64,000 nt of DNA from contig NZ_FPAG01000002.1 in NCBI RefSeq assembly GCF_900116365.1, forward strand, positions 124,001-188,000. Reading direction: 5' to 3'. Positions 1-64,000 of this stretch are shown here, piece after piece. The stretch comes from Zhouia amylolytica (GTDB taxonomy: Bacteria > Bacteroidota > Bacteroidia > Flavobacteriales > Flavobacteriaceae). Position 1 is the stretch's first letter; every line of letters begins with the position of its first letter. A program made the position numbers and the translations under genes. Below the pieces are notes generated by a model. It worked only from the letters and a program-made list of their open reading frames with translations. It was not told the origin of the DNA and did no database searches.

Positions 1-593
1 CCTAATTGTACACTTACGTTATTATTAATAACCGCTCCAAATGCCCCATACAACCTGTTTTGACCGAAAACTGTATTTTGGAGGTTCAGGAATATTTCAT
101 CGTAAACATTAACAAAAAATGTTTCGGTTAACGGATAGGTTAGTTGAAGGCGGTAACGAACTCTATTTAAAAAGTCACTTTCACCTCCAACATGAACGAA
201 TCGTTGTTCTAAGCGGTAACGATGATTTAATTTTAGTTTACCCCAATTGTCTTTAATTTCTAATTGCTGATATATTCTATTTTCAGAGGCGTTCGGTTCA
301 TTACCAAATTCTTGATATAGCGCATCTGTTTCAATAAAACCATAACCCGCCGTTACCATGAACCGATCATTGACGTGATAGTTGATTCCGGTTCTTAGTA
401 GCATTTGATTAAAATTATCTGCGACTTCATAATATCTAAATTGCGCTTCTGTATGAAGACTGAATTTTTCTGAAAGTTTATAGGTGCCAAAATACATATA
501 CCATGCTCCCAGTTCATCTTCACCACGCTCCTGTGCTTTTACAAAAATGGTAGTTAAAAAAATACAAATGACCAACAATCGGTTTTTCATCAT
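1..593 (-). CDS. DUF2490 family outer-membrane-like protein (3' end cut by window edge)
   Basis: The reading frame is open from an ATG at 593 (a second ATG follows at 590) to the left edge, so the C-terminus is missing. The first 20 or so residues form a signal peptide ending in a VKAQ-like site. The rest has alternating polar and aromatic strands (ELGAWYMYFG, FSLHTEAQFRYYE, NRVRYRLQLTYPL, LFLNLQNTVFG-like) typical of the DUF2490 family, which is predicted to form an outer-membrane beta-barrel. About 197 residues are visible, close to most of the family length. No function is known for the family. It lies 16 bp upstream of nothing on its own strand here; the BNR-repeat gene at 610 is on the same strand just before it. 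Confidence 0.75.
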   Translation of the reverse strand, partial: MMKNRLLVICIFLTTIFVKAQERGEDELGAWYMYFGTYKLSEKFSLHTEAQFRYYEVADNFNQMLLRTGINYHVNDRFMVTAGYGFIETDALYQEFGNEPNASENRIYQQLEIKDNWGKLKLNHRYRLEQRFVHVGGESDFLNRVRYRLQLTYPLTETFFVNVYDEIFLNLQNTVFGQNRLYGAFGAVINNNVSVQL

Positions 594-609
594 TGCTAAA
601 TAAATTTAT

Positions 610-3600
610 TTATGGATTAATATTAAATGTTTCAGTTTCTTTAAAACGAGTAATTTTCAATGCTTTCATTTTTTCTTGATATGCAGGCCATTCTTCATTA
701 AAAAAGGCATTGGTGGTTTTTAATGCCTCCTGCAAAGCTTCTTTCGCCTGAGATATTAACCTTTTTTCTGTAGCTGTTATGCCTTCAGGTCTGCTGGAAA
801 CATAATATCGGGCGTTTGAAATTCTACTATTTACAGTAGGGTCCGTACTACGGGTAAGCCCTTGTCTTTTATCAATCTTTCCAAGATAAATGGCAATTAC
901 AGAGTCAATTTTTTTCGTAATTGTTTTGGATGCATTAATCTCTTCTTTAAATTTTTCTTTGTCCAGTTTTTGAAGTTCTTTCTGATAATCTTGAGCGGTA
1001 TTTTTGCTTTCTACCAACTGTTTTACGGCATCAGCGGTGGTTTGCTGGTACGACTCCAGTGTTTTATAGGCTGTGTATCTTTCATTAATACCGGCAGGAG
1101 AAGCTATTATACGAGGGTCACTCTCAACTTTTATGATCGTTTCTTCAGTTAAATCTCCATAAATCATTTTTAATCGATAAGTACCGGGCTTAACAGAAAT
1201 TCCGCCATTTTCCCGATTGTTTTTTCTAATGGTTCTGCTAGGGTAGTCAGGTCCTTTTTCATCCATATACCAATACATGCGATGGATGCCTTTTTCCTTA
1301 GGAGTCTTATGTTTTAAAGTTCTTATCAGGCGATCACCATCATAAACTTCAAGTTTAACAGAGTCTTTAGAAGTTTCGGTTTTAGCCATTTCCGAATGCT
1401 CACCATTGTTTTCATTTTCAGAGGTCTCCTTTTTTTCACTTTCTTTGGATGTTTTATTCAGGTAGTAGGTAATCATAGCACCACTTTGTCTATTGTCTCC
1501 GCTGTACATACTATGTCCGCCAAAACGAGTTCCGGTAGGTTGTTGATAAGAAGCCTGATAGGCTGTGGGGGGATTGAAAAGAAGCATTTCTTTTTCAAGC
1601 GAATTGGTGTTTTTCGCGATTTCGCGTAATGGACGAATATCATCTAGTACCCAGGCAGCCCGACCAAATGTTCCTATAACCAAATCGTGTTCTCTCGGAT
1701 GAATTGCGAGGTCTGAGGTAGGAACTGTAGGGTAACCTTCGGTCCATTTAGTCCATTTATTTCCGGCGTCTACGGAAATATACAACCCATCATCAGTACC
1801 TAAAAATAGCAGATTAGGTGTTTCCGGATCTTCTATGATGCTTAATGTGAAACTTTTTGTGTCATTTTCATCTACAATACGCTCCCAAGATTTTCCATAG
1901 TTTTTTGTACGGTATGCATATGGTGTATAATTAAATCTTCGATAATCATTCGCAATAAGTAATGCTTCGCCTTCATTTTTATCAGAGGCACGAATTTGTG
2001 CAATCCAACTTCCTTCAGGTAAGCCTTTTAAGCCTTTGGAAACATCTTTCCATGATTCTCCACCATCCTGGGTTATATGAACTCTACCATCATCAGAACC
2101 TGTCCATAAAATATCTTTAGTTAGGGGAGAGGGTTCAATAACCAAAATGGTACAATGGTTTTCTGCTCCTGTGGCATCGATTGTTAATCCACCACTATCA
2201 CTTTGATTCTGTTTCTCAGGGTTATTTGTGGTAAGGTCTGGTGAAATTATTTCCCATGATAAACCTTTATCAGTACTTTTATGTACAAACTGGCTTCCAA
2301 AGTAGAGGGTTGCATTGTCGAAAGGATCTTGAGCTATTGCGGAATTCCAGTTAAAACGAAGTTTCAAGTTCGGATCAGGGTGGGTTGGACGTACAGAATA
2401 GCTTTGACCGGTTTTCCAATCATATCTTTGTACGTAGCCCTGTTGACTCATAGCGAATCCGAAGCGAGAATCATCTTTATCAGGAACAACATCAAAACCA
2501 TCACCAAAGGCTATTTCCTGCCAATAAGAATTTCTGATTCCTTGTGCTTTCCATACATAGGCCGGTCCTCTCCAGGAACCATTATCCTGCATACCTCCAT
2601 AAACATTATATGGAAATTCATTATCTACGGAAATATGATAAAATTGAGCTACAGGGAGATTTCCTATAAAACGCCATGTTTTACCTCCGTCTCTGGTAAT
2701 GCTCATTCCTCCGTCGTTTCCATCGATCATAAAGCTACCATCATCCGGATGGATCCACCATGCATGATGATCGGGATGTATCCCATGATCTGATCCATAA
2801 GCAGGCATTAATTGCGAAAAGTTTTTACCACCATCTTCAGATACATTGATATAGGTGAAAACAGAATATATTCTATTTTCATTTTGGGGATCTACATATA
2901 TTTCCGAATAATAGAATGGACGATTTCCAATATCTTCTTTATCATTTATTTTCTCCCATTTAAATCCACCATCCAAGCTTTTATACAGCGCATTTTTTTT
3001 GGATTCTACAAGTGCATAAACAATATTAGGTTTATTTTGAGCAATAGCAATTCCAATTCTCCCGAGTTCTCCTTCAGGGAATCCGTCCTCATCACTAATT
3101 TTTTTCCAGTTTTCACCACCATCATGTGTCATGAAAAGGCCACTACCTGTTCCCCCCGACTTAAAAAACCAAGGATCGCGTTTGTGTTCCCACATGGCTA
3201 CAAACAATTTATTAGGATTGTTTGGATCCATAACCATATCCGCAACACCTGAACTTTCGTTAGTATATAAAATTTTATTCCATGTTTTACCCCCATCGGT
3301 GGTTTTGAATACTCCGCGTTCTTCATGTTTCCCCCATGGTGAACCTATAGCGCCGGCGTAAACAATATCAGGATTTGTAGGGTCTACAACAATACGGTGT
3401 ATATGACGTGTGTTTTCCAGCCCCATTCCTTTCCAGGTTTTTCCTCCATCAAGTGACTTATAAATTCCGAAACCACCATTTAAGCTGTTTCTCGGATTTC
3501 CTTCACCAGTTCCTACCCAGATAACAGAAGGGTTTGATTGCTGAATTTCAACAGCACCAATTGATGCTGTAATCTGATTGTCGAATATGGGACTCCATTT

Positions 3601-3819
3601 AATACCACCTGAAGTTGATTTCCAAAGTCCTCCGGAGGCTGTGCCTACATACATAACATCCGGATTTTTATGAACAACGTCTATGGCAGTTACCCGTCCA
3701 CTCATTCCACCCGGGCCAATATTCCGGGGTTTCATATTTTTAACCAAATCCATCGAAAACTCCTGGCTTACAAGGGAAATAGAAAAGATCATAGAAAGAA
3801 AAAGTAGAAATTTTTTCAT
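610..3819 (-). CDS. Secreted sortilin/VPS10-like BNR-repeat protein (glycosyl hydrolase-type beta-propeller)
   Basis: A 1069-residue exported protein with a signal peptide (cleavage near LVSQ) followed by two beta-propellers. At least nine Asp-box repeats of the form S/T-x-D-x-G-x-x-W are visible, for example SLDGGKTW, TTDGGKTW, THDGGENW, TRDGGKTW and TQDGGESW. The family is often annotated as VPS10 or glycosyl hydrolase, but no sialidase catalytic set can be assigned, so binding or scaffold roles are as likely as catalysis. The last 300 or so residues leave the propeller: a Lys/Glu-rich low-complexity stretch near residue 800, a beta-sandwich-like part, then a long helical region of 120 residues with coiled-coil character. 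There is no Por-type C-terminal sorting domain. It is transcribed alone or with the DUF2490 gene downstream. The family assignment is firm, the function is not. Confidence 0.85.
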   Translation of the reverse strand: MKKFLLFLSMIFSISLVSQEFSMDLVKNMKPRNIGPGGMSGRVTAIDVVHKNPDVMYVGTASGGLWKSTSGGIKWSPIFDNQITASIGAVEIQQSNPSVIWVGTGEGNPRNSLNGGFGIYKSLDGGKTWKGMGLENTRHIHRIVVDPTNPDIVYAGAIGSPWGKHEERGVFKTTDGGKTWNKILYTNESSGVADMVMDPNNPNKLFVAMWEHKRDPWFFKSGGTGSGLFMTHDGGENWKKISDEDGFPEGELGRIGIAIAQNKPNIVYALVESKKNALYKSLDGGFKWEKINDKEDIGNRPFYYSEIYVDPQNENRIYSVFTYINVSEDGGKNFSQLMPAYGSDHGIHPDHHAWWIHPDDGSFMIDGNDGGMSITRDGGKTWRFIGNLPVAQFYHISVDNEFPYNVYGGMQDNGSWRGPAYVWKAQGIRNSYWQEIAFGDGFDVVPDKDDSRFGFAMSQQGYVQRYDWKTGQSYSVRPTHPDPNLKLRFNWNSAIAQDPFDNATLYFGSQFVHKSTDKGLSWEIISPDLTTNNPEKQNQSDSGGLTIDATGAENHCTILVIEPSPLTKDILWTGSDDGRVHITQDGGESWKDVSKGLKGLPEGSWIAQIRASDKNEGEALLIANDYRRFNYTPYAYRTKNYGKSWERIVDENDTKSFTLSIIEDPETPNLLFLGTDDGLYISVDAGNKWTKWTEGYPTVPTSDLAIHPREHDLVIGTFGRAAWVLDDIRPLREIAKNTNSLEKEMLLFNPPTAYQASYQQPTGTRFGGHSMYSGDNRQSGAMITYYLNKTSKESEKKETSENENNGEHSEMAKTETSKDSVKLEVYDGDRLIRTLKHKTPKEKGIHRMYWYMDEKGPDYPSRTIRKNNRENGGISVKPGTYRLKMIYGDLTEETIIKVESDPRIIASPAGINERYTAYKTLESYQQTTADAVKQLVESKNTAQDYQKELQKLDKEKFKEEINASKTITKKIDSVIAIYLGKIDKRQGLTRSTDPTVNSRISNARYYVSSRPEGITATEKRLISQAKEALQEALKTTNAFFNEEWPAYQEKMKALKITRFKETETFNINP

Positions 3820-3894
3820 AATTAGAGTTAGCTTTAGTTGTAATAGTAAAGGTTAAAAATAAGTAAAAGAGTTGGTATTATTCTTAAAGTCTTG

Positions 3895-4443
3895 TTAATG
3901 ACTTTTTGATTTGATTTTTTTAATTTTTTTCGGTAAAAACCATAAATAGAATCCACTGAATGAAAGTATAATGAGTCCTAATGATGTTAGGGTGGAGTAG
4001 GTTAATTTTGATTCATCGTTATTGGTTTTGAAGATGAAATCGAGGATGGAACCATCATGAATCATTTCGATGATGTCTGCAGTTCGTTGTTTTACGGAAA
4101 CAATTTCTCCGGAATAACAATCAATTTGTAATTCTGTGAAATGATCTTCAAAACGAATTTTTGCAATTCCTTTGCCAGGTCTGAAGTCTATTCTGTTGAT
4201 AGCAACTGGTAACTGTAGTGAATCTTTTGAATAGCTTTTGGCAATTTCTTCAATATGGTTCAGCGAAATATATGCTTGTTGTTGTTTTTCAATTTTAGCA
4301 GAGGGTGGTTTAAATTGCAGTTGTGCTTTCCAGGCAAGCAATAATCCTGTAACCCCCATGATAAACATAAATATCATTAAAGGGACTGCAATCCATTTAT
4401 GAATTTTTCTATAAAAGCGTGATTTTTGAGCAACTCTTTGCAA
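3895..4443 (-). CDS. PepSY-domain membrane protein
   Basis: A protein of 182 residues with an N-terminal transmembrane helix after a basic start (RKIHKWIAVPLMIFMF), a periplasmic PepSY-like region (about 60-140) and a second helix near the C-terminus followed by a Lys-rich tail (KKIKKIKSKSH). The KIHKW-x-G/P pattern is that of PepSY-associated transmembrane proteins found with iron-uptake and redox systems. It is much shorter than the full four-helix PepSY_TM reductases. The start must be TTG at 4443 or a later codon: the frame has a TAG ten codons upstream and no ATG between. Function is unknown; iron reduction is only a guess from the family. Confidence 0.7.
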   Translation of the reverse strand: MQRVAQKSRFYRKIHKWIAVPLMIFMFIMGVTGLLLAWKAQLQFKPPSAKIEKQQQAYISLNHIEEIAKSYSKDSLQLPVAINRIDFRPGKGIAKIRFEDHFTELQIDCYSGEIVSVKQRTADIIEMIHDGSILDFIFKTNNDESKLTYSTLTSLGLIILSFSGFYLWFLPKKIKKIKSKSH

Positions 4444-4560
4444 CAGATTATAGGCTGAAAAATTAGTTGCCTAAAATATAGAATAGCCTATTAAACTTTC
4501 TTAAACTTCTGTTAAGCCTTTTTGTGTAAAATTTAAATTTTTAGGTACCCTTCAATAAAG

Positions 4561-4594
4561 AAGTAACGACCCTCTTGGTTTAGGGTCGTTACTT
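4561..4594 (-). terminator. Hairpin downstream of the triple-repeat protein gene
   Basis: A perfect 12-bp stem (AAGTAACGACCC / GGGTCGTTACTT) with a 10-nt loop starts 32 bp after the stop of the gene at 4626. The tail on the minus strand is only moderately T-rich (CTTTATT), so it could also protect the 3' end rather than terminate. Confidence 0.65.
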
Positions 4595-4625
4595 AAAAGT
4601 ATTTTTATAATGGAGGTTATTCTAA

Positions 4626-5387
4626 TTAGTTACATCTTTTTGAACCTGCTACGCCTGCAATCTTTCTATTACTTTCCCAAGTTTTGATACATTTTCTTAA
4701 TCTGTAATTGTACCATACCTTATAATCTTTACCATCATCCCTGAATCCTCTCTGTTCTCGATAACCTCGGTCTTCAAGTTCTCTATAAGCTCTGTAGCGA
4801 TCCCATCCTTTTATGTAGTTAATCTTTCCACATTCATCGGAACCTGCGATTCCTTTAATATATCCTCCGGATTGCCACGATTTAATACACTTTTTTAATC
4901 GATTATTATACCAAACTATATAATCCCTTCCATCATCACGAAAATTATGCTGACGTTCATACCCCATTCGATCTAATTCATTGTATGCTTCCCAGTCTTT
5001 CATTCCCTTTAAGTCGTCTAAACTACTAGCTCTGCTGCTATACCGATTATTGTTGTCGTATCGATTATTGTTGTCATAACGACGATTGTAATTATTGGAA
5101 GATCGATCCATTTTGTCGAAGCATTTTTGATCTTTAGTTTCTATAGCGAAACGCACTCTTCCGTCATTAATCGTTGCTGCCACACAACTTCTTCGACGAT
5201 CGTTATACCAATATTGTATGATGCTGGTTGAACTTTTATCAATGCCTGCTAATTCGTAACCCATTCTTTTAAATTCGTTTTCGGCTGAACTGGCTCGCAT
5301 ATCTCTAAACCTTGAAAGATCTCCTTGTGCATGCCCAATAAATACAGTTAAGAGCAGGGTGAATAAAGTCAATAATGTAATTCTCAT
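4626..5387 (-). CDS. Secreted protein of three Cys-paired repeats with an Asn/Tyr/Arg-rich linker
   Basis: Not recognised as a named family. It has a signal peptide (cleavage near IGHAQ) and three repeats of about 64 residues, roughly 24-90, 123-186 and 191-253. Each carries A-x-x-E-L/F-x-x-x-GY early, WYN-x-R-L/R-x-x-C in the middle and a Cys at its end, so each could hold one disulfide. Repeats 2 and 3 are close to each other (DDG-R/K-DY-x-VWYN, then KCIK-S/T-W); repeat 1 is diverged. Between repeats 1 and 2 is a short tandem of RYDNNN units. The first helix of each repeat is loosely PASTA-like. The gene stands alone, with a strong hairpin downstream. A cell-surface or periplasmic binding role is possible but unproven. 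Confidence 0.75.
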   Translation of the reverse strand: MRITLLTLFTLLLTVFIGHAQGDLSRFRDMRASSAENEFKRMGYELAGIDKSSTSIIQYWYNDRRRSCVAATINDGRVRFAIETKDQKCFDKMDRSSNNYNRRYDNNNRYDNNNRYSSRASSLDDLKGMKDWEAYNELDRMGYERQHNFRDDGRDYIVWYNNRLKKCIKSWQSGGYIKGIAGSDECGKINYIKGWDRYRAYRELEDRGYREQRGFRDDGKDYKVWYNYRLRKCIKTWESNRKIAGVAGSKRCN

Positions 5388-5724
5388 GATTGTAGTGTGT
5401 TGATTAATAGCTTATTAAAGATAGTTTATTTTTGATGAAATAAATAATTTTTCAATCTCGTTTAGTCAAAATAATCTATTTTCCTGTTAAGGATGGAAGA
5501 GTGTTTTGAAGATTCTTAACCTTAATAAATACAAGTTAATATCACGAAATCAATTCTTATTTAGAATATATAGCGTTCAGACATATTCGAACTCAATAAT
5601 GGATTGGTGAAGTTCTAAGTGATGGGTGTGAGGATTTTTTTAATATTCATGGAGGGACTGCCTGATCTATTTGATCATGAGAAGAAAAACAAATAAAAAA
5701 TTACCTAAATACTTCGTATTTGAT
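5388..5724. other. Intergenic region without a recognisable gene
   Basis: This 337-bp AT-rich gap separates the triple-repeat protein from ydeI. The longest plus-strand ATG frame I can follow near 5622 codes for only about 24 residues and has no supporting features. A short inverted repeat (TGATC-TATTT-GATCA) lies near 5660. I see no tRNA or other structured RNA. Confidence 0.5.
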
Positions 5725-6288
5725 TTATCGGGTTTTAGTATTCTGTTCGCACCTTATGATGATTTCTTTAATTCTTTTGGAACGCGTCGTATCTCTTTTT
5801 GCCTGATTTAGCCAGTACAAGTAATTTTTTTTATAGGTTTTACTAAACGCCTTGTAATTATTATAGGCAGTTATATTCTGATCAAACTCTTTTTGTAAAT
5901 CTTCTGGTATTATCAAGTTTTCTACCTCATCAAGTGCTGTCCAACTACCATTTTCTTTGGCGATTTCAATTTTAGCCAAACCTGCCTCATGCATGAGCCC
6001 ATCCTTAATGAGCTGCTCGATATATGATTTATTAAGCTTACTCCAAGCACTTTTGTTTTTTCTAGGGCAGAAGTATTGCTTTCGCTTTTCCGGTCCGATT
6101 TTTTTAACGGTACTGTCAATCCATCCAAAGCATAATGCCTGTTGAACGGCTTCTTCCCATCTCATACTTTCCTGTTTACTATTTACTGTATAAAAGATCA
6201 GGTAAATACCATCAGAGGAGTCATGATGTTCGTGAAGCCATTTACGCCATGCTGAACTGTTTTTAAAATAGTGAATCGGTTTCTCCAT
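5725..6288 (-). CDS. YdeI/OmpD-associated family protein
   Basis: A protein of 187 residues matching the YdeI/OmpD-associated (bacteriocin-protection) family. It has the early W-R-x-W-L-x-x-x-H segment, the conserved W-E-E-A-V-Q-x-A-L-C-F-G-W-I-D-S core near residue 45, then FCPRKNKSAWSKLNK, and a C-terminal Y/F-K-K-x-Y-L-Y-W-L-x-x-A-K-R helix. Family members are cytoplasmic; their biochemical role is not established and the antibacterial-peptide link comes from proteobacterial genetics. Only 4 bp separate it from moaA upstream, so it is probably the last gene of the Moco operon, although its role there is unclear. Confidence 0.85.
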   Translation of the reverse strand: MEKPIHYFKNSSAWRKWLHEHHDSSDGIYLIFYTVNSKQESMRWEEAVQQALCFGWIDSTVKKIGPEKRKQYFCPRKNKSAWSKLNKSYIEQLIKDGLMHEAGLAKIEIAKENGSWTALDEVENLIIPEDLQKEFDQNITAYNNYKAFSKTYKKNYLYWLNQAKRDTTRSKRIKEIIIRCEQNTKTR

Positions 6289-6292
6289 GGTT

Positions 6293-7300
6293 TTATCCTC
6301 CTATAGTGGTCATGTTTCTATTTTTAGTATGAAGGTCCGGATTTTTCAATTTCTCTAAGGTGTCCATACCTCCTCTCATTTTAAATTTGGCCAGCACATG
6401 TTTTTTAATAACGGACTCTATACATTTCCCTTGTCTTAGTGGTGTTAAAAGATCAGTTTCTGATGCAGAAAAGAGACAGTTTTTCATTTTTCCGTTGGCA
6501 GTTAATCGTAACCTGTTGCAAGAATCACAAAACGGATTGGTTACTGAGCTTATGATTGCGAAAGACCCTTTATAATCTTTAATTTTATAATTTTTCGAAG
6601 TATCATTTGGGGCGTCTTTTAAACGTATCACATCATTTTTTTCAAATACCTGGTAGACATGGTTCATAATTCCCTGATAGGAAACCATTTTGGAAATGTC
6701 CCATTTATTACCATCAAAAGGCATAAATTCTATAAAACGCACACTCAAGGGATGATCTTTGCTTAGCTTTATGAAATCGACTATTTCGTCTTCATTAAAA
6801 TTTTTCATTAAAACGGTATTCATCTTAACTTCAAAGCCTTCTTCAATTAATCTTAAAATATTTCCATAGACCTTTTCGAAAAAATTGCGTCGGGTAATTG
6901 AATTGAATTTTTCTTTATTTAATGAATCAAGGCTGACATTTACTTTTTGAATTCCACATTCCTTGAGGATATTGATATGTCTTTCTATATTGACTGCATT
7001 CGTGGTGATTGCTAATTCTACGGGAAGTGAAGCCAATTTTTTAAGAATAATATCAGCATCTTTTCTTACTAAAGGTTCCCCTCCTGTAATCCTTATTTTA
7101 GTTACCCCATGTTTTACAAACACCTTGGCTATTGAATAGATTTCTTCGAAAGACATAATATGTGACTTTGGCGACAAAGTAACCCCTTCAGCTGGCATGC
7201 AATAGGTACAACGGAGATTGCAGCGCTCAGTAAGTGAAATACGTAAATACGTATGTGTTCTGTTAAATGTGTCCGTTAAGATTTTGTCAACCTCAGTCAT
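6293..7300 (-). CDS. moaA: GTP 3',8-cyclase MoaA
   Basis: A radical SAM enzyme of 335 residues that, with MoaC, turns GTP into cyclic pyranopterin monophosphate, the first step of Moco synthesis. The N-terminal SAM cluster motif C-x3-C-x2-C is present as CNLRCTYC near residue 27. The ITGGEPL motif follows, and the C-terminal second cluster is present as CDSC with a third Cys 14 residues later (NCLF). The protein ends in IGG, the flexible GG tail that MoaA needs for catalysis. It lies 121 bp after moaCB, the largest gap in the operon, so a minor internal promoter or processing site is possible. The length is typical of the family. Confidence 0.97.
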   Translation of the reverse strand: MTEVDKILTDTFNRTHTYLRISLTERCNLRCTYCMPAEGVTLSPKSHIMSFEEIYSIAKVFVKHGVTKIRITGGEPLVRKDADIILKKLASLPVELAITTNAVNIERHINILKECGIQKVNVSLDSLNKEKFNSITRRNFFEKVYGNILRLIEEGFEVKMNTVLMKNFNEDEIVDFIKLSKDHPLSVRFIEFMPFDGNKWDISKMVSYQGIMNHVYQVFEKNDVIRLKDAPNDTSKNYKIKDYKGSFAIISSVTNPFCDSCNRLRLTANGKMKNCLFSASETDLLTPLRQGKCIESVIKKHVLAKFKMRGGMDTLEKLKNPDLHTKNRNMTTIGG

Positions 7301-7421
7301 AATTTATAAATTCTTTAGTAGTAAATAATCAGTTACTTTTATCAAATATGGTTTAGATTATTACATTTCCTATGGTATTTGTTTTCATTCATAGCCAGCT
7401 GTATGTTTTAATTAATCAGGA

Positions 7422-8333
7422 TTAATCATGTCTAGCGCCTTTAAAAATTCTGAACAGGTGTAATACAAAAGGAAAAATAGCGTCCATTGATTCTTTGGCA
7501 CCATTAGTTGAGCCCGGCAGGGCCATTACCAAACTATTTTTATAAGTACCAGCTACACTTCTGGATAACATAGCATATGGCATTCTATTTTGTCCGTAGC
7601 TCCTGATGGCTTCTTCTATACCAGGAATACGACGATCTAACAGGGGTTCCAGAGCTTCAGGTGTCACGTCACGTAGAGATAAACCTGTACCGCCTGTAAA
7701 TATAATTAGATCAGCTCCGGCACTTTGATATTGTTTTGTTTTTTCCTGAATGATTTCACTCTCGTCAGGAATAACAATGTAATCTAAAATGGAGACGTTA
7801 TGAGTTTTAAGTTTTGCAATGATAGCTTTACCTGCTTTATCCTCTTTATGACCTTCAGAAATGGTATCTGAACATACAACAACTGTTGCTTTGATATCTT
7901 TTCTAAAACGATCGGTGTAATCAGATTTTCCTCCTTTTTTATTTAGAAGTTTAACCTTTTGGATTTCTATTCCTTTGTCTATTGGTTTTAGCATGTCGTA
8001 CATGTTTAGTGCTACTATACTAGCGCCATGCATAGCCTCAACTTCAACACCCGTTTTGTAAATCGTTTTTACCGTGCACAAAATGCTAATCTCTAAATCA
8101 TTTATGGTATAATCTATACCAGTGTATTCAATTGGCATTGGGTGACAATCAGGAAGTAGTTCAGGTGTTTTTTTTACCCCCAGTAAGCCTGCTGCTTTAC
8201 TCATAGAGAACACATCTCCTTTCGGCACCGTACCATTCTTAATAGCCTCTATAGTTTCGTGTCGGCTCACCTTTACAATGGCTTGAGCTGTAGCTACCCT
8301 TAACGTATTTATTTTGTTTGTAATATCTACCAT
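7422..8333 (-). CDS. moaCB: Bifunctional MoaC-MoaB fusion (Moco biosynthesis)
   Basis: A fusion of 303 residues. Residues 1-150 are MoaC, cyclic pyranopterin monophosphate synthase, starting MVDITNK and carrying LLPDCHPMPIEY and the GVEVEAMHGAS segment with its conserved acidic and small residues. Residues 152-303 are MoaB/MogA, molybdopterin adenylyltransferase, with VVCSDTISEG, the FTGGTGLSLRDVTPEA motif and a late LPGSTNGAKE motif. The protein therefore covers an early and a late step of the pathway in one chain. moaE starts the upstream neighbour and ends 2 bp before this ATG, so the two are probably translationally coupled. Such MoaC-MoaB fusions occur in Bacteroidota. Both halves look intact. 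Confidence 0.95.
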   Translation of the reverse strand: MVDITNKINTLRVATAQAIVKVSRHETIEAIKNGTVPKGDVFSMSKAAGLLGVKKTPELLPDCHPMPIEYTGIDYTINDLEISILCTVKTIYKTGVEVEAMHGASIVALNMYDMLKPIDKGIEIQKVKLLNKKGGKSDYTDRFRKDIKATVVVCSDTISEGHKEDKAGKAIIAKLKTHNVSILDYIVIPDESEIIQEKTKQYQSAGADLIIFTGGTGLSLRDVTPEALEPLLDRRIPGIEEAIRSYGQNRMPYAMLSRSVAGTYKNSLVMALPGSTNGAKESMDAIFPFVLHLFRIFKGARHD

Positions 8334-8335
8334 AT

Positions 8336-8779
8336 TTAACTATTTACTTTCCACTGATGGGTTTCATCTTCAAAAATTTCCTTACCAAATATGGGTGCTT
8401 TGGCTTTAATTTCTTCTACCAAGAACTCGATGGCTTTAAATACCACTTTTCTTCTGGGAGCTGATACAAAAACGAAAAGACATATTTCACCGGTTTTTAC
8501 TATGCCTAAACTGTGGTAGATATGCATACAGGTTAAATCGAATTTTTCAAAGGCTGCTTCACGTATTTCATGAAACTTATCGTTAGCCATTTCTTCATAG
8601 GCGGTATATTCAATGGCGGAAACAATTTTTCCATCTATATTATCCGCACGAACCTGACCCAAAAATATGTTATGAGCCCCAATACTGGTTTTGGATTGGT
8701 GTTTGGCTATAGCGTTAGCGATAAACTCAGAACTAATAGCTCCATCAATGAATACTTTTTTAGGTTTATGCGTTTTCAT
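8336..8779 (-). CDS. moaE: Molybdopterin synthase catalytic subunit MoaE
   Basis: A protein of 147 residues that, with thiocarboxylated MoaD, inserts the dithiolene sulfurs into precursor Z. The hallmark segments are present: GAHNIFLGQVR near residue 33, AIEYTAYEEMA, HSLGIVKTGE and the SAPRRKVVFKAIEFLVEEIK helix. By my alignment to E. coli MoaE, the Lys119 equivalent is kept (EEIKAK), but the Lys126 position (FWKRE in E. coli) reads FGKE, so the lysine is one residue later. The first bases overlap the end of the moeB-like gene by 14 bp, and moaCB follows after 2 bp, so synthesis is probably coupled. Confidence 0.95.
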   Translation of the reverse strand: MKTHKPKKVFIDGAISSEFIANAIAKHQSKTSIGAHNIFLGQVRADNIDGKIVSAIEYTAYEEMANDKFHEIREAAFEKFDLTCMHIYHSLGIVKTGEICLFVFVSAPRRKVVFKAIEFLVEEIKAKAPIFGKEIFEDETHQWKVNS

Positions 8780-9854
8780 GTTGCATGTTTTTTAATTGTA
8801 GGAATAGTTCATTAGCTCCTTCTTTTAGAGAGTAGCAAAGACTTTTATGATGATTTTTTGCAATGGCTAAAGCTTTTTTGCTTCGAATGCCTGACTGACA
8901 AAAGAAAATTTTTTGTCTGTTTTCCGATATTTTATGGAGCTGATCTGATAGGCTACTTAGTGGAATCTGTATGATATTTGTTCCTGTTAATTTTGGTTCT
9001 TCATGTAGTTCACGAACATCGATGAATTGAACTTCGCTAAAGGAAGTGATTTCCTGAAGAGATACGATCATATCTGTATCACAAGTTATAGATAATTCTT
9101 TCTGTTCAAATCTCGGCTTTTCATTTAACACCTTCTCAAACTGTTCCATGGATTTGTTAACATTTAAGATTGTAGTTTGGTTGTCAAGAGCGTTGAAACA
9201 TAATAGTTTGCCACTTAGTTGTTCGCCTATTCCCAGAATAATTTTAAGGACTTCATTGGCCTGTAAGGTACCAATGATTCCCGGTAATACTCCGAGCACT
9301 CCAATTTCAGAGCAATTGGGAACACTGCCGCTTGGTGGTGGGCTAGGGAAGAGGCATCGATAGCTAGGTCCGCCATTATGATTGAAAACGGCAACTTGAC
9401 CCTCAAATTTAAAAATCGCACCATATACCAATGGTTTTTCGCTAATAATACAGGCGTCATTCACCAGATATCGAGTTTCGAAATTATCACTACCATCAAC
9501 AATGATATCATATTGGTTAAATAGCGTAACCGCATTTTGATAGGTCAGAGGTTCTGAATATGTATAAATCGTTATCAGGTCGTTGAGGTCTCTCAATCGC
9601 TCTTTTGCGGCAATCGCTTTGTTTATGCCAAGAGTCTTTTTCCCGTAAAGGATCTGACGTTGTAAATTTGTTTCATCAACAACATCAAAATCAATTATTC
9701 CTAGTGTGCCTACGCCAGCGGCAGCTAGATATTGTAATATAGGGCAGCCTAAGCCACCTGCACCTATGACTAAAACTCTGGCGTTGTTTATTTTATTTTG
9801 CCCGGCTTCTCCAATTTCTGAGAGAATAATATGTCTGTTATATCTGTTGTTCAT
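8766..9854 (-). CDS. moeB: MoeB/MOCS3-like MoaD-activating enzyme with C-terminal rhodanese domain
   Basis: A protein of 362 residues. Residues 1-245 form a ThiF/MoeB adenylation domain with the ATP loop GAGGLGCP near residue 31, the DxDVVDETNLQRQ segment and DGSDNFETRY. Residues 260-362 form a rhodanese domain with the active-site loop CQSGIRS, as in eukaryotic MOCS3. It should adenylate the MoaD C-terminal glycine, and the rhodanese Cys could deliver the sulfur. The four zinc cysteines of E. coli MoeB are not intact: PCYRC is PSYRC here, and the second CxxC pair is missing (ITCDTD). It starts 10 bp after moaD and overlaps moaE. The same enzyme might also serve ThiS; context favours Moco. 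Confidence 0.92.
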   Translation of the reverse strand: MNNRYNRHIILSEIGEAGQNKINNARVLVIGAGGLGCPILQYLAAAGVGTLGIIDFDVVDETNLQRQILYGKKTLGINKAIAAKERLRDLNDLITIYTYSEPLTYQNAVTLFNQYDIIVDGSDNFETRYLVNDACIISEKPLVYGAIFKFEGQVAVFNHNGGPSYRCLFPSPPPSGSVPNCSEIGVLGVLPGIIGTLQANEVLKIILGIGEQLSGKLLCFNALDNQTTILNVNKSMEQFEKVLNEKPRFEQKELSITCDTDMIVSLQEITSFSEVQFIDVRELHEEPKLTGTNIIQIPLSSLSDQLHKISENRQKIFFCQSGIRSKKALAIAKNHHKSLCYSLKEGANELFLQLKNMQHENA

Positions 9855-9864
9855 TCATTTTATT

Positions 9865-10095
9865 TTATCCACCTGCAAAAGGTGGTAGTAAAGCAATTAA
9901 ATCAGCATTAACTTTGGCAGTAAGATCTACAATGTCATTATTTTGAGCCACCTGAAAGTTAAGTGATTTTAAACCAGGATGCTTCGTCACGATTACTTTC
10001 AACAATTCTTCAACTGTGGTTCCTGAAAACGCTAATTGTTCTTCAGAACAATGAGTTATTTCGGTAAGCATGCCAAAATATTTTACCTTAATCAT
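9865..10095 (-). CDS. moaD: Molybdopterin synthase sulfur-carrier subunit MoaD
   Basis: A small beta-grasp protein of 76 residues ending in PPFAGG. The terminal Gly-Gly is adenylated and thiocarboxylated before donating sulfur to MoaE. The start MIKVKYFGMLTEIT is typical of MoaD. Its ATG overlaps the end of mobA by 8 bp, and the activating enzyme starts 10 bp downstream. The cognate MoaE is two genes on, so the whole MoaD-MoeB-MoaE sulfur relay is encoded together. Confidence 0.95.
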   Translation of the reverse strand: MIKVKYFGMLTEITHCSEEQLAFSGTTVEELLKVIVTKHPGLKSLNFQVAQNNDIVDLTAKVNADLIALLPPFAGG

Positions 10096-10663
10096 GATTC
10101 CTGATTTTAACTAATTCTTCTTTTGTATTCACGTTGGTTAAATTTTTCCAATATTTCTTGTCTAATTCAATGGTTCTAACTTTTAAATCATTTAAAACAA
10201 ATTGTAATTTTCGCTCTCCCTTTTTTAATTGCTCATACATAATAGGTGCACAAGAATTACGATATAAAGCAACTAATGGCATTTTACGGCTATCAACCTG
10301 AAATTGAATTACATCAGAATCATCTTCGCGATCGATTAGCAATTTTAATATACTTGTTGTTATTAGAGGTACATCACAGCTTACCACCAGAGAGAAAGCT
10401 GTATTTGACTTCTGTAATCCTGTATAAATAGCACCTACCGGACCAGCATCAGGAAAAAGATCTTCATGCCGGTTTATTTTAAACACATCATGAGAGGTAT
10501 GATTACTAATTAAAAGAATTGAATTTACAATTGGTGACATCGCTTTTTTAATATGGCTGATAAACGTTTCGTCATTAAGTTTTATCAATCCCTTATCAAA
10601 GCCCATTCTGGTACTTCGACCACCTGCAAGAATCACACCTGTTATGTTGTTTTTGTAAATCAT
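10088..10663 (-). CDS. mobA: Molybdenum cofactor guanylyltransferase MobA
   Basis: A protein of 191 residues that transfers GMP from GTP to Moco, giving the bis-MGD form used by DMSO-reductase family enzymes such as the divergent NapA. The N-terminal nucleotide-binding signature VILAGGRSTRMGFDKG is at about residue 9. DLFPDAGPVGAIYTG and VSCDVPL follow, as expected of MobA, with C-terminal LTNVNTKEEL. No MobB is seen. It starts one base before the end of the tauE gene boundary, so the reading is continuous within the operon, and it overlaps moaD by 8 bp. Confidence 0.95.
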   Translation of the reverse strand: MIYKNNITGVILAGGRSTRMGFDKGLIKLNDETFISHIKKAMSPIVNSILLISNHTSHDVFKINRHEDLFPDAGPVGAIYTGLQKSNTAFSLVVSCDVPLITTSILKLLIDREDDSDVIQFQVDSRKMPLVALYRNSCAPIMYEQLKKGERKLQFVLNDLKVRTIELDKKYWKNLTNVNTKEELVKIRNHD

Positions 10664-11407
10664 CTATATTAAAAATAATTTAATGGATGCTAATGCAAGT
10701 ACAAAGGCCAAAAGGAATCTTAAGTTGTTGTTGCTTAGTTTTTTGCTTCCGAAGTAACCTCCGAGAAATCCACCTATGATAGCAATACCGACTAATACAA
10801 ATGACTGAAAGTCTAAAGTTACCCCGGTACTGACCTGACCTATCAGACCTGCCGCAGAATTCACCCATATAAATAGTGCTGAGACAGCTGCTGCCTCCTT
10901 CATTTTACCCCAATGTAATATTAAAATAACGGGACTTAATATAATGCCACCTCCAATGCCAATCAGACCGGAAAAGAACCCAATGGCACCACCAACGATG
11001 AGTCCTTGCCATATTTTAACTTCTTTGATTTCATCGCGCTCCTTACCAAACACATTCAGCATTTTGAGGATGGCGAAAATTAGTAATATTCCGAGGATTT
11101 TTTTATAGAGAGCCGGATCCAGGTCTATGGTTCCACCAATAAAGGCGAAGGGGATAGAAGCGAATGCGAATGAAAAGAACAGTTTTTTATTAAAATATCC
11201 TTCTTTATAGTAATAATAGAATGCAATTCCAGCCACAAAAAGGTTTAATAATAAGGCTGTTGGTTTCATGGTTTCAGGGGCAAAAGAAAACAATGCCATA
11301 AGTGCTAAATACCCACTCGCTCCACCGTGTCCAACTGTAGCATATAAAAAGGAAACTACCGGAAGTAACATCAAAAAGGGCCATATCAGAATTAGATTCT
11401 CTATCAT
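10664..11407 (-). CDS. TauE/SafE family anion transporter
   Basis: A hydrophobic protein of 247 residues with about eight membrane helices in two halves. Each half carries the family signature of the TauE/SafE (DUF81) permeases: VGHGGASGYLAL near residue 25 and GLIGIGGGIILSPVIL near residue 145. Members move sulfite, sulfoacetate or other oxyanions and sulfur compounds. It overlaps the modE-like gene by 4 bp (ATGA) and abuts mobA, so it is an integral part of the Moco operon. No ModABC molybdate ABC transporter is present in the window. A role in molybdate or sulfite movement is therefore an attractive inference, not shown by sequence. Confidence 0.9.
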   Translation of the reverse strand: MIENLILIWPFLMLLPVVSFLYATVGHGGASGYLALMALFSFAPETMKPTALLLNLFVAGIAFYYYYKEGYFNKKLFFSFAFASIPFAFIGGTIDLDPALYKKILGILLIFAILKMLNVFGKERDEIKEVKIWQGLIVGGAIGFFSGLIGIGGGIILSPVILILHWGKMKEAAAVSALFIWVNSAAGLIGQVSTGVTLDFQSFVLVGIAIIGGFLGGYFGSKKLSNNNLRFLLAFVLALASIKLFLI

Positions 11408-11742
11408 AGATCTTTAATATTTTTAGTTTGGTTATCTAAAAATTTCCAGCATTTTTTATTAATGTCATCAAAAGCATTCACCAGTGCTGTTCCATATGGT
11501 GTTACAGTGGCACCTCCTCCATTTTTCCCTCCAATAGCCGTCTCTACCAAAGGTTGTTTAGCAGCCTTATTCATGGCATCGACCAGATCCCAGGCTTTTT
11601 TATAGGACATATCTAATGATCGGGCTCCCTTGGATAAAGATCCGCATTTGTTTATAGCTTTTAGAAGCTCAACCCGACCATGCCCTAAAAGAACCTGATC
11701 ATCCACTTCTATCCATATTCTGCTTTTAATTTTATAATTCAT
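11404..11742 (-). CDS. ModE-like winged-helix regulator without molybdate-binding domains
   Basis: A protein of 112 residues matching the N-terminal winged helix of ModE: LLGHGRVELLKAINKCGSLSKGAR, then MSYKKAWDLVDAMN and the wing region TAIGGKNGGGATVTPYG. The C-terminal Mop/TOBE domains that bind molybdate in E. coli ModE are absent, as in several short ModE-like proteins. It should act as a dimeric DNA-binding protein, but how it senses metal or cofactor is open. It lies 2 bp after moeA and overlaps tauE, so it may regulate its own operon or the neighbouring nap operon. Confidence 0.9.
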   Translation of the reverse strand: MNYKIKSRIWIEVDDQVLLGHGRVELLKAINKCGSLSKGARSLDMSYKKAWDLVDAMNKAAKQPLVETAIGGKNGGGATVTPYGTALVNAFDDINKKCWKFLDNQTKNIKDL

Positions 11743-11744
11743 AA

Positions 11745-12920
11745 TTACACGGGTAAAAGAATAACTTCCACGGTGTCTCCCAAATTAATTTCATTAACTT
11801 CTTCAGGGACATAAACCAGGGCATTTGCCACTGCAAAAGTTTGTAACATAGCTGAACTTTGTCCTTCCAGAATTGTAACGGTCTTTTCGTTTAAGATCGA
11901 TTTTAAAAATTGTGGCCTGTCACCTTTTTTTATAAATTCAGACACGGAAGGAGCAACTGTTTTTTCCAAGTGGTAATTTTTGTTACCAGATTGTAACTCT
12001 AGACAAGTCCGGACATAAATGTAAAAGCAACTTAAAGCTGCTGCCGGATTGCCCGGTAATGCAAAAATGTTAGATTGATCCTTTTTTCCAAAGTAAAGCG
12101 GCTTTCCTGGTTTTTGTTTTACTTTATAAAATAGTTCTTTGACCTCTAATTCTTTTAAGGTCTTGCCTACAAAATCGTAATCCCCAACCGAAATACCTCC
12201 TGTGATGATAATGAGGTCGTAATTATTTATTAAGGATTCCAGCAGTTTTAAAGTCTTTATATAATCATCTTTTACTTTATATATTTCGACATCGTTAAAA
12301 TGAAGAAGATTCAGGGCGCTATGGAGCATAGCCGTATTGCTTTCATAAATTTTCCCATAACTTAATGGTTGTCCGGGTTCTATCAGCTCATCCCCAGTAC
12401 TTACTATTGCAATGCCAGGCTTTTTGTGTACTTGAACTTTAGTGATTCCTAATGAGCATAAAAACCCTATGGCAGCTGAAGTTAGAAGCGTTCCTTTTGT
12501 TAATGCTGTTGCCCCTTTTTGAATTTGTTCTCCTGCCGGACGAATATTCTCCATTATTGAAACAGAATTCAATAAAATAATATCGTCCTTGTTTTCAGAT
12601 ACTTTTTCTTGCATGATTACTGCATTCGCTGTATCAGGAACTGCTGCACCGGTAAAAATCCTTACGGCTTCACCCGGTTGTAATTGAAAGGATTTTTCAT
12701 CCCCTGCTTTTATCTCGCCGACCACTTTGTAATTTTTAGAGTCGTGAATGTTCAGGGCATATCCGTCCATGGCCGATTGTGGAAAGGGCGGCATATGAAT
12801 TGGAGCTATAACATCTTCTGCTAAATAATAAGAAACTGCTTCTTTTACACTTTTCCATACAGAGGGAAGGGCCTCACTGTTTTCGGCAACTCGCTGATAT
12901 GCTTCGGAAATTGAAATCAT
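11745..12920 (-). CDS. moeA: Molybdopterin molybdenumtransferase MoeA
   Basis: A protein of 391 residues that inserts molybdenum into adenylated molybdopterin. It shows the PFPQSAMDGYAL motif near residue 44, RIFTGAAVP, the RPAGEQIQKG segment, VSTGDEL, TGGISVGDYDF in the catalytic domain, and LPGNPAAA near residue 285. Domain IV follows. The ATG at 12920 is the first gene of the minus-strand Moco operon, and a TATATTTG -7 element lies about 55 bp upstream. The divergent nap operon begins 160 bp away. Confidence 0.96.
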   Translation of the reverse strand: MISISEAYQRVAENSEALPSVWKSVKEAVSYYLAEDVIAPIHMPPFPQSAMDGYALNIHDSKNYKVVGEIKAGDEKSFQLQPGEAVRIFTGAAVPDTANAVIMQEKVSENKDDIILLNSVSIMENIRPAGEQIQKGATALTKGTLLTSAAIGFLCSLGITKVQVHKKPGIAIVSTGDELIEPGQPLSYGKIYESNTAMLHSALNLLHFNDVEIYKVKDDYIKTLKLLESLINNYDLIIITGGISVGDYDFVGKTLKELEVKELFYKVKQKPGKPLYFGKKDQSNIFALPGNPAAALSCFYIYVRTCLELQSGNKNYHLEKTVAPSVSEFIKKGDRPQFLKSILNEKTVTILEGQSSAMLQTFAVANALVYVPEEVNEINLGDTVEVILLPV

Positions 12921-12974
12921 TGAATAAATAGTTTTTAAAGGGGGAAGGTTGAACTATGTATCGTTATTTATCTT

Positions 12975-12982
12975 CAAATATA
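12975..12982 (-). promoter_or_regulatory. -7 promoter element for the moeA operon
   Basis: On the minus strand this reads TATATTTG, a perfect match to the Bacteroidota TAnnTTTG -7 element, placing the start of transcription near 12971. No TTG/TTTG -33 element is found about 19 bp upstream, which suggests dependence on an activator. Confidence 0.55.
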
Positions 12983-13004
12983 GCGAATTTAAAAAAAATG
13001 GTTT

Positions 13005-13020
13005 TGTGATAAATATCATC
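13005..13020. promoter_or_regulatory. CRP/FNR-type dyad between moeA and napD
   Basis: TGAT-AAAT-ATCA (13007-13018) is a perfect dyad with the TGAT-N4-ATCA core of an FNR box; the left arm also reads TGTGA, as in CRP sites. Its centre (13012.5) is about 41 bp upstream of both inferred starts, near 12971 on the minus strand and near 13053 on the plus strand. The regulator gene is not in the window. Confidence 0.55.
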
Positions 13021-13041
13021 TTTTAACGTCATTAATTTTTT

Positions 13042-13049
13042 GTAATTTG
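13042..13049 (+). promoter_or_regulatory. Degenerate -7 element for the nap operon
   Basis: GTAATTTG matches TAnnTTTG at the TTTG half only. It lies 32 bp before the napD ATG, with no -33 TTG at the usual distance. Weak on its own; the supporting point is its spacing of about 41 bp from the dyad at 13012. Confidence 0.35.
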
Positions 13050-13080
13050 TATGTGAATCAAACAAAACGACCAACCTAGC

Positions 13081-13317
13081 ATGCCGATTATAAGTTATTT
13101 AGCTCATCCTTACAAAGGTAAAAAGGACAATTTAGTCCAAGAAATATCACGTGTTAAAGGATGTGAAGTTATTCCTGCCCAAAATGAAGAGTTACTTATT
13201 GTGGTAACCGAAACTTCAAGTAAACAAGAAGAAGAAATATTAAAAGCAAAACTGGATGCTATTCCCAGTATGAAATTATTAACTATGGTTTCTGGCTTTG
13301 AAACACCAATTGATTAA
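13081..13317 (+). CDS. napD: NapD-like chaperone for periplasmic nitrate reductase
   Basis: A small protein of 78 residues of the NapD type, a ferredoxin-like fold that binds the Tat signal of NapA and holds it back until the cofactor is inserted. The pattern ISYLAHPYKGKKDNLVQEISRVKGCEV followed by LLIVVTETSS matches NapD: two beta-alpha units with the helix x-x-x-I-x-x-I-x-G-C/V-E-V. napA follows after 11 bp. It is the first gene of the nap operon. Sequence is short, so the call rests partly on its place next to napA. Confidence 0.85.
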   Translation: MPIISYLAHPYKGKKDNLVQEISRVKGCEVIPAQNEELLIVVTETSSKQEEEILKAKLDAIPSMKLLTMVSGFETPID

Positions 13318-13328
13318 AATTCAGGCAT

Positions 13329-15653
13329 ATGTATACCTCTTTAACAAATAGAAGAAGCTTTCTCAAAAAAATGGCTGTATTATCTGCGATGACAGCTGCA
13401 GCAACAATGTTTCCCGGTATTTTGTTTGCCGAAGAACAAGAGGAAGGGCTTCCTAAGGGAAATTTGGATTGGAAAAAAGCACCATGTCGGTTCTGCGGTG
13501 TTGGATGTGGGGTTTTAGTTGGGGTGGAAAATGGGAAGGCGGTAGCTGTTAAAGGTGACCCTAAGTCTCCTGTTAATAAAGGGTTATGTTGTGTGAAGGG
13601 ATATCATTCCGTGATGGCTTTGTATGGTAAGGATAGGTTAACCAAACCGCTGGTGAAGAAGAATGGACGTTATGTAGAAACATCCATGGATGAGGCTTTG
13701 GACCTTATAGCATCTAAAATGAAGGAAACGATTAATGACTATGGTAAGGATGCTGTTTCAATTTATGGTTCCGGACAATGGACTATTCCTGATGGATATG
13801 TTGCATCAAAACTTTTTAAGGGATGTATAGGGACCAATAATGTTGAGGCTAACGCCCGTTTATGTATGGCAAGTGCAGTTACCGGGTTTATGACTTCATT
13901 CGGGATTGATGAGCCCATGGGATGTTATGACGATATAGATCATGCGGATGTCTTTATCATGTGGGGTAATAACATGGCAGAAATGCACCCCGTTTTGTTT
14001 TCCAGGCTTTTAGACCAACGAATGAGGCGAGGTGTTAAAATAATTGATTTTGCAACACGTACCACAAGAACAAGCATGGCAGCTGATAAATCTATTTTAT
14101 TTTTACCTCAAACGGATTTAGCCGTAGCCAATGCCATTTGTTATGAGATTATTGCCAACGGGTGGGTTCATAAGGAATTTGTTGCCAAACACTGTAATAT
14201 AAATAAGGGGTTAACTAATATAGGTTACGGACTAGAGGATAATTTTAGTTTTAAGGATCAACCTGAAAAAATTGATTTTGAAGCATACAAGAAATTTCTG
14301 GAAGATTATACTCCGGAAAAAGTAGAGAAATATTCGGGTGTTTCCGCAAAAGACATTAAATATCTGGCCTCGTTTTATGGAGATCCAAATAAAAAAGTGA
14401 TGTCTTTATGGTGCATGGGGATGAATCAACACACAAGAGGTACCTGGATTAATAATCTTGTCTATAATATTCATTTACTGACCGGGAAAATTTCCACTCC
14501 AGGAAATAGCCCTTTCTCCCTAACAGGACAACCAAGTGCTTGCGGAACAGTAAGAGAAGTGGGGACTTTAACACATAAGCTTCCACATGGGGTTGTAACT
14601 AATAAAGAGCATCGAGAGTTCGCCGCTAAAATATGGGATGTGCCTGTAGAAAATATTCCAGCCAAACCAACATATCATACGGTTGAAATGTTCAGGGCAT
14701 TAGATAGGGGAGATATTCGATTCATGTGGATACAGGTAACCAACCCTATGGTAACAATGCCAAAGTTGAAGCGCTATAGAGATGGAGCAAAGAAAGAAGG
14801 TCGGTTTATTGTTGTTTCAGATGTGTATCCAACCCCAACAACGGACATTGCAGATGTAATACTCCCCTCAGCGATGTGGATTGAACGGGAAGGGATGTAT
14901 GGTAATTCTGAACGAAGGACCCAATATTTTGAACAAATGGTAGCCCCTCCCGGTGAAGCCATGAGCGACACCTGGCAAATTGTTGAGGTGGCAAAACGGA
15001 TGGGATATGAAAAACAATTCTACTATAAAAAGGAAAGTCATATTGAGGAGATATATACAGAGTATCGTAAACATCACGCCAATAAAAAGCATAATATGGC
15101 TCCTCTGGCTGTATTAAAAGAAAATCCGGGGATGCAGTGGCCTTATGTAGAAGGGAAGCCTACTAAATGGCGTTTTAATGCTACTTATGATCCTGCATGC
15201 TCAAATAATGAGGCGTTTCATTTTTATGGTAAACCTGATGGTAAAGCGGTAATCTGGCAACGCCCATATGAACCAGCACCTGAAGAACCTGATCAGGAAT
15301 ATCCATTTTGGTTAAATACCGGACGGGTAGTTGAACACTGGCATACGGGTTCCATGACCAGAAGAATACCTGTACTTCATAAGGCCATGCCTCATGCATA
15401 TGTTGAGTTAAACCCTGATGATGCCGAGCGAATGCAAATTAAAAATGGCGATAAAGTAAGGCTCACAACCCGGAGAGGTGAAATTATTTTGCCTGCTTCC
15501 ATTAAACAGCGTGGAATTCCGGCTCCTATGCAGGTTTTTGTTCCGTTTTTTGATGAATCCATGCTCATTAATGATATTACATTAGATTCTTTTTGTCCGA
15601 TTTCTAAAGAGCCTGATTACAAGAAATGTGCTGTAAGAGTTGAAAAAGCTTAA
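13329..15653 (+). CDS. napA: Periplasmic nitrate reductase catalytic subunit NapA
   Basis: A DMSO-reductase family enzyme of 774 residues that reduces nitrate to nitrite with bis-MGD and one [4Fe-4S] cluster. The Tat signal RRSFLKK is at residues 8-14, and the cleavage site is near FAEE. The cluster ligands are Cys53, Cys56, Cys60 and Cys88 (CRFCGVGC, then CCVKG). The Mo ligand is Cys179 in NARLCMASAV, the NapA pattern rather than the formate dehydrogenase or NarG ones. C-terminal features such as NTGRVVEHWHTGSMTRR near residue 660 belong to the cofactor-binding domain. The length is nearer to the monomeric Desulfovibrio-type enzymes than to the 828-residue E. coli protein. It needs the Moco made by the divergent operon. 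Confidence 0.96.
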   Translation: MYTSLTNRRSFLKKMAVLSAMTAAATMFPGILFAEEQEEGLPKGNLDWKKAPCRFCGVGCGVLVGVENGKAVAVKGDPKSPVNKGLCCVKGYHSVMALYGKDRLTKPLVKKNGRYVETSMDEALDLIASKMKETINDYGKDAVSIYGSGQWTIPDGYVASKLFKGCIGTNNVEANARLCMASAVTGFMTSFGIDEPMGCYDDIDHADVFIMWGNNMAEMHPVLFSRLLDQRMRRGVKIIDFATRTTRTSMAADKSILFLPQTDLAVANAICYEIIANGWVHKEFVAKHCNINKGLTNIGYGLEDNFSFKDQPEKIDFEAYKKFLEDYTPEKVEKYSGVSAKDIKYLASFYGDPNKKVMSLWCMGMNQHTRGTWINNLVYNIHLLTGKISTPGNSPFSLTGQPSACGTVREVGTLTHKLPHGVVTNKEHREFAAKIWDVPVENIPAKPTYHTVEMFRALDRGDIRFMWIQVTNPMVTMPKLKRYRDGAKKEGRFIVVSDVYPTPTTDIADVILPSAMWIEREGMYGNSERRTQYFEQMVAPPGEAMSDTWQIVEVAKRMGYEKQFYYKKESHIEEIYTEYRKHHANKKHNMAPLAVLKENPGMQWPYVEGKPTKWRFNATYDPACSNNEAFHFYGKPDGKAVIWQRPYEPAPEEPDQEYPFWLNTGRVVEHWHTGSMTRRIPVLHKAMPHAYVELNPDDAERMQIKNGDKVRLTTRRGEIILPASIKQRGIPAPMQVFVPFFDESMLINDITLDSFCPISKEPDYKKCAVRVEKA

Positions 15654-15657
15654 GGTT

Positions 15658-16350
15658 ATGAGAAAACGAATAGGTATCATATCAATTTTTGTTCTTCTTT
15701 TCTCAGCTTTTTTAGTCGTATGGAATCATAGCTATCAGGAAGGGTTGAAGGAAGCCTACATACCTTTAGATGCTAACAGAACAATTCCGATTATCCCGTC
15801 AGAGAGCGGAGTTTTTCAGCGTTCTGAATATGCACTTGATTATGCCCAAATGCCGATTGACGAAAATCATCAGCGATCATTAAGTACATACTATAATAAC
15901 AGAGCCTATCAGGGAGCTCCCCCAAGTATACCACACCCGGTAAAAAACGAGTTTAGCTACGGTGAAAATACTTGTTTGCAATGCCATCAAAATGGAGGTT
16001 TTGTTCAAAAGTTTAATGCCTATGCTCCTGTTACACCACATCCCGAAATGGTGAATTGCCGTCAGTGTCATGTTTCTCAGCAAACAACCATTTTATTTAA
16101 GGAAACTGATTTTGTTAAACTATTTCCACCATCAGTTGGAGTAAATAATGCTTTGGAAGGAAGTCCACCAATTATACCGCATCAAATTCAAATGAGAGAA
16201 AATTGTTTGGCTTGTCATGCTGGTCCTGCTGCTCCAAAGGAAATAAGGGTTACTCATCCTGAACGTGTTAATTGTAGGCAGTGTCATGTGTTAAATAATA
16301 ATGAGACCGAAGCCATAGGTATCTTTATAAGAAATAATGATGAAGAGTAA
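15658..16350 (+). CDS. Tetraheme cytochrome c with two NapB-like diheme units
   Basis: Starting at the ATG at 15658 (AAGG lies 5 nt upstream), this is a protein of 230 residues with an N-terminal signal anchor and four CxxCH heme sites: CLQCH, CRQCH, CLACH and CRQCH. The second half (G-S-P-P-x-I-P-H, CLACH, then THPERVNCRQCH) is the NapB pattern. The first half repeats it (G-A-P-P-x-I-P-H, CLQCH, TPHPEMVNCRQCH), so the NapB diheme unit appears to be duplicated in tandem. Ordinary NapB has two hemes and about 150 residues. It should pass electrons to NapA. A longer TTG start at 15640 would overlap napA and is less likely. Confidence 0.88.
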   Translation: MRKRIGIISIFVLLFSAFLVVWNHSYQEGLKEAYIPLDANRTIPIIPSESGVFQRSEYALDYAQMPIDENHQRSLSTYYNNRAYQGAPPSIPHPVKNEFSYGENTCLQCHQNGGFVQKFNAYAPVTPHPEMVNCRQCHVSQQTTILFKETDFVKLFPPSVGVNNALEGSPPIIPHQIQMRENCLACHAGPAAPKEIRVTHPERVNCRQCHVLNNNETEAIGIFIRNNDEE

Positions 16351-16978
16351 TTTAAATTATATAATCAGTTTACTAGGTGTACTTTTTTTAGGTATGCAAT
16401 TTCAGTCTTGTAAGCATAAGGAGGGTGAATACCATAGTATAAATGATAAGATTGAATCAGAGAGTAAAAATTATCATGGTACAACTTTGTCATCAGAAGC
16501 GTTTCTAGGTGACATAAAAACCGTTGAAGTTACGGAGGGGGCCCATTCTTTTTTAATTCCAGAGCGAAAATCACACATAAAGTCTTATGCCTGCACAGAA
16601 TGCCATTCCAAGCCCCTGAACCAAATGCAGGGAGCAGATTCCGAGGAATATCAAAAAGCTCATTGGGATGTAAAAATGATTCATGCAAGGGAGCTAACGA
16701 TGAACTGTATTACTTGTCATGATGGAAATAATATGAATGAACTTAAAAGTCTAACGGGGGCCAGAATTGATTTTAATAAAAGTTATCAATTGTGTAGTCA
16801 GTGTCATAGTAATCAATTTCAGGATTGGAAAGGAGGAGCGCATGGTAAACGTATTGGAGGCTGGGCACCACCAAGAGTTTCGATGACATGTGTTAATTGT
16901 CATAATCCACATCAACCGGCAATTCAACCTAAATGGCCAGCAAGGTTCAATACCCAAAAGGTCTTAGAAAGGAAGTAG
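16337..16978 (+). CDS. Tetraheme cytochrome c lipoprotein of the nap operon
   Basis: A protein of 213 residues with a lipoprotein signal ending in the lipobox FQSC (Cys near residue 25) and four CxxCH sites: CTECH, CITCH, CSQCH and CVNCH. Free histidines nearby (AHWDVKMIHA, GGAHGKR) could serve as distal heme ligands. It resembles multiheme cytochromes of the c3/NrfB/NapC-soluble-domain kind but has no membrane helix like NapC. It overlaps the end of the preceding cytochrome by 14 bp. It probably carries electrons from the ferredoxin-NrfD pair to the NapB-like protein. The exact family is not clear. Confidence 0.85.
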   Translation: MMKSNLNYIISLLGVLFLGMQFQSCKHKEGEYHSINDKIESESKNYHGTTLSSEAFLGDIKTVEVTEGAHSFLIPERKSHIKSYACTECHSKPLNQMQGADSEEYQKAHWDVKMIHARELTMNCITCHDGNNMNELKSLTGARIDFNKSYQLCSQCHSNQFQDWKGGAHGKRIGGWAPPRVSMTCVNCHNPHQPAIQPKWPARFNTQKVLERK

Positions 16979-17001
16979 TTGAATAAGAAAAACATTAAGG
17001 T

Positions 17002-18084
17002 ATGAGTGATAAAAAATGGTTTTCATTAAATATCGGAAAGGAACACAAAGCCTCTTCGAAATGTGGTTGCGGCAATGCATCTGGTAGCTGTAACTCTCAT
17101 GATTCAGGAGGTAATGCCGGTATTGGAGAGGAACGAGTAAAAGATGGTTTTGAGCAGGTTTTTGAAGTGAAGATGGACAGAAGATCCGCCTTCAGGAAGT
17201 TAACTGCCAGTTTAATGATTGGAGCGGGAGCAGTAAGTACTTCTTGTAGTATGGTAGCAGGGGATGAGGCCAAGGAAAAAGCACAAATAGATTGGGAGGA
17301 GCAATTTAAAGGTAATTACAAATTGATGACTGATGATGAAAAAAAGGCAACCGTTGACAGATTAGTTCGATCTTATCAATTGCGAACCGGAAAAAATATT
17401 AAAATGTCATCTAAAGATGCGCAGGAAGGTGTACTATTCGGGTATGCTTTTAATATTTCAAAATGTCAAGGATATATGGATTGTGTTACGGCCTGTGTAA
17501 AAGAGAATAATCAAGATCGTAATTCGCAAATGGAATATATACGTATTCATGAGATGAAAGATGGAAAAGGATTGGATTTTGGAGAAGCAGACGACAATTA
17601 TTATCACGAAGTTCCTGCCGAAGGACATTTTTATTTAGGTACTCAGTGTTTTCATTGTGACAATCCCCCTTGTGTTGATGTATGTCCGGTACAGGCCACA
17701 TGGCGTGAAGACGATGGCCTCGTGGTAGTAGATTATGACTGGTGTGTGGGGTGTAGATATTGTATGGCAGCTTGTCCTTATGATGGTAGAAGATTTAATT
17801 GGAGTACCCCTGAGGTACCGGAAGAAGAAATTAATAAGAATCAACATTATTTAGGGAACAGACTTCGTAAAAAAGGAGTAATGGAGAAATGTACATTTTG
17901 TGTACAACGGTCAAGATCGGGTCAAAATCCTGCTTGTGTTGAGGCTTGTCCGACCGGAGCCAGAATTTTTGGCAATCTATTGGACCCTAACAGTACGATT
18001 AGGTGGGTATTAGAAAATAAGAAAGTATTTCGATTAAAGGAAGACCTGGGAACAGAGCCCAAGTTTTGGTATTTCATGGACTAG
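17002..18084 (+). CDS. Four-cluster [4Fe-4S] ferredoxin subunit (NrfC/PsrB-like)
   Basis: A protein of 360 residues with the PsrB/NrfC/DmsB type of four [4Fe-4S] clusters. The cysteine groups are CQGYMDCVTAC, CFHCDNPPCVDVCP, CVGCRYCMAACP and CTFCVQ followed by CVEACPTGA. A Tat-like motif DRRSAFRKL is at residues 59-67 with a lipobox-like STSC at 79-82, so it is internal if the ATG at 17002 is used. The first 57 residues contain a Cys-rich tract (KCGCG, SC). A shorter start at Met58 (17173) would give a conventional Tat lipoprotein, but would leave a 195-bp gap after the previous gene. It should link NrfD-mediated quinol oxidation to the cytochromes. Confidence 0.92.
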   Translation: MSDKKWFSLNIGKEHKASSKCGCGNASGSCNSHDSGGNAGIGEERVKDGFEQVFEVKMDRRSAFRKLTASLMIGAGAVSTSCSMVAGDEAKEKAQIDWEEQFKGNYKLMTDDEKKATVDRLVRSYQLRTGKNIKMSSKDAQEGVLFGYAFNISKCQGYMDCVTACVKENNQDRNSQMEYIRIHEMKDGKGLDFGEADDNYYHEVPAEGHFYLGTQCFHCDNPPCVDVCPVQATWREDDGLVVVDYDWCVGCRYCMAACPYDGRRFNWSTPEVPEEEINKNQHYLGNRLRKKGVMEKCTFCVQRSRSGQNPACVEACPTGARIFGNLLDPNSTIRWVLENKKVFRLKEDLGTEPKFWYFMD

Positions 18085-18109
18085 TTATAAATTATAAGTT
18101 GAATCTGTA

Positions 18110-19333
18110 ATGAGAAGGCTCAAAGTATTTAAAAGCTTAGTGGTTGACAGTATGCGTGTCATAACGCATGGCTCTAAAAATTATCATATCTGGATGGGGT
18201 TTCTATCCTTTATAATGTTGATAGGAATGTATTGTTACTCCATTCAGCTAGATCAGGGGTTAAGTGTAACAGGAATGACAGACAGAGTGAGCTGGGGACT
18301 TTATATTTCAAATTTCACCTTTCTGGTTGGAGTTGCAGCTGCAGCGGTGATGTTGGTAATGCCAACCTATGTTTTAAAAGATATAGATTTTAAACAGGCG
18401 GTGTTAATTGGAGAAGGACTTGCTGTAGCCGCTTTAATTATGTGCCTTGCCTTCGTAATTGCAGACATGGGCGGTCCGTCTGTACTATGGCATATGATCC
18501 CGGGCATCGGGGTATTTAATTTCCCTAGTTCGATGTTGACCTGGGATGTTATTGTCTTAAATGGGTATTTATTCCTAAATATTAGTATACCATTTTATAT
18601 TTTGTTTCGTCATTACCAGGGGAGGGAGGCAAAGCATAGTGTATATCTACCAGGAGCCTTAATCTCTGTGTTTTGGGCCGTTGGGATTCATCTGGTAACG
18701 GCCTTTTTGTATCAAGGACTTCAGGCCCGACCTTTTTGGAACAATGCCTTATTGGGGCCTCGGTTTTTAGCTTCAGCATTTGCTGCCGGTCCGGCTTTAA
18801 TTATTTTGGTATTAGCTATCATCAGGAATTCAACAGCATTTAAGATCGAAGATAAGACCATAAAAAAGATTGCTATGGTGGTTACGGTAGCGGCTCAGGT
18901 AAATCTCATTATGCTTATTTCTGAATTATTCAAGGAATTTTATGCGCCGACACATCATAGTGAAAGTGCTTATTATTTATTTTTCGGATTGCATGGAAAG
19001 AGCGCATTGATACCCTGGATTTGGACTGCAATTACATTGAATGTTACCGCGACGGTTATTCTTACCTTCCATAAGTTAAGAAATAATCTTAGGGTACTTT
19101 ATTTTGCATGTGTTCTTCTTTTTATCGGAATTTGGATTGAAAAAGGTTTTGGATTAATTGTACCCGGATTTATACCCGGGCCTTATGGTAAAATAGCGGA
19201 ATATACACCTACTCTTATAGAGATAGGTGTAACTATTGGAATTTGGGCATTAGGGGCTTTTTTATTTACAATTCTGGCAAAAACGGCCATTAATATAGAA
19301 CTTGGGAAATTAAGGTATAAGGGCGATAATTAG
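18110..19333 (+). CDS. nrfD: NrfD/PsrC-family quinol-oxidising membrane subunit
   Basis: A polytopic membrane protein of 407 residues, with roughly nine or ten helices, of the NrfD/PsrC family. It has the SWGLYISNFTFLVGVAAAAVM segment in the first helices and the MGGPSVLWHM motif near residue 120, and conserved helix patterns up to GFIPGPYGKIAEYTPT. Such subunits exchange electrons between menaquinol and a partner PsrB-type ferredoxin, here the gene just upstream. With no napC, napG or napH in the window, this pair is the likely electron entry point for nitrate reduction. It ends 17 bp before the convergent peptidase, and I see no obvious terminator. Confidence 0.92.
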   Translation: MRRLKVFKSLVVDSMRVITHGSKNYHIWMGFLSFIMLIGMYCYSIQLDQGLSVTGMTDRVSWGLYISNFTFLVGVAAAAVMLVMPTYVLKDIDFKQAVLIGEGLAVAALIMCLAFVIADMGGPSVLWHMIPGIGVFNFPSSMLTWDVIVLNGYLFLNISIPFYILFRHYQGREAKHSVYLPGALISVFWAVGIHLVTAFLYQGLQARPFWNNALLGPRFLASAFAAGPALIILVLAIIRNSTAFKIEDKTIKKIAMVVTVAAQVNLIMLISELFKEFYAPTHHSESAYYLFFGLHGKSALIPWIWTAITLNVTATVILTFHKLRNNLRVLYFACVLLFIGIWIEKGFGLIVPGFIPGPYGKIAEYTPTLIEIGVTIGIWALGAFLFTILAKTAINIELGKLRYKGDN

Positions 19334-19350
19334 CTCTATAAGAGATTCGG

Positions 19351-20691
19351 TTATCGCAGGATTCCGGAAGGAAAGGTGACGATACTTTCATGTCCGTTTT
19401 TACTAACTGTTGCTACCCCAAAAAGGAAGTTGTCTATTACAATGCCTTCAAGTTTAAATTCATTTACGTTTCCCACAAATCTGCTATGGTCCCAAGTTGG
19501 TGAGGTGGTATCTCTCCAATAAATTTTATAACCTAAAATGTCTTCATCTTCTGTTGGCGGACTCCATTTTAACTTTACCGAAGGTTCAACAATACCACCG
19601 ATATGCACATTAAGAGGGGCAGGAGGAGCCCAGGCTAAGCTCGCCAGGTTAATAGCATTTACTGCTGTTAATTTTTCAGCATAGCTAAAATTTACTCCTT
19701 CTATAACATCTCCATATTGAATTCCATTTTCAGATCTTATATCCTGATGTTGTCTATTGTAGTTTTCATGGGCTTCCATAATTCTTATACCAGCAAACCC
19801 CATATCGTTAAATGGTCTGTGATGTCCACCTCTTCCAAATCGATCGAGTCTATATATGATCATCGGATTCATTTCCGGCATGTAGTGTTTGGTGGTTTTA
19901 TGTATATATCGTGCAAGTTGTCGCGATATACCGTCTACCTCTCCTCCATAAAATCTTCTCATATTTCGTTCCCGTTCGGTTTCTGTAGGAGGTATGGGTT
20001 CCGAAAAAATTCTGAATGTTCTGTTGTCAATTACACCATCAACTCCTTCGATGTTTCCTATCATATCATTATTTAAAACCCCTATAATTTCCCAATTGTT
20101 TGATTTGGCATATTCCACGAGACCTTTACCCCCAAAAAGACCTTGTTCTTCTCCGGAAAGACCTACATAGATGATGCTACTGTCAAATTGATACTTTGAT
20201 AAAACACGTGCTGCTTCAAGAGTCCCTGCCATACCCGATGCATTATCGTTGGCACCGGGAGCATCAGAAGTATAATTATTAGGGTCCGAAACACGGGAAT
20301 CAATATCACCACTCATAATTACATATCTGTCAGGATATTTAGTGCCTCGTTGTATAGCAACTACATTAACCACCCAGACATTATGAACAATTCGGCTGTT
20401 AGTTCCTTGTTTTATAAAGTTTTTTTGGTAAAAAACTTCAAGACAACCTTTACAGTCTGAGGATATTTTGTCAAAAGCTGACTTTATCCATCGTCGTGCA
20501 GCCCCAATACCTCTACTATCTGAAACAGTATCACTCAGGGTATGTCTGGTGCCAAAGTTTGCTAATTTGGTGATATCATGTTTTAGGTTTTCCGCAGAAA
20601 CGGCATCAATGATATCGTAGATTTTGGTATCTGTTTGGGCGTAATGTGTTAAAGAAAAAAGTAAAGTAATTAAAGTAAGTTGCTTTTTCAT
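19351..20691 (-). CDS. Secreted M28-family metallopeptidase with C-terminal fibronectin-like domain
   Basis: A protein of 446 residues with a signal peptide (cleavage near HYAQ), an M28 zinc aminopeptidase-like domain and a C-terminal fibronectin type III-like domain (about 355-446). The bridging-metal region is APGANDNASG and the catalytic pair is in GLSGEEQGLFG. The first metal ligand, normally the His of GHxDS, is Asp here (SGDIDSR; codon GAT in coding sense). M28 enzymes remove N-terminal residues or cleave C-terminal ones. Asp can bind zinc, so loss of activity does not follow. Convergent to the nap operon and 6 bp from otsAB on the same strand. Confidence 0.88.
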   Translation of the reverse strand: MKKQLTLITLLFSLTHYAQTDTKIYDIIDAVSAENLKHDITKLANFGTRHTLSDTVSDSRGIGAARRWIKSAFDKISSDCKGCLEVFYQKNFIKQGTNSRIVHNVWVVNVVAIQRGTKYPDRYVIMSGDIDSRVSDPNNYTSDAPGANDNASGMAGTLEAARVLSKYQFDSSIIYVGLSGEEQGLFGGKGLVEYAKSNNWEIIGVLNNDMIGNIEGVDGVIDNRTFRIFSEPIPPTETERERNMRRFYGGEVDGISRQLARYIHKTTKHYMPEMNPMIIYRLDRFGRGGHHRPFNDMGFAGIRIMEAHENYNRQHQDIRSENGIQYGDVIEGVNFSYAEKLTAVNAINLASLAWAPPAPLNVHIGGIVEPSVKLKWSPPTEDEDILGYKIYWRDTTSPTWDHSRFVGNVNEFKLEGIVIDNFLFGVATVSKNGHESIVTFPSGILR

Positions 20692-20696
20692 TCAGG

Positions 20697-22904
20697 TTAG
20701 TCTATTAATTGATTAAGAAGGGTTCGTACTTCATCGGTGTCTTTCAGGTAGTATTTAGCTTTGGTTTTTTTGAAGCCGACTTTAATGGTATTGGCATCCT
20801 TCGGCAATTCCTCAAACATATATTCATCGGTCCAGTCATCACCAATAGCCATGATGAAATCGTAGCCATTATCAGTTAAGAATCGATTTGCTGCTCTTCC
20901 TTTATTGACATTACTGCTTTTAATTTCAACCACCTTATTACCTTCCAATACAGAAAGCTCATCGTTTGCAATTAAACTGGTTAAAACAGTGTTTAACTCT
21001 ACAGTTCTTCTTTGGGCCAACTCAGGGTCAGCTTTTCGATAATGCCATGCAAGGGAGTAGTTTTTCTTTTCTATAAAAGTTCCCGGTGTGCGGTCAACAA
21101 ATGTTTCCAGAATTGGAAGAATTTTGCCCATCCATTCTTTTTTAATACGTTCCAAAGGTTCCCAATCTTTATGAGCATGTTTTAACCAGACGCCATGATC
21201 TGTAATTAGATTAAATCCTTTTTCACCGAGCCATTTGCTTAAAGTTTCTCTATCACGACCACTGATTATAACAATGTCTGTATTTTCTTTTGCATTAAGA
21301 TCGTTGAGTAAGGTTAAAAGTTCATTATCCGGATAGGCTTCCTGAGGGTTGTTTTTAAACCCAACTAAGGTGCCATCGTAATCTAAAAGCAGTAGTCTTC
21401 TTTTTGCATCATTAAATCTCGAAATGAGTTTGGTTTTTAAACCATTTCCAAGTTTTTTAGCAACAATGGCTTCTCTAATAGTTTTTGTGGCATCTAAAGA
21501 TTTGAAAAATTCTTCAGCCCATTTTTCGACACTATAACGAGCCAATCTTTTTTGTAAAATATGATTTCTCGATTTTTGCTCTTCAACAGGCATTTCAATG
21601 GCTTTTTTTATTGCGTCAGCAATTTCTTCATAACTCGTGGGGTTAATAAGGAGAGCTTCGCTCATTTCTATCGATGCTCCAGCCATTTCACTTAAGATTA
21701 ATACTCCATCATTATTAACTCTTGTTGCGATATATTCCTTTGCAACGAGGTTCATTCCATCCCGTAAAGGTGTAATGAGGGCTACATCTGCTGAGGTGTA
21801 TAAATCTATAAGGTTGTCAAAAGGCATCGAACGGTAAAAATACCAAATGGGGGTCCAGCTAACGGTAGCAAATTTTCCATTTATCCTTCCGACCAATTCA
21901 TCAGTTTCTCTTTTTAACTTTTGGTAGGTATCTACATTCGAACGCGAAGGAACGGCAAGCATAACCAGTCTTACCTTTTCTCTATATTGCGGGTATTTGT
22001 CCAAGAAGTATTCAAAAGCTTTAATACGGTTAGGAATACCTTTGGTATAATCTAATCGATCAATAGATAGAATTATTTTAGCGTCAGGAGAAGATTGCAT
22101 ATGATCTTCTAATCTTCGATGTAATTCGGTTTTTTCTACCTGGGTATGTTGCGCATGTTTTAAGGCGGCATTGTGGAACTTTTGATAATCGATCCCCATG
22201 GGAAAAGAATCCACTTTTACAATTCTGTCTGAATATGATATTTCGTTAAAGCGAACTTCGAGTTTTAGTAATCGCTTCACAGAACTCAAAAAATGACGTT
22301 CATAATCATAGGTATGGAACCCCAGTAAATCTGCTCCTAACATGCCATGGAGTAATTCTTCACGCCATGGGAATACCCTGAAAATTTCATAGGATGGATA
22401 TGGGATATGTAAAAAGAAGCCAATTGAGGTATTTGGTTTTTTGTCTTTAATAAGTTTTGGTAACAAGAGAAGTTGATAATCATGGACCCAAACCGTATCT
22501 CCATCTTCAACATTAGCTAAAACAACATCTGCAAATTTTTGATTTACTTCTTTATACGACTCCCATTGATTTTTATCAAATTCGGCATACTCCAAAAAGT
22601 AATGAAATAAAGGCCATAATGCTTTATTGCTAAATCCGAAATAAAAATCTTCAACATCTTGTTGGTTCAGTGGAACGGACACACATTTTTCTTTGGATAC
22701 TGCTGTCTGTACGTCTTTAGACAACTCAGGCGTAAGTTCTTCATCGGTAATACCTGACCAACCAATCCAAATACCATTACCATCAGCATGAACACTTTTC
22801 ATTCCGGTAGCAAGACCACCGACACTGGGTTTGATATCTAGTTTATTATTTTCAAGTTTTACTTGTAGAGGAAGTCGGTTGGAAACGATAATTGTTTTAT
22901 TCAT
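20697..22904 (-). CDS. otsAB: Bifunctional trehalose-6-phosphate synthase/phosphatase (OtsA-OtsB)
   Basis: A protein of 735 residues. Residues 1-470 form a GT20 trehalose-6-phosphate synthase with IVSNRLPL at the start, WVHDYQLLLLP, FFLHIPYPS and the UDP-sugar-binding part TPLRDGMNLVAKEY. Residues 490-735 form a HAD-type trehalose-6-phosphate phosphatase with LLLDYDGTLVG near residue 505 and the late GDDWTDEYMF motif. Both halves look complete, so UDP-glucose and glucose-6-phosphate can be taken to trehalose in one polypeptide. It is divergent from a GH15 hydrolase with 81 bp between starts, which suggests coordinated trehalose making and breaking, as an osmoprotection system. Confidence 0.95.
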   Translation of the reverse strand: MNKTIIVSNRLPLQVKLENNKLDIKPSVGGLATGMKSVHADGNGIWIGWSGITDEELTPELSKDVQTAVSKEKCVSVPLNQQDVEDFYFGFSNKALWPLFHYFLEYAEFDKNQWESYKEVNQKFADVVLANVEDGDTVWVHDYQLLLLPKLIKDKKPNTSIGFFLHIPYPSYEIFRVFPWREELLHGMLGADLLGFHTYDYERHFLSSVKRLLKLEVRFNEISYSDRIVKVDSFPMGIDYQKFHNAALKHAQHTQVEKTELHRRLEDHMQSSPDAKIILSIDRLDYTKGIPNRIKAFEYFLDKYPQYREKVRLVMLAVPSRSNVDTYQKLKRETDELVGRINGKFATVSWTPIWYFYRSMPFDNLIDLYTSADVALITPLRDGMNLVAKEYIATRVNNDGVLILSEMAGASIEMSEALLINPTSYEEIADAIKKAIEMPVEEQKSRNHILQKRLARYSVEKWAEEFFKSLDATKTIREAIVAKKLGNGLKTKLISRFNDAKRRLLLLDYDGTLVGFKNNPQEAYPDNELLTLLNDLNAKENTDIVIISGRDRETLSKWLGEKGFNLITDHGVWLKHAHKDWEPLERIKKEWMGKILPILETFVDRTPGTFIEKKNYSLAWHYRKADPELAQRRTVELNTVLTSLIANDELSVLEGNKVVEIKSSNVNKGRAANRFLTDNGYDFIMAIGDDWTDEYMFEELPKDANTIKVGFKKTKAKYYLKDTDEVRTLLNQLID

Positions 22905-22985
22905 GTACTAATCTTGGTTTACAATTAAGAATTTCCTTAATTTAAAGAAAAATTGGCGGTTAATCACTTATAAAGTAGAAATTTA

Positions 22986-24785
22986 ATGAATAATTTAGAT
23001 TATGGTATAATTGGAAACTGTAGAAGTGCAGCTTTGATATCTAAATACGGCTCTTTGGATTGGTGTTGTCTTCCCGAGTTTGATTCTTCATCTGTTTTTG
23101 CGAAACTACTGGATAGTAAAATTGGAGGAAGTTTTGAAATTCTTGTCTCGGATGATTATCATATAGATCAATATTATTTACCTGGCACCAGTATATTGGT
23201 GACTAGTTTTAGTAATGGAACGGATGCTTTTGAAGTTAGGGATTTTATGCCCCGTTATAAAAAGGATAGGGGCGGGTATCATTCTCCACCAGAGGTTGTT
23301 CGATATTTTAAACTTGTTTCAGGATCTCCGGTTTTCAGGGTTAAATACGATCCTAAATTGGAATATGCCATCGGCAGAACCAAATCATATCAAAAATCTA
23401 ATTTTATAGCCAGCTTAACTTACGATGAGCGTTTTGATACTTTATTCCTTTACACCAATTTCAATAAGAAAAAGGTATTGGAAGGGACAGAAATAAAGCT
23501 CAACAGGAATGGCTATTTTTTAATTACCTATCACGAAAAAATATTTGAACCTTCAGTAAGAAGTGTTTATTTGGAGCTAGAACGAACCAAAGTATACTGG
23601 TTAAACTGGATTGAGCGGATCCCTCTCTACGATCAATATAGTGATTGGATTGAAAGAAGTGCTATCACCCTTAAATTATTAAGTTATCAAAAGTCCGGAG
23701 CTGTATTAGCAGCAGCAACTACTTCTTTACCTGAAACCATTGGAGAAGTAAGGAATTGGGATTATCGTTTTTGCTGGATTCGAGATGCATCTATGGTGAT
23801 AAAGGTATCTTCAGAGTTGGGTCATAAAAATATGGTTAAGCGTTTTCTTAGATTTATTATAGACCTAATGCCTGATAAAGATGAGAAGCTGCAGATCATG
23901 TATGGTATTAACAGAGAAAAGGAACTTACGGAGAGAACCCTTGACCATCTTAGTGGATATGAAGGGTCGAAACCTGTAAGAATAGGTAATGCAGCTTTCG
24001 AACAGCGACAAAATGATATATATGGGATATTGATGGATGTCATTCATCAGCAACTGATGCATTTCAGAACGGATATAGAGCACGATGAGGAATTATGGAG
24101 TATAACCAAAGGAATCGTTTGGGTAGTTAATAAACACTGGATGGAACCTGATAAGGGGATATGGGAGTTTAGAACTGAAGAACGTCATTTTACATTTTCG
24201 AAGGTATTGTGTTGGGTTGCTATTGAGCGTGCACTGCAAGTAGCGATGTTGCTTAAAAAAGATTCAAAAATTCAAAAATGGGAAATTCTTGAACAACGTA
24301 TTAGAAATGACATATATGCCAATGCCTGGAATGAAAAAAAGCAAGCTTTTACGCAATCGTATGGTTCGGAAGATCTGGATGCATCTGTTTTATTGATGGA
24401 GCCGTATGGCTTTATTGAGGCTAAAGATCCAAGATACATTAGCACAGTGAAGGCTATTGGTAAAGAATTAAGCAATGACGGTTTATTGTATCGATATAAA
24501 AACAAAGACGATTTTGGCCTGCCAAGTTCATCATTTACCATTTGTACTTTTTGGTATATAAATAGTTTGTTTAAAATTGGCGAGCATGAACATGCCCAAA
24601 AGTTATTTAATCAATTACTTTCATATAGTAATCATTTAGGCTTATTCAGTGAAGATATTGACTTTAAAACCAAACGCTTACTTGGGAATTTTCCGCAAGC
24701 CTATTCACATTTGGCATTGATAGAGACTGCAATGAATTTTTCAAGTTTAACCAAAGATGAACAAACTTTAGAAGATCTTCAATAA
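22986..24785 (+). CDS. Glycoside hydrolase family 15 protein (trehalase or glucoamylase type)
   Basis: A cytoplasmic protein of 599 residues of family GH15, starting MNNLDYGIIGNCRSAALIS, with N-terminal IGDG-like beta-sandwich and a C-terminal (alpha/alpha)6 barrel. The family signature RNWDYRFCWIRDASM is at about residue 256, and a likely catalytic acid pair lies near EKELTERTLDHLSGYEG and GLFSEDID. No signal peptide, so the substrate should be intracellular. GH15 includes trehalases and glucoamylases; divergence from otsAB makes trehalose a reasonable substrate, but this is inference. Confidence 0.93.
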   Translation: MNNLDYGIIGNCRSAALISKYGSLDWCCLPEFDSSSVFAKLLDSKIGGSFEILVSDDYHIDQYYLPGTSILVTSFSNGTDAFEVRDFMPRYKKDRGGYHSPPEVVRYFKLVSGSPVFRVKYDPKLEYAIGRTKSYQKSNFIASLTYDERFDTLFLYTNFNKKKVLEGTEIKLNRNGYFLITYHEKIFEPSVRSVYLELERTKVYWLNWIERIPLYDQYSDWIERSAITLKLLSYQKSGAVLAAATTSLPETIGEVRNWDYRFCWIRDASMVIKVSSELGHKNMVKRFLRFIIDLMPDKDEKLQIMYGINREKELTERTLDHLSGYEGSKPVRIGNAAFEQRQNDIYGILMDVIHQQLMHFRTDIEHDEELWSITKGIVWVVNKHWMEPDKGIWEFRTEERHFTFSKVLCWVAIERALQVAMLLKKDSKIQKWEILEQRIRNDIYANAWNEKKQAFTQSYGSEDLDASVLLMEPYGFIEAKDPRYISTVKAIGKELSNDGLLYRYKNKDDFGLPSSSFTICTFWYINSLFKIGEHEHAQKLFNQLLSYSNHLGLFSEDIDFKTKRLLGNFPQAYSHLALIETAMNFSSLTKDEQTLEDLQ

Positions 24786-24787
24786 AA

Positions 24788-24817
24788 TAAAAAGCCGCTA
24801 TCAAGCGGCTTTTTTGC
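24788..24817. terminator. Bidirectional terminator between GH15 gene and acyl-CoA dehydrogenase gene
   Basis: Stem AGCCGCT / AGCGGCT with an ATCA loop, an A-run on one side and a T-run on the other, between two convergent genes. Confidence 0.85.
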
Positions 24818-24854
24818 TAACAATTAAAATATAAAACCTGCTAATAAGCAGCTT

Positions 24855-26663
24855 TTAAAAGATATACGCATTCTCTTCAGATAATTTTTCCGCAACCTGA
24901 TTTCGCAATGCTACAATATTTGGCATATTGGTGTATTTTGTAAAACGTTTAAGTCCCATCAACATCATTTTTTGCTCATCGCCTTCGGCAAAGGATATAA
25001 TAGCTTCTTTCCCTTTAGAATTGATTTTTTCTACTGCATTGAATAGATATAATTGAGACATGGCAATTTGATTTTTCTGCGAATCTTCACCAAATCGTTT
25101 TGCATTTTTTTCTGTTCTTAAAATAGCAGATTCAGCCATATAAATCTCAATCATTATGTCTGCAGCAGCCATGAGTAATTGCTGATGTTCTTCTAAATCC
25201 TGACCGTACTTTTGAACAGCAGCTCCAGCAATCATCAGGAATGCTTTTTTAAGCTTTTTTAGAATTTCTTTTTCTTCAGCAAACAGCTCAGAATAGTCGG
25301 GAGTATCAAATGAAGGAATTCCCATTAGCTCATCTTTTACGGCCATCGCCGGACCTAATAAATCTACTTGTCCTTTCATAGCTTTTTTAATGAGCATTCC
25401 AACGGTAAGCATTCTATTGATTTCATTTGTACCTTCATATATTCTTGAAATTCTAGCATCACGCCATGCTGACTCCATAGGAGTGTCTGCACTAAAGCCC
25501 ATTCCTCCAAAAATCTGAATACCTTCATCGGTACATTCCTGAACGTCTTCTGAAACCGCTACTTTAAGAATGGAGCACTCAATGGCATATTCTTCAACCC
25601 CTTTCAATTCGGCCTCCTGATGTGAATTTCCTTCTGCTTCACGGATTGCAATACGATCTTCGATATCTTTAGCGGCACGATAACAAGCAGATTCATCAAC
25701 ATAAGCCGCCGTTGCCATATTAGCTAACTTTTGCTTAATGGCTCCAAATTTGGCAATAGGTGTTTTAAATTGTACTCGTTCGTTGGCATATTTAACGGCC
25801 TCTGTAATTACTCTTCTCTGGGCATCCAAACAAGCTGCAGCAAGTTTGATTCTACCAATGTTTAGAGCGTTCATCGCAATTTTAAAACCGTTTCCACGTT
25901 CAGATAACATGTTTTCAACTGGAACTTTCGTCTCATTAAAAAACACCTGACGGGTAGAGGAGGAGTGAATCCCTAGTTTGTGTTCTTCTTCTCCGAAAGA
26001 GATGCCATTTTCAGGATCATTCTCTACTATAAAACCTGTAATATTTTTATCATCTTCAATACGGGCAAAAACAATGAATAAGTTAGCGAAACCAGCATTG
26101 GAAATCCACATTTTCTGACCACTGATATTGTAATGTGAACCATCTTCGGAAAGGACGGCTTTGGTTTTCCCTGAATTGGCATCTGATCCGGCTCCCGGTT
26201 CCGTGAGGCAATACGCTCCAAACCATTCTCCTGTAGCTAGTTTAGGGACGTATTTTTGTTTTTGTTCCTCTGTTCCGTAGAGGGTTATTGGCATTGTGCC
26301 AATACCAGTATGCGCTCCAAAGGCGGTACTAAAAGATCCACTGGTACCAGAAATGTAGTCACAAACTAACATGGTAGAAACGAATCCCATTTCCAGGCCA
26401 CCATAGGCTTCAGGAACTGAAACCCCTAAAAGTCCTAATTCCCCAGTTTTGCGCATCAATTCTTCAGTAAAGGCGTAATCTTTAGTTTCAAAACGAGGTT
26501 TATTTGGCCATATTTCACGATCGACAAATTCAATAACTGAATCCCGCATCATTTTTTGCTCCTCATTAAAATCTTCTGGTGTAAAAACATCTTCAGATTT
26601 TGTTTCCTTCACAATATATTCGCCACCGCGAGTTAAATTTTTGTTTATAGATTCTGTGCTCAT
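24855..26663 (-). CDS. Acyl-CoA dehydrogenase (VLCAD-like, long form)
   Basis: A flavoprotein of 602 residues that introduces the alpha-beta double bond into acyl-CoA. It has GAYCLTEPGAGSDANSGKT and KMWISNAGFANLF near residues 150-190, which bind FAD and substrate, and the C-terminal YEGTNEINRML signature near residue 430. A C-terminal extension of some 160 residues beyond the usual 380-residue core is typical of VLCAD/ACAD9-like enzymes. It follows the thiolase by 85 bp in the beta-oxidation run, at the operon end. Electron acceptor genes (EtfAB) are not in the window. Confidence 0.94.
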   Translation of the reverse strand: MSTESINKNLTRGGEYIVKETKSEDVFTPEDFNEEQKMMRDSVIEFVDREIWPNKPRFETKDYAFTEELMRKTGELGLLGVSVPEAYGGLEMGFVSTMLVCDYISGTSGSFSTAFGAHTGIGTMPITLYGTEEQKQKYVPKLATGEWFGAYCLTEPGAGSDANSGKTKAVLSEDGSHYNISGQKMWISNAGFANLFIVFARIEDDKNITGFIVENDPENGISFGEEEHKLGIHSSSTRQVFFNETKVPVENMLSERGNGFKIAMNALNIGRIKLAAACLDAQRRVITEAVKYANERVQFKTPIAKFGAIKQKLANMATAAYVDESACYRAAKDIEDRIAIREAEGNSHQEAELKGVEEYAIECSILKVAVSEDVQECTDEGIQIFGGMGFSADTPMESAWRDARISRIYEGTNEINRMLTVGMLIKKAMKGQVDLLGPAMAVKDELMGIPSFDTPDYSELFAEEKEILKKLKKAFLMIAGAAVQKYGQDLEEHQQLLMAAADIMIEIYMAESAILRTEKNAKRFGEDSQKNQIAMSQLYLFNAVEKINSKGKEAIISFAEGDEQKMMLMGLKRFTKYTNMPNIVALRNQVAEKLSEENAYIF

Positions 26664-26748
26664 TTTATTAAAAAGTTTTTAGTTAGAAGATAGTTTTGTT
26701 TGTTGAGAACATTAATTCCATTGCTCATTTCGCATATCTCAATACTTA

Positions 26749-27933
26749 TTAATTTAAAAATTCATAAACTCCAGCTGCTCCCTGACCGGTACCTACACAC
26801 ATGGTTACAATACCGTATTTGTTTTTTCTTCTTCTCATTTCATCAAACAATTGTACAGAGAGTTTGGCTCCGGTACATCCTAATGGATGCCCCAAGGAAA
26901 TTGCGCCACCATTCACGTTAACAATCTCCGGATCCAGACCGAGTTCTCTTATAACAGCTAATGATTGTGAAGCAAAGGCTTCATTCAATTCAATCAGTTC
27001 GATATCATTTAATTTAAGTCCTGCCTGATCTATAGCTTTTGGAATGGCTTTTATTGGTCCGATTCCCATTATACGTGGTTCAACCCCCACAGGTGCATAA
27101 GAAACTAAACGAGCAATAGGTTCAAGATTTAACTCTTTAACCATTTTTTCACTCATCACTAATACAAAAGCAGCACCGTCACTCATTTGAGAGGAATTAC
27201 CCGCTGTTACACTTCCTCCTTGAGCGAACACAGGCCTTAACCTGGATAGCGCTTCAACAGATGTATCTGCCCGAGGTCCTTCATCGGTATCAACTGTATA
27301 ATTTTTAGTAGCTTTTTTATTATTGGCATCGACGTAAACCTGTTCGATATTGATTGGAACAATTTGATCTTTAAATTTACCTTCTTTAATGGCGTTTAGC
27401 GCTTTTTGGTGTGAGTTATAGGCGAATTCATCCTGATCGGCTCTGGAAACATTGTACTCATTAGCAACCGCTTCAGCGGTTAACCCCATGCCCCAATAAT
27501 AGTCTTCGTGTCCTTCTTTGGCTAACTTATAATCCGGTACCGGTTTGTAACCGCCCATTGGGATAAAGCTCATGCTTTCTGCACCTCCTGCAATAATACA
27601 ATCGGCCATACCTGTCTGTATTTTAGCGGTCGCTATTCCAATTGTCTCTAAGCCTGAGGCACAATATCTATTCACTGTCACTCCCGGAACCTCTTCTGTT
27701 TTTAATCCCATTAATGAAATTAATCGTCCTACATTAAGTCCTTGTTCGGCTTCAGGCATTGCATTACCAACGATGACATCATCAATTCTACTTTTATCAA
27801 GTTCTGGAACTTTTTCCATCATGTATTGGATGGTTTCCGCAGCTAATTCATCTGGACGTTTAAAACGGAACAAACCTCTCGGAGCTTTTCCTACTGCGGT
27901 TCTATATGCTTTTACTATATATGCTGTTTTCAT
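26749..27933 (-). CDS. fadA: Acetyl-CoA acyltransferase (3-ketoacyl-CoA thiolase)
   Basis: A thiolase of 394 residues for the last step of beta-oxidation. The nucleophilic Cys is in [10 protein letters not shown] near residue 89. The C-terminal [19 protein letters not shown] and [13 protein letters not shown] motifs carry the His and second Cys of the active site. It lies between the HADH/crotonase fusion and the acyl-CoA dehydrogenase on the same strand, and its length is standard. Its partner in the trifunctional-like complex is the fusion protein upstream. Confidence 0.95.
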
Positions 27934-27999
27934 TTTTATAATTTTAGATTCAAGAGAATAGAAAATAGACTTTTTTGTTATAATTCTTTATGCTGTTTT

Positions 28000-30405
28000 C
28001 TAGTTACGTAAAGGTTTTCCAGTCTTTAACATATGCTGTATACGCTCTAAAGTTTTTCTTTCTGTACAAAGGGATAAGAAAGCTTCACGTTCGATATCTA
28101 ATAAATATTGCTCTGATACATAACTCGCTTCTGATAGATCACCACCAGCCATTACATAAGCTAATTTGTTTGCGATTTTTTTATCGTGATCAGAAATATA
28201 ATTACCGGCGTTCATGGAGTCGGTACCCACCAAAAACATTCCCAGTGCTTGTTTACCGAGCACTTTTACATCTGTTCGTTGAATCGGTTTTGTGTATCCT
28301 GCTTCAGCTAACAATAGTGCGTGTTTTTTTGCCTCGGCAATTTGCCTGTCTTTATTAACAACCACCACATCTTTACCTTTTTGAAGAATGTTTAGGTCAT
28401 ATGCTTCATAAGCTGAGGTTGAAACTTTAGCCATTCCTATCGTTAGAAAATGTTCTCTCAGTACATTTAATTCTACATCGTCTTTTCTAAAAAGGTCAGA
28501 GGCTCTAAGGGTCATTTCTTTTGATCCCCCCCCACCAGGAATTACACCTACACCAAATTCAACGAGTCCGATATAGGTTTCTGCTGCTGCAACAATTTTA
28601 TCGGCATGTAGCGAGAGCTCACAACCACCACCTAATGTCATTCCGTGTGGGGCAGAAATGGTTGGGATAGAGGAGTATCTCATTCGCATCATGGTATCCT
28701 GGAACATTTTGATGGCCATATTGAGTTCATCGTATTCTTGTTCAACCGCCATCATAAAGATCATTCCGATATTGGCTCCAACAGAAAAGTTGGCTCCCTG
28801 ATTACCAACTACCAGTCCCTGAAAATCTTTTTCAGCAAGGTCGATTGCTTTATTAATTCCTGCAAGGACATCACCTCCAATGGTATTCATTTTGGATTGA
28901 AATTCACAATTCAAAATTCCATCGCCTAAGTCTTCAATAACGACACCACTATTTTTGAAAACCTCGTTAGATTTTCGGATGTTATCCAGAATAATGAAAG
29001 CGTCCTGTCCAGGTTTTTTTATGTGCTGTTTCGATGGTATATCGTAATAGTATGTGGCTCCGTCTTTAACAGTGTAGAAGGAAGTATTCCCTCCGGTTAT
29101 CATTTCCTCTACCCATTCAGCTGGTTGATAACCATCTGCTTTCATTAGTTCTATTCCTTTTTCCACACCTATGGCATCCCAAATTTCGAATGGTCCATTT
29201 TCCCATCCAAAACCAGCTTTCATGGCATCGTCGATTCGGTATAATTCATCTGATATTTCGGGGATACGGTTTTGAACATAGGCGAAAAGGGCAGCAAAAT
29301 TTTTGCGGTAGAATTCACCGGCTTTGTCTTTTCCTCCAACCAGTACTTTAAATCTGTCAATTGGTTTATCTATCGTTTTGGTGAGTTCTAGGGTAGCAAA
29401 AGAAGCTTTTTTCTTTTTGCGGTACTCCAGCGTGTCTAAGTCTAAAGAAAGAATTTCACTTTGACCGTCGTCTCCTTTAATTTTTTTGTAAAACCCTTGT
29501 CCTGTCTTACTTCCTAACCATTTGTTATCCATCATGGATTGAATAAAGCCAGGTAATTTAAAGAGCTCATGTGCTTCATCTTCCGGACAGTTTTCATAAA
29601 TCCCATTAGCCACATGTACTAAGGTGTCAAGACCAACTACATCAACCGTACGAAACGTGGCAGATTTAGGTCTTCCAATGACAGGACCAGTTAATTTATC
29701 AACTTCTTCTACAGTTAATCCTAATTCTTTTACCTGATGGAATAAACTTTGAATTCCAAAAATACCAATTCGGTTTCCGATAAAAGCAGGAGTGTCTTTG
29801 GCTAAGACAGAAGTTTTTCCAAGGAATTTTTCTCCATATTTCATCAGGAACCCGGTAACTTCTTCATGACAATCAGGACCAGGAACAACTTCAAATAATT
29901 TTAAATAACGCGGGGGGTTGAAGAAGTGGGTAACAGCAAAATGTTTTTGGAAATCTTCACTTCTTCCTTCATTCATAAAAGCAATGGGAATACCAGAAGT
30001 GTTTGAAGTAATCAGGGTGCCAGGCGTTCTATATTGCTCAATTTGTTCAAACACCTTCTTTTTTATGTCTAACCGTTCTACTACAACTTCTATAATCCAG
30101 TCTACATCAGCAATTTTCTTTAAGTCATCCTCAAGGTTGCCAGTTTGAATTCTATCGGCAAACTTTTTATGATAAATTGGAGACGGTTTTGACTTAAGTG
30201 CATTGGCAAGATTATCATTTACCATTCTGTTTCGTACCGTGGTATTTTCTAATGTTAAACCTTTTGCTTTTTCCTTTTCATTAAGTTCACGGGGAACAAT
30301 ATCTAATAACAAAACCTCAACGCCAATGTTGGCAAAGTGACATGCAATTCCACTCCCCATTATTCCGGAGCCAATTACAGCAACTTTATTAATTCTTCGT
30401 GTCAT
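28000..30405 (-). CDS. fadB: Fused 3-hydroxyacyl-CoA dehydrogenase / enoyl-CoA hydratase
   Basis: With the start at the ATG at 30405 (MTRRINKVAVIGSG) the protein has 801 residues; an upstream in-frame ATG at 30441 would add 12 unlikely residues. The NAD-binding domain is N-terminal (VIGSGIMGSGIA), followed by the C-terminal part of the dehydrogenase, and the crotonase domain comes last (about 510-690) with PHGMTLGGGCELSL and the GVIPGGGGSKEM segment. The order is therefore the reverse of E. coli FadB, where the hydratase comes first. It carries out the two middle steps of beta-oxidation. It lies between marR and the thiolase. Confidence 0.94.
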   Translation of the reverse strand: MTRRINKVAVIGSGIMGSGIACHFANIGVEVLLLDIVPRELNEKEKAKGLTLENTTVRNRMVNDNLANALKSKPSPIYHKKFADRIQTGNLEDDLKKIADVDWIIEVVVERLDIKKKVFEQIEQYRTPGTLITSNTSGIPIAFMNEGRSEDFQKHFAVTHFFNPPRYLKLFEVVPGPDCHEEVTGFLMKYGEKFLGKTSVLAKDTPAFIGNRIGIFGIQSLFHQVKELGLTVEEVDKLTGPVIGRPKSATFRTVDVVGLDTLVHVANGIYENCPEDEAHELFKLPGFIQSMMDNKWLGSKTGQGFYKKIKGDDGQSEILSLDLDTLEYRKKKKASFATLELTKTIDKPIDRFKVLVGGKDKAGEFYRKNFAALFAYVQNRIPEISDELYRIDDAMKAGFGWENGPFEIWDAIGVEKGIELMKADGYQPAEWVEEMITGGNTSFYTVKDGATYYYDIPSKQHIKKPGQDAFIILDNIRKSNEVFKNSGVVIEDLGDGILNCEFQSKMNTIGGDVLAGINKAIDLAEKDFQGLVVGNQGANFSVGANIGMIFMMAVEQEYDELNMAIKMFQDTMMRMRYSSIPTISAPHGMTLGGGCELSLHADKIVAAAETYIGLVEFGVGVIPGGGGSKEMTLRASDLFRKDDVELNVLREHFLTIGMAKVSTSAYEAYDLNILQKGKDVVVVNKDRQIAEAKKHALLLAEAGYTKPIQRTDVKVLGKQALGMFLVGTDSMNAGNYISDHDKKIANKLAYVMAGGDLSEASYVSEQYLLDIEREAFLSLCTERKTLERIQHMLKTGKPLRN

Positions 30406-30434
30406 GTTTTCGTTTTTATAGTTTAAAGATGACA

Positions 30435-30468
30435 AGGCCATTATATCTTAATTATGATGTAATGGCCT
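30435..30468 (-). repeat. Inverted repeat between marR and the HADH/crotonase gene
   Basis: AGGCCATTA and TAATGGCCT form a perfect 9-bp stem with a 16-nt loop just after the marR stop. There is no T-tract on the minus strand after it, so it looks like an mRNA stem-loop inside the operon (processing, protection or partial termination) rather than a full terminator. Confidence 0.5.
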
Positions 30469-30469
30469 C

Positions 30470-30928
30470 TTATGATTGATCTGTTTTAATTTCTTTGGTG
30501 TAAACTTTTTTTTCAGTAATGAGTTCATTAATTACTTCCATTACACTAAAAAAGCCGTCTAGTTGTTCTTCTGTTACTGCTGATTTAACGACATCATTAA
30601 ACCTTAACACTACAGCTTTGGAGATCTCTCTTTTTTCTTTCCCGAAAGGAGTTAAGCAAATTAATACGCTTCTACCATCATCCGGATTGGGTTTACGACG
30701 AATAAGACCTTTCTCTTCCATGTTTTTCAGGATACGGGATAAACTTGTTGATTCCATACCCATTTTAGGTCCTAAGGAAGTAGAAGGGGTTCCTTTTTCA
30801 GGGTCAACACTTAACAGGGTAAAGCCTGTAGCCATTGTGGTGTCGAATTTTGCTGCTTCTTCATTATACATTCTGGCCACAGCTTGCCAAGTTGCCCTTA
30901 AGGCATAATCTATCGTTTTATCTTTCAT
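30470..30928 (-). CDS. MarR-family transcriptional regulator of the beta-oxidation operon
   Basis: A protein of 152 residues with a winged helix of the MarR type: the recognition helix region MESTSLSRILKNMEEKGLI near residues 77-95, and the wing RKPNPDDGRSVLICLTPFG. Helices on both ends form the dimer interface. As first gene before the beta-oxidation genes it probably represses or tunes them in response to an acyl-CoA or fatty acid. A palindrome suited to such a dimer overlaps its own promoter at 30939-30980. The ligand is inferred from context only. Confidence 0.92.
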   Translation of the reverse strand: MKDKTIDYALRATWQAVARMYNEEAAKFDTTMATGFTLLSVDPEKGTPSTSLGPKMGMESTSLSRILKNMEEKGLIRRKPNPDDGRSVLICLTPFGKEKREISKAVVLRFNDVVKSAVTEEQLDGFFSVMEVINELITEKKVYTKEIKTDQS

Positions 30929-30938
30929 TTATTTTAGT

Positions 30939-30980
30939 TATGCATTCCTCAAATATAATAAAAAATACTATGCATGCATA
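30939..30980 (-). promoter_or_regulatory. Promoter and candidate MarR operator of the fad operon
   Basis: A perfect palindrome TATGCATGCATA (30969-30980) sits in the place of the -33 region. The -7 element TATATTTG (minus strand, 30950-30957) follows, and a half site TATGCAT (30939-30945) overlaps the expected start of transcription. This arrangement suits autorepression by the adjacent MarR protein. Confidence 0.5.
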
Positions 30981-31024
30981 ATAAATAAAAATAAAATTGT
31001 GTTAATGATCTGAAGTAAACGATA

Positions 31025-31053
31025 CAAAAAACTCCTCTTAAAAAAGAGGAGTT
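31025..31053 (-). terminator. Terminator after the acyl-CoA ligase gene
   Basis: Perfect 10-bp stem AACTCCTCTT / AAGAGGAGTT with a four-base loop, followed on the minus strand by a T-run, 16 bp after the stop of the ligase gene. Confidence 0.85.
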
Positions 31054-31068
31054 ATATATAAGTGTTGG

Positions 31069-32841
31069 TTAACGTCCATAGATCTCATTGTAAAGATCCA
31101 TGTACTTTTCTTTAATTACTTTCCTTTTAAGTTTCATGGTAGGCGTAAGATGCCCAGCTTCGATACTCCATACATCAGGAGTTAATTTAAATACTTTGAC
31201 GCGCTCCCATTTACCAAAGTGTGTGTTAAATACATCAACTTCTTCTTGAATGCGTTCTATTAAAGCCTCATTTTTACTGATAGCTTCGAGGCTATTTCCC
31301 AGATCAACGTTATGACGTCTGGCCCATTCTTCCACAAATTCAAAATTTGGCTGGATTAGGGCCCCCGGCATTTTCTCACCTTCACCTACAACCATTATTT
31401 GTTCTATAAAACGAGATTGCTTCATTTCATTTTCAATGAGTTGAGGAGCAACGTACTTCCCTCCGGAAGTTTTAAACATTTCTTTTTTACGATCCGTAAT
31501 TTTCAGGAAGCCTTCTTCATCAATTTCTCCGATATCGCCGGTATGAAAATAACCGTCGGTCATTACGCTAGCTGTTTTTTCAGGGTCTTTATAATAGCCA
31601 GCCATTACATTAGGTCCTTTACACAGAATTTCTCCATCATCTGCTATTTTCACATCGACATTCGGAAGCATTTTACCAACAGTTCCAATTTTCCATCCTC
31701 GGTTACGTTGATCATTGACAGCTATTACCGGTGAGGTTTCTGTAAGGCCATAACCTTCCATAATCGGGATCCCTGCAGCTGCAAATATTCGAGCTAGTCT
31801 TGGTTGAAGCGCAGCACTTCCGGATACCATTATTTTAAGATGTCCGCCTAATCCTTCCTGCCATTTGCTAAAAATGAGCTTTCTCGCAATACTTAATTTT
31901 TTTTCATACCACCATCCGTTATCACCATAGGGTTCAAACTCTTCTCCTAATTCCAATGCCCAAAAGAATAGTTTCTTTTTTATTCCACTTAACTCCGATC
32001 CCTTTGCATAGATTTTGTCGAAAACTTTTTCGGTGAGTCTCGGTACAACGGTCATGACATGAGGTTGAACCTCTTTTAAATTCTCACTTATTTTATCGAT
32101 AGATTCTGCAAAGTGGATGCGAATACCACAATATTGGTATAAGTAAACAACCATTCTTTCAAAGATATGACAGATTGGTAAAAAGCTTAATGCTTTATCT
32201 TTAGCGTCTAAAGGAACGCGTTCTTCACTATCAACCACATTTGAGACAATATTTCGATGCGTGAGCATTACTCCTTTGGGTCTACCTGTAGTTCCTGAGG
32301 TATAAATAAGGGTAGCTAAATCATCTGGCTGAACTTTGTCTTTACAAGCTTCAACATCACTTTGATTGCTGTCATCTTCTCCTAGCTCTAAAACTTCACT
32401 CCAATGTTTACATCCTTCAATATGATTGAAGCTGTAAACTTCTTTTAGGCTAGGAACATTATTTTGTATGGCCCGAACCTTGGTAAGCACCTCTTCGTCC
32501 GAAACAAAGCAGTATATTGACTCAGAGTGATTTAAAACATATTCATAATCCTCCTCTGAAATGGTAGGGTAAATCGGGACGTTTTGAGCTCCTGTTTGTA
32601 AAATACCAATATCCATTATATGCCATTCAGTTCGATTTGTAGAAGAGATAATTGCTATTTTATCATTGGCATTTACACCCATTCTTAATAATGCTCTACT
32701 GATTTTATTGGCATTGTCTATGTATTCCTGTGAAGAAGTTTTTACCCAATTGTTATTATGCTTTGAAACCAAAGCATCTTCTAAATTGAATTTTTCTAGT
32801 TGAAAATAAGGAATGTCAAACAATCGGGTAACTTTATTCAT
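31069..32841 (-). CDS. fadD: Long-chain acyl-CoA synthetase (AMP-forming)
   Basis: An enzyme of 590 residues that activates fatty acids to acyl-CoA at the cost of ATP. The AMP-binding motif YTSGTTGRPKG is near residue 180, followed by VMSGSAALQPRL, GYGLTETSPVIA and the YFHTGDIGEIDEEGFLKITDRKKE region with the conserved Asp and Arg. The length and the KKLFFWALELG segment are those of the long-chain AMP-dependent ligases (FAA/ACSL-like). It has its own terminator and lies just upstream of the marR-fad run, feeding substrate into beta-oxidation or lipid synthesis. Confidence 0.94.
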   Translation of the reverse strand: MNKVTRLFDIPYFQLEKFNLEDALVSKHNNNWVKTSSQEYIDNANKISRALLRMGVNANDKIAIISSTNRTEWHIMDIGILQTGAQNVPIYPTISEEDYEYVLNHSESIYCFVSDEEVLTKVRAIQNNVPSLKEVYSFNHIEGCKHWSEVLELGEDDSNQSDVEACKDKVQPDDLATLIYTSGTTGRPKGVMLTHRNIVSNVVDSEERVPLDAKDKALSFLPICHIFERMVVYLYQYCGIRIHFAESIDKISENLKEVQPHVMTVVPRLTEKVFDKIYAKGSELSGIKKKLFFWALELGEEFEPYGDNGWWYEKKLSIARKLIFSKWQEGLGGHLKIMVSGSAALQPRLARIFAAAGIPIMEGYGLTETSPVIAVNDQRNRGWKIGTVGKMLPNVDVKIADDGEILCKGPNVMAGYYKDPEKTASVMTDGYFHTGDIGEIDEEGFLKITDRKKEMFKTSGGKYVAPQLIENEMKQSRFIEQIMVVGEGEKMPGALIQPNFEFVEEWARRHNVDLGNSLEAISKNEALIERIQEEVDVFNTHFGKWERVKVFKLTPDVWSIEAGHLTPTMKLKRKVIKEKYMDLYNEIYGR

Positions 32842-32903
32842 ATCTATATGAGATTAAGAGAATTGCAAAATATAAAAAATGCCCTTTAATTTCAATAGAT
32901 GTC

Positions 32904-32936
32904 ATAAAAAAAGGAGTTACTTATTAGCAACTCCTT
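32904..32936 (-). terminator. Terminator after purL
   Basis: Stem AAGGAGTT / AACTCCTT with a 10-nt loop, followed by seven T on the minus strand, 27 bp after the purL stop. Confidence 0.85.
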
Positions 32937-32962
32937 AATATTTAACATTCTATATTTTTAAT

Positions 32963-35900
32963 TTATTTGTTTTCAAGCCATTTTCTTGCATTTACAAAGG
33001 CTTCTAACCATGGTGAAACTTCATCTTTGCGGCCATCAGGGTAATTAGCCCAGTTCCATTGGAATATGGATCGTTCAATGTGAGGCATCGTAACTAAATG
33101 TCTTCCCGTTTTATCACAAAGCATGGCAGTGTTATAATCTGAGCCATTAGGGTTAGAAGGATACCCTTCGTATCCGTATTTTGCAACTATATTATATTGA
33201 TCTTCTGAAAGTGGCAATTGGAATTTACCTTCTCCATGAGAAATCCATACTCCAAGAGTTGTTCCTGTTAAAGAAGAGAGCATAACAGAATTATTCTCCT
33301 GAACTTTAACAGAGGTGAATGAACTTTCGTGTTTATGAGAATCGTTGTATGTCATTTTTCCGTGAACCTCATGTTCAGGGTTAATAACTTCCAATTCCAT
33401 GAACAGCTGACAACCGTTACAAATACCTACAGATAGGGTGTCCTCTCTATCGAAGAATTTCTTAAGTGCATTATTTGCTTTTTCGTTGTATAAGAATGCA
33501 CCAGCCCATCCTTTGGCACTTCCCAGAACATCAGAATTTGAAAATCCACCAACAGCTCCAATAAACTGAACATCTTCCAGAGTTTCGCGACCTGAGATTA
33601 AATCGGTCATGTGAACATCCTTGACATCAAAACCGGCCAAATACATAGCATTTGCCATTTCGCGTTCAGAATTACTACCTTTTTCTCTTAGGATTGCAGC
33701 TTTAGGTCTGGAATGGGTTTGACCTGACAACTGAACTACATCACTTAATTTTCCAGTAAAATTATCAGGGAAATCGTATTGTAGCGCTTGATTTTTATAA
33801 TTGTCAAATCGATCTTTAGCAAGGTTATTTGCCGTTTGTTTTTGATCTAACAGATAAGAGGTTTTGTACCATATATCTCTGTATTCCGAAACATTGAAGC
33901 TAAAAGAATCCTCATTATTGATTATGTCAACTATACCAGATTCATTAGCATTCCCTATGTTGAAGAATTCTATTCCATTGTCACGCAGGGTGTCTTCTAC
34001 AGATGACTGAGCCTGGAATACAATACCTGCATTTTCTGAGAATAGCACTTGAATTGAGTCTGAATTCCCCAGCACACTTAAATCTAGTTTTGCTCCCAGA
34101 TTGTTATCCGCGAAACATAATTCTAATAAGGTAGTTATAAGTCCTCCGCTGGCAACATCATGTCCGGCCTTAATGCTATCTTCTTTGATTAATTTTTGTA
34201 TCGTATTGAAGATGGTTTTAAATTTGGCAGCATCTTTTATGGTTGGTGTTTCTTTACCAATTACATTTAAGATCTGATTGAAAGAAGAACCTCCTAATTT
34301 AAAATTATCTTGCGATAGATTAATATAATAGATGTTTCCACCGTCTTTCTTCAAAACTGGCTCAACTACTTTATTAATATCGTTGCAATTCGCAGCTGCA
34401 GAAATAATAACAGTCCCCGGGGCTATGACTTCCTCATTTGGATATTTTTGTTTCATTGAGAGGGAGTCTTTTCCTGTTGGAATATTAATTCCCAGTTCGA
34501 TTGCAAAGTCTGAACAACCTTCAACAGCATCATAAAGGCGAGCATCCTCTCCTTCATTTTTGCATGGCCACATCCAGTTAGCTGAAAGCGATATGCTTTT
34601 TAGTCCATCTTTTAATGGAGCCCAAACAATATTGGTTAATGACTCTGCAATAGAATTTCTACTACCTGCAACCGGGTCTACCAGGGCAGAAACAGGGGAG
34701 TGGCCTATTGAGGTAGCAATTCCTTCTTTACCCTGAAAGTCCAGGGCCATAACACCGCAGTTGTTAAGAGGTAATTGCAGTGGACCAGCACATTGCTGTT
34801 TGGCAACACGACCACCTACACAACGGTCTACTTTATTTGTTAACCAGTCTTTACAGGCAACAGCTTCTAACTGTAAAACCTGTTGAAGATATTTTTCCAC
34901 TTTTTCAGTGGTATAATCTGGATCTTTATAATTACGTTTAATATTTGTGTCATTCATAATGGTTTTTGGTGAACTTCCAAACATATCAGAAAGTTCAAAA
35001 TCCATAGGCTTATCACCATTAGATGAAGATTCAAATGTAAATCTATGATCGCCGGTTACATTACCTACCTCATACATAGGGGAACGTTCACGATCTGCGA
35101 TCTTTTTTAATTTATCTATTTTTTCTTGAGAGATAACTAATCCCATACGTTCCTGACTCTCATTTCCAATAATTTCTTTGGCTGATAATGTAGGATCTCC
35201 AACGGGAAGTTTGTCAAGATCAATTTTTCCACCTGTTTCTTCAACGAGTTCAGATAAACAGTTAAGGTGTCCACCAGCTCCGTGGTCGTGAATGGAAACA
35301 ATATCATTTTCATCACTTTCTACCATTCCACGAATAGCGTTGGCGGCACGTTTTTGCATTTCTGGGTTTGACCGTTGAACAGCATTTAATTCGATACCGC
35401 TTTCAAATTCACCGGTGTCAGCCGACGAGACAGCTGCTCCTCCCATACCAATGCGGTAGTTTTCGCCACCCAGGATGACTATTTTATCTCCTTTTTCAGG
35501 TGTAGCTTTTATGGATTGATTTTCTTTACCGTATCCAATACCACCGGCGAGCATAATTACTTTATCAAATCCAAGTTTTCTCGCTTCCTCCTCATGCTCA
35601 AAGGTTAAAACGGATCCTGTAATTAACGGTTGTCCGAACTTATTTCCAAAATCAGAAGCTCCATTGGAAGCTTTGATTAAAATGTCCATAGGTGTTTGAT
35701 ATAACCATTTACGCTCATTCATTGCTTGTTCCCAAGGACGGTTCTCCTCTAATCTGGAGTAGGAAGTCATGTAAACTGCCGTTCCAGCTAGAGGTAATGA
35801 TCCTTTACCACCTGCCAAACGATCCCGGATTTCACCACCACTACCTGTTGCTGCACCATTAAATGGTTCTACAGTAGTAGGGAAGTTATGTGTTTCTGCT

Positions 35901-36634
35901 TTTAGAGAGATAACCGAATCATAGTCTTTTACTTGATAAAAATCAGGTTTATCAGCACTCTTTGGAGCGAACTGTTGCACTTTCGGTCCTTTAATAAACG
36001 CTACATTGTCTTTATATGCAGATACAATATCATTAGGATGGGTTTCAGATGTTTTTCTAATTAATTTGAAGAGCGAAGAAGGTTTCTCTTCACCATCAAT
36101 TACAAAGGTTCCATTGAAAATTTTATGGCGACAATGTTCTGAATTTACTTGAGAAAATCCAAAAACTTCTGAGTCCGTAAGCTTTCTTTCCAGTTTCGCA
36201 GAAAGTTTATTCAGATATTCAATCTCTTCATCACTTAAAGCTAATCCTTCCTTAATGTTGTAGGCAGCAATGTCTTCAATCTCAATTATTGGATCTGGTT
36301 CAATATCAATGGTGAATATGTTTTGATCTAGTGCTATGTATTTTTGAGAAAGCATCGGATCATAATCTTTGTCACCTTCCGTAGAAGCAAAATATTCTTC
36401 AATTCTTTTGATACCGGAAATACCCATATTCTGAGTGATCTCGACCGCGTTGGTACTCCAAGGCGTAATCATGGCAGCTCTTGGGCCAATGAAGTAAGCA
36501 TCAATGTTTTGTGATGCAATTTGTGATTGATTACCGAATAGCCAAACTAATTTTGAGATGTCTTCTGAATTTAGTTCACTGTCGGTTTGAACTGCGTAAA
36601 CTTTGGTTTTTGGATTACCGAAGAAAAGGATCAT
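32963..36634 (-). CDS. purL: Phosphoribosylformylglycinamidine synthase (single-chain PurL)
   Basis: A 1223-residue, single-chain enzyme of purine synthesis that converts FGAR to FGAM with glutamine and ATP. It contains the N-terminal PurS-like part, two AIRS-type halves (SLKAETHNFPTTVEPFNGAATGSGGEIRDR near residue 235 is the classical signature region) and a C-terminal glutaminase domain with the nucleophile in VGICNGCQLF near residue 1070. The glutaminase end also has the catalytic His region (VWISHGEGKF). This is the large form known from Proteobacteria and eukaryotes, not the three-gene PurLQS type. It is transcribed alone between two terminators. Confidence 0.96.
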   Translation of the reverse strand: MILFFGNPKTKVYAVQTDSELNSEDISKLVWLFGNQSQIASQNIDAYFIGPRAAMITPWSTNAVEITQNMGISGIKRIEEYFASTEGDKDYDPMLSQKYIALDQNIFTIDIEPDPIIEIEDIAAYNIKEGLALSDEEIEYLNKLSAKLERKLTDSEVFGFSQVNSEHCRHKIFNGTFVIDGEEKPSSLFKLIRKTSETHPNDIVSAYKDNVAFIKGPKVQQFAPKSADKPDFYQVKDYDSVISLKAETHNFPTTVEPFNGAATGSGGEIRDRLAGGKGSLPLAGTAVYMTSYSRLEENRPWEQAMNERKWLYQTPMDILIKASNGASDFGNKFGQPLITGSVLTFEHEEEARKLGFDKVIMLAGGIGYGKENQSIKATPEKGDKIVILGGENYRIGMGGAAVSSADTGEFESGIELNAVQRSNPEMQKRAANAIRGMVESDENDIVSIHDHGAGGHLNCLSELVEETGGKIDLDKLPVGDPTLSAKEIIGNESQERMGLVISQEKIDKLKKIADRERSPMYEVGNVTGDHRFTFESSSNGDKPMDFELSDMFGSSPKTIMNDTNIKRNYKDPDYTTEKVEKYLQQVLQLEAVACKDWLTNKVDRCVGGRVAKQQCAGPLQLPLNNCGVMALDFQGKEGIATSIGHSPVSALVDPVAGSRNSIAESLTNIVWAPLKDGLKSISLSANWMWPCKNEGEDARLYDAVEGCSDFAIELGINIPTGKDSLSMKQKYPNEEVIAPGTVIISAAANCNDINKVVEPVLKKDGGNIYYINLSQDNFKLGGSSFNQILNVIGKETPTIKDAAKFKTIFNTIQKLIKEDSIKAGHDVASGGLITTLLELCFADNNLGAKLDLSVLGNSDSIQVLFSENAGIVFQAQSSVEDTLRDNGIEFFNIGNANESGIVDIINNEDSFSFNVSEYRDIWYKTSYLLDQKQTANNLAKDRFDNYKNQALQYDFPDNFTGKLSDVVQLSGQTHSRPKAAILREKGSNSEREMANAMYLAGFDVKDVHMTDLISGRETLEDVQFIGAVGGFSNSDVLGSAKGWAGAFLYNEKANNALKKFFDREDTLSVGICNGCQLFMELEVINPEHEVHGKMTYNDSHKHESSFTSVKVQENNSVMLSSLTGTTLGVWISHGEGKFQLPLSEDQYNIVAKYGYEGYPSNPNGSDYNTAMLCDKTGRHLVTMPHIERSIFQWNWANYPDGRKDEVSPWLEAFVNARKWLENK

Positions 36635-36668
36635 AAAAATGATGTTTGTTGTGTTGTTATTTAAAGCG

Positions 36669-36701
36669 CAAATTTAACCATTTATAAGAAAATAACCGCA
36701 A
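36669..36701 (-). promoter_or_regulatory. Probable purL promoter
   Basis: On the minus strand TAAATTTG (36669-36676) fits the -7 element, and a TTG (36699-36701) is 22 bp upstream, within the range used in Flavobacteria. The start codon is 34 bp downstream. Confidence 0.45.
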
Positions 36702-36703
36702 TA

Positions 36704-36730
36704 AAAAATCCCGCAAAAAGCGGGATTTTT
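36704..36730 (-). terminator. Terminator after the rsmB-like gene
   Basis: Stem TCCCGC / GCGGGA extended by A-T pairs, loop of five A, and a T-run on the minus strand, 16 bp after the methyltransferase stop. Confidence 0.85.
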
Positions 36731-36745
36731 AAAATTAAGGTGTTG

Positions 36746-37960
36746 TTATGCTTTTCGTTCTAACAGCGCCATGTAAAATCCGTCAAAACCTGATTGATGC
36801 GCCAATATTTTTTTGTCTTCTATTAGCTTAAAATCGGTACCAGAATCTGATTTTAAGAACGTTTCTACCTGTTCCTGATTTTCTGATGGTAAAATGGAGC
36901 AAGTAGCATAGACCATTTTGCCACCGGGTTTTACCATTTTAGAATAATCCTGTAAGATTTGCTTTTGGGTTTCTTTAATATCTTCTATAAAATCGGGTTG
37001 TAATTTCCATTTGGCATCCGGATTTCGGCGAAGAACTCCTAATCCACTACATGGGGCATCGATGAGCACACGGTCCATTTTACCATGAAGTTTTTTAATA
37101 ACTTTTGTGGAGTCAATTTCTCTTGTTTCGATATTATGAGCACTGTTTCGTTTAGCTCTTCGTTTTAATTCTTTGAGTTTGTTGCCATAGATATCCATCG
37201 AAATCACTTGTCCTTTATTTTCCATAAGGGCCGCTAAATGGAGAGACTTTCCTCCTGCGCCTGCACATGCATCTGCAACGCGCATACCCGGGCTTACGTC
37301 TAAAAAACTTGAGACCAGCTGCGAAGAAGCATCCTGAACTTCAAAAAGACCATCCTTAAAAGCTTGAGTGGTAAAAACATTCGCACGCTCTTTAAGTTGC
37401 AATGCATCTGGATACCCTTTGATGGATATGGTCTCTATATCATTATCAAATAGAATTCCTTGTAGTTTTTCTTTGTTGGTTTTCAGGGTGTTTACTCTTA
37501 GAATAACTGTTGCTTGTTCATTTAAGGCGGCTATTTCTTTAGTCCAGAGTTCACTTCCTAATTCCTGTGTCCCTAAATCATCCAGCCAATCGGGGATCGA
37601 TTCTCTAAATTTTCTTGTTTTAGAAAGCTCATCGAATTTACCTTTAATTCTACGGGCAGGTGTGCCTGTTAATTGCTTCCAATCAGGTAGCTGAATTCCT
37701 CTTAATACCGCCCAAACGGCAAAAATTCGCCAAAGGTTATCTCGGCGATATGGTTCTTTAACTTCAGCTATTTCTGCATACAAACGTTTCCAGCGAACAA
37801 TTTCGTATACTGTTTCGGCTATAAAGCCGCGATCTCGCGCCCCCCATCGTTTATCTCTCTTTAAGAGTTTCTCAACAACTTTGTCGGCATATTCATTTTC
37901 ATTAAAAATGAGATGGAGTCCATCAATTACCGCAAAAACCAAATTTCTATGTAATCTCAT
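36746..37960 (-). CDS. RsmB/NOP2-type RNA (cytosine-5) methyltransferase
   Basis: An enzyme of 404 residues with an N-terminal NusB-like/RNA-binding part and a C-terminal SAM domain. The SAM motif ADACAGAGGKSLHLA is near residue 230. The two cysteines of m5C enzymes are in DAPCSGLGVLRR near residue 302 (motif IV) and YATCSILPSENQ near residue 353 (motif VI). RsmB acts on 16S rRNA C967 in E. coli; other family members modify other sites, so the exact target here is not certain. It has its own terminator. Confidence 0.92.
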   Translation of the reverse strand: MRLHRNLVFAVIDGLHLIFNENEYADKVVEKLLKRDKRWGARDRGFIAETVYEIVRWKRLYAEIAEVKEPYRRDNLWRIFAVWAVLRGIQLPDWKQLTGTPARRIKGKFDELSKTRKFRESIPDWLDDLGTQELGSELWTKEIAALNEQATVILRVNTLKTNKEKLQGILFDNDIETISIKGYPDALQLKERANVFTTQAFKDGLFEVQDASSQLVSSFLDVSPGMRVADACAGAGGKSLHLAALMENKGQVISMDIYGNKLKELKRRAKRNSAHNIETREIDSTKVIKKLHGKMDRVLIDAPCSGLGVLRRNPDAKWKLQPDFIEDIKETQKQILQDYSKMVKPGGKMVYATCSILPSENQEQVETFLKSDSGTDFKLIEDKKILAHQSGFDGFYMALLERKA

Positions 37961-38006
37961 AAGTATTTAATTGCGCGACAAAGGTAGGGTTTTACGTTGA
38001 ATGTAT

Positions 38007-38014
38007 TATTTTTG
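38007..38014 (+). promoter_or_regulatory. -7 element upstream of the BNR lipoprotein gene
   Basis: TATTTTTG fits TAnnTTTG, about 92 bp before the ATG at 38106. No clear -33 TTG is found at the right distance, so support is limited. Confidence 0.3.
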
Positions 38015-38105
38015 ATTAAACTCATTTATAAAAGTTATATTAAAATAAGTTTTAGTTACCCAGGTGTAAAATTCGGTTTAAAAAGAACTCTATAAATTAA
38101 TAAAA

Positions 38106-39236
38106 ATGAAACAGATGAAAAAACTTATGCTCTTACCGCTGGTATTACTTATGCTGGTAGTTTCTTGTAAGCAATTACAAAAGGAAAAGGAAGAGGTAAA
38201 AGAAGAAGAGACAGAGGAAATTGACGAAATTAAAGACACACCTGAAAAAGAAGCAGATTATGTAGCTCGTGATATTTCTGAGGTTGATATTGTTGAAATT
38301 TATGATGGGGAATTAAGTATTCGCGCAATCACCATTATGCAAGGAAATCTGGCATTTGCAGGTTCGAAGAACACCTATGGAATTTATAACACAGATTCAA
38401 AGACGACCAGAACATCAACGGTTGAATTTGATTCATTGGATATTGAATTTAGAGCAGTTGCCAGCACCTCTTCTGACTTTTATATGTTGTCTATAGCAAA
38501 TCCAGCAATTCTAATAAAAACCGGAGATAACGGTCAATTAGATTTGGTGTATAAGGAGGAGCACGAAAAAGTGTTTTATGATAGTATGACATTTTGGAAT
38601 GATTTGGAGGGAATTGCGATGGGGGATCCTGTCGAAGATTGTATTTCGATAATAATCACTCGTGATGGAGGCAAAACATGGAGAAAGTTAACCTGTGATA
38701 TTCTACCAACGGCAGCAGAGGGAGAGGCTGCATTTGCTGCCAGTGATACCAATATTAAGGTGGTTGGTGATAAAACCTGGATTGTTACTGGAGGTACAAA
38801 GAGCAGGGTTTTGTATTCTCCTGATAAAGGTGAAACATGGGAGGTTTTTGATACGCCAATTGTAACTGGAGATGCTAAAGGTATCTATTCTGTTGATTTT
38901 TATGATGATACTAATGGGATCGTTATAGGCGGAAGTTTTAAAGAACCAAATGACTCTATTGCCAATAAGGCTGTAACCAATGATGGAGGCAAAACCTGGA
39001 AATTAGTAGCAAGCGGTCAAGCACCGGGATATAGATCGTGTGTTCAGTATGTGCCAGGAGGGATGGCCAAAGAAATAGTAGCCTTAGGCTTTAAAGGTAT
39101 AGATTATAGTAAGGATGGCGGTGTAACGTGGAAACATCTTTCCGATGAAAGTTTTTATACCCTAAGATTTTTAAACGATTCTGTTGCCTATGCAGCGGGT
39201 AATAATAGAATAGCAAAGCTTACCCTTAGAGAATAA
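38106..39236 (+). CDS. BNR/YCF48-like beta-propeller lipoprotein
   Basis: A protein of 376 residues with a lipoprotein signal ending in VVSC (Cys near residue 21), a short Glu/Lys-rich spacer, then a beta-propeller with Asp boxes TRDGGKTW, SPDKGETW, TNDGGKTW and SKDGGVTW. Family members in Flavobacteria are often annotated as oxidoreductase or photosystem II stability-like, but no redox cofactor site is visible. It should sit on the periplasmic face of a membrane. It is alone between rsmB and the sigma operon, with a bidirectional terminator after it. Confidence 0.85.
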   Translation: MKQMKKLMLLPLVLLMLVVSCKQLQKEKEEVKEEETEEIDEIKDTPEKEADYVARDISEVDIVEIYDGELSIRAITIMQGNLAFAGSKNTYGIYNTDSKTTRTSTVEFDSLDIEFRAVASTSSDFYMLSIANPAILIKTGDNGQLDLVYKEEHEKVFYDSMTFWNDLEGIAMGDPVEDCISIIITRDGGKTWRKLTCDILPTAAEGEAAFAASDTNIKVVGDKTWIVTGGTKSRVLYSPDKGETWEVFDTPIVTGDAKGIYSVDFYDDTNGIVIGGSFKEPNDSIANKAVTNDGGKTWKLVASGQAPGYRSCVQYVPGGMAKEIVALGFKGIDYSKDGGVTWKHLSDESFYTLRFLNDSVAYAAGNNRIAKLTLRE

Positions 39237-39263
39237 AAAAAGCGGCAAATGCCGCTTTTTTTA
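39235..39263. terminator. Bidirectional terminator between the BNR lipoprotein gene and the sigma-operon end
   Basis: Stem AGCGGC / GCCGCT with an AAAT loop, flanked by A-run and T-run, right at the 3' ends of two convergent genes. Confidence 0.85.
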
Positions 39264-39719
39264 TTCTTTTCTCTCTTTACCCTTTCGTCTCTCACTTCTT
39301 AACTGATCGATCAGTTTTCGGTGAAATTCCCATTCTGCCCTTTGAAGCATCATTATTTTGCTGTAAGGTAATACAGCCTCCAGCTTGGTTAGCATATTTC
39401 TTCTGTTGGAACACATATGGTTTTCCAGAGATAGCCATTCCTGATACATTTTTTTGGCTTTAGATTCAGATAGGTCCTCCAGCGGAGTTTCTTTTAAAGT
39501 TTTTTTTATTTTACCCATTTCTTCATACTTCAATTTATGCATGGTTTCGTCATATGAGTTGTAAATAGGCCAAAAGCTTTCTGCCTCTTGGGTTGTAAGA
39601 GCAAGTTTTTCGGTTATGAAGGCTACTTTAAGTGCTTTGATTTTTTCATGTTTACTTTCTTGTGCCTGAAGCACTGATACAAAGAAACATATAGCAAATA
39701 ATGTAAATAACTTTTTCAT
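39261..39719 (-). CDS. Sensor of ECF-type sigma factor (Spy-like periplasmic protein)
   Basis: A protein of 152 residues with a signal peptide (cleavage near LQAQ) and an otherwise all-helical, charged body with motifs such as AFITEKLALTTQEAESFWPIYN. This is the protein annotated in Flavobacteria as sensor of ECF-type sigma factor. It resembles the Spy/CpxP type of periplasmic chaperone. It ends in an Arg/Lys/Glu-rich tail (RSERRKGKERKE). It is the last of three genes in the sigma operon, 1 bp after the anti-sigma gene. It probably senses envelope state. Confidence 0.85.
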   Translation of the reverse strand: MKKLFTLFAICFFVSVLQAQESKHEKIKALKVAFITEKLALTTQEAESFWPIYNSYDETMHKLKYEEMGKIKKTLKETPLEDLSESKAKKMYQEWLSLENHMCSNRRNMLTKLEAVLPYSKIMMLQRAEWEFHRKLIDQLRSERRKGKERKE

Positions 39720-39720
39720 T

Positions 39721-40239
39721 TTATTGGGTTATGGTTAGCTCCTCGTAAGGATCTATATTTTCATTTAAGTATTCAATTAATTCTTCTTCCGTTATTGTGT
39801 TGTTTAGTATTTGAACCTGATCAATTTCTTCTTCGGAAGAAAAATAATCTTCAATATCTAAACTGAATAAACTGGTATAGTTCGTGTTGATATATTCTTC
39901 CACCTCAGTTACGGGTATATTTTCCATACTTGTTTTTGGGGCGAAAGGATTAATGATACTAAGAACCAATATAAAAACAGCAGCTATGCTAGCCACCGTA
40001 ATAAATCGGGTTTTGTTACGCTGGTAAAGAGAAATAATACTTTTATCAGATGGTAATTGTGTTTCCACCCGATCTTCAATATTGTTAAAATAGCCTTTAG
40101 GTGTTTTAAAACTATTAGTCCGGGGGATATGACACTCCTGAGTTGATATTTTATCTAAAATATCATCTTCAAGGTTGTCAAAATACCCTTTAGGGATCTT
40201 GAAGTTATTGGCTTTATGTAAATTGTTCTTTCTCAACAC
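39721..40239 (-). CDS. Anti-sigma-like membrane protein with two PKGYF repeats
   Basis: A protein of 172 residues with two copies of F-K-x-PKGYF-x-N-x-E-D in the N-terminal cytoplasmic part (near residues 13-27 and 42-56), one membrane helix (about residues 82-103) and an acidic, probably periplasmic tail. Placement between an ECF sigma gene and its sensor makes an anti-sigma role likely, with the repeats the probable sigma-binding parts. It lacks the classical HxxxCxxC ZAS motif. Sequence is not otherwise recognised. Confidence 0.8.
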   Translation of the reverse strand: MLRKNNLHKANNFKIPKGYFDNLEDDILDKISTQECHIPRTNSFKTPKGYFNNIEDRVETQLPSDKSIISLYQRNKTRFITVASIAAVFILVLSIINPFAPKTSMENIPVTEVEEYINTNYTSLFSLDIEDYFSSEEEIDQVQILNNTITEEELIEYLNENIDPYEELTITQ

Positions 40240-40269
40240 GTTTGTTTGACTTTTTATTTATTAAAAAGT

Positions 40270-40812
40270 TTAATCACTGGTTAAAAATTCTTCAATTTTC
40301 TTAACGGCATGATGATAGGATGCTTTTAGAGCTCCTACAGAGGTTCCTAAAATTTCAGAAATGTCATCGTATTTTAAACTATCGTAATATTTCATGTTAA
40401 AAACAAGACGCTGTTTTTCCGGAAGTGTGGCAATTGCTCTTTGTAATTTGAGTTCTATTTCACTACCATCAAAATAGATGTCAGCTTCCAGGTTATTTAC
40501 TATAGATTCCTGAAGTTCTTCGTTGGTAATGTTTAGTTTTTTGGCTTTACTGTTCAGGAGTGTAATTGATTCGTTAGTTGCTATTCGGTATAGCCAAGTA
40601 TAAATCGAACTGTCGCCTTTAAAGTTGTCGATATTTCTATACGCTTTAATAAAGGTATTTTGTAACACGTCATCAGCATCATCATGATTTAAAACGATTC
40701 TACGAATATGCCAGTATAGGCGTTGTTTATTTTGGGTAATAAGGTCTCTGAACGCATGTTGTTGCGTTTTCTTATTTTTAAGTTGTTCGATAAAAACAGA
40801 TTCCTGTGTCAA
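40270..40812 (-). CDS. ECF-type RNA polymerase sigma factor
   Basis: A protein of 180 residues with sigma region 2 (LYWHIRRIVLNHDDADDVLQNTFIKAYRNIDNF...) and region 4 (LPEKQRLVFNMKYYDSLKYDDISEILGTSVGALKASYHHAVKKI). The start must be TTG at 40812: an in-frame TAA is immediately upstream (TAA-TTG) and the family N-terminus lines up there, with an AAGG motif a few bases before it. It is the first gene of a sigma/anti-sigma/sensor operon. Its target promoters are unknown. Confidence 0.92.
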   Translation of the reverse strand: MTQESVFIEQLKNKKTQQHAFRDLITQNKQRLYWHIRRIVLNHDDADDVLQNTFIKAYRNIDNFKGDSSIYTWLYRIATNESITLLNSKAKKLNITNEELQESIVNNLEADIYFDGSEIELKLQRAIATLPEKQRLVFNMKYYDSLKYDDISEILGTSVGALKASYHHAVKKIEEFLTSD

Positions 40813-40895
40813 ATTACCTTAATTTTTCTTCTTAGACTCTGAAAATATTTTAGCGTTTAAAATGTGTGTGTAATTGTTAATAACTTGTTGAAAAC

Positions 40896-40942
40896 TATGC
40901 ATTTCATCGAAAAACGGTATTTTTCTCACGATGAAATACATA
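40896..40942 (+). repeat. Long inverted repeat upstream of the sigma operon
   Basis: Arms TATGCATTTCATCG and CGATGAAATACATA pair at 13 of 14 positions across a 19-nt loop that itself contains AAAAA and TTTTT. On the plus strand it is followed by a T-rich stretch, as in a terminator. It lies 84 bp upstream of the TTG start, so an operator for the sigma operon is also possible. Confidence 0.55.
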
Positions 40943-41017
40943 TTTTTTATATTTTAGTATTGTTAATAAACAACCTAGACCCCAAATACCACTATATTAT
41001 ATTGCATTATTTTGGTT

Positions 41018-41053
41018 AGGATGTAGCTTTCAAAGGTTACATCCTTTTTTATT
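41018..41053 (+). terminator. Plus-strand hairpin with T-tract
   Basis: Stem AGGATGTA / TACATCCT with a 12-nt loop, followed by TTTTTTATTTTTATT on the plus strand. The nearby ABC exporter gene ends on the opposite strand, for which this would be in the wrong direction, so the terminated transcript may be a small RNA. Confidence 0.6.
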
Positions 41054-41054
41054 T

Positions 41055-42881
41055 TTATTCAAAGGATTGCATTTCAACCAATTTTCTGTAGGTTCCTTTT
41101 AGGTTGAGCAATTCATTGTGTGTTCCTTGCTCTACAATTTCTCCTTTCTGCATAACAATAATTTGATCAGCGTTTTGTATAGTAGATAGTCTATGGGCAA
41201 TAACCACAGAAGTTCTGTTCAACATCATGTTTTCCAGAGCCTTTTGAACAAGTTTTTCGCTTTCAGTATCCAGGGCAGAAGTAGCCTCGTCGAGAATCAT
41301 AATAGGGGGGTTCTTCAAAACTGCCCGGGCAATCGATAAACGTTGTTTCTGTCCGCCACTTAGTTTTCCACCCGCATCTCCTACGTTTGTATCAAAACCA
41401 TTTGGCAAATCTTTTATGAATTCATACGCATTCGCAATTTTGGCTGCTTCTAATATTTCGTCATCGGTAGCATCCGGCTTTCCTAGTTTTATATTGTTGG
41501 CTACCGTATCATTAAAAAGAATAGAGTCCTGAGAAACAACTCCCATTAAAGAGTGTAAGGAATGCTTGGTTATTTGTTTGATGTTGATATTATCAATTTC
41601 GATACTTCCTTCATCGATATCATAAAATCGTGTAATAAGGTTGGCTATAGTGCTTTTTCCGCTACCGGATTGACCAACCAAGGCAATAGTTTTACCTTTA
41701 GGAATCGTTGCAGAAAAGTTTTTAAGGACATAATCGTTTTCATATTTGAACGATATATTGTTAATACGTATTTCTTTTTCGAAACTGTTTTTAACAATGG
41801 CATCAGGAGCGTCCTTAATGGGATTTTCGGTGTTTAATAGTTCCAGAATCCTTTCTGCTGCGCCGTTACCTCTTTTTAAGCTATAGCTTGCCTTCGAAAT
41901 TCCTTTTGCCGGTGTGAGTATATTATAAGCAAGAGTGATATATCCTATAAAAAAACTTGCTTCCATACTATCGTCAATGAAAACCAGATATCCACCATAT
42001 ACCAATAATATGCCGATAACGATGATTCCCATAAGTTCACTCATTGGAGAAGCTAGATTCTGTCGGTTCAAAACGGAGTTTGAGAATCGGTAATATCGCT
42101 CATTGGAAGCTTCAAACTTTTTTTGAAAAGCATCTTCTGCGTTAAATGCCTTAATGATTCTTAGTCCCGACATTGTTTCTTCAAGGATGGAAAGAAATAT
42201 ACCTTGTTCTTGCTGTACTTTTACGGATTTCTTTTTAAGAGATTTACCAATTTTAGAAATTAGAAATCCAGATATTGGAATAAATACGAACACAAATAAG
42301 GTTAATTTCATGCTAAAAACAAACATGGCAATTAACGAGAATAATATCGTTAAGGGCTCTCGTACAATCATTTCCAGTACAGATAATAGTGAGTTTCTTA
42401 CCTCTTCTACATCTGCGCTTATTTTTGAAATAGTGTCACCTTTTCTCTTTTCTGAATAAAACGAAAGCGGTAGCGCAACAACCTTGTTGTACATGGCATT
42501 ACGGATATCTTTTAAAACTCCATTACGTAAAAATGTAATGTAGTACATCGCCATGTAATTCGATATGTTTTTTAATAAAAATAAAGAAATGATGATGCCG
42601 ACCATTAGCATCAGAACTTTAAAACTGCCATAAGTTGTTATCAGTGTTGATAACTCATAATTCAGGTAATCTTGGGTATAATCTTTTAAAGATCCGAGTC
42701 CTTCATATACGGGTTTGGTATATACTTCTTTTTTATCACTAAAAATTACTTTTAATACTGGAACCAATGCTACAAATGACAATGTTCCGAATAACGCGTA
42801 AAGGATATTAAAGAAGATGTTTAAATACGCATACCTTTTGTAAGGTTTGGCAAAGCCTAGTATTTTTTTGAAATAATCCAT
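41055..42881 (-). CDS. MsbA-like ABC exporter (fused permease and ATPase)
   Basis: A protein of 608 residues. Residues 1-340 form a six-helix exporter domain and residues 365-608 an ATPase domain with Walker A GQSGSGKST near residue 404, signature LSGGQKQR, Walker B MILDEATSALD and the H-loop AHRLSTI. It should work as a homodimer; lipid A, lipid or peptide export are possible, and the MsbA-like length suggests a lipid. The phosphomutase gene upstream ends one base inside its start, so the two genes are coupled. Confidence 0.92.
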   Translation of the reverse strand: MDYFKKILGFAKPYKRYAYLNIFFNILYALFGTLSFVALVPVLKVIFSDKKEVYTKPVYEGLGSLKDYTQDYLNYELSTLITTYGSFKVLMLMVGIIISLFLLKNISNYMAMYYITFLRNGVLKDIRNAMYNKVVALPLSFYSEKRKGDTISKISADVEEVRNSLLSVLEMIVREPLTILFSLIAMFVFSMKLTLFVFVFIPISGFLISKIGKSLKKKSVKVQQEQGIFLSILEETMSGLRIIKAFNAEDAFQKKFEASNERYYRFSNSVLNRQNLASPMSELMGIIVIGILLVYGGYLVFIDDSMEASFFIGYITLAYNILTPAKGISKASYSLKRGNGAAERILELLNTENPIKDAPDAIVKNSFEKEIRINNISFKYENDYVLKNFSATIPKGKTIALVGQSGSGKSTIANLITRFYDIDEGSIEIDNINIKQITKHSLHSLMGVVSQDSILFNDTVANNIKLGKPDATDDEILEAAKIANAYEFIKDLPNGFDTNVGDAGGKLSGGQKQRLSIARAVLKNPPIMILDEATSALDTESEKLVQKALENMMLNRTSVVIAHRLSTIQNADQIIVMQKGEIVEQGTHNELLNLKGTYRKLVEMQSFE

Positions 42882-44602
42882 TAATTGAAGTTCAGTTCTT
42901 TAATAATACGGTCAATTTTGCTATCGAGTTCATTCTGGGTAGCTTCAAAGTCGTCTATTGACTCTAAAGGCTTATTTACACTAAAATAAAACTTGATCTT
43001 TGGCTCGGTACCACTTGGTCTGGCTGCTATTTTTGTTCCGTCTTCAGTGTAATATATTAGAACATTAGACTTTGGAATTTGAATAGATTCCTTAACTCCG
43101 GATTGTAGGTTGTATGAAATGGAAGTGCTATAATCTTCAATTTTGAGAACTTTAGAGCCATCTATAGATTGAACAGGTTTCTCTCTTAAATCGATCATCA
43201 TTTTTTTAATTTCTTCTGCACCACTAATTCCTTTTTTCGTAATTGAAATCAACTTTTCTTTATAAAAACCGTAATCTACGTATGCCTGTAGCAGGTCTTT
43301 ATAAAAGGAGCTTTTATTCGCTTTGGCTTCAGCAGCAATTTCACAGGCGAGTAGGGTAGCGGTTACCGCATCTTTATCTCTAACGAAATCACCAACCATA
43401 AATCCGAAACTTTCTTCACCACCGCCAATGAATGGTTGTTCTGGATGGTCTTTAATCATTTTAGCAATCCATTTAAAACCGGTAAGTCCAATTTTGTATT
43501 CTACCCCGTAAGCATTTGCCAGTTCATTCATCATTGGCGTAGATACGATTGTTGAGGCTATAAATTCGTTACCTTTTATTTGATCTTTCCTTTTCCATTG
43601 ATCTAATAAAAACTTAGTCATCATCACCATAGTCTGATTACCGTTAAGTAAAATCATTTTACCGTGGAGGTCTCTAACCGCGATGCCCAGACGATCACAG
43701 TCCGGATCGGTACCAACGACCATGTCAGCATCTATTTCATCGGCCATTTTAAGTGCCATTGTCAAGGCTTCAGGTTCTTCAGGGTTTGGAGATTGAACAG
43801 TAGGGAAGTTACCATCCGGTTTTGCTTGTTCTTCAACAATATGAACATCAAATCCTGCTCTTTTTAGGACTTCGGGAACCGTCGTTATTGAGGTTCCGTG
43901 AAGTGAGGTGAAGACAATTTTAAACTGATCTTTTCCTTTGGCATTAAAGCTTCCATTTTCAAGGGAAGCATTGATGAAGGCTTCATCAACGTCTTTATCT
44001 ATTAATTTAATTAAGCTTTCGTTTGAATTAAAGTTGATATCGGTAAAATCGAGTGAGTTAATCTCATTAATTATTTCACCATCTTGCGGAGGTACTATTT
44101 GTCCTCCGTCTGTCCAATAAACTTTATATCCGTTATATTCGGGTGGATTGTGTGAGGCTGTTAATACAATTCCACACTGACAATCTAAATATTTAACGGC
44201 AAAAGAAAGCTCGGGAGTTGGGCGTAATTCTGAAAACAGGTATACGGTTATCCCGTTTGCAGACAAAACATCGGCTACAACTTTGGCAAGTGTATTACTA
44301 TTGTGTCGGCAATCGTAGGCAATAGCCACTTTAAGCGCAGCTTCGGGATATGCTTTTTTCAGGTAATTGCTTAATCCCTGTGTGTTTTTTCCCAGGGTAT
44401 ATTTATTTATACGATTAGTTCCAACACCCATTACCCCCCGCATTCCTCCGGTTCCGAATTCAAGATCTTTATAAAATCGTTCTTTAAGTTCTTCAGGGTT
44501 ATTATTTATTAAATCCTGTACTTCTTTTTTCGTATCAGCATCAAATGAACTGCTAAGCCATTTTTTGGCATTGTCCATTACTTTTTCTAAAGAGATGTCC
44601 AT
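42881..44602 (-). CDS. Phosphoglucomutase/phosphomannomutase family protein
   Basis: A phosphohexomutase of 573 residues. The phosphoserine loop is TASHNPPEYNGYK near residue 147, the magnesium loop is GTDPDCDRLG near 300, the substrate-binding loop is GGGEESFG near 395, and the phosphate-binding loop near the C-terminus is RPSGTEPKIK. The 570-residue size is typical of the PGM2-like branch, which acts on glucose-1-phosphate, mannose-1-phosphate or deoxyribose/ribose-phosphate. It is followed, with a 1-bp overlap, by the ABC exporter, which suggests a cell-envelope or glycogen role. Confidence 0.93.
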   Translation of the reverse strand: MDISLEKVMDNAKKWLSSSFDADTKKEVQDLINNNPEELKERFYKDLEFGTGGMRGVMGVGTNRINKYTLGKNTQGLSNYLKKAYPEAALKVAIAYDCRHNSNTLAKVVADVLSANGITVYLFSELRPTPELSFAVKYLDCQCGIVLTASHNPPEYNGYKVYWTDGGQIVPPQDGEIINEINSLDFTDINFNSNESLIKLIDKDVDEAFINASLENGSFNAKGKDQFKIVFTSLHGTSITTVPEVLKRAGFDVHIVEEQAKPDGNFPTVQSPNPEEPEALTMALKMADEIDADMVVGTDPDCDRLGIAVRDLHGKMILLNGNQTMVMMTKFLLDQWKRKDQIKGNEFIASTIVSTPMMNELANAYGVEYKIGLTGFKWIAKMIKDHPEQPFIGGGEESFGFMVGDFVRDKDAVTATLLACEIAAEAKANKSSFYKDLLQAYVDYGFYKEKLISITKKGISGAEEIKKMMIDLREKPVQSIDGSKVLKIEDYSTSISYNLQSGVKESIQIPKSNVLIYYTEDGTKIAARPSGTEPKIKFYFSVNKPLESIDDFEATQNELDSKIDRIIKELNFN

Positions 44603-44628
44603 AAAATATTGTTATTAAGTCATAACAC

Positions 44629-45588
44629 TTATGTGTTAATCATTTCAGAAATTTTATATCGTTCATTACTGGTACGTTTATTTCTTAGGATAATTTCACC
44701 TAAAAAGCCAGCCATGAAGAGCTGAGTACCGATAATCATAGTGGTCAAAGATATATAAAACCAAGGGTTTTGGGTTACCAGTATGGTGGGCAAATCGTGG
44801 TATAATTTATATAATTTCGAAACACCTATAAATCCAGCTGTAAGGAAGCCTATGAAAAACATGAGTACTCCCAGCGCTCCAAAAAAGTGCATAGGTCTCT
44901 TACCGAATTTAGATATAAACCAAATTGTAATTAAATCCAGAAAACCATTAATAAAGCGCTCCATCCCAAATTTAGTTTTACCATATTTTCGGGCTTGATG
45001 TTGAACAACTTTCTCACTGATATTCTTGAAACCAGCATTTTTTGCCAAGACGGGGATATATCGATGCATTTCTCCGTATACATCTATATTTTTAATAACC
45101 TCATTTCTGTAGGCTTTGAGGCCGCAGTTAAAATCGTGAAGTTTTACTCCTGATGTTTTTCTTGCCGCCCAATTAAAGAGTTTTGAAGGTAAATTTTTTG
45201 AAATTACCGAATCGTATCGCTTCTTTTTCCAGCCTGAGACTAAGTCATTTTTTTCTTTAATGATAAGATTGAAAAGTTCAGGTATTTCTTCCGGGTTGTC
45301 TTGTAAGTCGGCATCCATGGTTATAACCACATCTCCCTGGGCTAAATTAAAGCCGGCATGTAAAGCTTGTGATTTACCATAATTTTTAAAGAAACGGATT
45401 CCTTTTACATTGGAGTCCTTCTGGGAAAGATTTTTGATTTTTTTCCAGGAATCATCAGTGCTTCCGTCATCAATAAAGATGATTTCATACGAAAAACGAT
45501 TGGACTGCATAACCTTAGCAATCCAATCGTGAAGTTCGTTTAATGATTCATATTCGTTAAGTAGCGGTATTACTACTGATATATTCAT
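44629..45588 (-). CDS. Family 2 glycosyltransferase with two C-terminal membrane helices
   Basis: A membrane-bound enzyme of 319 residues similar to dolichol-phosphate mannosyltransferase and ArnC/undecaprenyl-phosphate sugar transferases. The GT-A part has VVIPLLNEYESL at the start, the metal-binding DADLQDNPEEI near residue 92, and the acceptor region H-D-F-N-C-G-L-K-A-Y-R. Two membrane helices lie near residues 232-256 and 268-293. Donor sugar is unknown. It is 26 bp from the phosphohexomutase, and the three genes with the ABC exporter may form an envelope-glycan unit. Confidence 0.92.
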   Translation of the reverse strand: MNISVVIPLLNEYESLNELHDWIAKVMQSNRFSYEIIFIDDGSTDDSWKKIKNLSQKDSNVKGIRFFKNYGKSQALHAGFNLAQGDVVITMDADLQDNPEEIPELFNLIIKEKNDLVSGWKKKRYDSVISKNLPSKLFNWAARKTSGVKLHDFNCGLKAYRNEVIKNIDVYGEMHRYIPVLAKNAGFKNISEKVVQHQARKYGKTKFGMERFINGFLDLITIWFISKFGKRPMHFFGALGVLMFFIGFLTAGFIGVSKLYKLYHDLPTILVTQNPWFYISLTTMIIGTQLFMAGFLGEIILRNKRTSNERYKISEMINT

Positions 45589-45629
45589 GTACGTTATCTC
45601 TGAGTCGATTTAAGTTTCAAAGATAATAA

Positions 45630-46148
45630 TTAGTATTCACTTGGAGCCTTTTTCATAATAAGACCTGCTATAAGTGATACGATAAACCCAAAGAAAAGAC
45701 TCATGATAAGAGCAATAGGGTAACCTATCCAGAAATAATTTTTGCTGGCTTCAATCTGCTTGTCAATTTCTTCACTGGTGAATTTGCCCATTTCGGTTAA
45801 TTTTGCTCGCTGCATCTCAGCGAATTTCTCCATAAAACTCGCATCAATTACATTTACTAATAGGTATTGGTATATTACACCTATAACCCCAGCGATTAGG
45901 GCAACCCCGATTCCAACTTTTAAAGCCTGAGATAATGTTAATACATTGTTGTTGGCCTTCCTGTATTGAAAAATTGCAATTGAAACTACAGCGGCCATGA
46001 TCACAATTCCGATAATGCCTGCGGCAGTGTTTTGTTCGTAGTGCATGTCTAAAGAAAATAGCATTAGACTAAAAACAATACTAATTGCACCAAGAATTAA
46101 TCCGAATCTTAAAGCAAATTTGCCTGTCTTTGGTTGAGTGTTCTCCAT
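45630..46148 (-). CDS. DUF4199 family membrane protein
   Basis: A small integral membrane protein of 172 residues with four helices: FALRFGLILGAISIVFSL near the start, GIIGIVIMAAVVSIAIF, VGIGVALIAGVIGVIYQ and a C-terminal pair of short ones. The pattern F-x-L-x-x-G-x-x-L-G-x-x-S and the central charged loop match DUF4199, a family common in Bacteroidota and of unknown function. It is 41 bp upstream of the GT2 gene on the same strand, so it may be in the same operon. Confidence 0.85.
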   Translation of the reverse strand: MENTQPKTGKFALRFGLILGAISIVFSLMLFSLDMHYEQNTAAGIIGIVIMAAVVSIAIFQYRKANNNVLTLSQALKVGIGVALIAGVIGVIYQYLLVNVIDASFMEKFAEMQRAKLTEMGKFTSEEIDKQIEASKNYFWIGYPIALIMSLFFGFIVSLIAGLIMKKAPSEY

Positions 46149-46251
46149 GTTATATAATTAATTTGTTATGTGAAATTAGTAATAAACTCCGTACATTTGT
46201 TACACGAAAAGAAGAAATTTAAACTTATAGATGATTTTTTAAGCTAATGTG

Positions 46252-46281
46252 TTGTTAGTTTATAAAATATGCTTAAATTTG
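46252..46281 (+). promoter_or_regulatory. Promoter of rpmE2 (L31)
   Basis: TTG (46252-46254), 19 bp of spacer, then TAAATTTG (46274-46281), a full match to the Bacteroidota -33/-7 pattern. The start codon is 50 bp downstream. Confidence 0.7.
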
Positions 46282-46330
46282 CACCTCTGAAAATTCGACA
46301 AACGTAATAAGCGATAATAAAATTAAGGCG

Positions 46331-46582
46331 ATGAAAAAAGGTATACATCCAGAAGGTTATAGATTAGTGGCATTTAAAGATATGTCTAACGACGATGTTT
46401 TTATCACTAAGTCTGCAGCAGAATCTAAAGAGACTATTGATGTGGATGGTGTTGAGTATCCATTGATCAAATTAGAAATATCTAGAACTTCACACCCTTT
46501 CTATACTGGTAAGGCTAAATTAGTAGATACAGCTGGTCGTATCGATAAATTTAAAAACAAATACGCTAAATTCAAGAAATAA
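46331..46582 (+). CDS. rpmE2: 50S ribosomal protein L31 type B
   Basis: A ribosomal protein of 83 residues, starting MKKGIHPEGYRLVAFKDMSN and containing the SHPFYTGK motif and a basic C-terminus. It is the long, zinc-free form of L31 (no CxxC), which in many bacteria replaces the zinc-binding paralogue when zinc is scarce. Here it has its own strong promoter and terminator, and no zinc-form copy is seen in the window, so it may simply be the main L31. Confidence 0.97.
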   Translation: MKKGIHPEGYRLVAFKDMSNDDVFITKSAAESKETIDVDGVEYPLIKLEISRTSHPFYTGKAKLVDTAGRIDKFKNKYAKFKK

Positions 46583-46608
46583 GCGTTTTTTACAATATCA
46601 TAAAATTA

Positions 46609-46637
46609 AAACCTCTGAATTTTCAGAGGTTTTTTTA
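46609..46637 (+). terminator. Terminator after rpmE2
   Basis: Stem AAACCTCTGAA / TTCAGAGGTTT with a two-base loop, followed by a run of T, 26 bp after the stop. Confidence 0.9.
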
Positions 46638-46728
46638 TTTCATAAGAAAAAGGTGTCCTTAAAGTAAGGTTAAAGTGATGTCTATTTTTTATTTTTGATT
46701 AATAAATTACATCTAAGTTGTAAGCCGT

Positions 46729-47904
46729 ATGAACTATATTTTATTCGACGGACCGGCAAGAAATGCTTTGTTGCCTTTCACCTATACACGTCCTGTTGCC
46801 GATATTCGTATTGGAATCTTAACCATTCGTGAAAAGTGGGAAAAATATCTTGGGTATACCACTACTACTATTACAGAAGAGTATCTGTCTGAAAAATACC
46901 CTATGGTAGAAATGGAGCATAATGTATTAATAAACTCTTCGGTTCTTCCAAATGAGAAATTGGTTGAAATGGTGAAGAACCTACGGAATAATCAGGCTAT
47001 TTTTTATGAGGATGATGTGGTTGCTTTTTACACTTCAGACACTCAGGAAGAAATTGATTTGGAGTCATATGAAGTTGTTGAATATCATGGTGAGCTGATT
47101 ACTGTTGAGCATACCTGGGATATTTTTAGTAAAAACGGTGCAGCAATAGAGGCTGATTTTGAATTGATGACAAAAGACCGTAAAAGTATTCCAATTTCCA
47201 ATACCAATAATGTTGTTTGTGCTGAGAATATATTTTTGGAAGAAGGGGCTCAGGTTGAATTTTGTACCTTAAATGCCTCTACAGGTCCTATTTATATTGG
47301 TAAGGATGCTCTTGTTATGGAAGGGAGTATGATTCGTGGAGGATTTGCCCTGGGTGATGAGGCTGTACTGAAAATGGGTACTCGAATATATGGACCAACA
47401 ACCATCGGGCCACATTGCAAGGGAGGAGGCGAAATAACCAATTCGGTTATGTTTGCGAATTCGAATAAAGGTCATGAGGGGTATCTAGGGAATTCCGTTT
47501 TGGGTGAATGGTGCAATATTGGAGCGGATACAAATACTTCTAATCTTAAAAATAATTACGATCAGGTAAGAGTCTGGAGTTATGAGACAGAGGGGTTTGC
47601 CAGAACCGGACTTCAGTTTTGTGGACTGACAATGGGAGATCATAGTAAGTGTGGGATTAATACCATGTTTAATACTGGGACTGTTATTGGAGTAAGTGCA
47701 AATATTTTTGGTAGTGGATTCCCTCGAAATTTTATACCTAGCTTTAGTTGGGGAGGTGCTAGTGGATTTTCTACGTATTTACCTAAAAAGGCTTTTGAAA
47801 CATCCAGGGTAGTGATGAAACGAAGAGGTATTGAGTTTACTGAGCAAGAGGCTGCAATACTTGAATTTGTTTTTGAAGAAACAAAAAAGTATAGGAAAAA
47901 CTAA
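46729..47904 (+). CDS. GlmU-like sugar-nucleotide enzyme of the alternative Bacteroidota type
   Basis: A protein of 391 residues. The N-terminal part (MNYILFDGPARNALLPFTYTRPVADIRIGI) is the alternative GlmU type without the classical L-A-A-G-x-G-T-R-M nucleotide loop. From about residue 150 it has left-handed beta-helix hexapeptides (PIYIGKDALVMEGSMIRGG, then GEWCNIGADTNTSNLKNN near residue 265), as in GlmU acetyltransferases. It probably works in UDP-GlcNAc synthesis. It is 146 bp downstream of rpmE2 behind that gene's terminator, with a TATTTTTG -7 element at 46690. Confidence 0.88.
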   Translation: MNYILFDGPARNALLPFTYTRPVADIRIGILTIREKWEKYLGYTTTTITEEYLSEKYPMVEMEHNVLINSSVLPNEKLVEMVKNLRNNQAIFYEDDVVAFYTSDTQEEIDLESYEVVEYHGELITVEHTWDIFSKNGAAIEADFELMTKDRKSIPISNTNNVVCAENIFLEEGAQVEFCTLNASTGPIYIGKDALVMEGSMIRGGFALGDEAVLKMGTRIYGPTTIGPHCKGGGEITNSVMFANSNKGHEGYLGNSVLGEWCNIGADTNTSNLKNNYDQVRVWSYETEGFARTGLQFCGLTMGDHSKCGINTMFNTGTVIGVSANIFGSGFPRNFIPSFSWGGASGFSTYLPKKAFETSRVVMKRRGIEFTEQEAAILEFVFEETKKYRKN

Positions 47905-48194
47905 CAAGCCGGAATTGGCCGATCGCGTGTTTTAATTAAGCAGCACATCGAATTTTCGAACCACAGGAGATAATTCCTATTGCTCTAAATGAAAAAAATC
48001 CAGATTGTCCTTGGTTCGTATTTTAGTGTCTAATCTTTAACGATAATATTTTATTAAGCAAGACTGGTTGAGTTGTTTTATGTTTACTTGTCACGGAATC
48101 AATTTGTTAGGTGTGGATGATCTGTAAAGATATTTATTACGAAATGTGATGAAATTATATTTTTCCGGAGTTAGGGTGGTTTTGAATCATCCTT
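47905..48194. other. Intergenic region without a recognisable gene
   Basis: 290 bp between the GlmU-like gene and a small convergent gene. I see no clear hairpin with T-tract, tRNA or reading frame of note. There may be one or more degraded sequences, but nothing I can name. Confidence 0.4.
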
Positions 48195-48494
48195 TTATTT
48201 AAAGAGAAGGAAAATGCTTAGGATAAGGATGGTTAGACCTATCAACACCATAATTATAAGGATATTTCGTTTATGTTGCTGCTTTTTTTTCTTTTGATTT
48301 AATTTGAGGTTTTGTATTAAAAGTTCTTTTCTGTTTAATTTTTGACTCTCTTGTTTTTTGGTTAGTAAACTGCCGTATTGTTCTAGTCGGCTAAGTTTGC
48401 CGAGGGGTGTTCTGTTCTTTTTTTTCTGAACAGTTTTTGATATTGCATTCGATCTCCCAGACATAATCATTAGAACTTTAGGAGTTGAATACAT
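48195..48494 (-). CDS. Small basic membrane-anchored protein of unknown function
   Basis: An unrecognised protein of 99 residues with a very basic N-terminal part (runs of Lys/Arg and Gln, such as QKKKKQQHKR near residue 75) and one C-terminal membrane helix (about 76-98, ILIIMVLIGLTILILSIF). It would be a tail-anchored protein with a cytoplasmic basic domain. Starts at 48494, 48470 or 48464 are all possible; MSGRSNAISK at 48464 looks a plausible N-terminus. It lies 36 bp downstream of the solute-binding lipoprotein gene on the same strand. Confidence 0.6.
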   Translation of the reverse strand: MYSTPKVLMIMSGRSNAISKTVQKKKNRTPLGKLSRLEQYGSLLTKKQESQKLNRKELLIQNLKLNQKKKKQQHKRNILIIMVLIGLTILILSIFLLFK

Positions 48495-48530
48495 TAAGTT
48501 ACGAAAAAAAAACTAAAACAAACCTACGAT

Positions 48531-50171
48531 CTATTTTTTTGCCGGGACTTTAGAAACCTTTTTTAAGTTTAGCATATTTAACGGATTAGCGTTTAAACCT
48601 TTAAGGTTTTTATGGGTAAATCGAATGGCTTCGTCATAGTATAGAGGTACAACAGGAGCTTTACTTATTACCAGGCTATCCATTTTTTTATATAAAATTG
48701 TGCGAATAGAATCGTTGGGTTCTTTTAAGGCTTTTTGATACCACTTGTCGAATGTGTCATCTGAAAAATGAGTGTAGTTCGGTCCGTTTGGAGCAAAATT
48801 TTTGCTGTAAAAAAGGGAGAGGTAATTTTCTGCATCTGGATAATCGGCTACCCAACTTGCTCTGAATACGGCAAGTTTTCCTGTAGCCTTGCTTTGTCTC
48901 AGGGTTGACGACGGGACAACATTGATATTGATGATTAATCCAATTTTTTCAACTTCCCGTTGTATATATTCACAAACATCTAAATAGTTGGCATCTGTGG
49001 TGATGGTTATTTCGGGTTGAGAAATACCTGTTTCTTTTTTATATCTATTTATTAGTTCTTTGGCTATTTCAGGTTGATAGCTGTATCCTATATTAGTATT
49101 ATGACCCGACAGTCCTTTTGGGATAAATCCATTTTCTGCTGGGGTGCCAATACCGTTGCGTAAATATTTAATCATTTTTTTTCGGTCGAAACCGTAATTA
49201 AGTGCCTTGCGAATAAGGATGGATTGGGTTTCTTTTGTGTCACCCTCCATATAAATTCCAAGATATTCGGTGTTCAAATACGGAGCGGTTACGATGCGTA
49301 CCCAATCTCTGTATTGAGGTTGTAATTCTCCTGTTGTGCTCAAAAGTTCATCTTTGTAAGAAGCATCTAAATAATTTAAGAAATCAATATTACCCTGAAC
49401 AAATTGTAGAAATTCACTTTGTTTGTCAGGCAAAAAAGTAATCGCTACTGCTTCGAGATAGGGAAGTGCTTTACCACTTTGATCCTTTTCGAAATAAAGT
49501 TCATTTTTTCTAAATACCAGTTTTACGTTTTCTTCCCATAATTTAAATTTAAATGGTCCGGTACCAATGGGGTTTCTTCTAAATTCCTGACCGTAATGTT
49601 CTACAATTTCTTCTGGTACCACCGAGCAGTACTTGGTGGTTAAGAGGCCTACAAAGGCCGGAAATGCTTGTTTTAATTGGATGGTGAAGGTGGTGTCGTT
49701 TTCAGCTTTAAAGTCATCTACATTATTTAATACCCATTTACCGGGTGAAGCTAATTCAGGGTCTAAAAGTCGATTAAAGCTATATTCGAAATCGTATGCA
49801 GTAACAAGCCGGGTGCTGTCTTTTCCGAATAAGGGATGTTTGTGGAAATATACATCATGTCGAAGCGTAAACTTATAGGTGAGTGCATCCTCAGAGACGG
49901 TCCATTTTTTAGCAATACCAGGGGTTATGAGGAGGGAATCATCAAGTTCTACCAATCCGTTAAATAACTGATTAACCGCCCATATATCGCTATTTACCCT
50001 GGCAAATGCAGGATCCAGAGACAGGATATTCATATGTTCGTTATATCTAAAGACGAGATGGTCGTAATTGTTTCTATTTTGTTTTTTGCATGAAATGAAT
50101 AGTGCAACAATGCAACTTATTGATATGAACGTAATTAGATTGGGAAAGCTGTTAAGTCTATATTTTATCAT
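48531..50171 (-). CDS. Family 5 extracellular solute-binding lipoprotein (oligopeptide type)
   Basis: A protein of 546 residues with a lipoprotein signal (FISC near residue 28) and the SBP_bac_5 pattern: LDPAFARVNSDIWAVNQLFNGLVELD near the start, KKWTVSEDALTYKFTLR, GTGPFKF, RKALNYGFDRKKM and ASWVADYPDAENYLSLFYS near residue 440. This DppA/OppA-like family binds peptides, nickel or glycans. No permease or ATPase subunits lie nearby, so its transporter must be encoded elsewhere, or it works as a binding protein alone. The assigned family is firm. Confidence 0.9.
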   Translation of the reverse strand: MIKYRLNSFPNLITFISISCIVALFISCKKQNRNNYDHLVFRYNEHMNILSLDPAFARVNSDIWAVNQLFNGLVELDDSLLITPGIAKKWTVSEDALTYKFTLRHDVYFHKHPLFGKDSTRLVTAYDFEYSFNRLLDPELASPGKWVLNNVDDFKAENDTTFTIQLKQAFPAFVGLLTTKYCSVVPEEIVEHYGQEFRRNPIGTGPFKFKLWEENVKLVFRKNELYFEKDQSGKALPYLEAVAITFLPDKQSEFLQFVQGNIDFLNYLDASYKDELLSTTGELQPQYRDWVRIVTAPYLNTEYLGIYMEGDTKETQSILIRKALNYGFDRKKMIKYLRNGIGTPAENGFIPKGLSGHNTNIGYSYQPEIAKELINRYKKETGISQPEITITTDANYLDVCEYIQREVEKIGLIININVVPSSTLRQSKATGKLAVFRASWVADYPDAENYLSLFYSKNFAPNGPNYTHFSDDTFDKWYQKALKEPNDSIRTILYKKMDSLVISKAPVVPLYYDEAIRFTHKNLKGLNANPLNMLNLKKVSKVPAKK

Positions 50172-50186
50172 ACAAGAATTAGTTGG

Positions 50187-50212
50187 TATATTTGCACTCC
50201 CAAAAAGGAGTG
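50187..50212 (+). promoter_or_regulatory. -7 element and short inverted repeat before mtaB
   Basis: TATATTTG (50187-50194) fits the -7 consensus. It is followed at once by CACTCC-CAAAAA-GGAGTG (50195-50212), a small inverted repeat covering the expected start of transcription. The -33 element is weak. Confidence 0.45.
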
Positions 50213-50263
50213 ATCTCTTTTATTGATGATGTAAATATAATTAGATAGCGAAATAAGTTCGCC

Positions 50264-51601
50264 ATGGAAAGAAAAAAAGTAGCTTTTTATACATTAGGAT
50301 GTAAACTGAATTTTTCAGAAACGTCTACCATTGCCCGGAGTTTTCAGAATGAAGGTTTTGATCGAGTGGATTTTGAGGAAAAGGCAGATATATATGTAAT
50401 TAACACTTGCTCAGTTACTGAAAATGCCGATAGGCAATTTAAGCGTATCGTTAAACAGGCGCAAAAAATAAACGCAGATGCTTTTGTGGCTGCAGTTGGT
50501 TGTTATGCTCAGCTTAAACCAGAGGAATTGGCAGATGTTGAAGGGGTTGATTTAGTGCTTGGAGCTACTGAAAAGTTTAAAATTACTGATTATTTGAATG
50601 ATCTTTCCAAGAATGACTTTGGTGAAGTACATTCGTGCGAAATTGAAGATGCTGATTTTTATGTGGGGAGTTATTCTATTGGTGACAGGACAAGGGCTTT
50701 TTTAAAAGTTCAGGACGGCTGTGATTACAAGTGTACTTATTGTACAATTCCACTAGCTCGAGGAATTTCCCGAAGTGATACTTTGGATAATGTACTGAAG
50801 AATGCTCGTGAAATATCTGAACAAAACATCAAAGAAATAGTTTTAACTGGTGTGAATATCGGGGATTACGGTAAGGGGGAATTTGGTAATAAACGCCACG
50901 AGCATACCTTTCTTGATTTGGTAAAGGCTCTGGATGAAGTAGATGGTATAGAGCGTTTAAGGATTTCATCGATTGAGCCTAACCTGCTAAAGGATGAGAC
51001 GATTACAGTTGTGTCGCAATCAAGAGCATTTGTACCTCATTTTCATATTCCATTACAAAGTGGTAGCAATGATCTTCTGAAGAAAATGAAGCGCCGATAT
51101 CTACGGGAATTATACGTAGACCGGGTACGTAAAATAAAAGAGTTGATGCCGCATGCATGTATAGGCGTTGACGTGATTGTGGGTTTTCCCGGGGAAACCG
51201 ATGCGCATTTTTTAGAAACCTATCACTTTTTGAATGATCTGGATATTTCATACCTTCATGTTTTTACCTATTCGGAGCGAGATAATACAGAAGCGGCTAG
51301 CATGGAGGGAAGTGTAGATAAGAAGGTGAGATCAAAGCGCAGTAAAATGTTGAGAGGTTTGTCAGCTAAAAAACGTCGGGCTTTTTATGAAAGTCAATTA
51401 GGAACCACCCGAACAGTACTATTTGAGGGAGAAAATAAAGAGGGGTATATTTATGGCTTTACAGAAAATTACGTAAAAGTCAAAGCTCCGTGGAATCCCG
51501 AATTGGTCAATACGCTTCACGAGGTCAAACTGAAAAAGATCGACGATGATGGAATGGTAAGGTTTGATTTTGTTACAAATACAGAAACTGTAAAGGCATA
51601 A
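50264..51601 (+). CDS. mtaB: tRNA (N6-L-threonylcarbamoyladenosine(37)-C2)-methylthiotransferase MtaB
   Basis: A radical SAM methylthiotransferase of 445 residues that modifies t6A37 of tRNAs reading ANN codons. The N-terminal UPF0004 domain has three cluster cysteines (GCKLN, TCSVTENADRQ, GCYAQ), and the radical SAM cluster motif is CDYKCTYC near residue 155. A C-terminal TRAM domain follows (about 375-440). Residues and length point to MtaB rather than MiaB or RimO, whose N-terminal patterns differ. It is transcribed alone and ends at a strong bidirectional terminator. Confidence 0.94.
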   Translation: MERKKVAFYTLGCKLNFSETSTIARSFQNEGFDRVDFEEKADIYVINTCSVTENADRQFKRIVKQAQKINADAFVAAVGCYAQLKPEELADVEGVDLVLGATEKFKITDYLNDLSKNDFGEVHSCEIEDADFYVGSYSIGDRTRAFLKVQDGCDYKCTYCTIPLARGISRSDTLDNVLKNAREISEQNIKEIVLTGVNIGDYGKGEFGNKRHEHTFLDLVKALDEVDGIERLRISSIEPNLLKDETITVVSQSRAFVPHFHIPLQSGSNDLLKKMKRRYLRELYVDRVRKIKELMPHACIGVDVIVGFPGETDAHFLETYHFLNDLDISYLHVFTYSERDNTEAASMEGSVDKKVRSKRSKMLRGLSAKKRRAFYESQLGTTRTVLFEGENKEGYIYGFTENYVKVKAPWNPELVNTLHEVKLKKIDDDGMVRFDFVTNTETVKA

Positions 51602-51639
51602 AAAAAAGGAGTTAATTTTGAGGTTAACTCCTTTTTTTT
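51602..51639. terminator. Bidirectional terminator between mtaB and the GNAT-like gene
   Basis: Stem AAGGAGTTAA / TTAACTCCTT with an 8-nt loop, A-run before and T-run after, between two convergent genes. Confidence 0.88.
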
Positions 51640-51642
51640 GGT

Positions 51643-51939
51643 TTAAATTCTTATCCCTACAGGTAAAAGGTCCTTGTATTCTTTGTGTTTTCTCAAAAAC
51701 CCAGCAATTTCAGGAGCGGTAGGGACAACTTTCAAATTTTGTTCTTCAATGTGCTTAAGCACAGCCTTAATAAAATTGTCTTTAAACGCTACATCGGTAA
51801 CCTCTTCTGGAATCACCATTTTTGTTAAGAAAATTTTTCTTTCCTGTAGAGCGTATTCGATTTTAGCCAAAACTCCATCAGTGGTTGTTTCGAATTGGCG
51901 TAAAAAATCATTGTCTGTAATAGAAACATCATTCATCAT
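51643..51939 (-). CDS. GNAT-like protein of the YjdJ type with degenerate acetyl-CoA loop
   Basis: A protein of 98 residues. The pattern matches small GNAT proteins of the YjdJ/COG2388 kind: a beta-strand pair (LAKIEYALQERKIFLTKMVIPEE), a helix (FIKAVLKHIEEQNLKVVPTAPEIAGFLRKHKEYKDLL). In active members the strand-4/helix-3 junction reads P-x-x-x-R-G-x-G-I/V-A; here it is EEVTDVAFKDN, so the pyrophosphate-binding loop seems lost. An acetyltransferase role is therefore uncertain. It is a single gene convergent with mtaB. Confidence 0.75.
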   Translation of the reverse strand: MMNDVSITDNDFLRQFETTTDGVLAKIEYALQERKIFLTKMVIPEEVTDVAFKDNFIKAVLKHIEEQNLKVVPTAPEIAGFLRKHKEYKDLLPVGIRI

Positions 51940-52134
51940 TTGAGGGATTTAGATCTATTTATCAAAATTAATAAGAATAATAGTGTATTTGAACAGTTTT
52001 ATTATCTGTCTTATACTATAGTTAATCATTCGTTGTTAAAGCTTAAAATTGATGGTTTGGAAAAGAATTAGCTACTTTTGTTGGTGCAAAATTACTAAAA
52101 AAATAGATAAGACCCTATTTTACATTAAATTAAC

Positions 52135-52806
52135 ATGGTTAAACCAGTAGAAAAAGTTCCAGTTTACTTAATGCCTGGTATGGCAGCCAGTTCTTTGATA
52201 TTTAAAAATATAAAGTTACCTGAAGACAGGTTTGATTGTCATTACTTAGAATGGATCATCCCTGAAAAGGGAGAGTCTTTACAAGAATATGCCAGTCGGA
52301 TGTCGCAATATATTAAGCATAAGGACCCTGTTTTAATTGGAGTTTCATTCGGGGGAATACTTGTTCAGGAAATGGCAAAAATAATTCCGGTAAGGAAGTT
52401 AATCGTGATATCTAGTGTGAAAAGTACTAAAGAGTTACCTAAGAGAATGCTATTTGCGAGATATACCAATGCTCACAAAATTTTACCGACAGGACTGGCA
52501 AATAATATTGAATTGTTGGCGAAATATGCCTTTGGGGATGTCGTTACTAAAAGACTTGATCTATATCAACAATATTTATCTGTAAGAGATAAATATTATT
52601 TGGATTGGTCTATTGATAAAGTAGTAAATTGGAAACAAGAAAAACCGCTTCCAGACGTTGTTCATATACACGGAGAAAAAGATGCAGTATTCCCAAGGGC
52701 TTATATAGATGATTGTATAGAGGTTCCGGGAGGAACTCATGTAATGATTATTAATAGATTTAAATGGTTTAACGAGAATTTACCCAGATTAATATTAGAG
52801 GAGTGA
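52135..52806 (+). CDS. Alpha/beta hydrolase
   Basis: A protein of 223 residues with an alpha/beta hydrolase fold. The nucleophile elbow is GVSFGGIL near residue 76, the acid is probably in HGEKDAVFP near residue 180, and the catalytic His in GGTHVMI near residue 202, so a Ser-Asp-His triad can be assigned. There is no signal peptide. Upstream, TACTTTTG (52073-52080) with a TTG 21 bp before it could be the promoter. The substrate is unknown. It precedes a lytic transglycosylase by 58 bp on the same strand. Confidence 0.88.
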   Translation: MVKPVEKVPVYLMPGMAASSLIFKNIKLPEDRFDCHYLEWIIPEKGESLQEYASRMSQYIKHKDPVLIGVSFGGILVQEMAKIIPVRKLIVISSVKSTKELPKRMLFARYTNAHKILPTGLANNIELLAKYAFGDVVTKRLDLYQQYLSVRDKYYLDWSIDKVVNWKQEKPLPDVVHIHGEKDAVFPRAYIDDCIEVPGGTHVMIINRFKWFNENLPRLILEE

Positions 52807-52864
52807 AACGCTTTTGTATCTTTACTCTACAAAGATTTTTTAAGAAATAATATTAAATTTCAAA

Positions 52865-53815
52865 ATGAAGTACGTAAAGTTTTTTTTAATGAGTGTTGGA
52901 GCTATAGTAGTAGCAAGTATGTTTATAAATGCAGCTCAATCAGAGCAGGAGTTTGAGTCGGTTGTAGGTAAGGACTCGGTTTTATTAAACGAAAAAACAA
53001 AAGATTATAATGTATATGCTTTAGATCTTCCTGAGAAGATAGACTTTGCAGGAGAAGAAGTGCCACTCTCTGATCCGGATGTTTGGGAACGTCTGGACAG
53101 GGAATTATTGGTAAATACTTATTGGCAATCTAACGGGTTGTTATTGATTAAAAGGGCCAACAAGTATTTTCCAATCATAGAGCCAATTCTGAAGAAACAT
53201 GGTGTTCCAGATGATTTTAAATATTTAGCAGTTATTGAAAGTGGCTTACAAAATGTAGTTTCACCGGCAAGAGCAACAGGGTTCTGGCAAATAATGAAGG
53301 GTACAGGAAAGGATTATGGGCTGGAGGTTAATGATAATGTTGATGAACGATATCATGTTGTAAAATCAACCGAAGCTGCCTGTGAGTATATAAAAGATGC
53401 TAAAGAAAAACTAGGGTCATGGACTCTGGCAGCAGCAGCCTACAATGCTGGAATGGCAGGTGTAACCAGACAATTGGATCGTCAGAAGGTAGCAGATTAT
53501 TACGATTTGTTACTTGGTGAAGAGACTAGAAGATATGTTTTTAGAATTCTGGCTATTAAAGAAATATTGTCAGATCCGAAAGCATATGGCTTTAATCTGG
53601 ATGAAAGCCATCTGTACAAGCATATTCCTACATATGAAGTACAGGTAGATACGCCTGTTACGGATTTTGCTGATTTTGCCAAAAAGTTTGACATTAACTA
53701 CAAGGTGTTGAAAATCCATAATCCCTGGTTGAGAGATTCGTATTTGAATAATGCATCAAGAAAGAAATATCAGATAGAAATTCCGGAAAAAGGATATTAT
53801 TCGAAAGCTAAATAG
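52865..53815 (+). CDS. Lytic transglycosylase (MltD/SLT-type) with C-terminal LysM-like part
   Basis: A protein of 316 residues with a signal peptide and an SLT domain: the catalytic Glu is in YLAVIESGLQNVVSPARATGFWQIM near residue 124, followed by the family pattern AAAAYNAGM near residue 196. A short C-terminal region (PVTDFADFAKKFDINYKVLKIHNPWL) looks LysM-like. It cleaves peptidoglycan glycan chains. The stop codon overlaps the start of the cardiolipin synthase gene (TAGTG), so the two are coupled. Confidence 0.93.
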   Translation: MKYVKFFLMSVGAIVVASMFINAAQSEQEFESVVGKDSVLLNEKTKDYNVYALDLPEKIDFAGEEVPLSDPDVWERLDRELLVNTYWQSNGLLLIKRANKYFPIIEPILKKHGVPDDFKYLAVIESGLQNVVSPARATGFWQIMKGTGKDYGLEVNDNVDERYHVVKSTEAACEYIKDAKEKLGSWTLAAAAYNAGMAGVTRQLDRQKVADYYDLLLGEETRRYVFRILAIKEILSDPKAYGFNLDESHLYKHIPTYEVQVDTPVTDFADFAKKFDINYKVLKIHNPWLRDSYLNNASRKKYQIEIPEKGYYSKAK

Positions 53816-55272
53816 TGTTTGAAGTATTAAAAAATTATTCTTGGGAGCTTTTATTAGGGCTTAACTATCTTATAGCAGTGATCACTGCTATAAGTATTAT
53901 CTTAAGTAATGTTAACCCAACCAAAACCCTCTCTTATTTAATTTTACTTTTAGCATTCCCGTTTGTAGGAATTGTTATTTATTATCTATTTGGACAGGAA
54001 TATCGTAAAAGCAAAATCTTCGAAAGGAAAAATGTTTTAAATCAACACCGGATTAAGGAGTGGAAGAACTCTTTGTTTTTGGATTCGGATATTATTCAGC
54101 GAATTGAGGACAATCTTCTGGAAGATAAGATTAGGTTGGTAAAGCTACTTTTCCGATCAGAGCGTTCTCCATTAACAATTCACAATAGGGTTAAGGTTCT
54201 TCTGAATGGTGAACAAAAGTTTAAAGCCCTCTTTGAAGATATAGATAAAGCGGAAAAGACCATTCATCTGGAATATTATATAATTGAGGATGATATTATT
54301 GGTGGGCAATTAATTGATTTGATTTGTAAAAAATCGAAGGATGGAGTGAAGGTAAGGCTTAGCTATGATTATGTGGGAAGTAAGCTTACTTCGAGAGCTT
54401 ACAAGAAATTGAAGGAAGCCGGGGTAACGTATCATCCTTTTATGCCGGTTTACTTCCCGAAATTTACCAGTAAGCTGAATTATAGAAATCATAGAAAAAT
54501 AGCCGTAATCGATGGGAAAGTTGGATATGTTGGAGGTATAAATGTTACTGATCGATACGTGAATATTCCAGGTTCTGACAGGTATTGGCGAGATACTCAT
54601 TTACGTATTGAAGGTGAGGCTGTCGGATCCCTACAATTACATTTTTTACTTAATTGGGATTTTTTGACAGATTATGACCTTGTTATTGAGGATCACTTTT
54701 TTCCAAAACCAGAGATCAATGATAAAGCTTTAGTTCAAATTGCGGCTAGCGGTCCTGATAGTGACTGGGCGAGTATTATGGAGGCTATTTTTACTGCAAT
54801 AAATACTGCTGATAAAAGTATATATATTACCACTCCTTATTTTATTCCTAATGATGAGGTTAAGACTGCTATTACTTCTGCTGCGCGAAGTGGCGTGGAG
54901 GTGAAATTGATTTTGCCTGAAAAAGGAGATTCATGGGCGGCACAATATGCCGGTTTTTCATTTGTAGAAGAAATGCTGGAGTCTGGAGTCAGGGTTTATC
55001 TTTACACGAAGGGATTTGTTCATGCAAAAACTATGGTGGTCGATGATGTATTTGCTACTGTTGGTACTTCGAATATGGATTACAGAAGTTTCAATATTAA
55101 TTTTGAGATCAATGCATTGGTTTACGACCGGGCAATAACCAAAGAGCTTTCTGAGGTATTTAATGAAGATCTAAAGAGTTGTAGAGAGCTAACTTTAGAT
55201 TCGTGGAGAAATAGATCAAAAGTTCAAAAAATTAAAGAGTCATTCAATCGCTTGTGGGCTCCTATTTTATAA
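53815..55272 (+). CDS. cls: Cardiolipin synthase (phospholipase D family)
   Basis: A protein of 485 residues with two N-terminal membrane helices (LGLNYLIAVITAISIIL and LSYLILLLAFPFVGIVIYYLF) and two PLD-type active sites: HRKIAVIDGKVGYVGGIN near residue 227 and HAKTMVVDDVFATVGTSNMD near residue 403. It joins two phosphatidylglycerol molecules into cardiolipin. The start is GTG at 53815, inside the TAG stop of the lytic transglycosylase gene. Its length is standard and a terminator follows. Confidence 0.94.
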   Translation: MFEVLKNYSWELLLGLNYLIAVITAISIILSNVNPTKTLSYLILLLAFPFVGIVIYYLFGQEYRKSKIFERKNVLNQHRIKEWKNSLFLDSDIIQRIEDNLLEDKIRLVKLLFRSERSPLTIHNRVKVLLNGEQKFKALFEDIDKAEKTIHLEYYIIEDDIIGGQLIDLICKKSKDGVKVRLSYDYVGSKLTSRAYKKLKEAGVTYHPFMPVYFPKFTSKLNYRNHRKIAVIDGKVGYVGGINVTDRYVNIPGSDRYWRDTHLRIEGEAVGSLQLHFLLNWDFLTDYDLVIEDHFFPKPEINDKALVQIAASGPDSDWASIMEAIFTAINTADKSIYITTPYFIPNDEVKTAITSAARSGVEVKLILPEKGDSWAAQYAGFSFVEEMLESGVRVYLYTKGFVHAKTMVVDDVFATVGTSNMDYRSFNINFEINALVYDRAITKELSEVFNEDLKSCRELTLDSWRNRSKVQKIKESFNRLWAPIL

Positions 55273-55278
55273 CAAAAT

Positions 55279-55304
55279 AAAAGCCGCATCAAGCGGCTTT
55301 TATT
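55279..55304. terminator. Bidirectional terminator after cls
   Basis: Stem AAAAGCCGC / GCGGCTTTT with an ATCAA loop, between the convergent cls and TPR-protein genes. Confidence 0.85.
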
Positions 55305-55819
55305 TAGATTTTTTTCATTTGCTGTTGCATCATCTTTATCTGATCGGCCAGCATATTTTGTTTATCTAGTTTTTTAGCTTCATTTAATAACATAGTAGCT
55401 TCTCTTTTTCTTCTTTTTTGCATGGCAATACCCGCCAGGCTTAATTTTGCCATTGCCTTATCGTAACCCATGGATAATCCTAACTTAAGTGCTTTCTTAA
55501 AGTACTTTTCTGCTTGAGTTAAGTTTGTTTGAGAAGCCATTATACCATTCAGGTAATTATAGTAACCTTGTTGCTTTTTTATTAAAGAACTCTCAGGATT
55601 CTTAATTTTATCTAACCACTTTTTGGTGCCTTCAAAATCTTGTTTACGCATTCTGAGAAAGGCCAAAAGTATAAATTCATTTCTGAAATATAGAAATACA
55701 AAGACTAACGCAATAAGTATTAAGAATATACCATTGCCGATGTTTCCTTCTATAAATTGATAAACGGCATAGGCTAATGTCAATCCTGCTAATACTAATT
55801 TGATATTTTTGTTGTACAT
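55304..55819 (-). CDS. TPR-like membrane protein
   Basis: With the ATG at 55819 (MYNKNIKLVLAGLTLAY) the protein has 171 residues; the longer frame to 55879 would start at TTG and adds an unlikely segment. Two membrane helices near the N-terminus (about 7-50) are followed by a helical region with tetratricopeptide-like units (QGYYNYLNGIMASQTNLTQAEKYFKKALKLG near residue 95, then AMAKLSLAGIAMQKRRKREATMLL). It is probably a scaffold in the membrane. Function is unknown. It is divergent from rpmH. Confidence 0.8.
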   Translation of the reverse strand: MYNKNIKLVLAGLTLAYAVYQFIEGNIGNGIFLILIALVFVFLYFRNEFILLAFLRMRKQDFEGTKKWLDKIKNPESSLIKKQQGYYNYLNGIMASQTNLTQAEKYFKKALKLGLSMGYDKAMAKLSLAGIAMQKRRKREATMLLNEAKKLDKQNMLADQIKMMQQQMKKI

Positions 55820-55884
55820 GATTAAATGAGTAATTTTGGAGGCCAAAGTTAATAAAAACAAATAAAAATATTTTTTCAAAAAGG

Positions 55885-55915
55885 TTTGTCAAAGTAAAAA
55901 CTTGTTGTATTTTTG
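55885..55915 (+). promoter_or_regulatory. Promoter of rpmH (L34)
   Basis: TTTG (55885-55888), a 19-bp spacer and TATTTTTG (55908-55915): an almost ideal Bacteroidota promoter, about 77 bp upstream of the rpmH ATG. Confidence 0.75.
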
Positions 55916-55991
55916 CGCCGCACTTTGCACAAGGAATTGAAGCGCGGGCACTAATAAATAGATTTACCAAGTTAGAAAAAGATATTAAGTC

Positions 55992-56150
55992 ATGAAAAGA
56001 ACATTTCAACCATCTAAAAGAAAAAGAAGAAACAAGCACGGGTTTAGAGAAAGAATGGCAACTGCTAACGGTAGAAAGGTGCTTGCTAAAAGAAGAGCAA
56101 AAGGAAGAAAGAAATTAAGTGTGTCTTCTGAACCAAGACATAAAAAATAA
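55992..56150 (+). CDS. rpmH: 50S ribosomal protein L34
   Basis: A very short gene of 52 codons below most ORF cutoffs. It starts [22 protein letters not shown], has the [20 protein letters not shown] core and a slightly longer C-terminal end ([10 protein letters not shown]) than the 46-residue E. coli protein. It has a strong promoter before it and a terminator after it. Unlike in many bacteria, it is not next to dnaA or rnpA; carB follows. Confidence 0.97.
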
Positions 56151-56175
56151 TGATATCAGTATTTTTTAAAATATG

Positions 56176-56210
56176 AAGGTGTTACTTTTATTAGTAACAC
56201 CTTTTTTTTA
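56176..56210 (+). terminator. Terminator after rpmH
   Basis: Stem AAGGTGTTAC / GTAACACCTT with an 8-nt loop and a run of seven T, 26 bp after the rpmH stop. Confidence 0.9.
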
Positions 56211-56254
56211 TATCTTATAGAAAGAATTCGTTTAAATTACACAACACCAGGAAG

Positions 56255-59110
56255 ATGCCAAAAAGAAAAGACCTCAATTGTATTTTAATTATCGGTTCGG
56301 GCCCAATAATTATCGGGCAAGCATGTGAGTTTGATTATTCTGGATCTCAGTCACTTAGATCACTAAGAGAAGACGGGATTGAAACTGTACTAATCAATAG
56401 CAATCCTGCTACGATTATGACAGATCCTAAAATGGCCGATCATGTTTATTTGAAACCTTTGACTACCAAGTCTATTGTTGAAATCCTTAAAGAACATCCA
56501 AATATTGATGCGGTGCTTCCAACGATGGGAGGTCAAACAGCTCTAAACCTATGTATAGAGGCTGACGAGAAAGGTATTTGGGAAGATTTTGGAGTAGAAA
56601 TTATAGGTGTTGATATTGAAGCCATAAATATCACTGAAGATAGAGAGCAGTTTCGTGAGCTTATGGGGAAAATTGACGTTCCAATGGCACCTCAAGCAAC
56701 AGCTTCCTCTTTTTTGAAAGGTAAAGAAATTGCTCAGGAATTTGGATTCCCATTAGTAATTAGAGCTTCATATACGCTTGGTGGTGCAGGAGCTTCAATA
56801 GTTTATGAGAAGGAAGACTTTGACGAATTGTTAAGTCGTGGTTTAGAGATTTCACCAATTCACGAGGTGATGATTGATAAAGCCATGATGGGATGGAAAG
56901 AATATGAGCTGGAGCTTCTAAGAGATAAAAATGATAATGTTGTAATTATCTGTACTATCGAAAATATGGATCCGATGGGGATTCATACTGGAGATTCTAT
57001 TACTGTAGCCCCGGCTATGACACTTTCTGATAGAACTTTCCAACGTATGCGGGATATGGCTATCAAGATGATGCGCAGTATAGGTGATTTTGCAGGGGGA
57101 TGTAATGTTCAGTTTGCTGTGAGTCCGGATGAAAAAGAAGATATTATTGCTATTGAAATTAATCCGCGTGTATCTCGTTCTTCTGCTTTAGCATCAAAAG
57201 CTACAGGATATCCAATTGCAAAAATAGCTTCTAAGCTAGCCATAGGTTATACCTTAGATGAATTGGATAACCAGATTACAAAATCTACCTCTGCTTTATT
57301 TGAACCGACCTTGGACTATGTTATCGTTAAGATTCCTCGTTGGAACTTTGATAAATTTGAAGGTTCAGATCGTACTTTAGGGTTACAAATGAAGTCGGTA
57401 GGAGAGGTAATGGGAATCGGAAGATCTTTCCAGGAAGCATTACATAAAGCTACTCAATCACTAGAAATTAAAAGGAATGGTCTTGGAGCAGATGGAAAAG
57501 GATATACCAATTATGATCAGATAATTGATAAATTAACGAATGCCAGCTGGGATAGGGTATTTGCAATTTATGATGCCATACAACTTGGAATTCCACTGAG
57601 CCGCATACACGAAATTACAAAAATAGATATGTGGTTCTTGAAGCAATTTGAGGAACTGGATGCATTGGAGAAAAAGATTTCCACATACAATACTATTGAA
57701 TCATTGCCTAAGCAGTTGTTGCTGGAAGCAAAGCAAAAAGGTTTTGCTGACCGACAAATAGCCCATATGGTAAAATGCTGGGAAAGTGAAGTATATAATA
57801 AGCGCGAAGATTTAGGAATTAAACGGGTTTATAAATTGGTCGACACTTGTGCTGCAGAATTTAAAGCTCAAACTCCTTATTACTATTCTACTTTTGAAGA
57901 TGAAATAGAAACCGCTTCCGGAGAAACCTATGTAGCCAATGAGAGTGTGGTTACGGATAAGAAGAAAATTGTAGTTCTTGGTTCGGGACCTAACCGAATT
58001 GGTCAGGGAATTGAGTTTGATTACTGTTGTGTACATGGGGTTTTAGCGGCTGCAGAGTGTGGTTATGAGACCATCATGATTAACTGTAATCCTGAAACCG
58101 TATCTACGGATTTTGATACGGCCGATAAATTATATTTTGAACCTGTATTCTGGGAACATATATACGACATTATCAGACATGAAAAACCTGAAGGAGTGAT
58201 CGTTCAGCTTGGAGGTCAAACGGCTCTTAAACTTGCTGAGAAGTTGGATAAATACGGTATAAAGATTATTGGTACGAGCTTCGAAGCCTTAGATCTAGCT
58301 GAAGATCGTGGAAGTTTTTCAACTTTACTTAAAGAGAATAATATTCCTTATCCGGAATTTGGTGTAGCCGAAAATGCAGACGAGGCTTTGGCTCTTGCAG
58401 ATGAATTAGATTTTCCAATCCTGGTAAGACCGTCTTATGTATTGGGAGGACAAGGAATGAAAATTGTTATTAACAAAGAAGAACTAGAGGAGCATGTTGT
58501 TGATCTTCTAAGAAAGATTCCAAATAATAAATTGTTGTTGGATCATTACCTGGATGGTGCCATAGAAGCGGAGGCGGATGCAATTTGTGACGGTGAGAAT
58601 GTATATATCATTGGTATAATGGAGCACATCGAGCCTTGTGGAATTCACTCTGGTGATTCAAATGCTACTTTACCTCCTTTTAATCTAGGTGAGTTTGTAA
58701 TGCAGCAGATAAAAGATCATACTAAAAAGATTGCACTTGCTTTAAATACTGTAGGCTTGATAAATATTCAGTTCGCAATTAAAGATGATAAAGTGTATAT
58801 CATTGAAGCGAATCCGAGAGCTTCCAGAACAGTACCTTTTATAGCTAAAGCTTATGGCGAACCGTATGTGAACTATGCCACTAAAGTAATGCTTGGCGAT
58901 AAAAAAGTTACTGATTTTGATTTTAATCCTAAATTAGAAGGATATGCAATCAAACAGCCGGTGTTCTCATTCAATAAATTCCCTAACGTAAATAAGAATC
59001 TGGGGCCTGAAATGAAGAGTACAGGTGAAAGCATCTTGTTTATCGACAGTCTTAAAGACGATGAGTTTTATGATTTATACCAGCGTAGAAGAATGTATTT
59101 AAGTAAATAA
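56255..59110 (+). CDS. carB: Carbamoyl-phosphate synthase large subunit without the C-terminal MGS-like allosteric domain
   Basis: A protein of 951 residues, compared with about 1073 in E. coli. It has two homologous ATP-grasp halves: near the start SGPIIIGQACEFDYSG with PTMGGQTALNL, later SGPNRIGQGIEFDYC with VQLGGQTALKLA. The final substrate-binding signatures (EINPRVSRSSAL, EANPRASRTVPF) are in place. It stops at EFYDLYQRRRMYLSK, where the 130-residue MGS-like domain that binds UMP, IMP and ornithine would begin. It should make carbamoyl phosphate from bicarbonate, ammonia (from CarA) and ATP. carA is not beside it. Confidence 0.95.
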   Translation: MPKRKDLNCILIIGSGPIIIGQACEFDYSGSQSLRSLREDGIETVLINSNPATIMTDPKMADHVYLKPLTTKSIVEILKEHPNIDAVLPTMGGQTALNLCIEADEKGIWEDFGVEIIGVDIEAINITEDREQFRELMGKIDVPMAPQATASSFLKGKEIAQEFGFPLVIRASYTLGGAGASIVYEKEDFDELLSRGLEISPIHEVMIDKAMMGWKEYELELLRDKNDNVVIICTIENMDPMGIHTGDSITVAPAMTLSDRTFQRMRDMAIKMMRSIGDFAGGCNVQFAVSPDEKEDIIAIEINPRVSRSSALASKATGYPIAKIASKLAIGYTLDELDNQITKSTSALFEPTLDYVIVKIPRWNFDKFEGSDRTLGLQMKSVGEVMGIGRSFQEALHKATQSLEIKRNGLGADGKGYTNYDQIIDKLTNASWDRVFAIYDAIQLGIPLSRIHEITKIDMWFLKQFEELDALEKKISTYNTIESLPKQLLLEAKQKGFADRQIAHMVKCWESEVYNKREDLGIKRVYKLVDTCAAEFKAQTPYYYSTFEDEIETASGETYVANESVVTDKKKIVVLGSGPNRIGQGIEFDYCCVHGVLAAAECGYETIMINCNPETVSTDFDTADKLYFEPVFWEHIYDIIRHEKPEGVIVQLGGQTALKLAEKLDKYGIKIIGTSFEALDLAEDRGSFSTLLKENNIPYPEFGVAENADEALALADELDFPILVRPSYVLGGQGMKIVINKEELEEHVVDLLRKIPNNKLLLDHYLDGAIEAEADAICDGENVYIIGIMEHIEPCGIHSGDSNATLPPFNLGEFVMQQIKDHTKKIALALNTVGLINIQFAIKDDKVYIIEANPRASRTVPFIAKAYGEPYVNYATKVMLGDKKVTDFDFNPKLEGYAIKQPVFSFNKFPNVNKNLGPEMKSTGESILFIDSLKDDEFYDLYQRRRMYLSK

Positions 59111-59130
59111 AATTATTGTGATTTTAATAG

Positions 59131-59162
59131 AAAAGGGTTGCTATATAGCAACCCTTTTTTTA
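59131..59162. terminator. Bidirectional terminator between carB and the DUF3307 gene
   Basis: Nearly perfect 13-bp stem (AAAAGGGTTGCTA / TAGCAACCCTTTT) with a two-base loop, A-rich before and T-rich after, at two converging 3' ends. Confidence 0.88.
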
Positions 59163-59858
59163 ATGGATGTACTGGAAACATATACCTGTTAAAATAGCAA
59201 CTCCGAAACTAAGAAGGGTTCCTATTAGAATGTACTCTGTTAGCTTTCTGTCTTTTGATTGTGTTAGATCGTTAAATCTGAATATTGATTTGGCGGCGAT
59301 TAAAAAACCAACGCCCTCCCAATGATTTGTTGCTATAAATACAAATACAAGAAGTCGTTCGAGCATGCCAATATACATACCTGCATTTTGCAAAGAGCCG
59401 TTATGCTTCATTTCAGTTTTTGGGGTATAAACAGAGATTAACATTTTAATCATTATTGAACTTGGCATGGTTAAAAAAATAATCGAGGCAATCAGGAATA
59501 AAAATTCATTACTGAGCTTAAAATTAAATTGTACTGTAGAGGTTATTAACACCATGGACATGATCACAGCTAAATGCAATAGCTGATCAATAAAAAATAA
59601 CAGACGTTTCGTTTTTTTTCTTTGGATTATTACTTTGGCTCCGTCAATAATGAAATGCGAAATACCAATTATTAAGGGAATATACCACTGTTCTGTATTC
59701 CAAAGCAAGATAAAACTTAATGCTACGTGAATAATGACGTGTAAATAAAGTTTTTTTGATCGAAGTTTCTTTTTTTCTTTGCTTTGAACCCAATTTTTGG
59801 GTTGTAGAAGGAAGTCTCCTATGAGATGGGCTATAAGTAGGCGTAGTAATAGTTCCAT
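59160..59858 (-). CDS. DUF3307 membrane protein with four spaced His/Asp pairs
   Basis: A protein of 232 residues with about six or seven membrane helices, of family DUF3307. It carries four His/Asp pairs, each three residues apart: H11xxxD15 (AHLIGDFLLQ), H40xxxH44, H68xxxD72 (SHFIIDG) and D91xxxH95 (DQLLH). Such pairs in membrane helices are seen in metal-dependent membrane hydrolases (for example the DUF457/YdjM type), so a metal centre is plausible. This is inference. It starts 3 bp after satD stops and is its stable partner in many genomes. No function is known. Confidence 0.85.
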   Translation of the reverse strand: MELLLRLLIAHLIGDFLLQPKNWVQSKEKKKLRSKKLYLHVIIHVALSFILLWNTEQWYIPLIIGISHFIIDGAKVIIQRKKTKRLLFFIDQLLHLAVIMSMVLITSTVQFNFKLSNEFLFLIASIIFLTMPSSIMIKMLISVYTPKTEMKHNGSLQNAGMYIGMLERLLVFVFIATNHWEGVGFLIAAKSIFRFNDLTQSKDRKLTEYILIGTLLSFGVAILTGICFQYIH

Positions 59859-59861
59859 TTT

Positions 59862-60485
59862 TTATTTAGGGTGTTGCAATTGATCGATTTTTTGCCGATA
59901 CATTTTATCTACATCTATTATTTCATCTAAATTGGCTCTTTTCTGACGTTCACTCACTGTGTTTTGCTTAATTCCTATAATGTTACCGATTTCTTTTTGA
60001 GATAGGAATGGGTTTTCCAGTGTTATTTTAACTATTTCAGCAGAGTTGGCAGTCCAGGTATCCATAGTGAGTAACAATAGTTTAAAATAAAGATTGAGTT
60101 CGGTATCTATTTGGTTATTTTTGGTTTTAATAGCCAAATTTACCTTATCTCTTTTAAGGCGTTCAAAACGTTCTCCAGAATATATGAATGCATCACCAGT
60201 GGCTTCAGAAATTGTTCTTGCTTCACCAGTTTTTTCTCCGACACCAATAGCTAATCGAACATCTAAACCCTTAATAGATCGAATAGCTGCCTTTAGCAGT
60301 ACTGCTATTTTAAAGGCATTGTAGAAATCCTGTATTTCAACCTGAAAACTATCTCCTCTGAATATTTCCCAATATCGATCATTTTCAGTAATCTTAGTTA
60401 GCGATTTCTTTAAGACCTCTAACCAAACTTTTGGATCTTCTGATTGCCTGGAATTGATAATATCGCCTGTGATAACACTTGTCAT
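59862..60485 (-). CDS. SatD-family protein: cyclase-like N-terminal domain plus helix-turn-helix
   Basis: A cytoplasmic protein of 207 residues of the SatD family, named for an acid-tolerance gene of Streptococcus mutans. Residues 1-120 show a class III nucleotidyl-cyclase-like layout: GDIINSR (Asp8), then FRGDSF (Asp45) at the place of the second metal Asp, then LAIGVGEKTGE and EATGDAFIYSGERFERL (97-110), as in the GDAVNxASRxE stretch. Residues 160-190 are a sigma-70 region 4-like helix-turn-helix (LSQKEIGNIIGIKQNTVSERQKR). The likely role is a nucleotide-sensing regulator, perhaps of its own operon. It forms an operon with DUF3307, and three operator-like repeats lie upstream. That it is a cyclase is my inference. 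Confidence 0.8.
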   Translation of the reverse strand: MTSVITGDIINSRQSEDPKVWLEVLKKSLTKITENDRYWEIFRGDSFQVEIQDFYNAFKIAVLLKAAIRSIKGLDVRLAIGVGEKTGEARTISEATGDAFIYSGERFERLKRDKVNLAIKTKNNQIDTELNLYFKLLLLTMDTWTANSAEIVKITLENPFLSQKEIGNIIGIKQNTVSERQKRANLDEIIDVDKMYRQKIDQLQHPK

Positions 60486-60490
60486 AACTC

Positions 60491-60570
60491 AAATATCGTT
60501 TAAAATATTGATATATGCAAATATCGTTTTATAAGGCGATTTACTTGAATATCGTGTTATATGTCGATTT
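60491..60570. repeat. Three 28-bp-spaced iterons upstream of satD
   Basis: Copies begin at 60491, 60519 and 60547. Each has AATATCG, then about ten bases, then CGAT (or TGAT in the first), so each is an imperfect dyad of ATATCG-N10-CGATAT. The spacing is exactly 28 bp twice. The third copy runs into the 3' end of the thioesterase gene. The first lies 6 bp upstream of the satD ATG. They look like a multi-site operator. Confidence 0.6.
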
Positions 60571-61102
60571 TAATGTTATATCCTTCTAATTCGTGTAACA
60601 TATCTTTTGCATTGTATTTGACATGATCCGAATAATCTATTCGTTCATTACGTAATTCAATGCGTTTGATGCTTTTAAAAAAACGCCTGAGTTCATTTTC
60701 AGATTTAATAATGAGTCCGGGAACTTTAGCATTTGTACCATCCTTATCTTTGGCAACCATTGTAAAGTAAGATGAATTACAATGTTTGACTTTTCCAGAT
60801 TGAATATTTTCGGCTTCAACACGAATACCAACAACAATAGATGTGTTTCCAACATAATTAACAGAGGCTTTCATAGTAACCAATTCACCAACTTCAATGG
60901 GTTGTAGAAAGTCTACCGTATCAACAGATGCAGTTACGCAGTAAGTTTCCGAATGTTTTGAGGCGCATGCAAAAGCAATTTGATCAAGTAAGGAAAGGAT
61001 ATAGCCCCCGTGGATTTTGCCACTAAAATTTGTATGAGACGGGAGCATTAACTCCGAAATGGTAACTTGGGACTCCGATACGGTTTTATGTTCTTTGTTC
61101 AT
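60557..61102 (-). CDS. Acyl-CoA thioesterase (hotdog fold)
   Basis: A protein of 181 residues of the hotdog-fold cytosolic acyl-CoA thioesterase kind. It has HTNFSGKIHGGYILSLLDQIAFACASKHS near residue 19, the HGGxxLxxLDQ helix that holds the catalytic Asp, and VTASVDTVDFLQPIEVGELV as the second strand pair. It ends in a short non-conserved tail. It hydrolyses acyl-CoA. It is 1 bp after the small membrane protein gene and shares its promoter region with the satD operon downstream. Confidence 0.9.
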   Translation of the reverse strand: MNKEHKTVSESQVTISELMLPSHTNFSGKIHGGYILSLLDQIAFACASKHSETYCVTASVDTVDFLQPIEVGELVTMKASVNYVGNTSIVVGIRVEAENIQSGKVKHCNSSYFTMVAKDKDGTNAKVPGLIIKSENELRRFFKSIKRIELRNERIDYSDHVKYNAKDMLHELEGYNIKIDI

Positions 61103-61103
61103 T

Positions 61104-61469
61104 TTAATTCTGCTTATGGGGAGACACTTCTTTTGTTACGTCTGTAATGAAATATTTTGTATCGCCCAACCAAATTAATTTAGTGAATCGTTCTTTATAG
61201 CTAACTTTTACATAGTGACCCTGGTATGACTCCAGTTTCTTTAAAACATCTTTTCTGCTGTCTTCAACAGAAAATTTAAATATTTGAGCTCCTGAAATTC
61301 CTTGGCTTAACTCTCCTTCCCAAGTTTTAAAGATGACACCTTTATGACTAATTTTAATAAGCTCTCCAGAACGAACACCTTCACTGTAGGGAACAAAGTA
61401 AATAAAGACGAGGTATAGCGTACTTAGGAGAACTATAGATAACAAGAAAATTCTTAAAAATTTTTTCAT
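61104..61469 (-). CDS. Small membrane-anchored protein of unknown function
   Basis: An unrecognised protein of 121 residues with an N-terminal signal anchor (FLRIFLLSIVLLSTLYLVFIYFV) and a beta-rich domain with GVIFKTWEGELSQGISG and HYVKVSYKERFTKLIWLGDTKYFITDV. Homologues in Flavobacteria are sometimes misnamed 6-phosphogluconate dehydrogenase; no such enzyme domain fits. It faces the periplasm. It lies 31 bp after rmuC and 1 bp before the thioesterase gene. Confidence 0.75.
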   Translation of the reverse strand: MKKFLRIFLLSIVLLSTLYLVFIYFVPYSEGVRSGELIKISHKGVIFKTWEGELSQGISGAQIFKFSVEDSRKDVLKKLESYQGHYVKVSYKERFTKLIWLGDTKYFITDVTKEVSPHKQN

Positions 61470-61499
61470 TTGGGACTGATGTTTTAGTAATGAGTTGGA

Positions 61500-62831
61500 T
61501 TAATCAATAAGTTCATCATCATGGTTTGCTCTATTTAACCATTTTTGATCGATTTGTTTACTTGCTTTGGCTCCTAACTTTTTTAATTTCTCAATTCGGG
61601 TCAATAGGTTTCCTCTGCCCGTAAGTTTGGTCATGGATGAAGAATATGTGTTTTGAACGGTCTGTAATTGTTTACCAACCTTTTCCAGATCATCTAGCAA
61701 GTTTTTAAACTGGTCATATAATCTACCTGCCTGAATGGCAATGTCTAATGCATTCTTATGTTGCTTATCATTTTGCCACATACTGTCAATAGTCCTTAAA
61801 GTTGCTAAAAGCGTCGATGGAGTAACAATAACAATATTTTTTTCAAAGGCAGTGTTATATAGTTGAGGCTCTTCCTGAGAAGCAATCGCAAAAGCAGGTT
61901 CCATTGGTATAAATAACAATACAAAATCAGGACTCTCTATCTTATAGAGATCATGATAGTTCTTGGCGCTAAGTTGATCGACATGTTTTTTTATTGAATT
62001 CACATGCTCTTTAAGTAATCCAGGCTTTAATAATTCGTCTTCTTCATTAACAAAACGTTCATAAGCAATTAGAGAAACCTTAGAATCGACAATCATTTTC
62101 TTATTGTCTGGAAGATTTATAATTACATCTGGTAAAACACGTTTCCCTTCTTCAGTGGTAAAACTATTTTGAACCGTATATTCACTACCTTTTTCTAAAC
62201 CTGACTTCTCTAATACGCGTTCTAAAACCAATTCTCCCCAATTCCCCTGCATTTTGGTATCGCCCTTAAGAGCTTTAGTAAGATTAGAGGCCTCTTTGGT
62301 TATCTGTTGATTTAATTCTCTAAGGTTTTTAAGCTGTTCCTGAAGGGCAGAATGACGAGTAATACTCTCTTTATTACTATCCTCTACGCGCTTTTCAAAA
62401 TGTTGAATTTTTTCCTGAAGCGGATTTAAAATATTCTTTATGTTTTCTTTGTTTTGAAGTGTGAATTTCTCCGACTTTTCTTCAAGTATCTTGTTGGCCA
62501 GAATTTGAAAATCTTTTGTGAATTTTTCCTGTAGCTGTTCTACTTCTTCCTTGTATTCTAAATTCTTTTGTTTTAAGTTTTCAAAATCTGCCTCCTTTTT
62601 GGTCAATTGAATAAAGATGCTTTCTCGTTCTTTTTGCAATTCTTTATAGGCCTCTTTTTCTGAAACAATAACTGAACGCAGTTCTTCAACAGAATTTTTT
62701 AATTGATTTTCACGCTCTAATGCTGAGCTTTCTTCGGACCTGGATTTTAGTTTTTGAATATAAATACCTAAAAATATACCAATGGCGCCAAAAATTAAGG
62801 CTATAATGATAAGAAGTAAATTTTCTGACAT
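61500..62831 (-). CDS. rmuC: RmuC-family DNA recombination protein
   Basis: A protein of 443 residues with one N-terminal membrane helix (LLLIIIALIFGAIGIFLGIYI), a coiled coil (about 30-190) and the RmuC domain (about 200-415), with GNWGELVLERVLEKSGL and the PDVIINLPDNKKMIVDSKVSL motif near residue 242, which has the PD-(D/E)xK-like nuclease layout. RmuC limits recombination at inverted repeats in E. coli; the enzymatic activity is not proven. It opens a run of short minus-strand genes through satD. Confidence 0.93.
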   Translation of the reverse strand: MSENLLLIIIALIFGAIGIFLGIYIQKLKSRSEESSALERENQLKNSVEELRSVIVSEKEAYKELQKERESIFIQLTKKEADFENLKQKNLEYKEEVEQLQEKFTKDFQILANKILEEKSEKFTLQNKENIKNILNPLQEKIQHFEKRVEDSNKESITRHSALQEQLKNLRELNQQITKEASNLTKALKGDTKMQGNWGELVLERVLEKSGLEKGSEYTVQNSFTTEEGKRVLPDVIINLPDNKKMIVDSKVSLIAYERFVNEEDELLKPGLLKEHVNSIKKHVDQLSAKNYHDLYKIESPDFVLLFIPMEPAFAIASQEEPQLYNTAFEKNIVIVTPSTLLATLRTIDSMWQNDKQHKNALDIAIQAGRLYDQFKNLLDDLEKVGKQLQTVQNTYSSSMTKLTGRGNLLTRIEKLKKLGAKASKQIDQKWLNRANHDDELID

Positions 62832-62971
62832 TTGATAGTTCTTTTAGTTCAAATATACATCATACAACTTTATTAATACTGCGATAATCAATGTTCCTTA
62901 GATACTAATTTAAAAATAACCAATTGATTGATTTGAATGTTATATCTTGTGGTTCCATAAATATTGTCATT

Positions 62972-63808
62972 ATGTTTAAAAATATATTTTACGTTTTATT
63001 GTTATTCACGACCTTAGGAGTACCTGCTCAAAATTTGAGTGTGCTTTCCTATAATATTAAATACGATAATCCGAATGATACTGAGAATAATTGGAATGAC
63101 AGGAAGGATTTTTTAATTTCTCAATTGAGATTTAATGAACCTGATATTTTTGGAACTCAAGAGGGATTGATTAACCAATTGCAAGAAATAGATAAAAATC
63201 TTCAACATTATAAATTTGTTGGTATTGGGAGAGATCATGGAGATAAGAGGGGAGAGCATACTGCAATATTTTATAATACAGACAGGATTGACCTATTGAA
63301 ACATAACACCTTCTGGCTCTCTGAAACTCCGCAGATACCTTCAAAAGGATGGGATGCCGCGCTTAACAGAATTTGTACATACGCAATGTTTGAGTTTAAA
63401 GCGTCTGGTGAAAAATTTATTGTTTTCAATACACATTTTGATCATATAGGTGATCTTGCAAGGGTGGAGAGTGCTAAATTAATTCTAAAGAAAATTAAGG
63501 AAGTGAATACTGACAATCTTCCTGTTGTTTTGATGGGTGATTTCAACCTCCAGGAAAAAGACCAAGGGATACAATATATTACCACGGTTATGAAGGATAC
63601 TTACGTTGCGGCCGGTGAAAATTCATTTGGTCCGAAAGGAACCTTTAATGGTTTTAAATTTGAAAATCCGGTAGACAAGCGAATCGATTTTATTTTTGTT
63701 TCAGATAAATTAAGTGTTTTAAAAAGTGCAATATTCAGTGACTCAAGGAACTGTAAATACCCTTCTGATCATTTCCCTGTTTACGCTTTATTAAAGTTTA
63801 TAAAATAA
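62972..63808 (+). CDS. Secreted endonuclease/exonuclease/phosphatase-family hydrolase
   Basis: With the ATG at 62972 (MFKNIFYVLLLFTTLGVPAQ) the protein has 278 residues and a clean signal peptide; the longer frame to 62924 would start at TTG. The EEP fold motifs are in order: VLSYNIKYDNPND, GTQEGL, FNTHFDHIGDLARVESAK, VVLMGDFNL, RIDFIFVSD and SDHFPVYALL. It could be a nuclease or a phosphodiesterase on small molecules or lipids; sequence does not decide. Exported, so extracellular DNA or phosphoesters are possible. Confidence 0.9.
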   Translation: MFKNIFYVLLLFTTLGVPAQNLSVLSYNIKYDNPNDTENNWNDRKDFLISQLRFNEPDIFGTQEGLINQLQEIDKNLQHYKFVGIGRDHGDKRGEHTAIFYNTDRIDLLKHNTFWLSETPQIPSKGWDAALNRICTYAMFEFKASGEKFIVFNTHFDHIGDLARVESAKLILKKIKEVNTDNLPVVLMGDFNLQEKDQGIQYITTVMKDTYVAAGENSFGPKGTFNGFKFENPVDKRIDFIFVSDKLSVLKSAIFSDSRNCKYPSDHFPVYALLKFIK

Positions 63809-63902
63809 AAGTCTTTTTAGAAATAAGGAGTTCTGCGATGTTTTTGCAAGAATTAAAGGATTCTTGTGCATTAAGTCTGGAGTCTTTAAGGTAGCAATTG
63901 TA

Positions 63903-64000
63903 TTATTGGTTAACTCTAAAGCTTCCTGTTTTGGTGTCAAATTCAATTAAATCTTTTGGGAATAATTCATTGAACTTTCCCTCTTCAATCAATGAACAAG
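63903..64000 (-). CDS. C-terminal end of a gene cut by the right window edge
   Basis: The minus strand is open from the edge to a TAA at 63903-63905. The last residues, read in three parts, are CSLIEEGKFNELFPKD, LIEFDTKTG and SFRVNQ. Too little is visible to name the family. The region between 63809 and 63902 holds no gene that I can see. Confidence 0.5.
   Translation of the reverse strand, partial: CSLIEEGKFNELFPKDLIEFDTKTGSFRVNQ

Follow-up and report, generated by a model that had tools for sequence, protein, structure and literature searches.

The satD gene and the DUF3307 gene that follows it very likely form, judging from sequence comparison, a mobile and nearly obligate two-gene module with SatD as a nucleotide-fold autoregulator. 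The pair was studied in a 64,000-nucleotide stretch of the Zhouia amylolytica genome (the window; contig NZ_FPAG01000002.1, forward-strand positions 124,001 to 188,000) and in homologous loci. The computed observations are a palm fold with invariant aspartates in SatD, near-obligate pairing of the two genes, arrays with a 28/29-bp pitch upstream of satD, and co-variation between the SatD helix-turn-helix (HTH) and the operator sequence. The mechanism that we favor, for which we regard the case as evenly balanced, is a self-contained autoregulated module in which SatD keeps its membrane partner low or inactive and a change of ligand releases that partner. The literature searched yielded no description of function, fold, ligand, or operator for either SatD (PF16264) or DUF3307 (PF11750).

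Results

Organization and Conservation of the Gene Pair

Both window proteins score above the Pfam gathering cut-offs, which are 29 bits for PF16264 and 23 bits for PF11750 (Table 1). These matches and the open reading frames bear out the adjacency of the two genes described in the first-pass annotation, an earlier reading of the window. A thioesterase gene and rmuC lie upstream of satD, and carB lies downstream on the other strand.

Table 1. Features of the satD-DUF3307 locus (positions are those of the window)
Feature	Position	Strand	Details
satD	59862..60485	-	207 aa; palm-fold domain and HTH; PF16264 SatD, 30.9 bits
DUF3307 membrane partner gene	59160..59858	-	232 aa; PF11750, 101 bits; 3 bp downstream of satD
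SatD palm/nucleotidyl-cyclase-like domain (residues 1-120)	60126..60485	-	AlphaFold2 model, structural matches, hhalign
Asp8 codon (first metal Asp)	60462..60464	-	Invariant, 58/58 homologues
Asp45 codon (second metal Asp)	60351..60353	-	Invariant, 58/58 homologues
SatD HTH region (residues 146-204)	59874..60050	-	Helices 146-157, 163-170, 174-183, and 186-204 in AlphaFold2 model
Glu179 codon, tracks operator half-site	59949..59951	-	Co-variation across loci
Optional N-terminal membrane domain of partner, with His/Asp pairs (PF11750, residues 3-113)	59520..59852	-	Pfam match and conservation
Universal C-terminal membrane domain of partner (residues 147-232)	59163..59420	-	Outside PF11750 match
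Predicted operator copy 1, proximal to satD, ATCAATATTTTAAACGATATT	60492..60512	-	
Predicted operator copy 2, ATCGCCTTATAAAACGATATT	60520..60540	-	Exactly 28 bp from copy 1
Predicted operator copy 3, ATCGACATATAACACGATATT	60548..60568	-	Exactly 28 bp beyond copy 2; overlaps 3' end of thioesterase gene

A survey of SatD-DUF3307 neighborhoods, which the earlier reading had proposed, found near-constant pairing across 80 loci. In nearly all of them, the next gene after satD encodes DUF3307 or a shorter protein with its C-terminal half alone, and the two genes overlap by 4 bp in many; no further conserved neighbor of satD was found in these loci. A profile of the C-terminal part of the partner matched in 87 of 247 Bacteroidota genomes. 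In 61 of the 67 loci retrieved chiefly through the partner, SatD stood beside it; the remainder included two contig ends, two weak matches, and two related genomes with the partner alone.

Several loci depart from this arrangement or add to it. An intact-looking partner with no adjoining satD was seen in two related genomes (L218 and L223), a natural test of the favored mechanism. At locus L237, satD and its array are present, the partner is not detectable downstream, and a shikimate-kinase-like reading frame comes next. In 14 loci (L072, L076-L078, L080, L082-L084, and others), satD has an ABC-F ATPase gene nearby, at most a few genes away and in varying positions; this may be a true association or may reflect shared gene order among related genomes.

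Fold and Active-site Motifs of SatD

An AlphaFold2 model of SatD, built from a seven-row alignment drawn from the window, related loci, and locus L060, had a pLDDT of 89.3 and a pTM of 0.88. It comprises a beta-alpha-beta-beta-alpha-beta palm (residues 1-120), a linker helix, and the HTH. Searches with the model using Foldseek and VIA-align returned GGDEF domains, class III cyclases, GTP cyclohydrolase III, and Cas10, with palm/cyclase proteins dominating the top rows and accounting for all of the best 50 VIA-align rows. The best VIA-align matches were to GGDEF (Z 10.1), GTP cyclohydrolase III (Z 10.0), the class III cyclase OaPAC (Z 9.7), and Cmr2 (Z 9.3), where Z-scores of 9-10 are just over the level usual for models without a clear match; the Foldseek E-values were 0.002 or higher.

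Profile comparisons point the same way. A profile of diverse SatD sequences found the class III cyclases Rv1900c and Ma1120 as best or near-best matches in the PDB, with both SatD aspartates in register and E-values below significance (0.09-0.8). Aligned by hhalign with 30 Bacteroidota class III cyclase domains, the SatD profile scored 33 (E = 7.5e-5), again with both aspartates in register; control scores were at most 19.9 in 150 column shuffles and 10.5 with the reversed profile. A single-sequence SatD search of the PDB gave nothing useful, and the window SatD had no match to PF00211 (Guanylate_cyc) up to an E-value of 1. It carries RGDSF in place of GG[DE]EF and had no PF00990 match.

Residues Asp-8, Ser-12, Asp-45, Gly-97, and Trp-144 are invariant in 58 of 58 SatD homologues, and Gly-44 and Gln-48 are kept in 57. 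The motifs quoted in the first-pass annotation are all present in the window protein (G7-D8-I9, G44-D45-S46, LAIGVGEKTGE at 78-88, and EATGDAFIYSGERFERL at 94-110), and the invariance across the 58 homologues rules out chance. The family motifs follow in the order GD[IV]xxS, [LR]GD[ES]FQ, RxxIxxG, and GxAFxxxR, which agrees with the claimed class III order; the Gln after GDxF is a mark of the SatD family.

Conservation, hhalign, AlphaFold2, and VIA-align thus concur that the cyclase homology fold with two metal aspartates is present, and the model-based assignment of SatD to the nucleotidyl-cyclase/palm superfamily can be considered secure, the exact family not being fixed. Neither of the outcomes that the earlier reading had named as contrary to its proposal, an unrelated predicted fold or poor conservation of Asp-8 and Asp-45, was found, and its designation of these residues as a metal pair agrees with their invariance and their alignment with the class III aspartates. 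Its proposal of class III likeness held for the fold and the aspartate pair but not for any special closeness to that class, GGDEF, GTP cyclohydrolase III, and Cas10 being equally close.

In class III cyclases, a Lys before the second Asp (KxxGD) specifies the base, and an Asn and an Arg (VNxAxR) stabilize the transition state. In the hhalign register the Lys is absent from SatD, which has IFRGD or TITLGD instead. By motif, the SatD stretch FIYSGE/FHEARR has no Asn and no conserved Arg; the profile alignment ends before it. Because the base-specifying Lys is absent, cyclase activity of SatD appears doubtful. The palm domain probably binds a nucleotide with metal, because both metal aspartates are kept, though at least one class III hallmark is lost. 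A search for GGDEF proteins found none in the window genome and none in 59 genomes from the same class, and c-di-GMP is therefore an unlikely ligand on this genomic evidence. One class III cyclase domain is present in the window genome.

A Predicted Operator Array Upstream of satD

Immediately upstream of the window satD lies an array (60492-60568) that is absent from the first-pass annotation. Across loci, the region upstream of satD contains two to five palindromes at 28- or 29-bp spacing. In self-comparisons spanning every lag between 12 and 60, the upstream regions gave a signal at lags 28 and 29 (means of 15.9 and 8.3, versus ∼4.4 in 547 control upstream regions) and at twice those lags, and at no others. 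A fixed array score was passed by 59 of 80 satD loci versus 16 of 547 control promoters. The same lags stood out again in held-out loci collected later (15.5 and 8.4; others ∼4), of which 21 of 35 passed. Roughly one-quarter of the initial loci, and 14 of the 35 held-out loci, have no clear array.

Inverted 5-mers peak at distances of 13 and 15 and again at 41 and 43, one pitch further. The array units are palindromes of 18-20 bp at a 28-bp pitch. Statistics for a full-length 18-bp palindrome are weak, symmetry being confined to the outer arms, and the decisive test is that with inverted 5-mers. Outside Bacteroidota, arrays were found in Vibrio, Salinivibrio, Pseudoalteromonas, and Enterobacter loci, and inspection of the archaeon Natronosalvus revealed two palindromes at a 29-bp spacing where the annotated frame begins.

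In the window genome, operator matches with 0 mismatches occur at the array alone. A regulon beyond the module's own operon was considered for this genome and rejected, other matches being at the level of a reversed-pattern control. Because the 28-bp-spaced array is just upstream, the SatD HTH very likely controls the satD-DUF3307 operon, a prediction made from the DNA.

Co-variation of the HTH with the Operator Half-site

The sigma-70 region 4-like HTH that had been placed after the SatD domain was found near residues 146-190, its likeness being weak: the region gives weak HTH_24, Sigma70_r4, and sigma70-ECF matches. Residue 179 tracks the operator half-site, the state of which was assigned by a fixed rule from DNA alone. 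With Glu or Asp at this position the half-site is TATC in 14 of 14 loci; with Gln it is TATT in eight of nine and TATA in one, and a C is found in none of the nine. A clear example sets L091/L123 (SEGLKRGG, TATCTGC) against L090/L092/L093/L096 (SQGLKRAG, TATTAG). On a tree of the N-terminal domain, residue 179 and the half-site each change three times and all three independent contrasts agree, a number too small for a significance test. In the main array-less clade (L207-L216) the HTH is degenerate and scores 6-20 bits, versus 29-64 bits in the array-bearing loci shown.

The Membrane Partner

The C-terminal ∼80-85 residues of the partner are universal, with Gly-164, Glu-167, Lys-190, Arg-194, and Gly-213 invariant in 28 diverse partners. 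The four His/Asp pairs described earlier in the DUF3307 protein are present with i,i+4 spacing, but one of them is His/His (H11/D15, H40/H44, H68/D72, and D91/H95). Their conservation, proposed as a check, proved partial: they are kept in ∼31 of 39 homologues, and the domain is missing or lacks the pairs in the SatD partners of L075, L111-L117, and L139. An AlphaFold2 model of the partner was mostly helical and of low confidence (pLDDT 63). A partner profile had no match in the PDB, and Pfam gave no match to a soluble nucleotide-binding domain (beta-barrel, CARF, or SAVED).

The first-pass annotation had proposed an active class III cyclase-like enzyme with an HTH controlling a membrane metal enzyme. 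The palm fold, the metal aspartates, and the His/Asp pairs of the window partner are in keeping with this model, and control of the operon agrees with the array upstream. On sequence grounds, the metal-type domain does not appear to be the partner's conserved core, because several partners that remain paired with SatD have it in degenerate form or not at all. Together with the loss of the base-specifying Lys, this makes the model as a whole very improbable.

Mobility and Defense Context

The pair spans bacteria and archaea. It is the main cargo of ColE1-like plasmids of 3.8-4.4 kb in E. coli and Klebsiella (L066 and L067), and it also occurs on other plasmids, on five IMG/VR contigs, and on two haloarchaeal plasmids. 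SatD had no match in INPHARED phages, a single-sequence SatD search of viral contigs gave nothing useful, and blastn of the plasmid copies in complete E. coli genomes gave no match.

On a Sphingomonas insulae plasmid (L073:3159-14434), a dense defense island carries Gabija (GajA/GajB), a ThsB-like TIR, SatD-DUF3307, and then PycTM, E2, and PycC. On an Enterobacter plasmid the pair adjoins Gabija (GajA/GajB). Such placements would suit a Pycsar- or Panoptes-type anti-phage module, in which a cyclic nucleotide made by SatD acts on the membrane partner and harms the cell on infection, as would the two-gene layout of an Asp-pair palm domain and a membrane protein, which resembles Panoptes OptSE (PMC12657218). 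Yet neither window protein matched any PADLOC model, Pycsar (PycC, PycTM) included, at E-values up to 0.1, and the partner has no recognized nucleotide-sensing domain. SatD carries an HTH and predicted operators, features not reported for OptS, and it lacks the class III base-specifying Lys. In the other mobile loci, just two further weak defense matches were found among 57 neighbors, and a general enrichment of the pair in defense islands is unsupported, defense genes being rare at those loci. A defense role for the pair is possible; this particular mechanism seems decidedly unlikely.

Discussion

We propose that SatD is a one-component regulator whose N-terminal palm domain would serve as the nucleotide receptor. 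Its C-terminal HTH would bind the private array of 18-20-bp palindromes, which has a strict 28/29-bp pitch and overlaps or adjoins the satD promoter, and would thereby repress the satD-DUF3307 operon. The output would be the co-transcribed membrane partner. Its constant part, a short membrane domain, has Glu, Lys, and Arg residues that look buried, and the His/Asp domain sometimes precedes it. SatD would hold the partner, presumed harmful when unrestrained, low or inactive in the manner of an antitoxin or guard, and a change of ligand would free it.

Tolerated absence combined with intolerance of disruption is a pattern typical of antitoxins and of genes that repress a harmful neighbor. In Streptococcus pyogenes, transposon sequencing of emm1, emm28, and emm49 strains identified satD, carried by 178 of 249 genomes, as the sole accessory gene that is essential (PMC11323703). 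Because satD is accessory yet essential there, we favor the keeping of a harmful neighbor as the mechanism. This interpretation of the S. pyogenes result is ours and not that of the authors of that study, it assumes a partner gene in that species, and polar or annotation effects are possible. The partners without an adjoining SatD in L218 and L223 count against a keeper role; SatD without a partner in L237 breaks the pairing, yet fits such a role.

Autoregulation would stand equally if SatD were a stress-regulon switch that responds to a nucleotide by adjusting a beneficial, non-toxic membrane protein such as a transporter, an envelope protein, or a metal enzyme. The Bacteroidota loci are chromosomal, partly syntenic, and flanked by ordinary genes that give no general indication of a role in conflict, and most partners carry the His/Asp pairs. 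In Streptococcus mutans the sat genes are up two- to threefold in fructose, and the SatCDE-ffh cluster is placed among the stress genes (PMC12077213). An accessory yet essential satD is hard to explain on these terms unless its loss is actively harmful; the tiny plasmids with almost no other cargo and the optional nature of the His/Asp domain also speak against it. We consider such a switch unlikely.

A broader form of the favored mechanism, on balance doubtful, would make SatD one of a class of one-component regulators that crosses the domains of life. In this class a palm of cyclase fold would have become a nucleotide receptor that loads, perhaps as a helical oligomer, onto arrays of 28-bp pitch (three copies spanning 84 bp, or eight helical turns) and stands guard over a toxic membrane effector. 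Depletion or mimicry of the nucleotide by phage or stress would then free the effector.

Two families of domains of unknown function gain a concrete mechanism open to test. SatD is placed in the nucleotidyl-cyclase/palm superfamily with a private operator array of unusually strict pitch that extends from Bacteroidota to gammaproteobacteria, and the keeper role offers an explanation for the essential-yet-accessory satD of S. pyogenes. The analysis also suggests that "secretion and acid tolerance" is a misleading name.

Comparison with Known Systems

PF11750 covers just the optional half of the SatD partner. With the class III cyclases Rv1900c and Ma1120, SatD shares the palm fold, two metal aspartates in register, and the RxxIGxG strand; unlike them, it has no Lys before the second Asp and has a C-terminal HTH with predicted operators of its own. 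The GGDEF diguanylate cyclases and GTP cyclohydrolase III are its best structural matches (Z about 10), and the GD[ES]FQ hairpin resembles that of GGDEF, but there is no GGDEF signature in the window SatD. Panoptes OptSE (mCpol plus a 2TM effector) is likewise a two-gene operon encoding an Asp-pair palm protein and then a membrane protein. However, OptE has a soluble nucleotide-binding domain and no HTH is reported for OptS, whereas SatD has an HTH and an array and no such domain was recognized in its partner. The likeness to type II toxin-antitoxin systems lies in a compact mobile operon whose first gene encodes a predicted DNA-binding autoregulator, is essential where present, and is preceded by a predicted autoregulatory operator array of 28/29-bp pitch. 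In contrast to those systems, a nucleotide-fold protein would act as the keeper, and the second gene encodes a membrane protein of putative toxicity. If the keeper role is true, the pair would represent a new guard or toxin-antitoxin type with a cyclase-fold receptor as its base.
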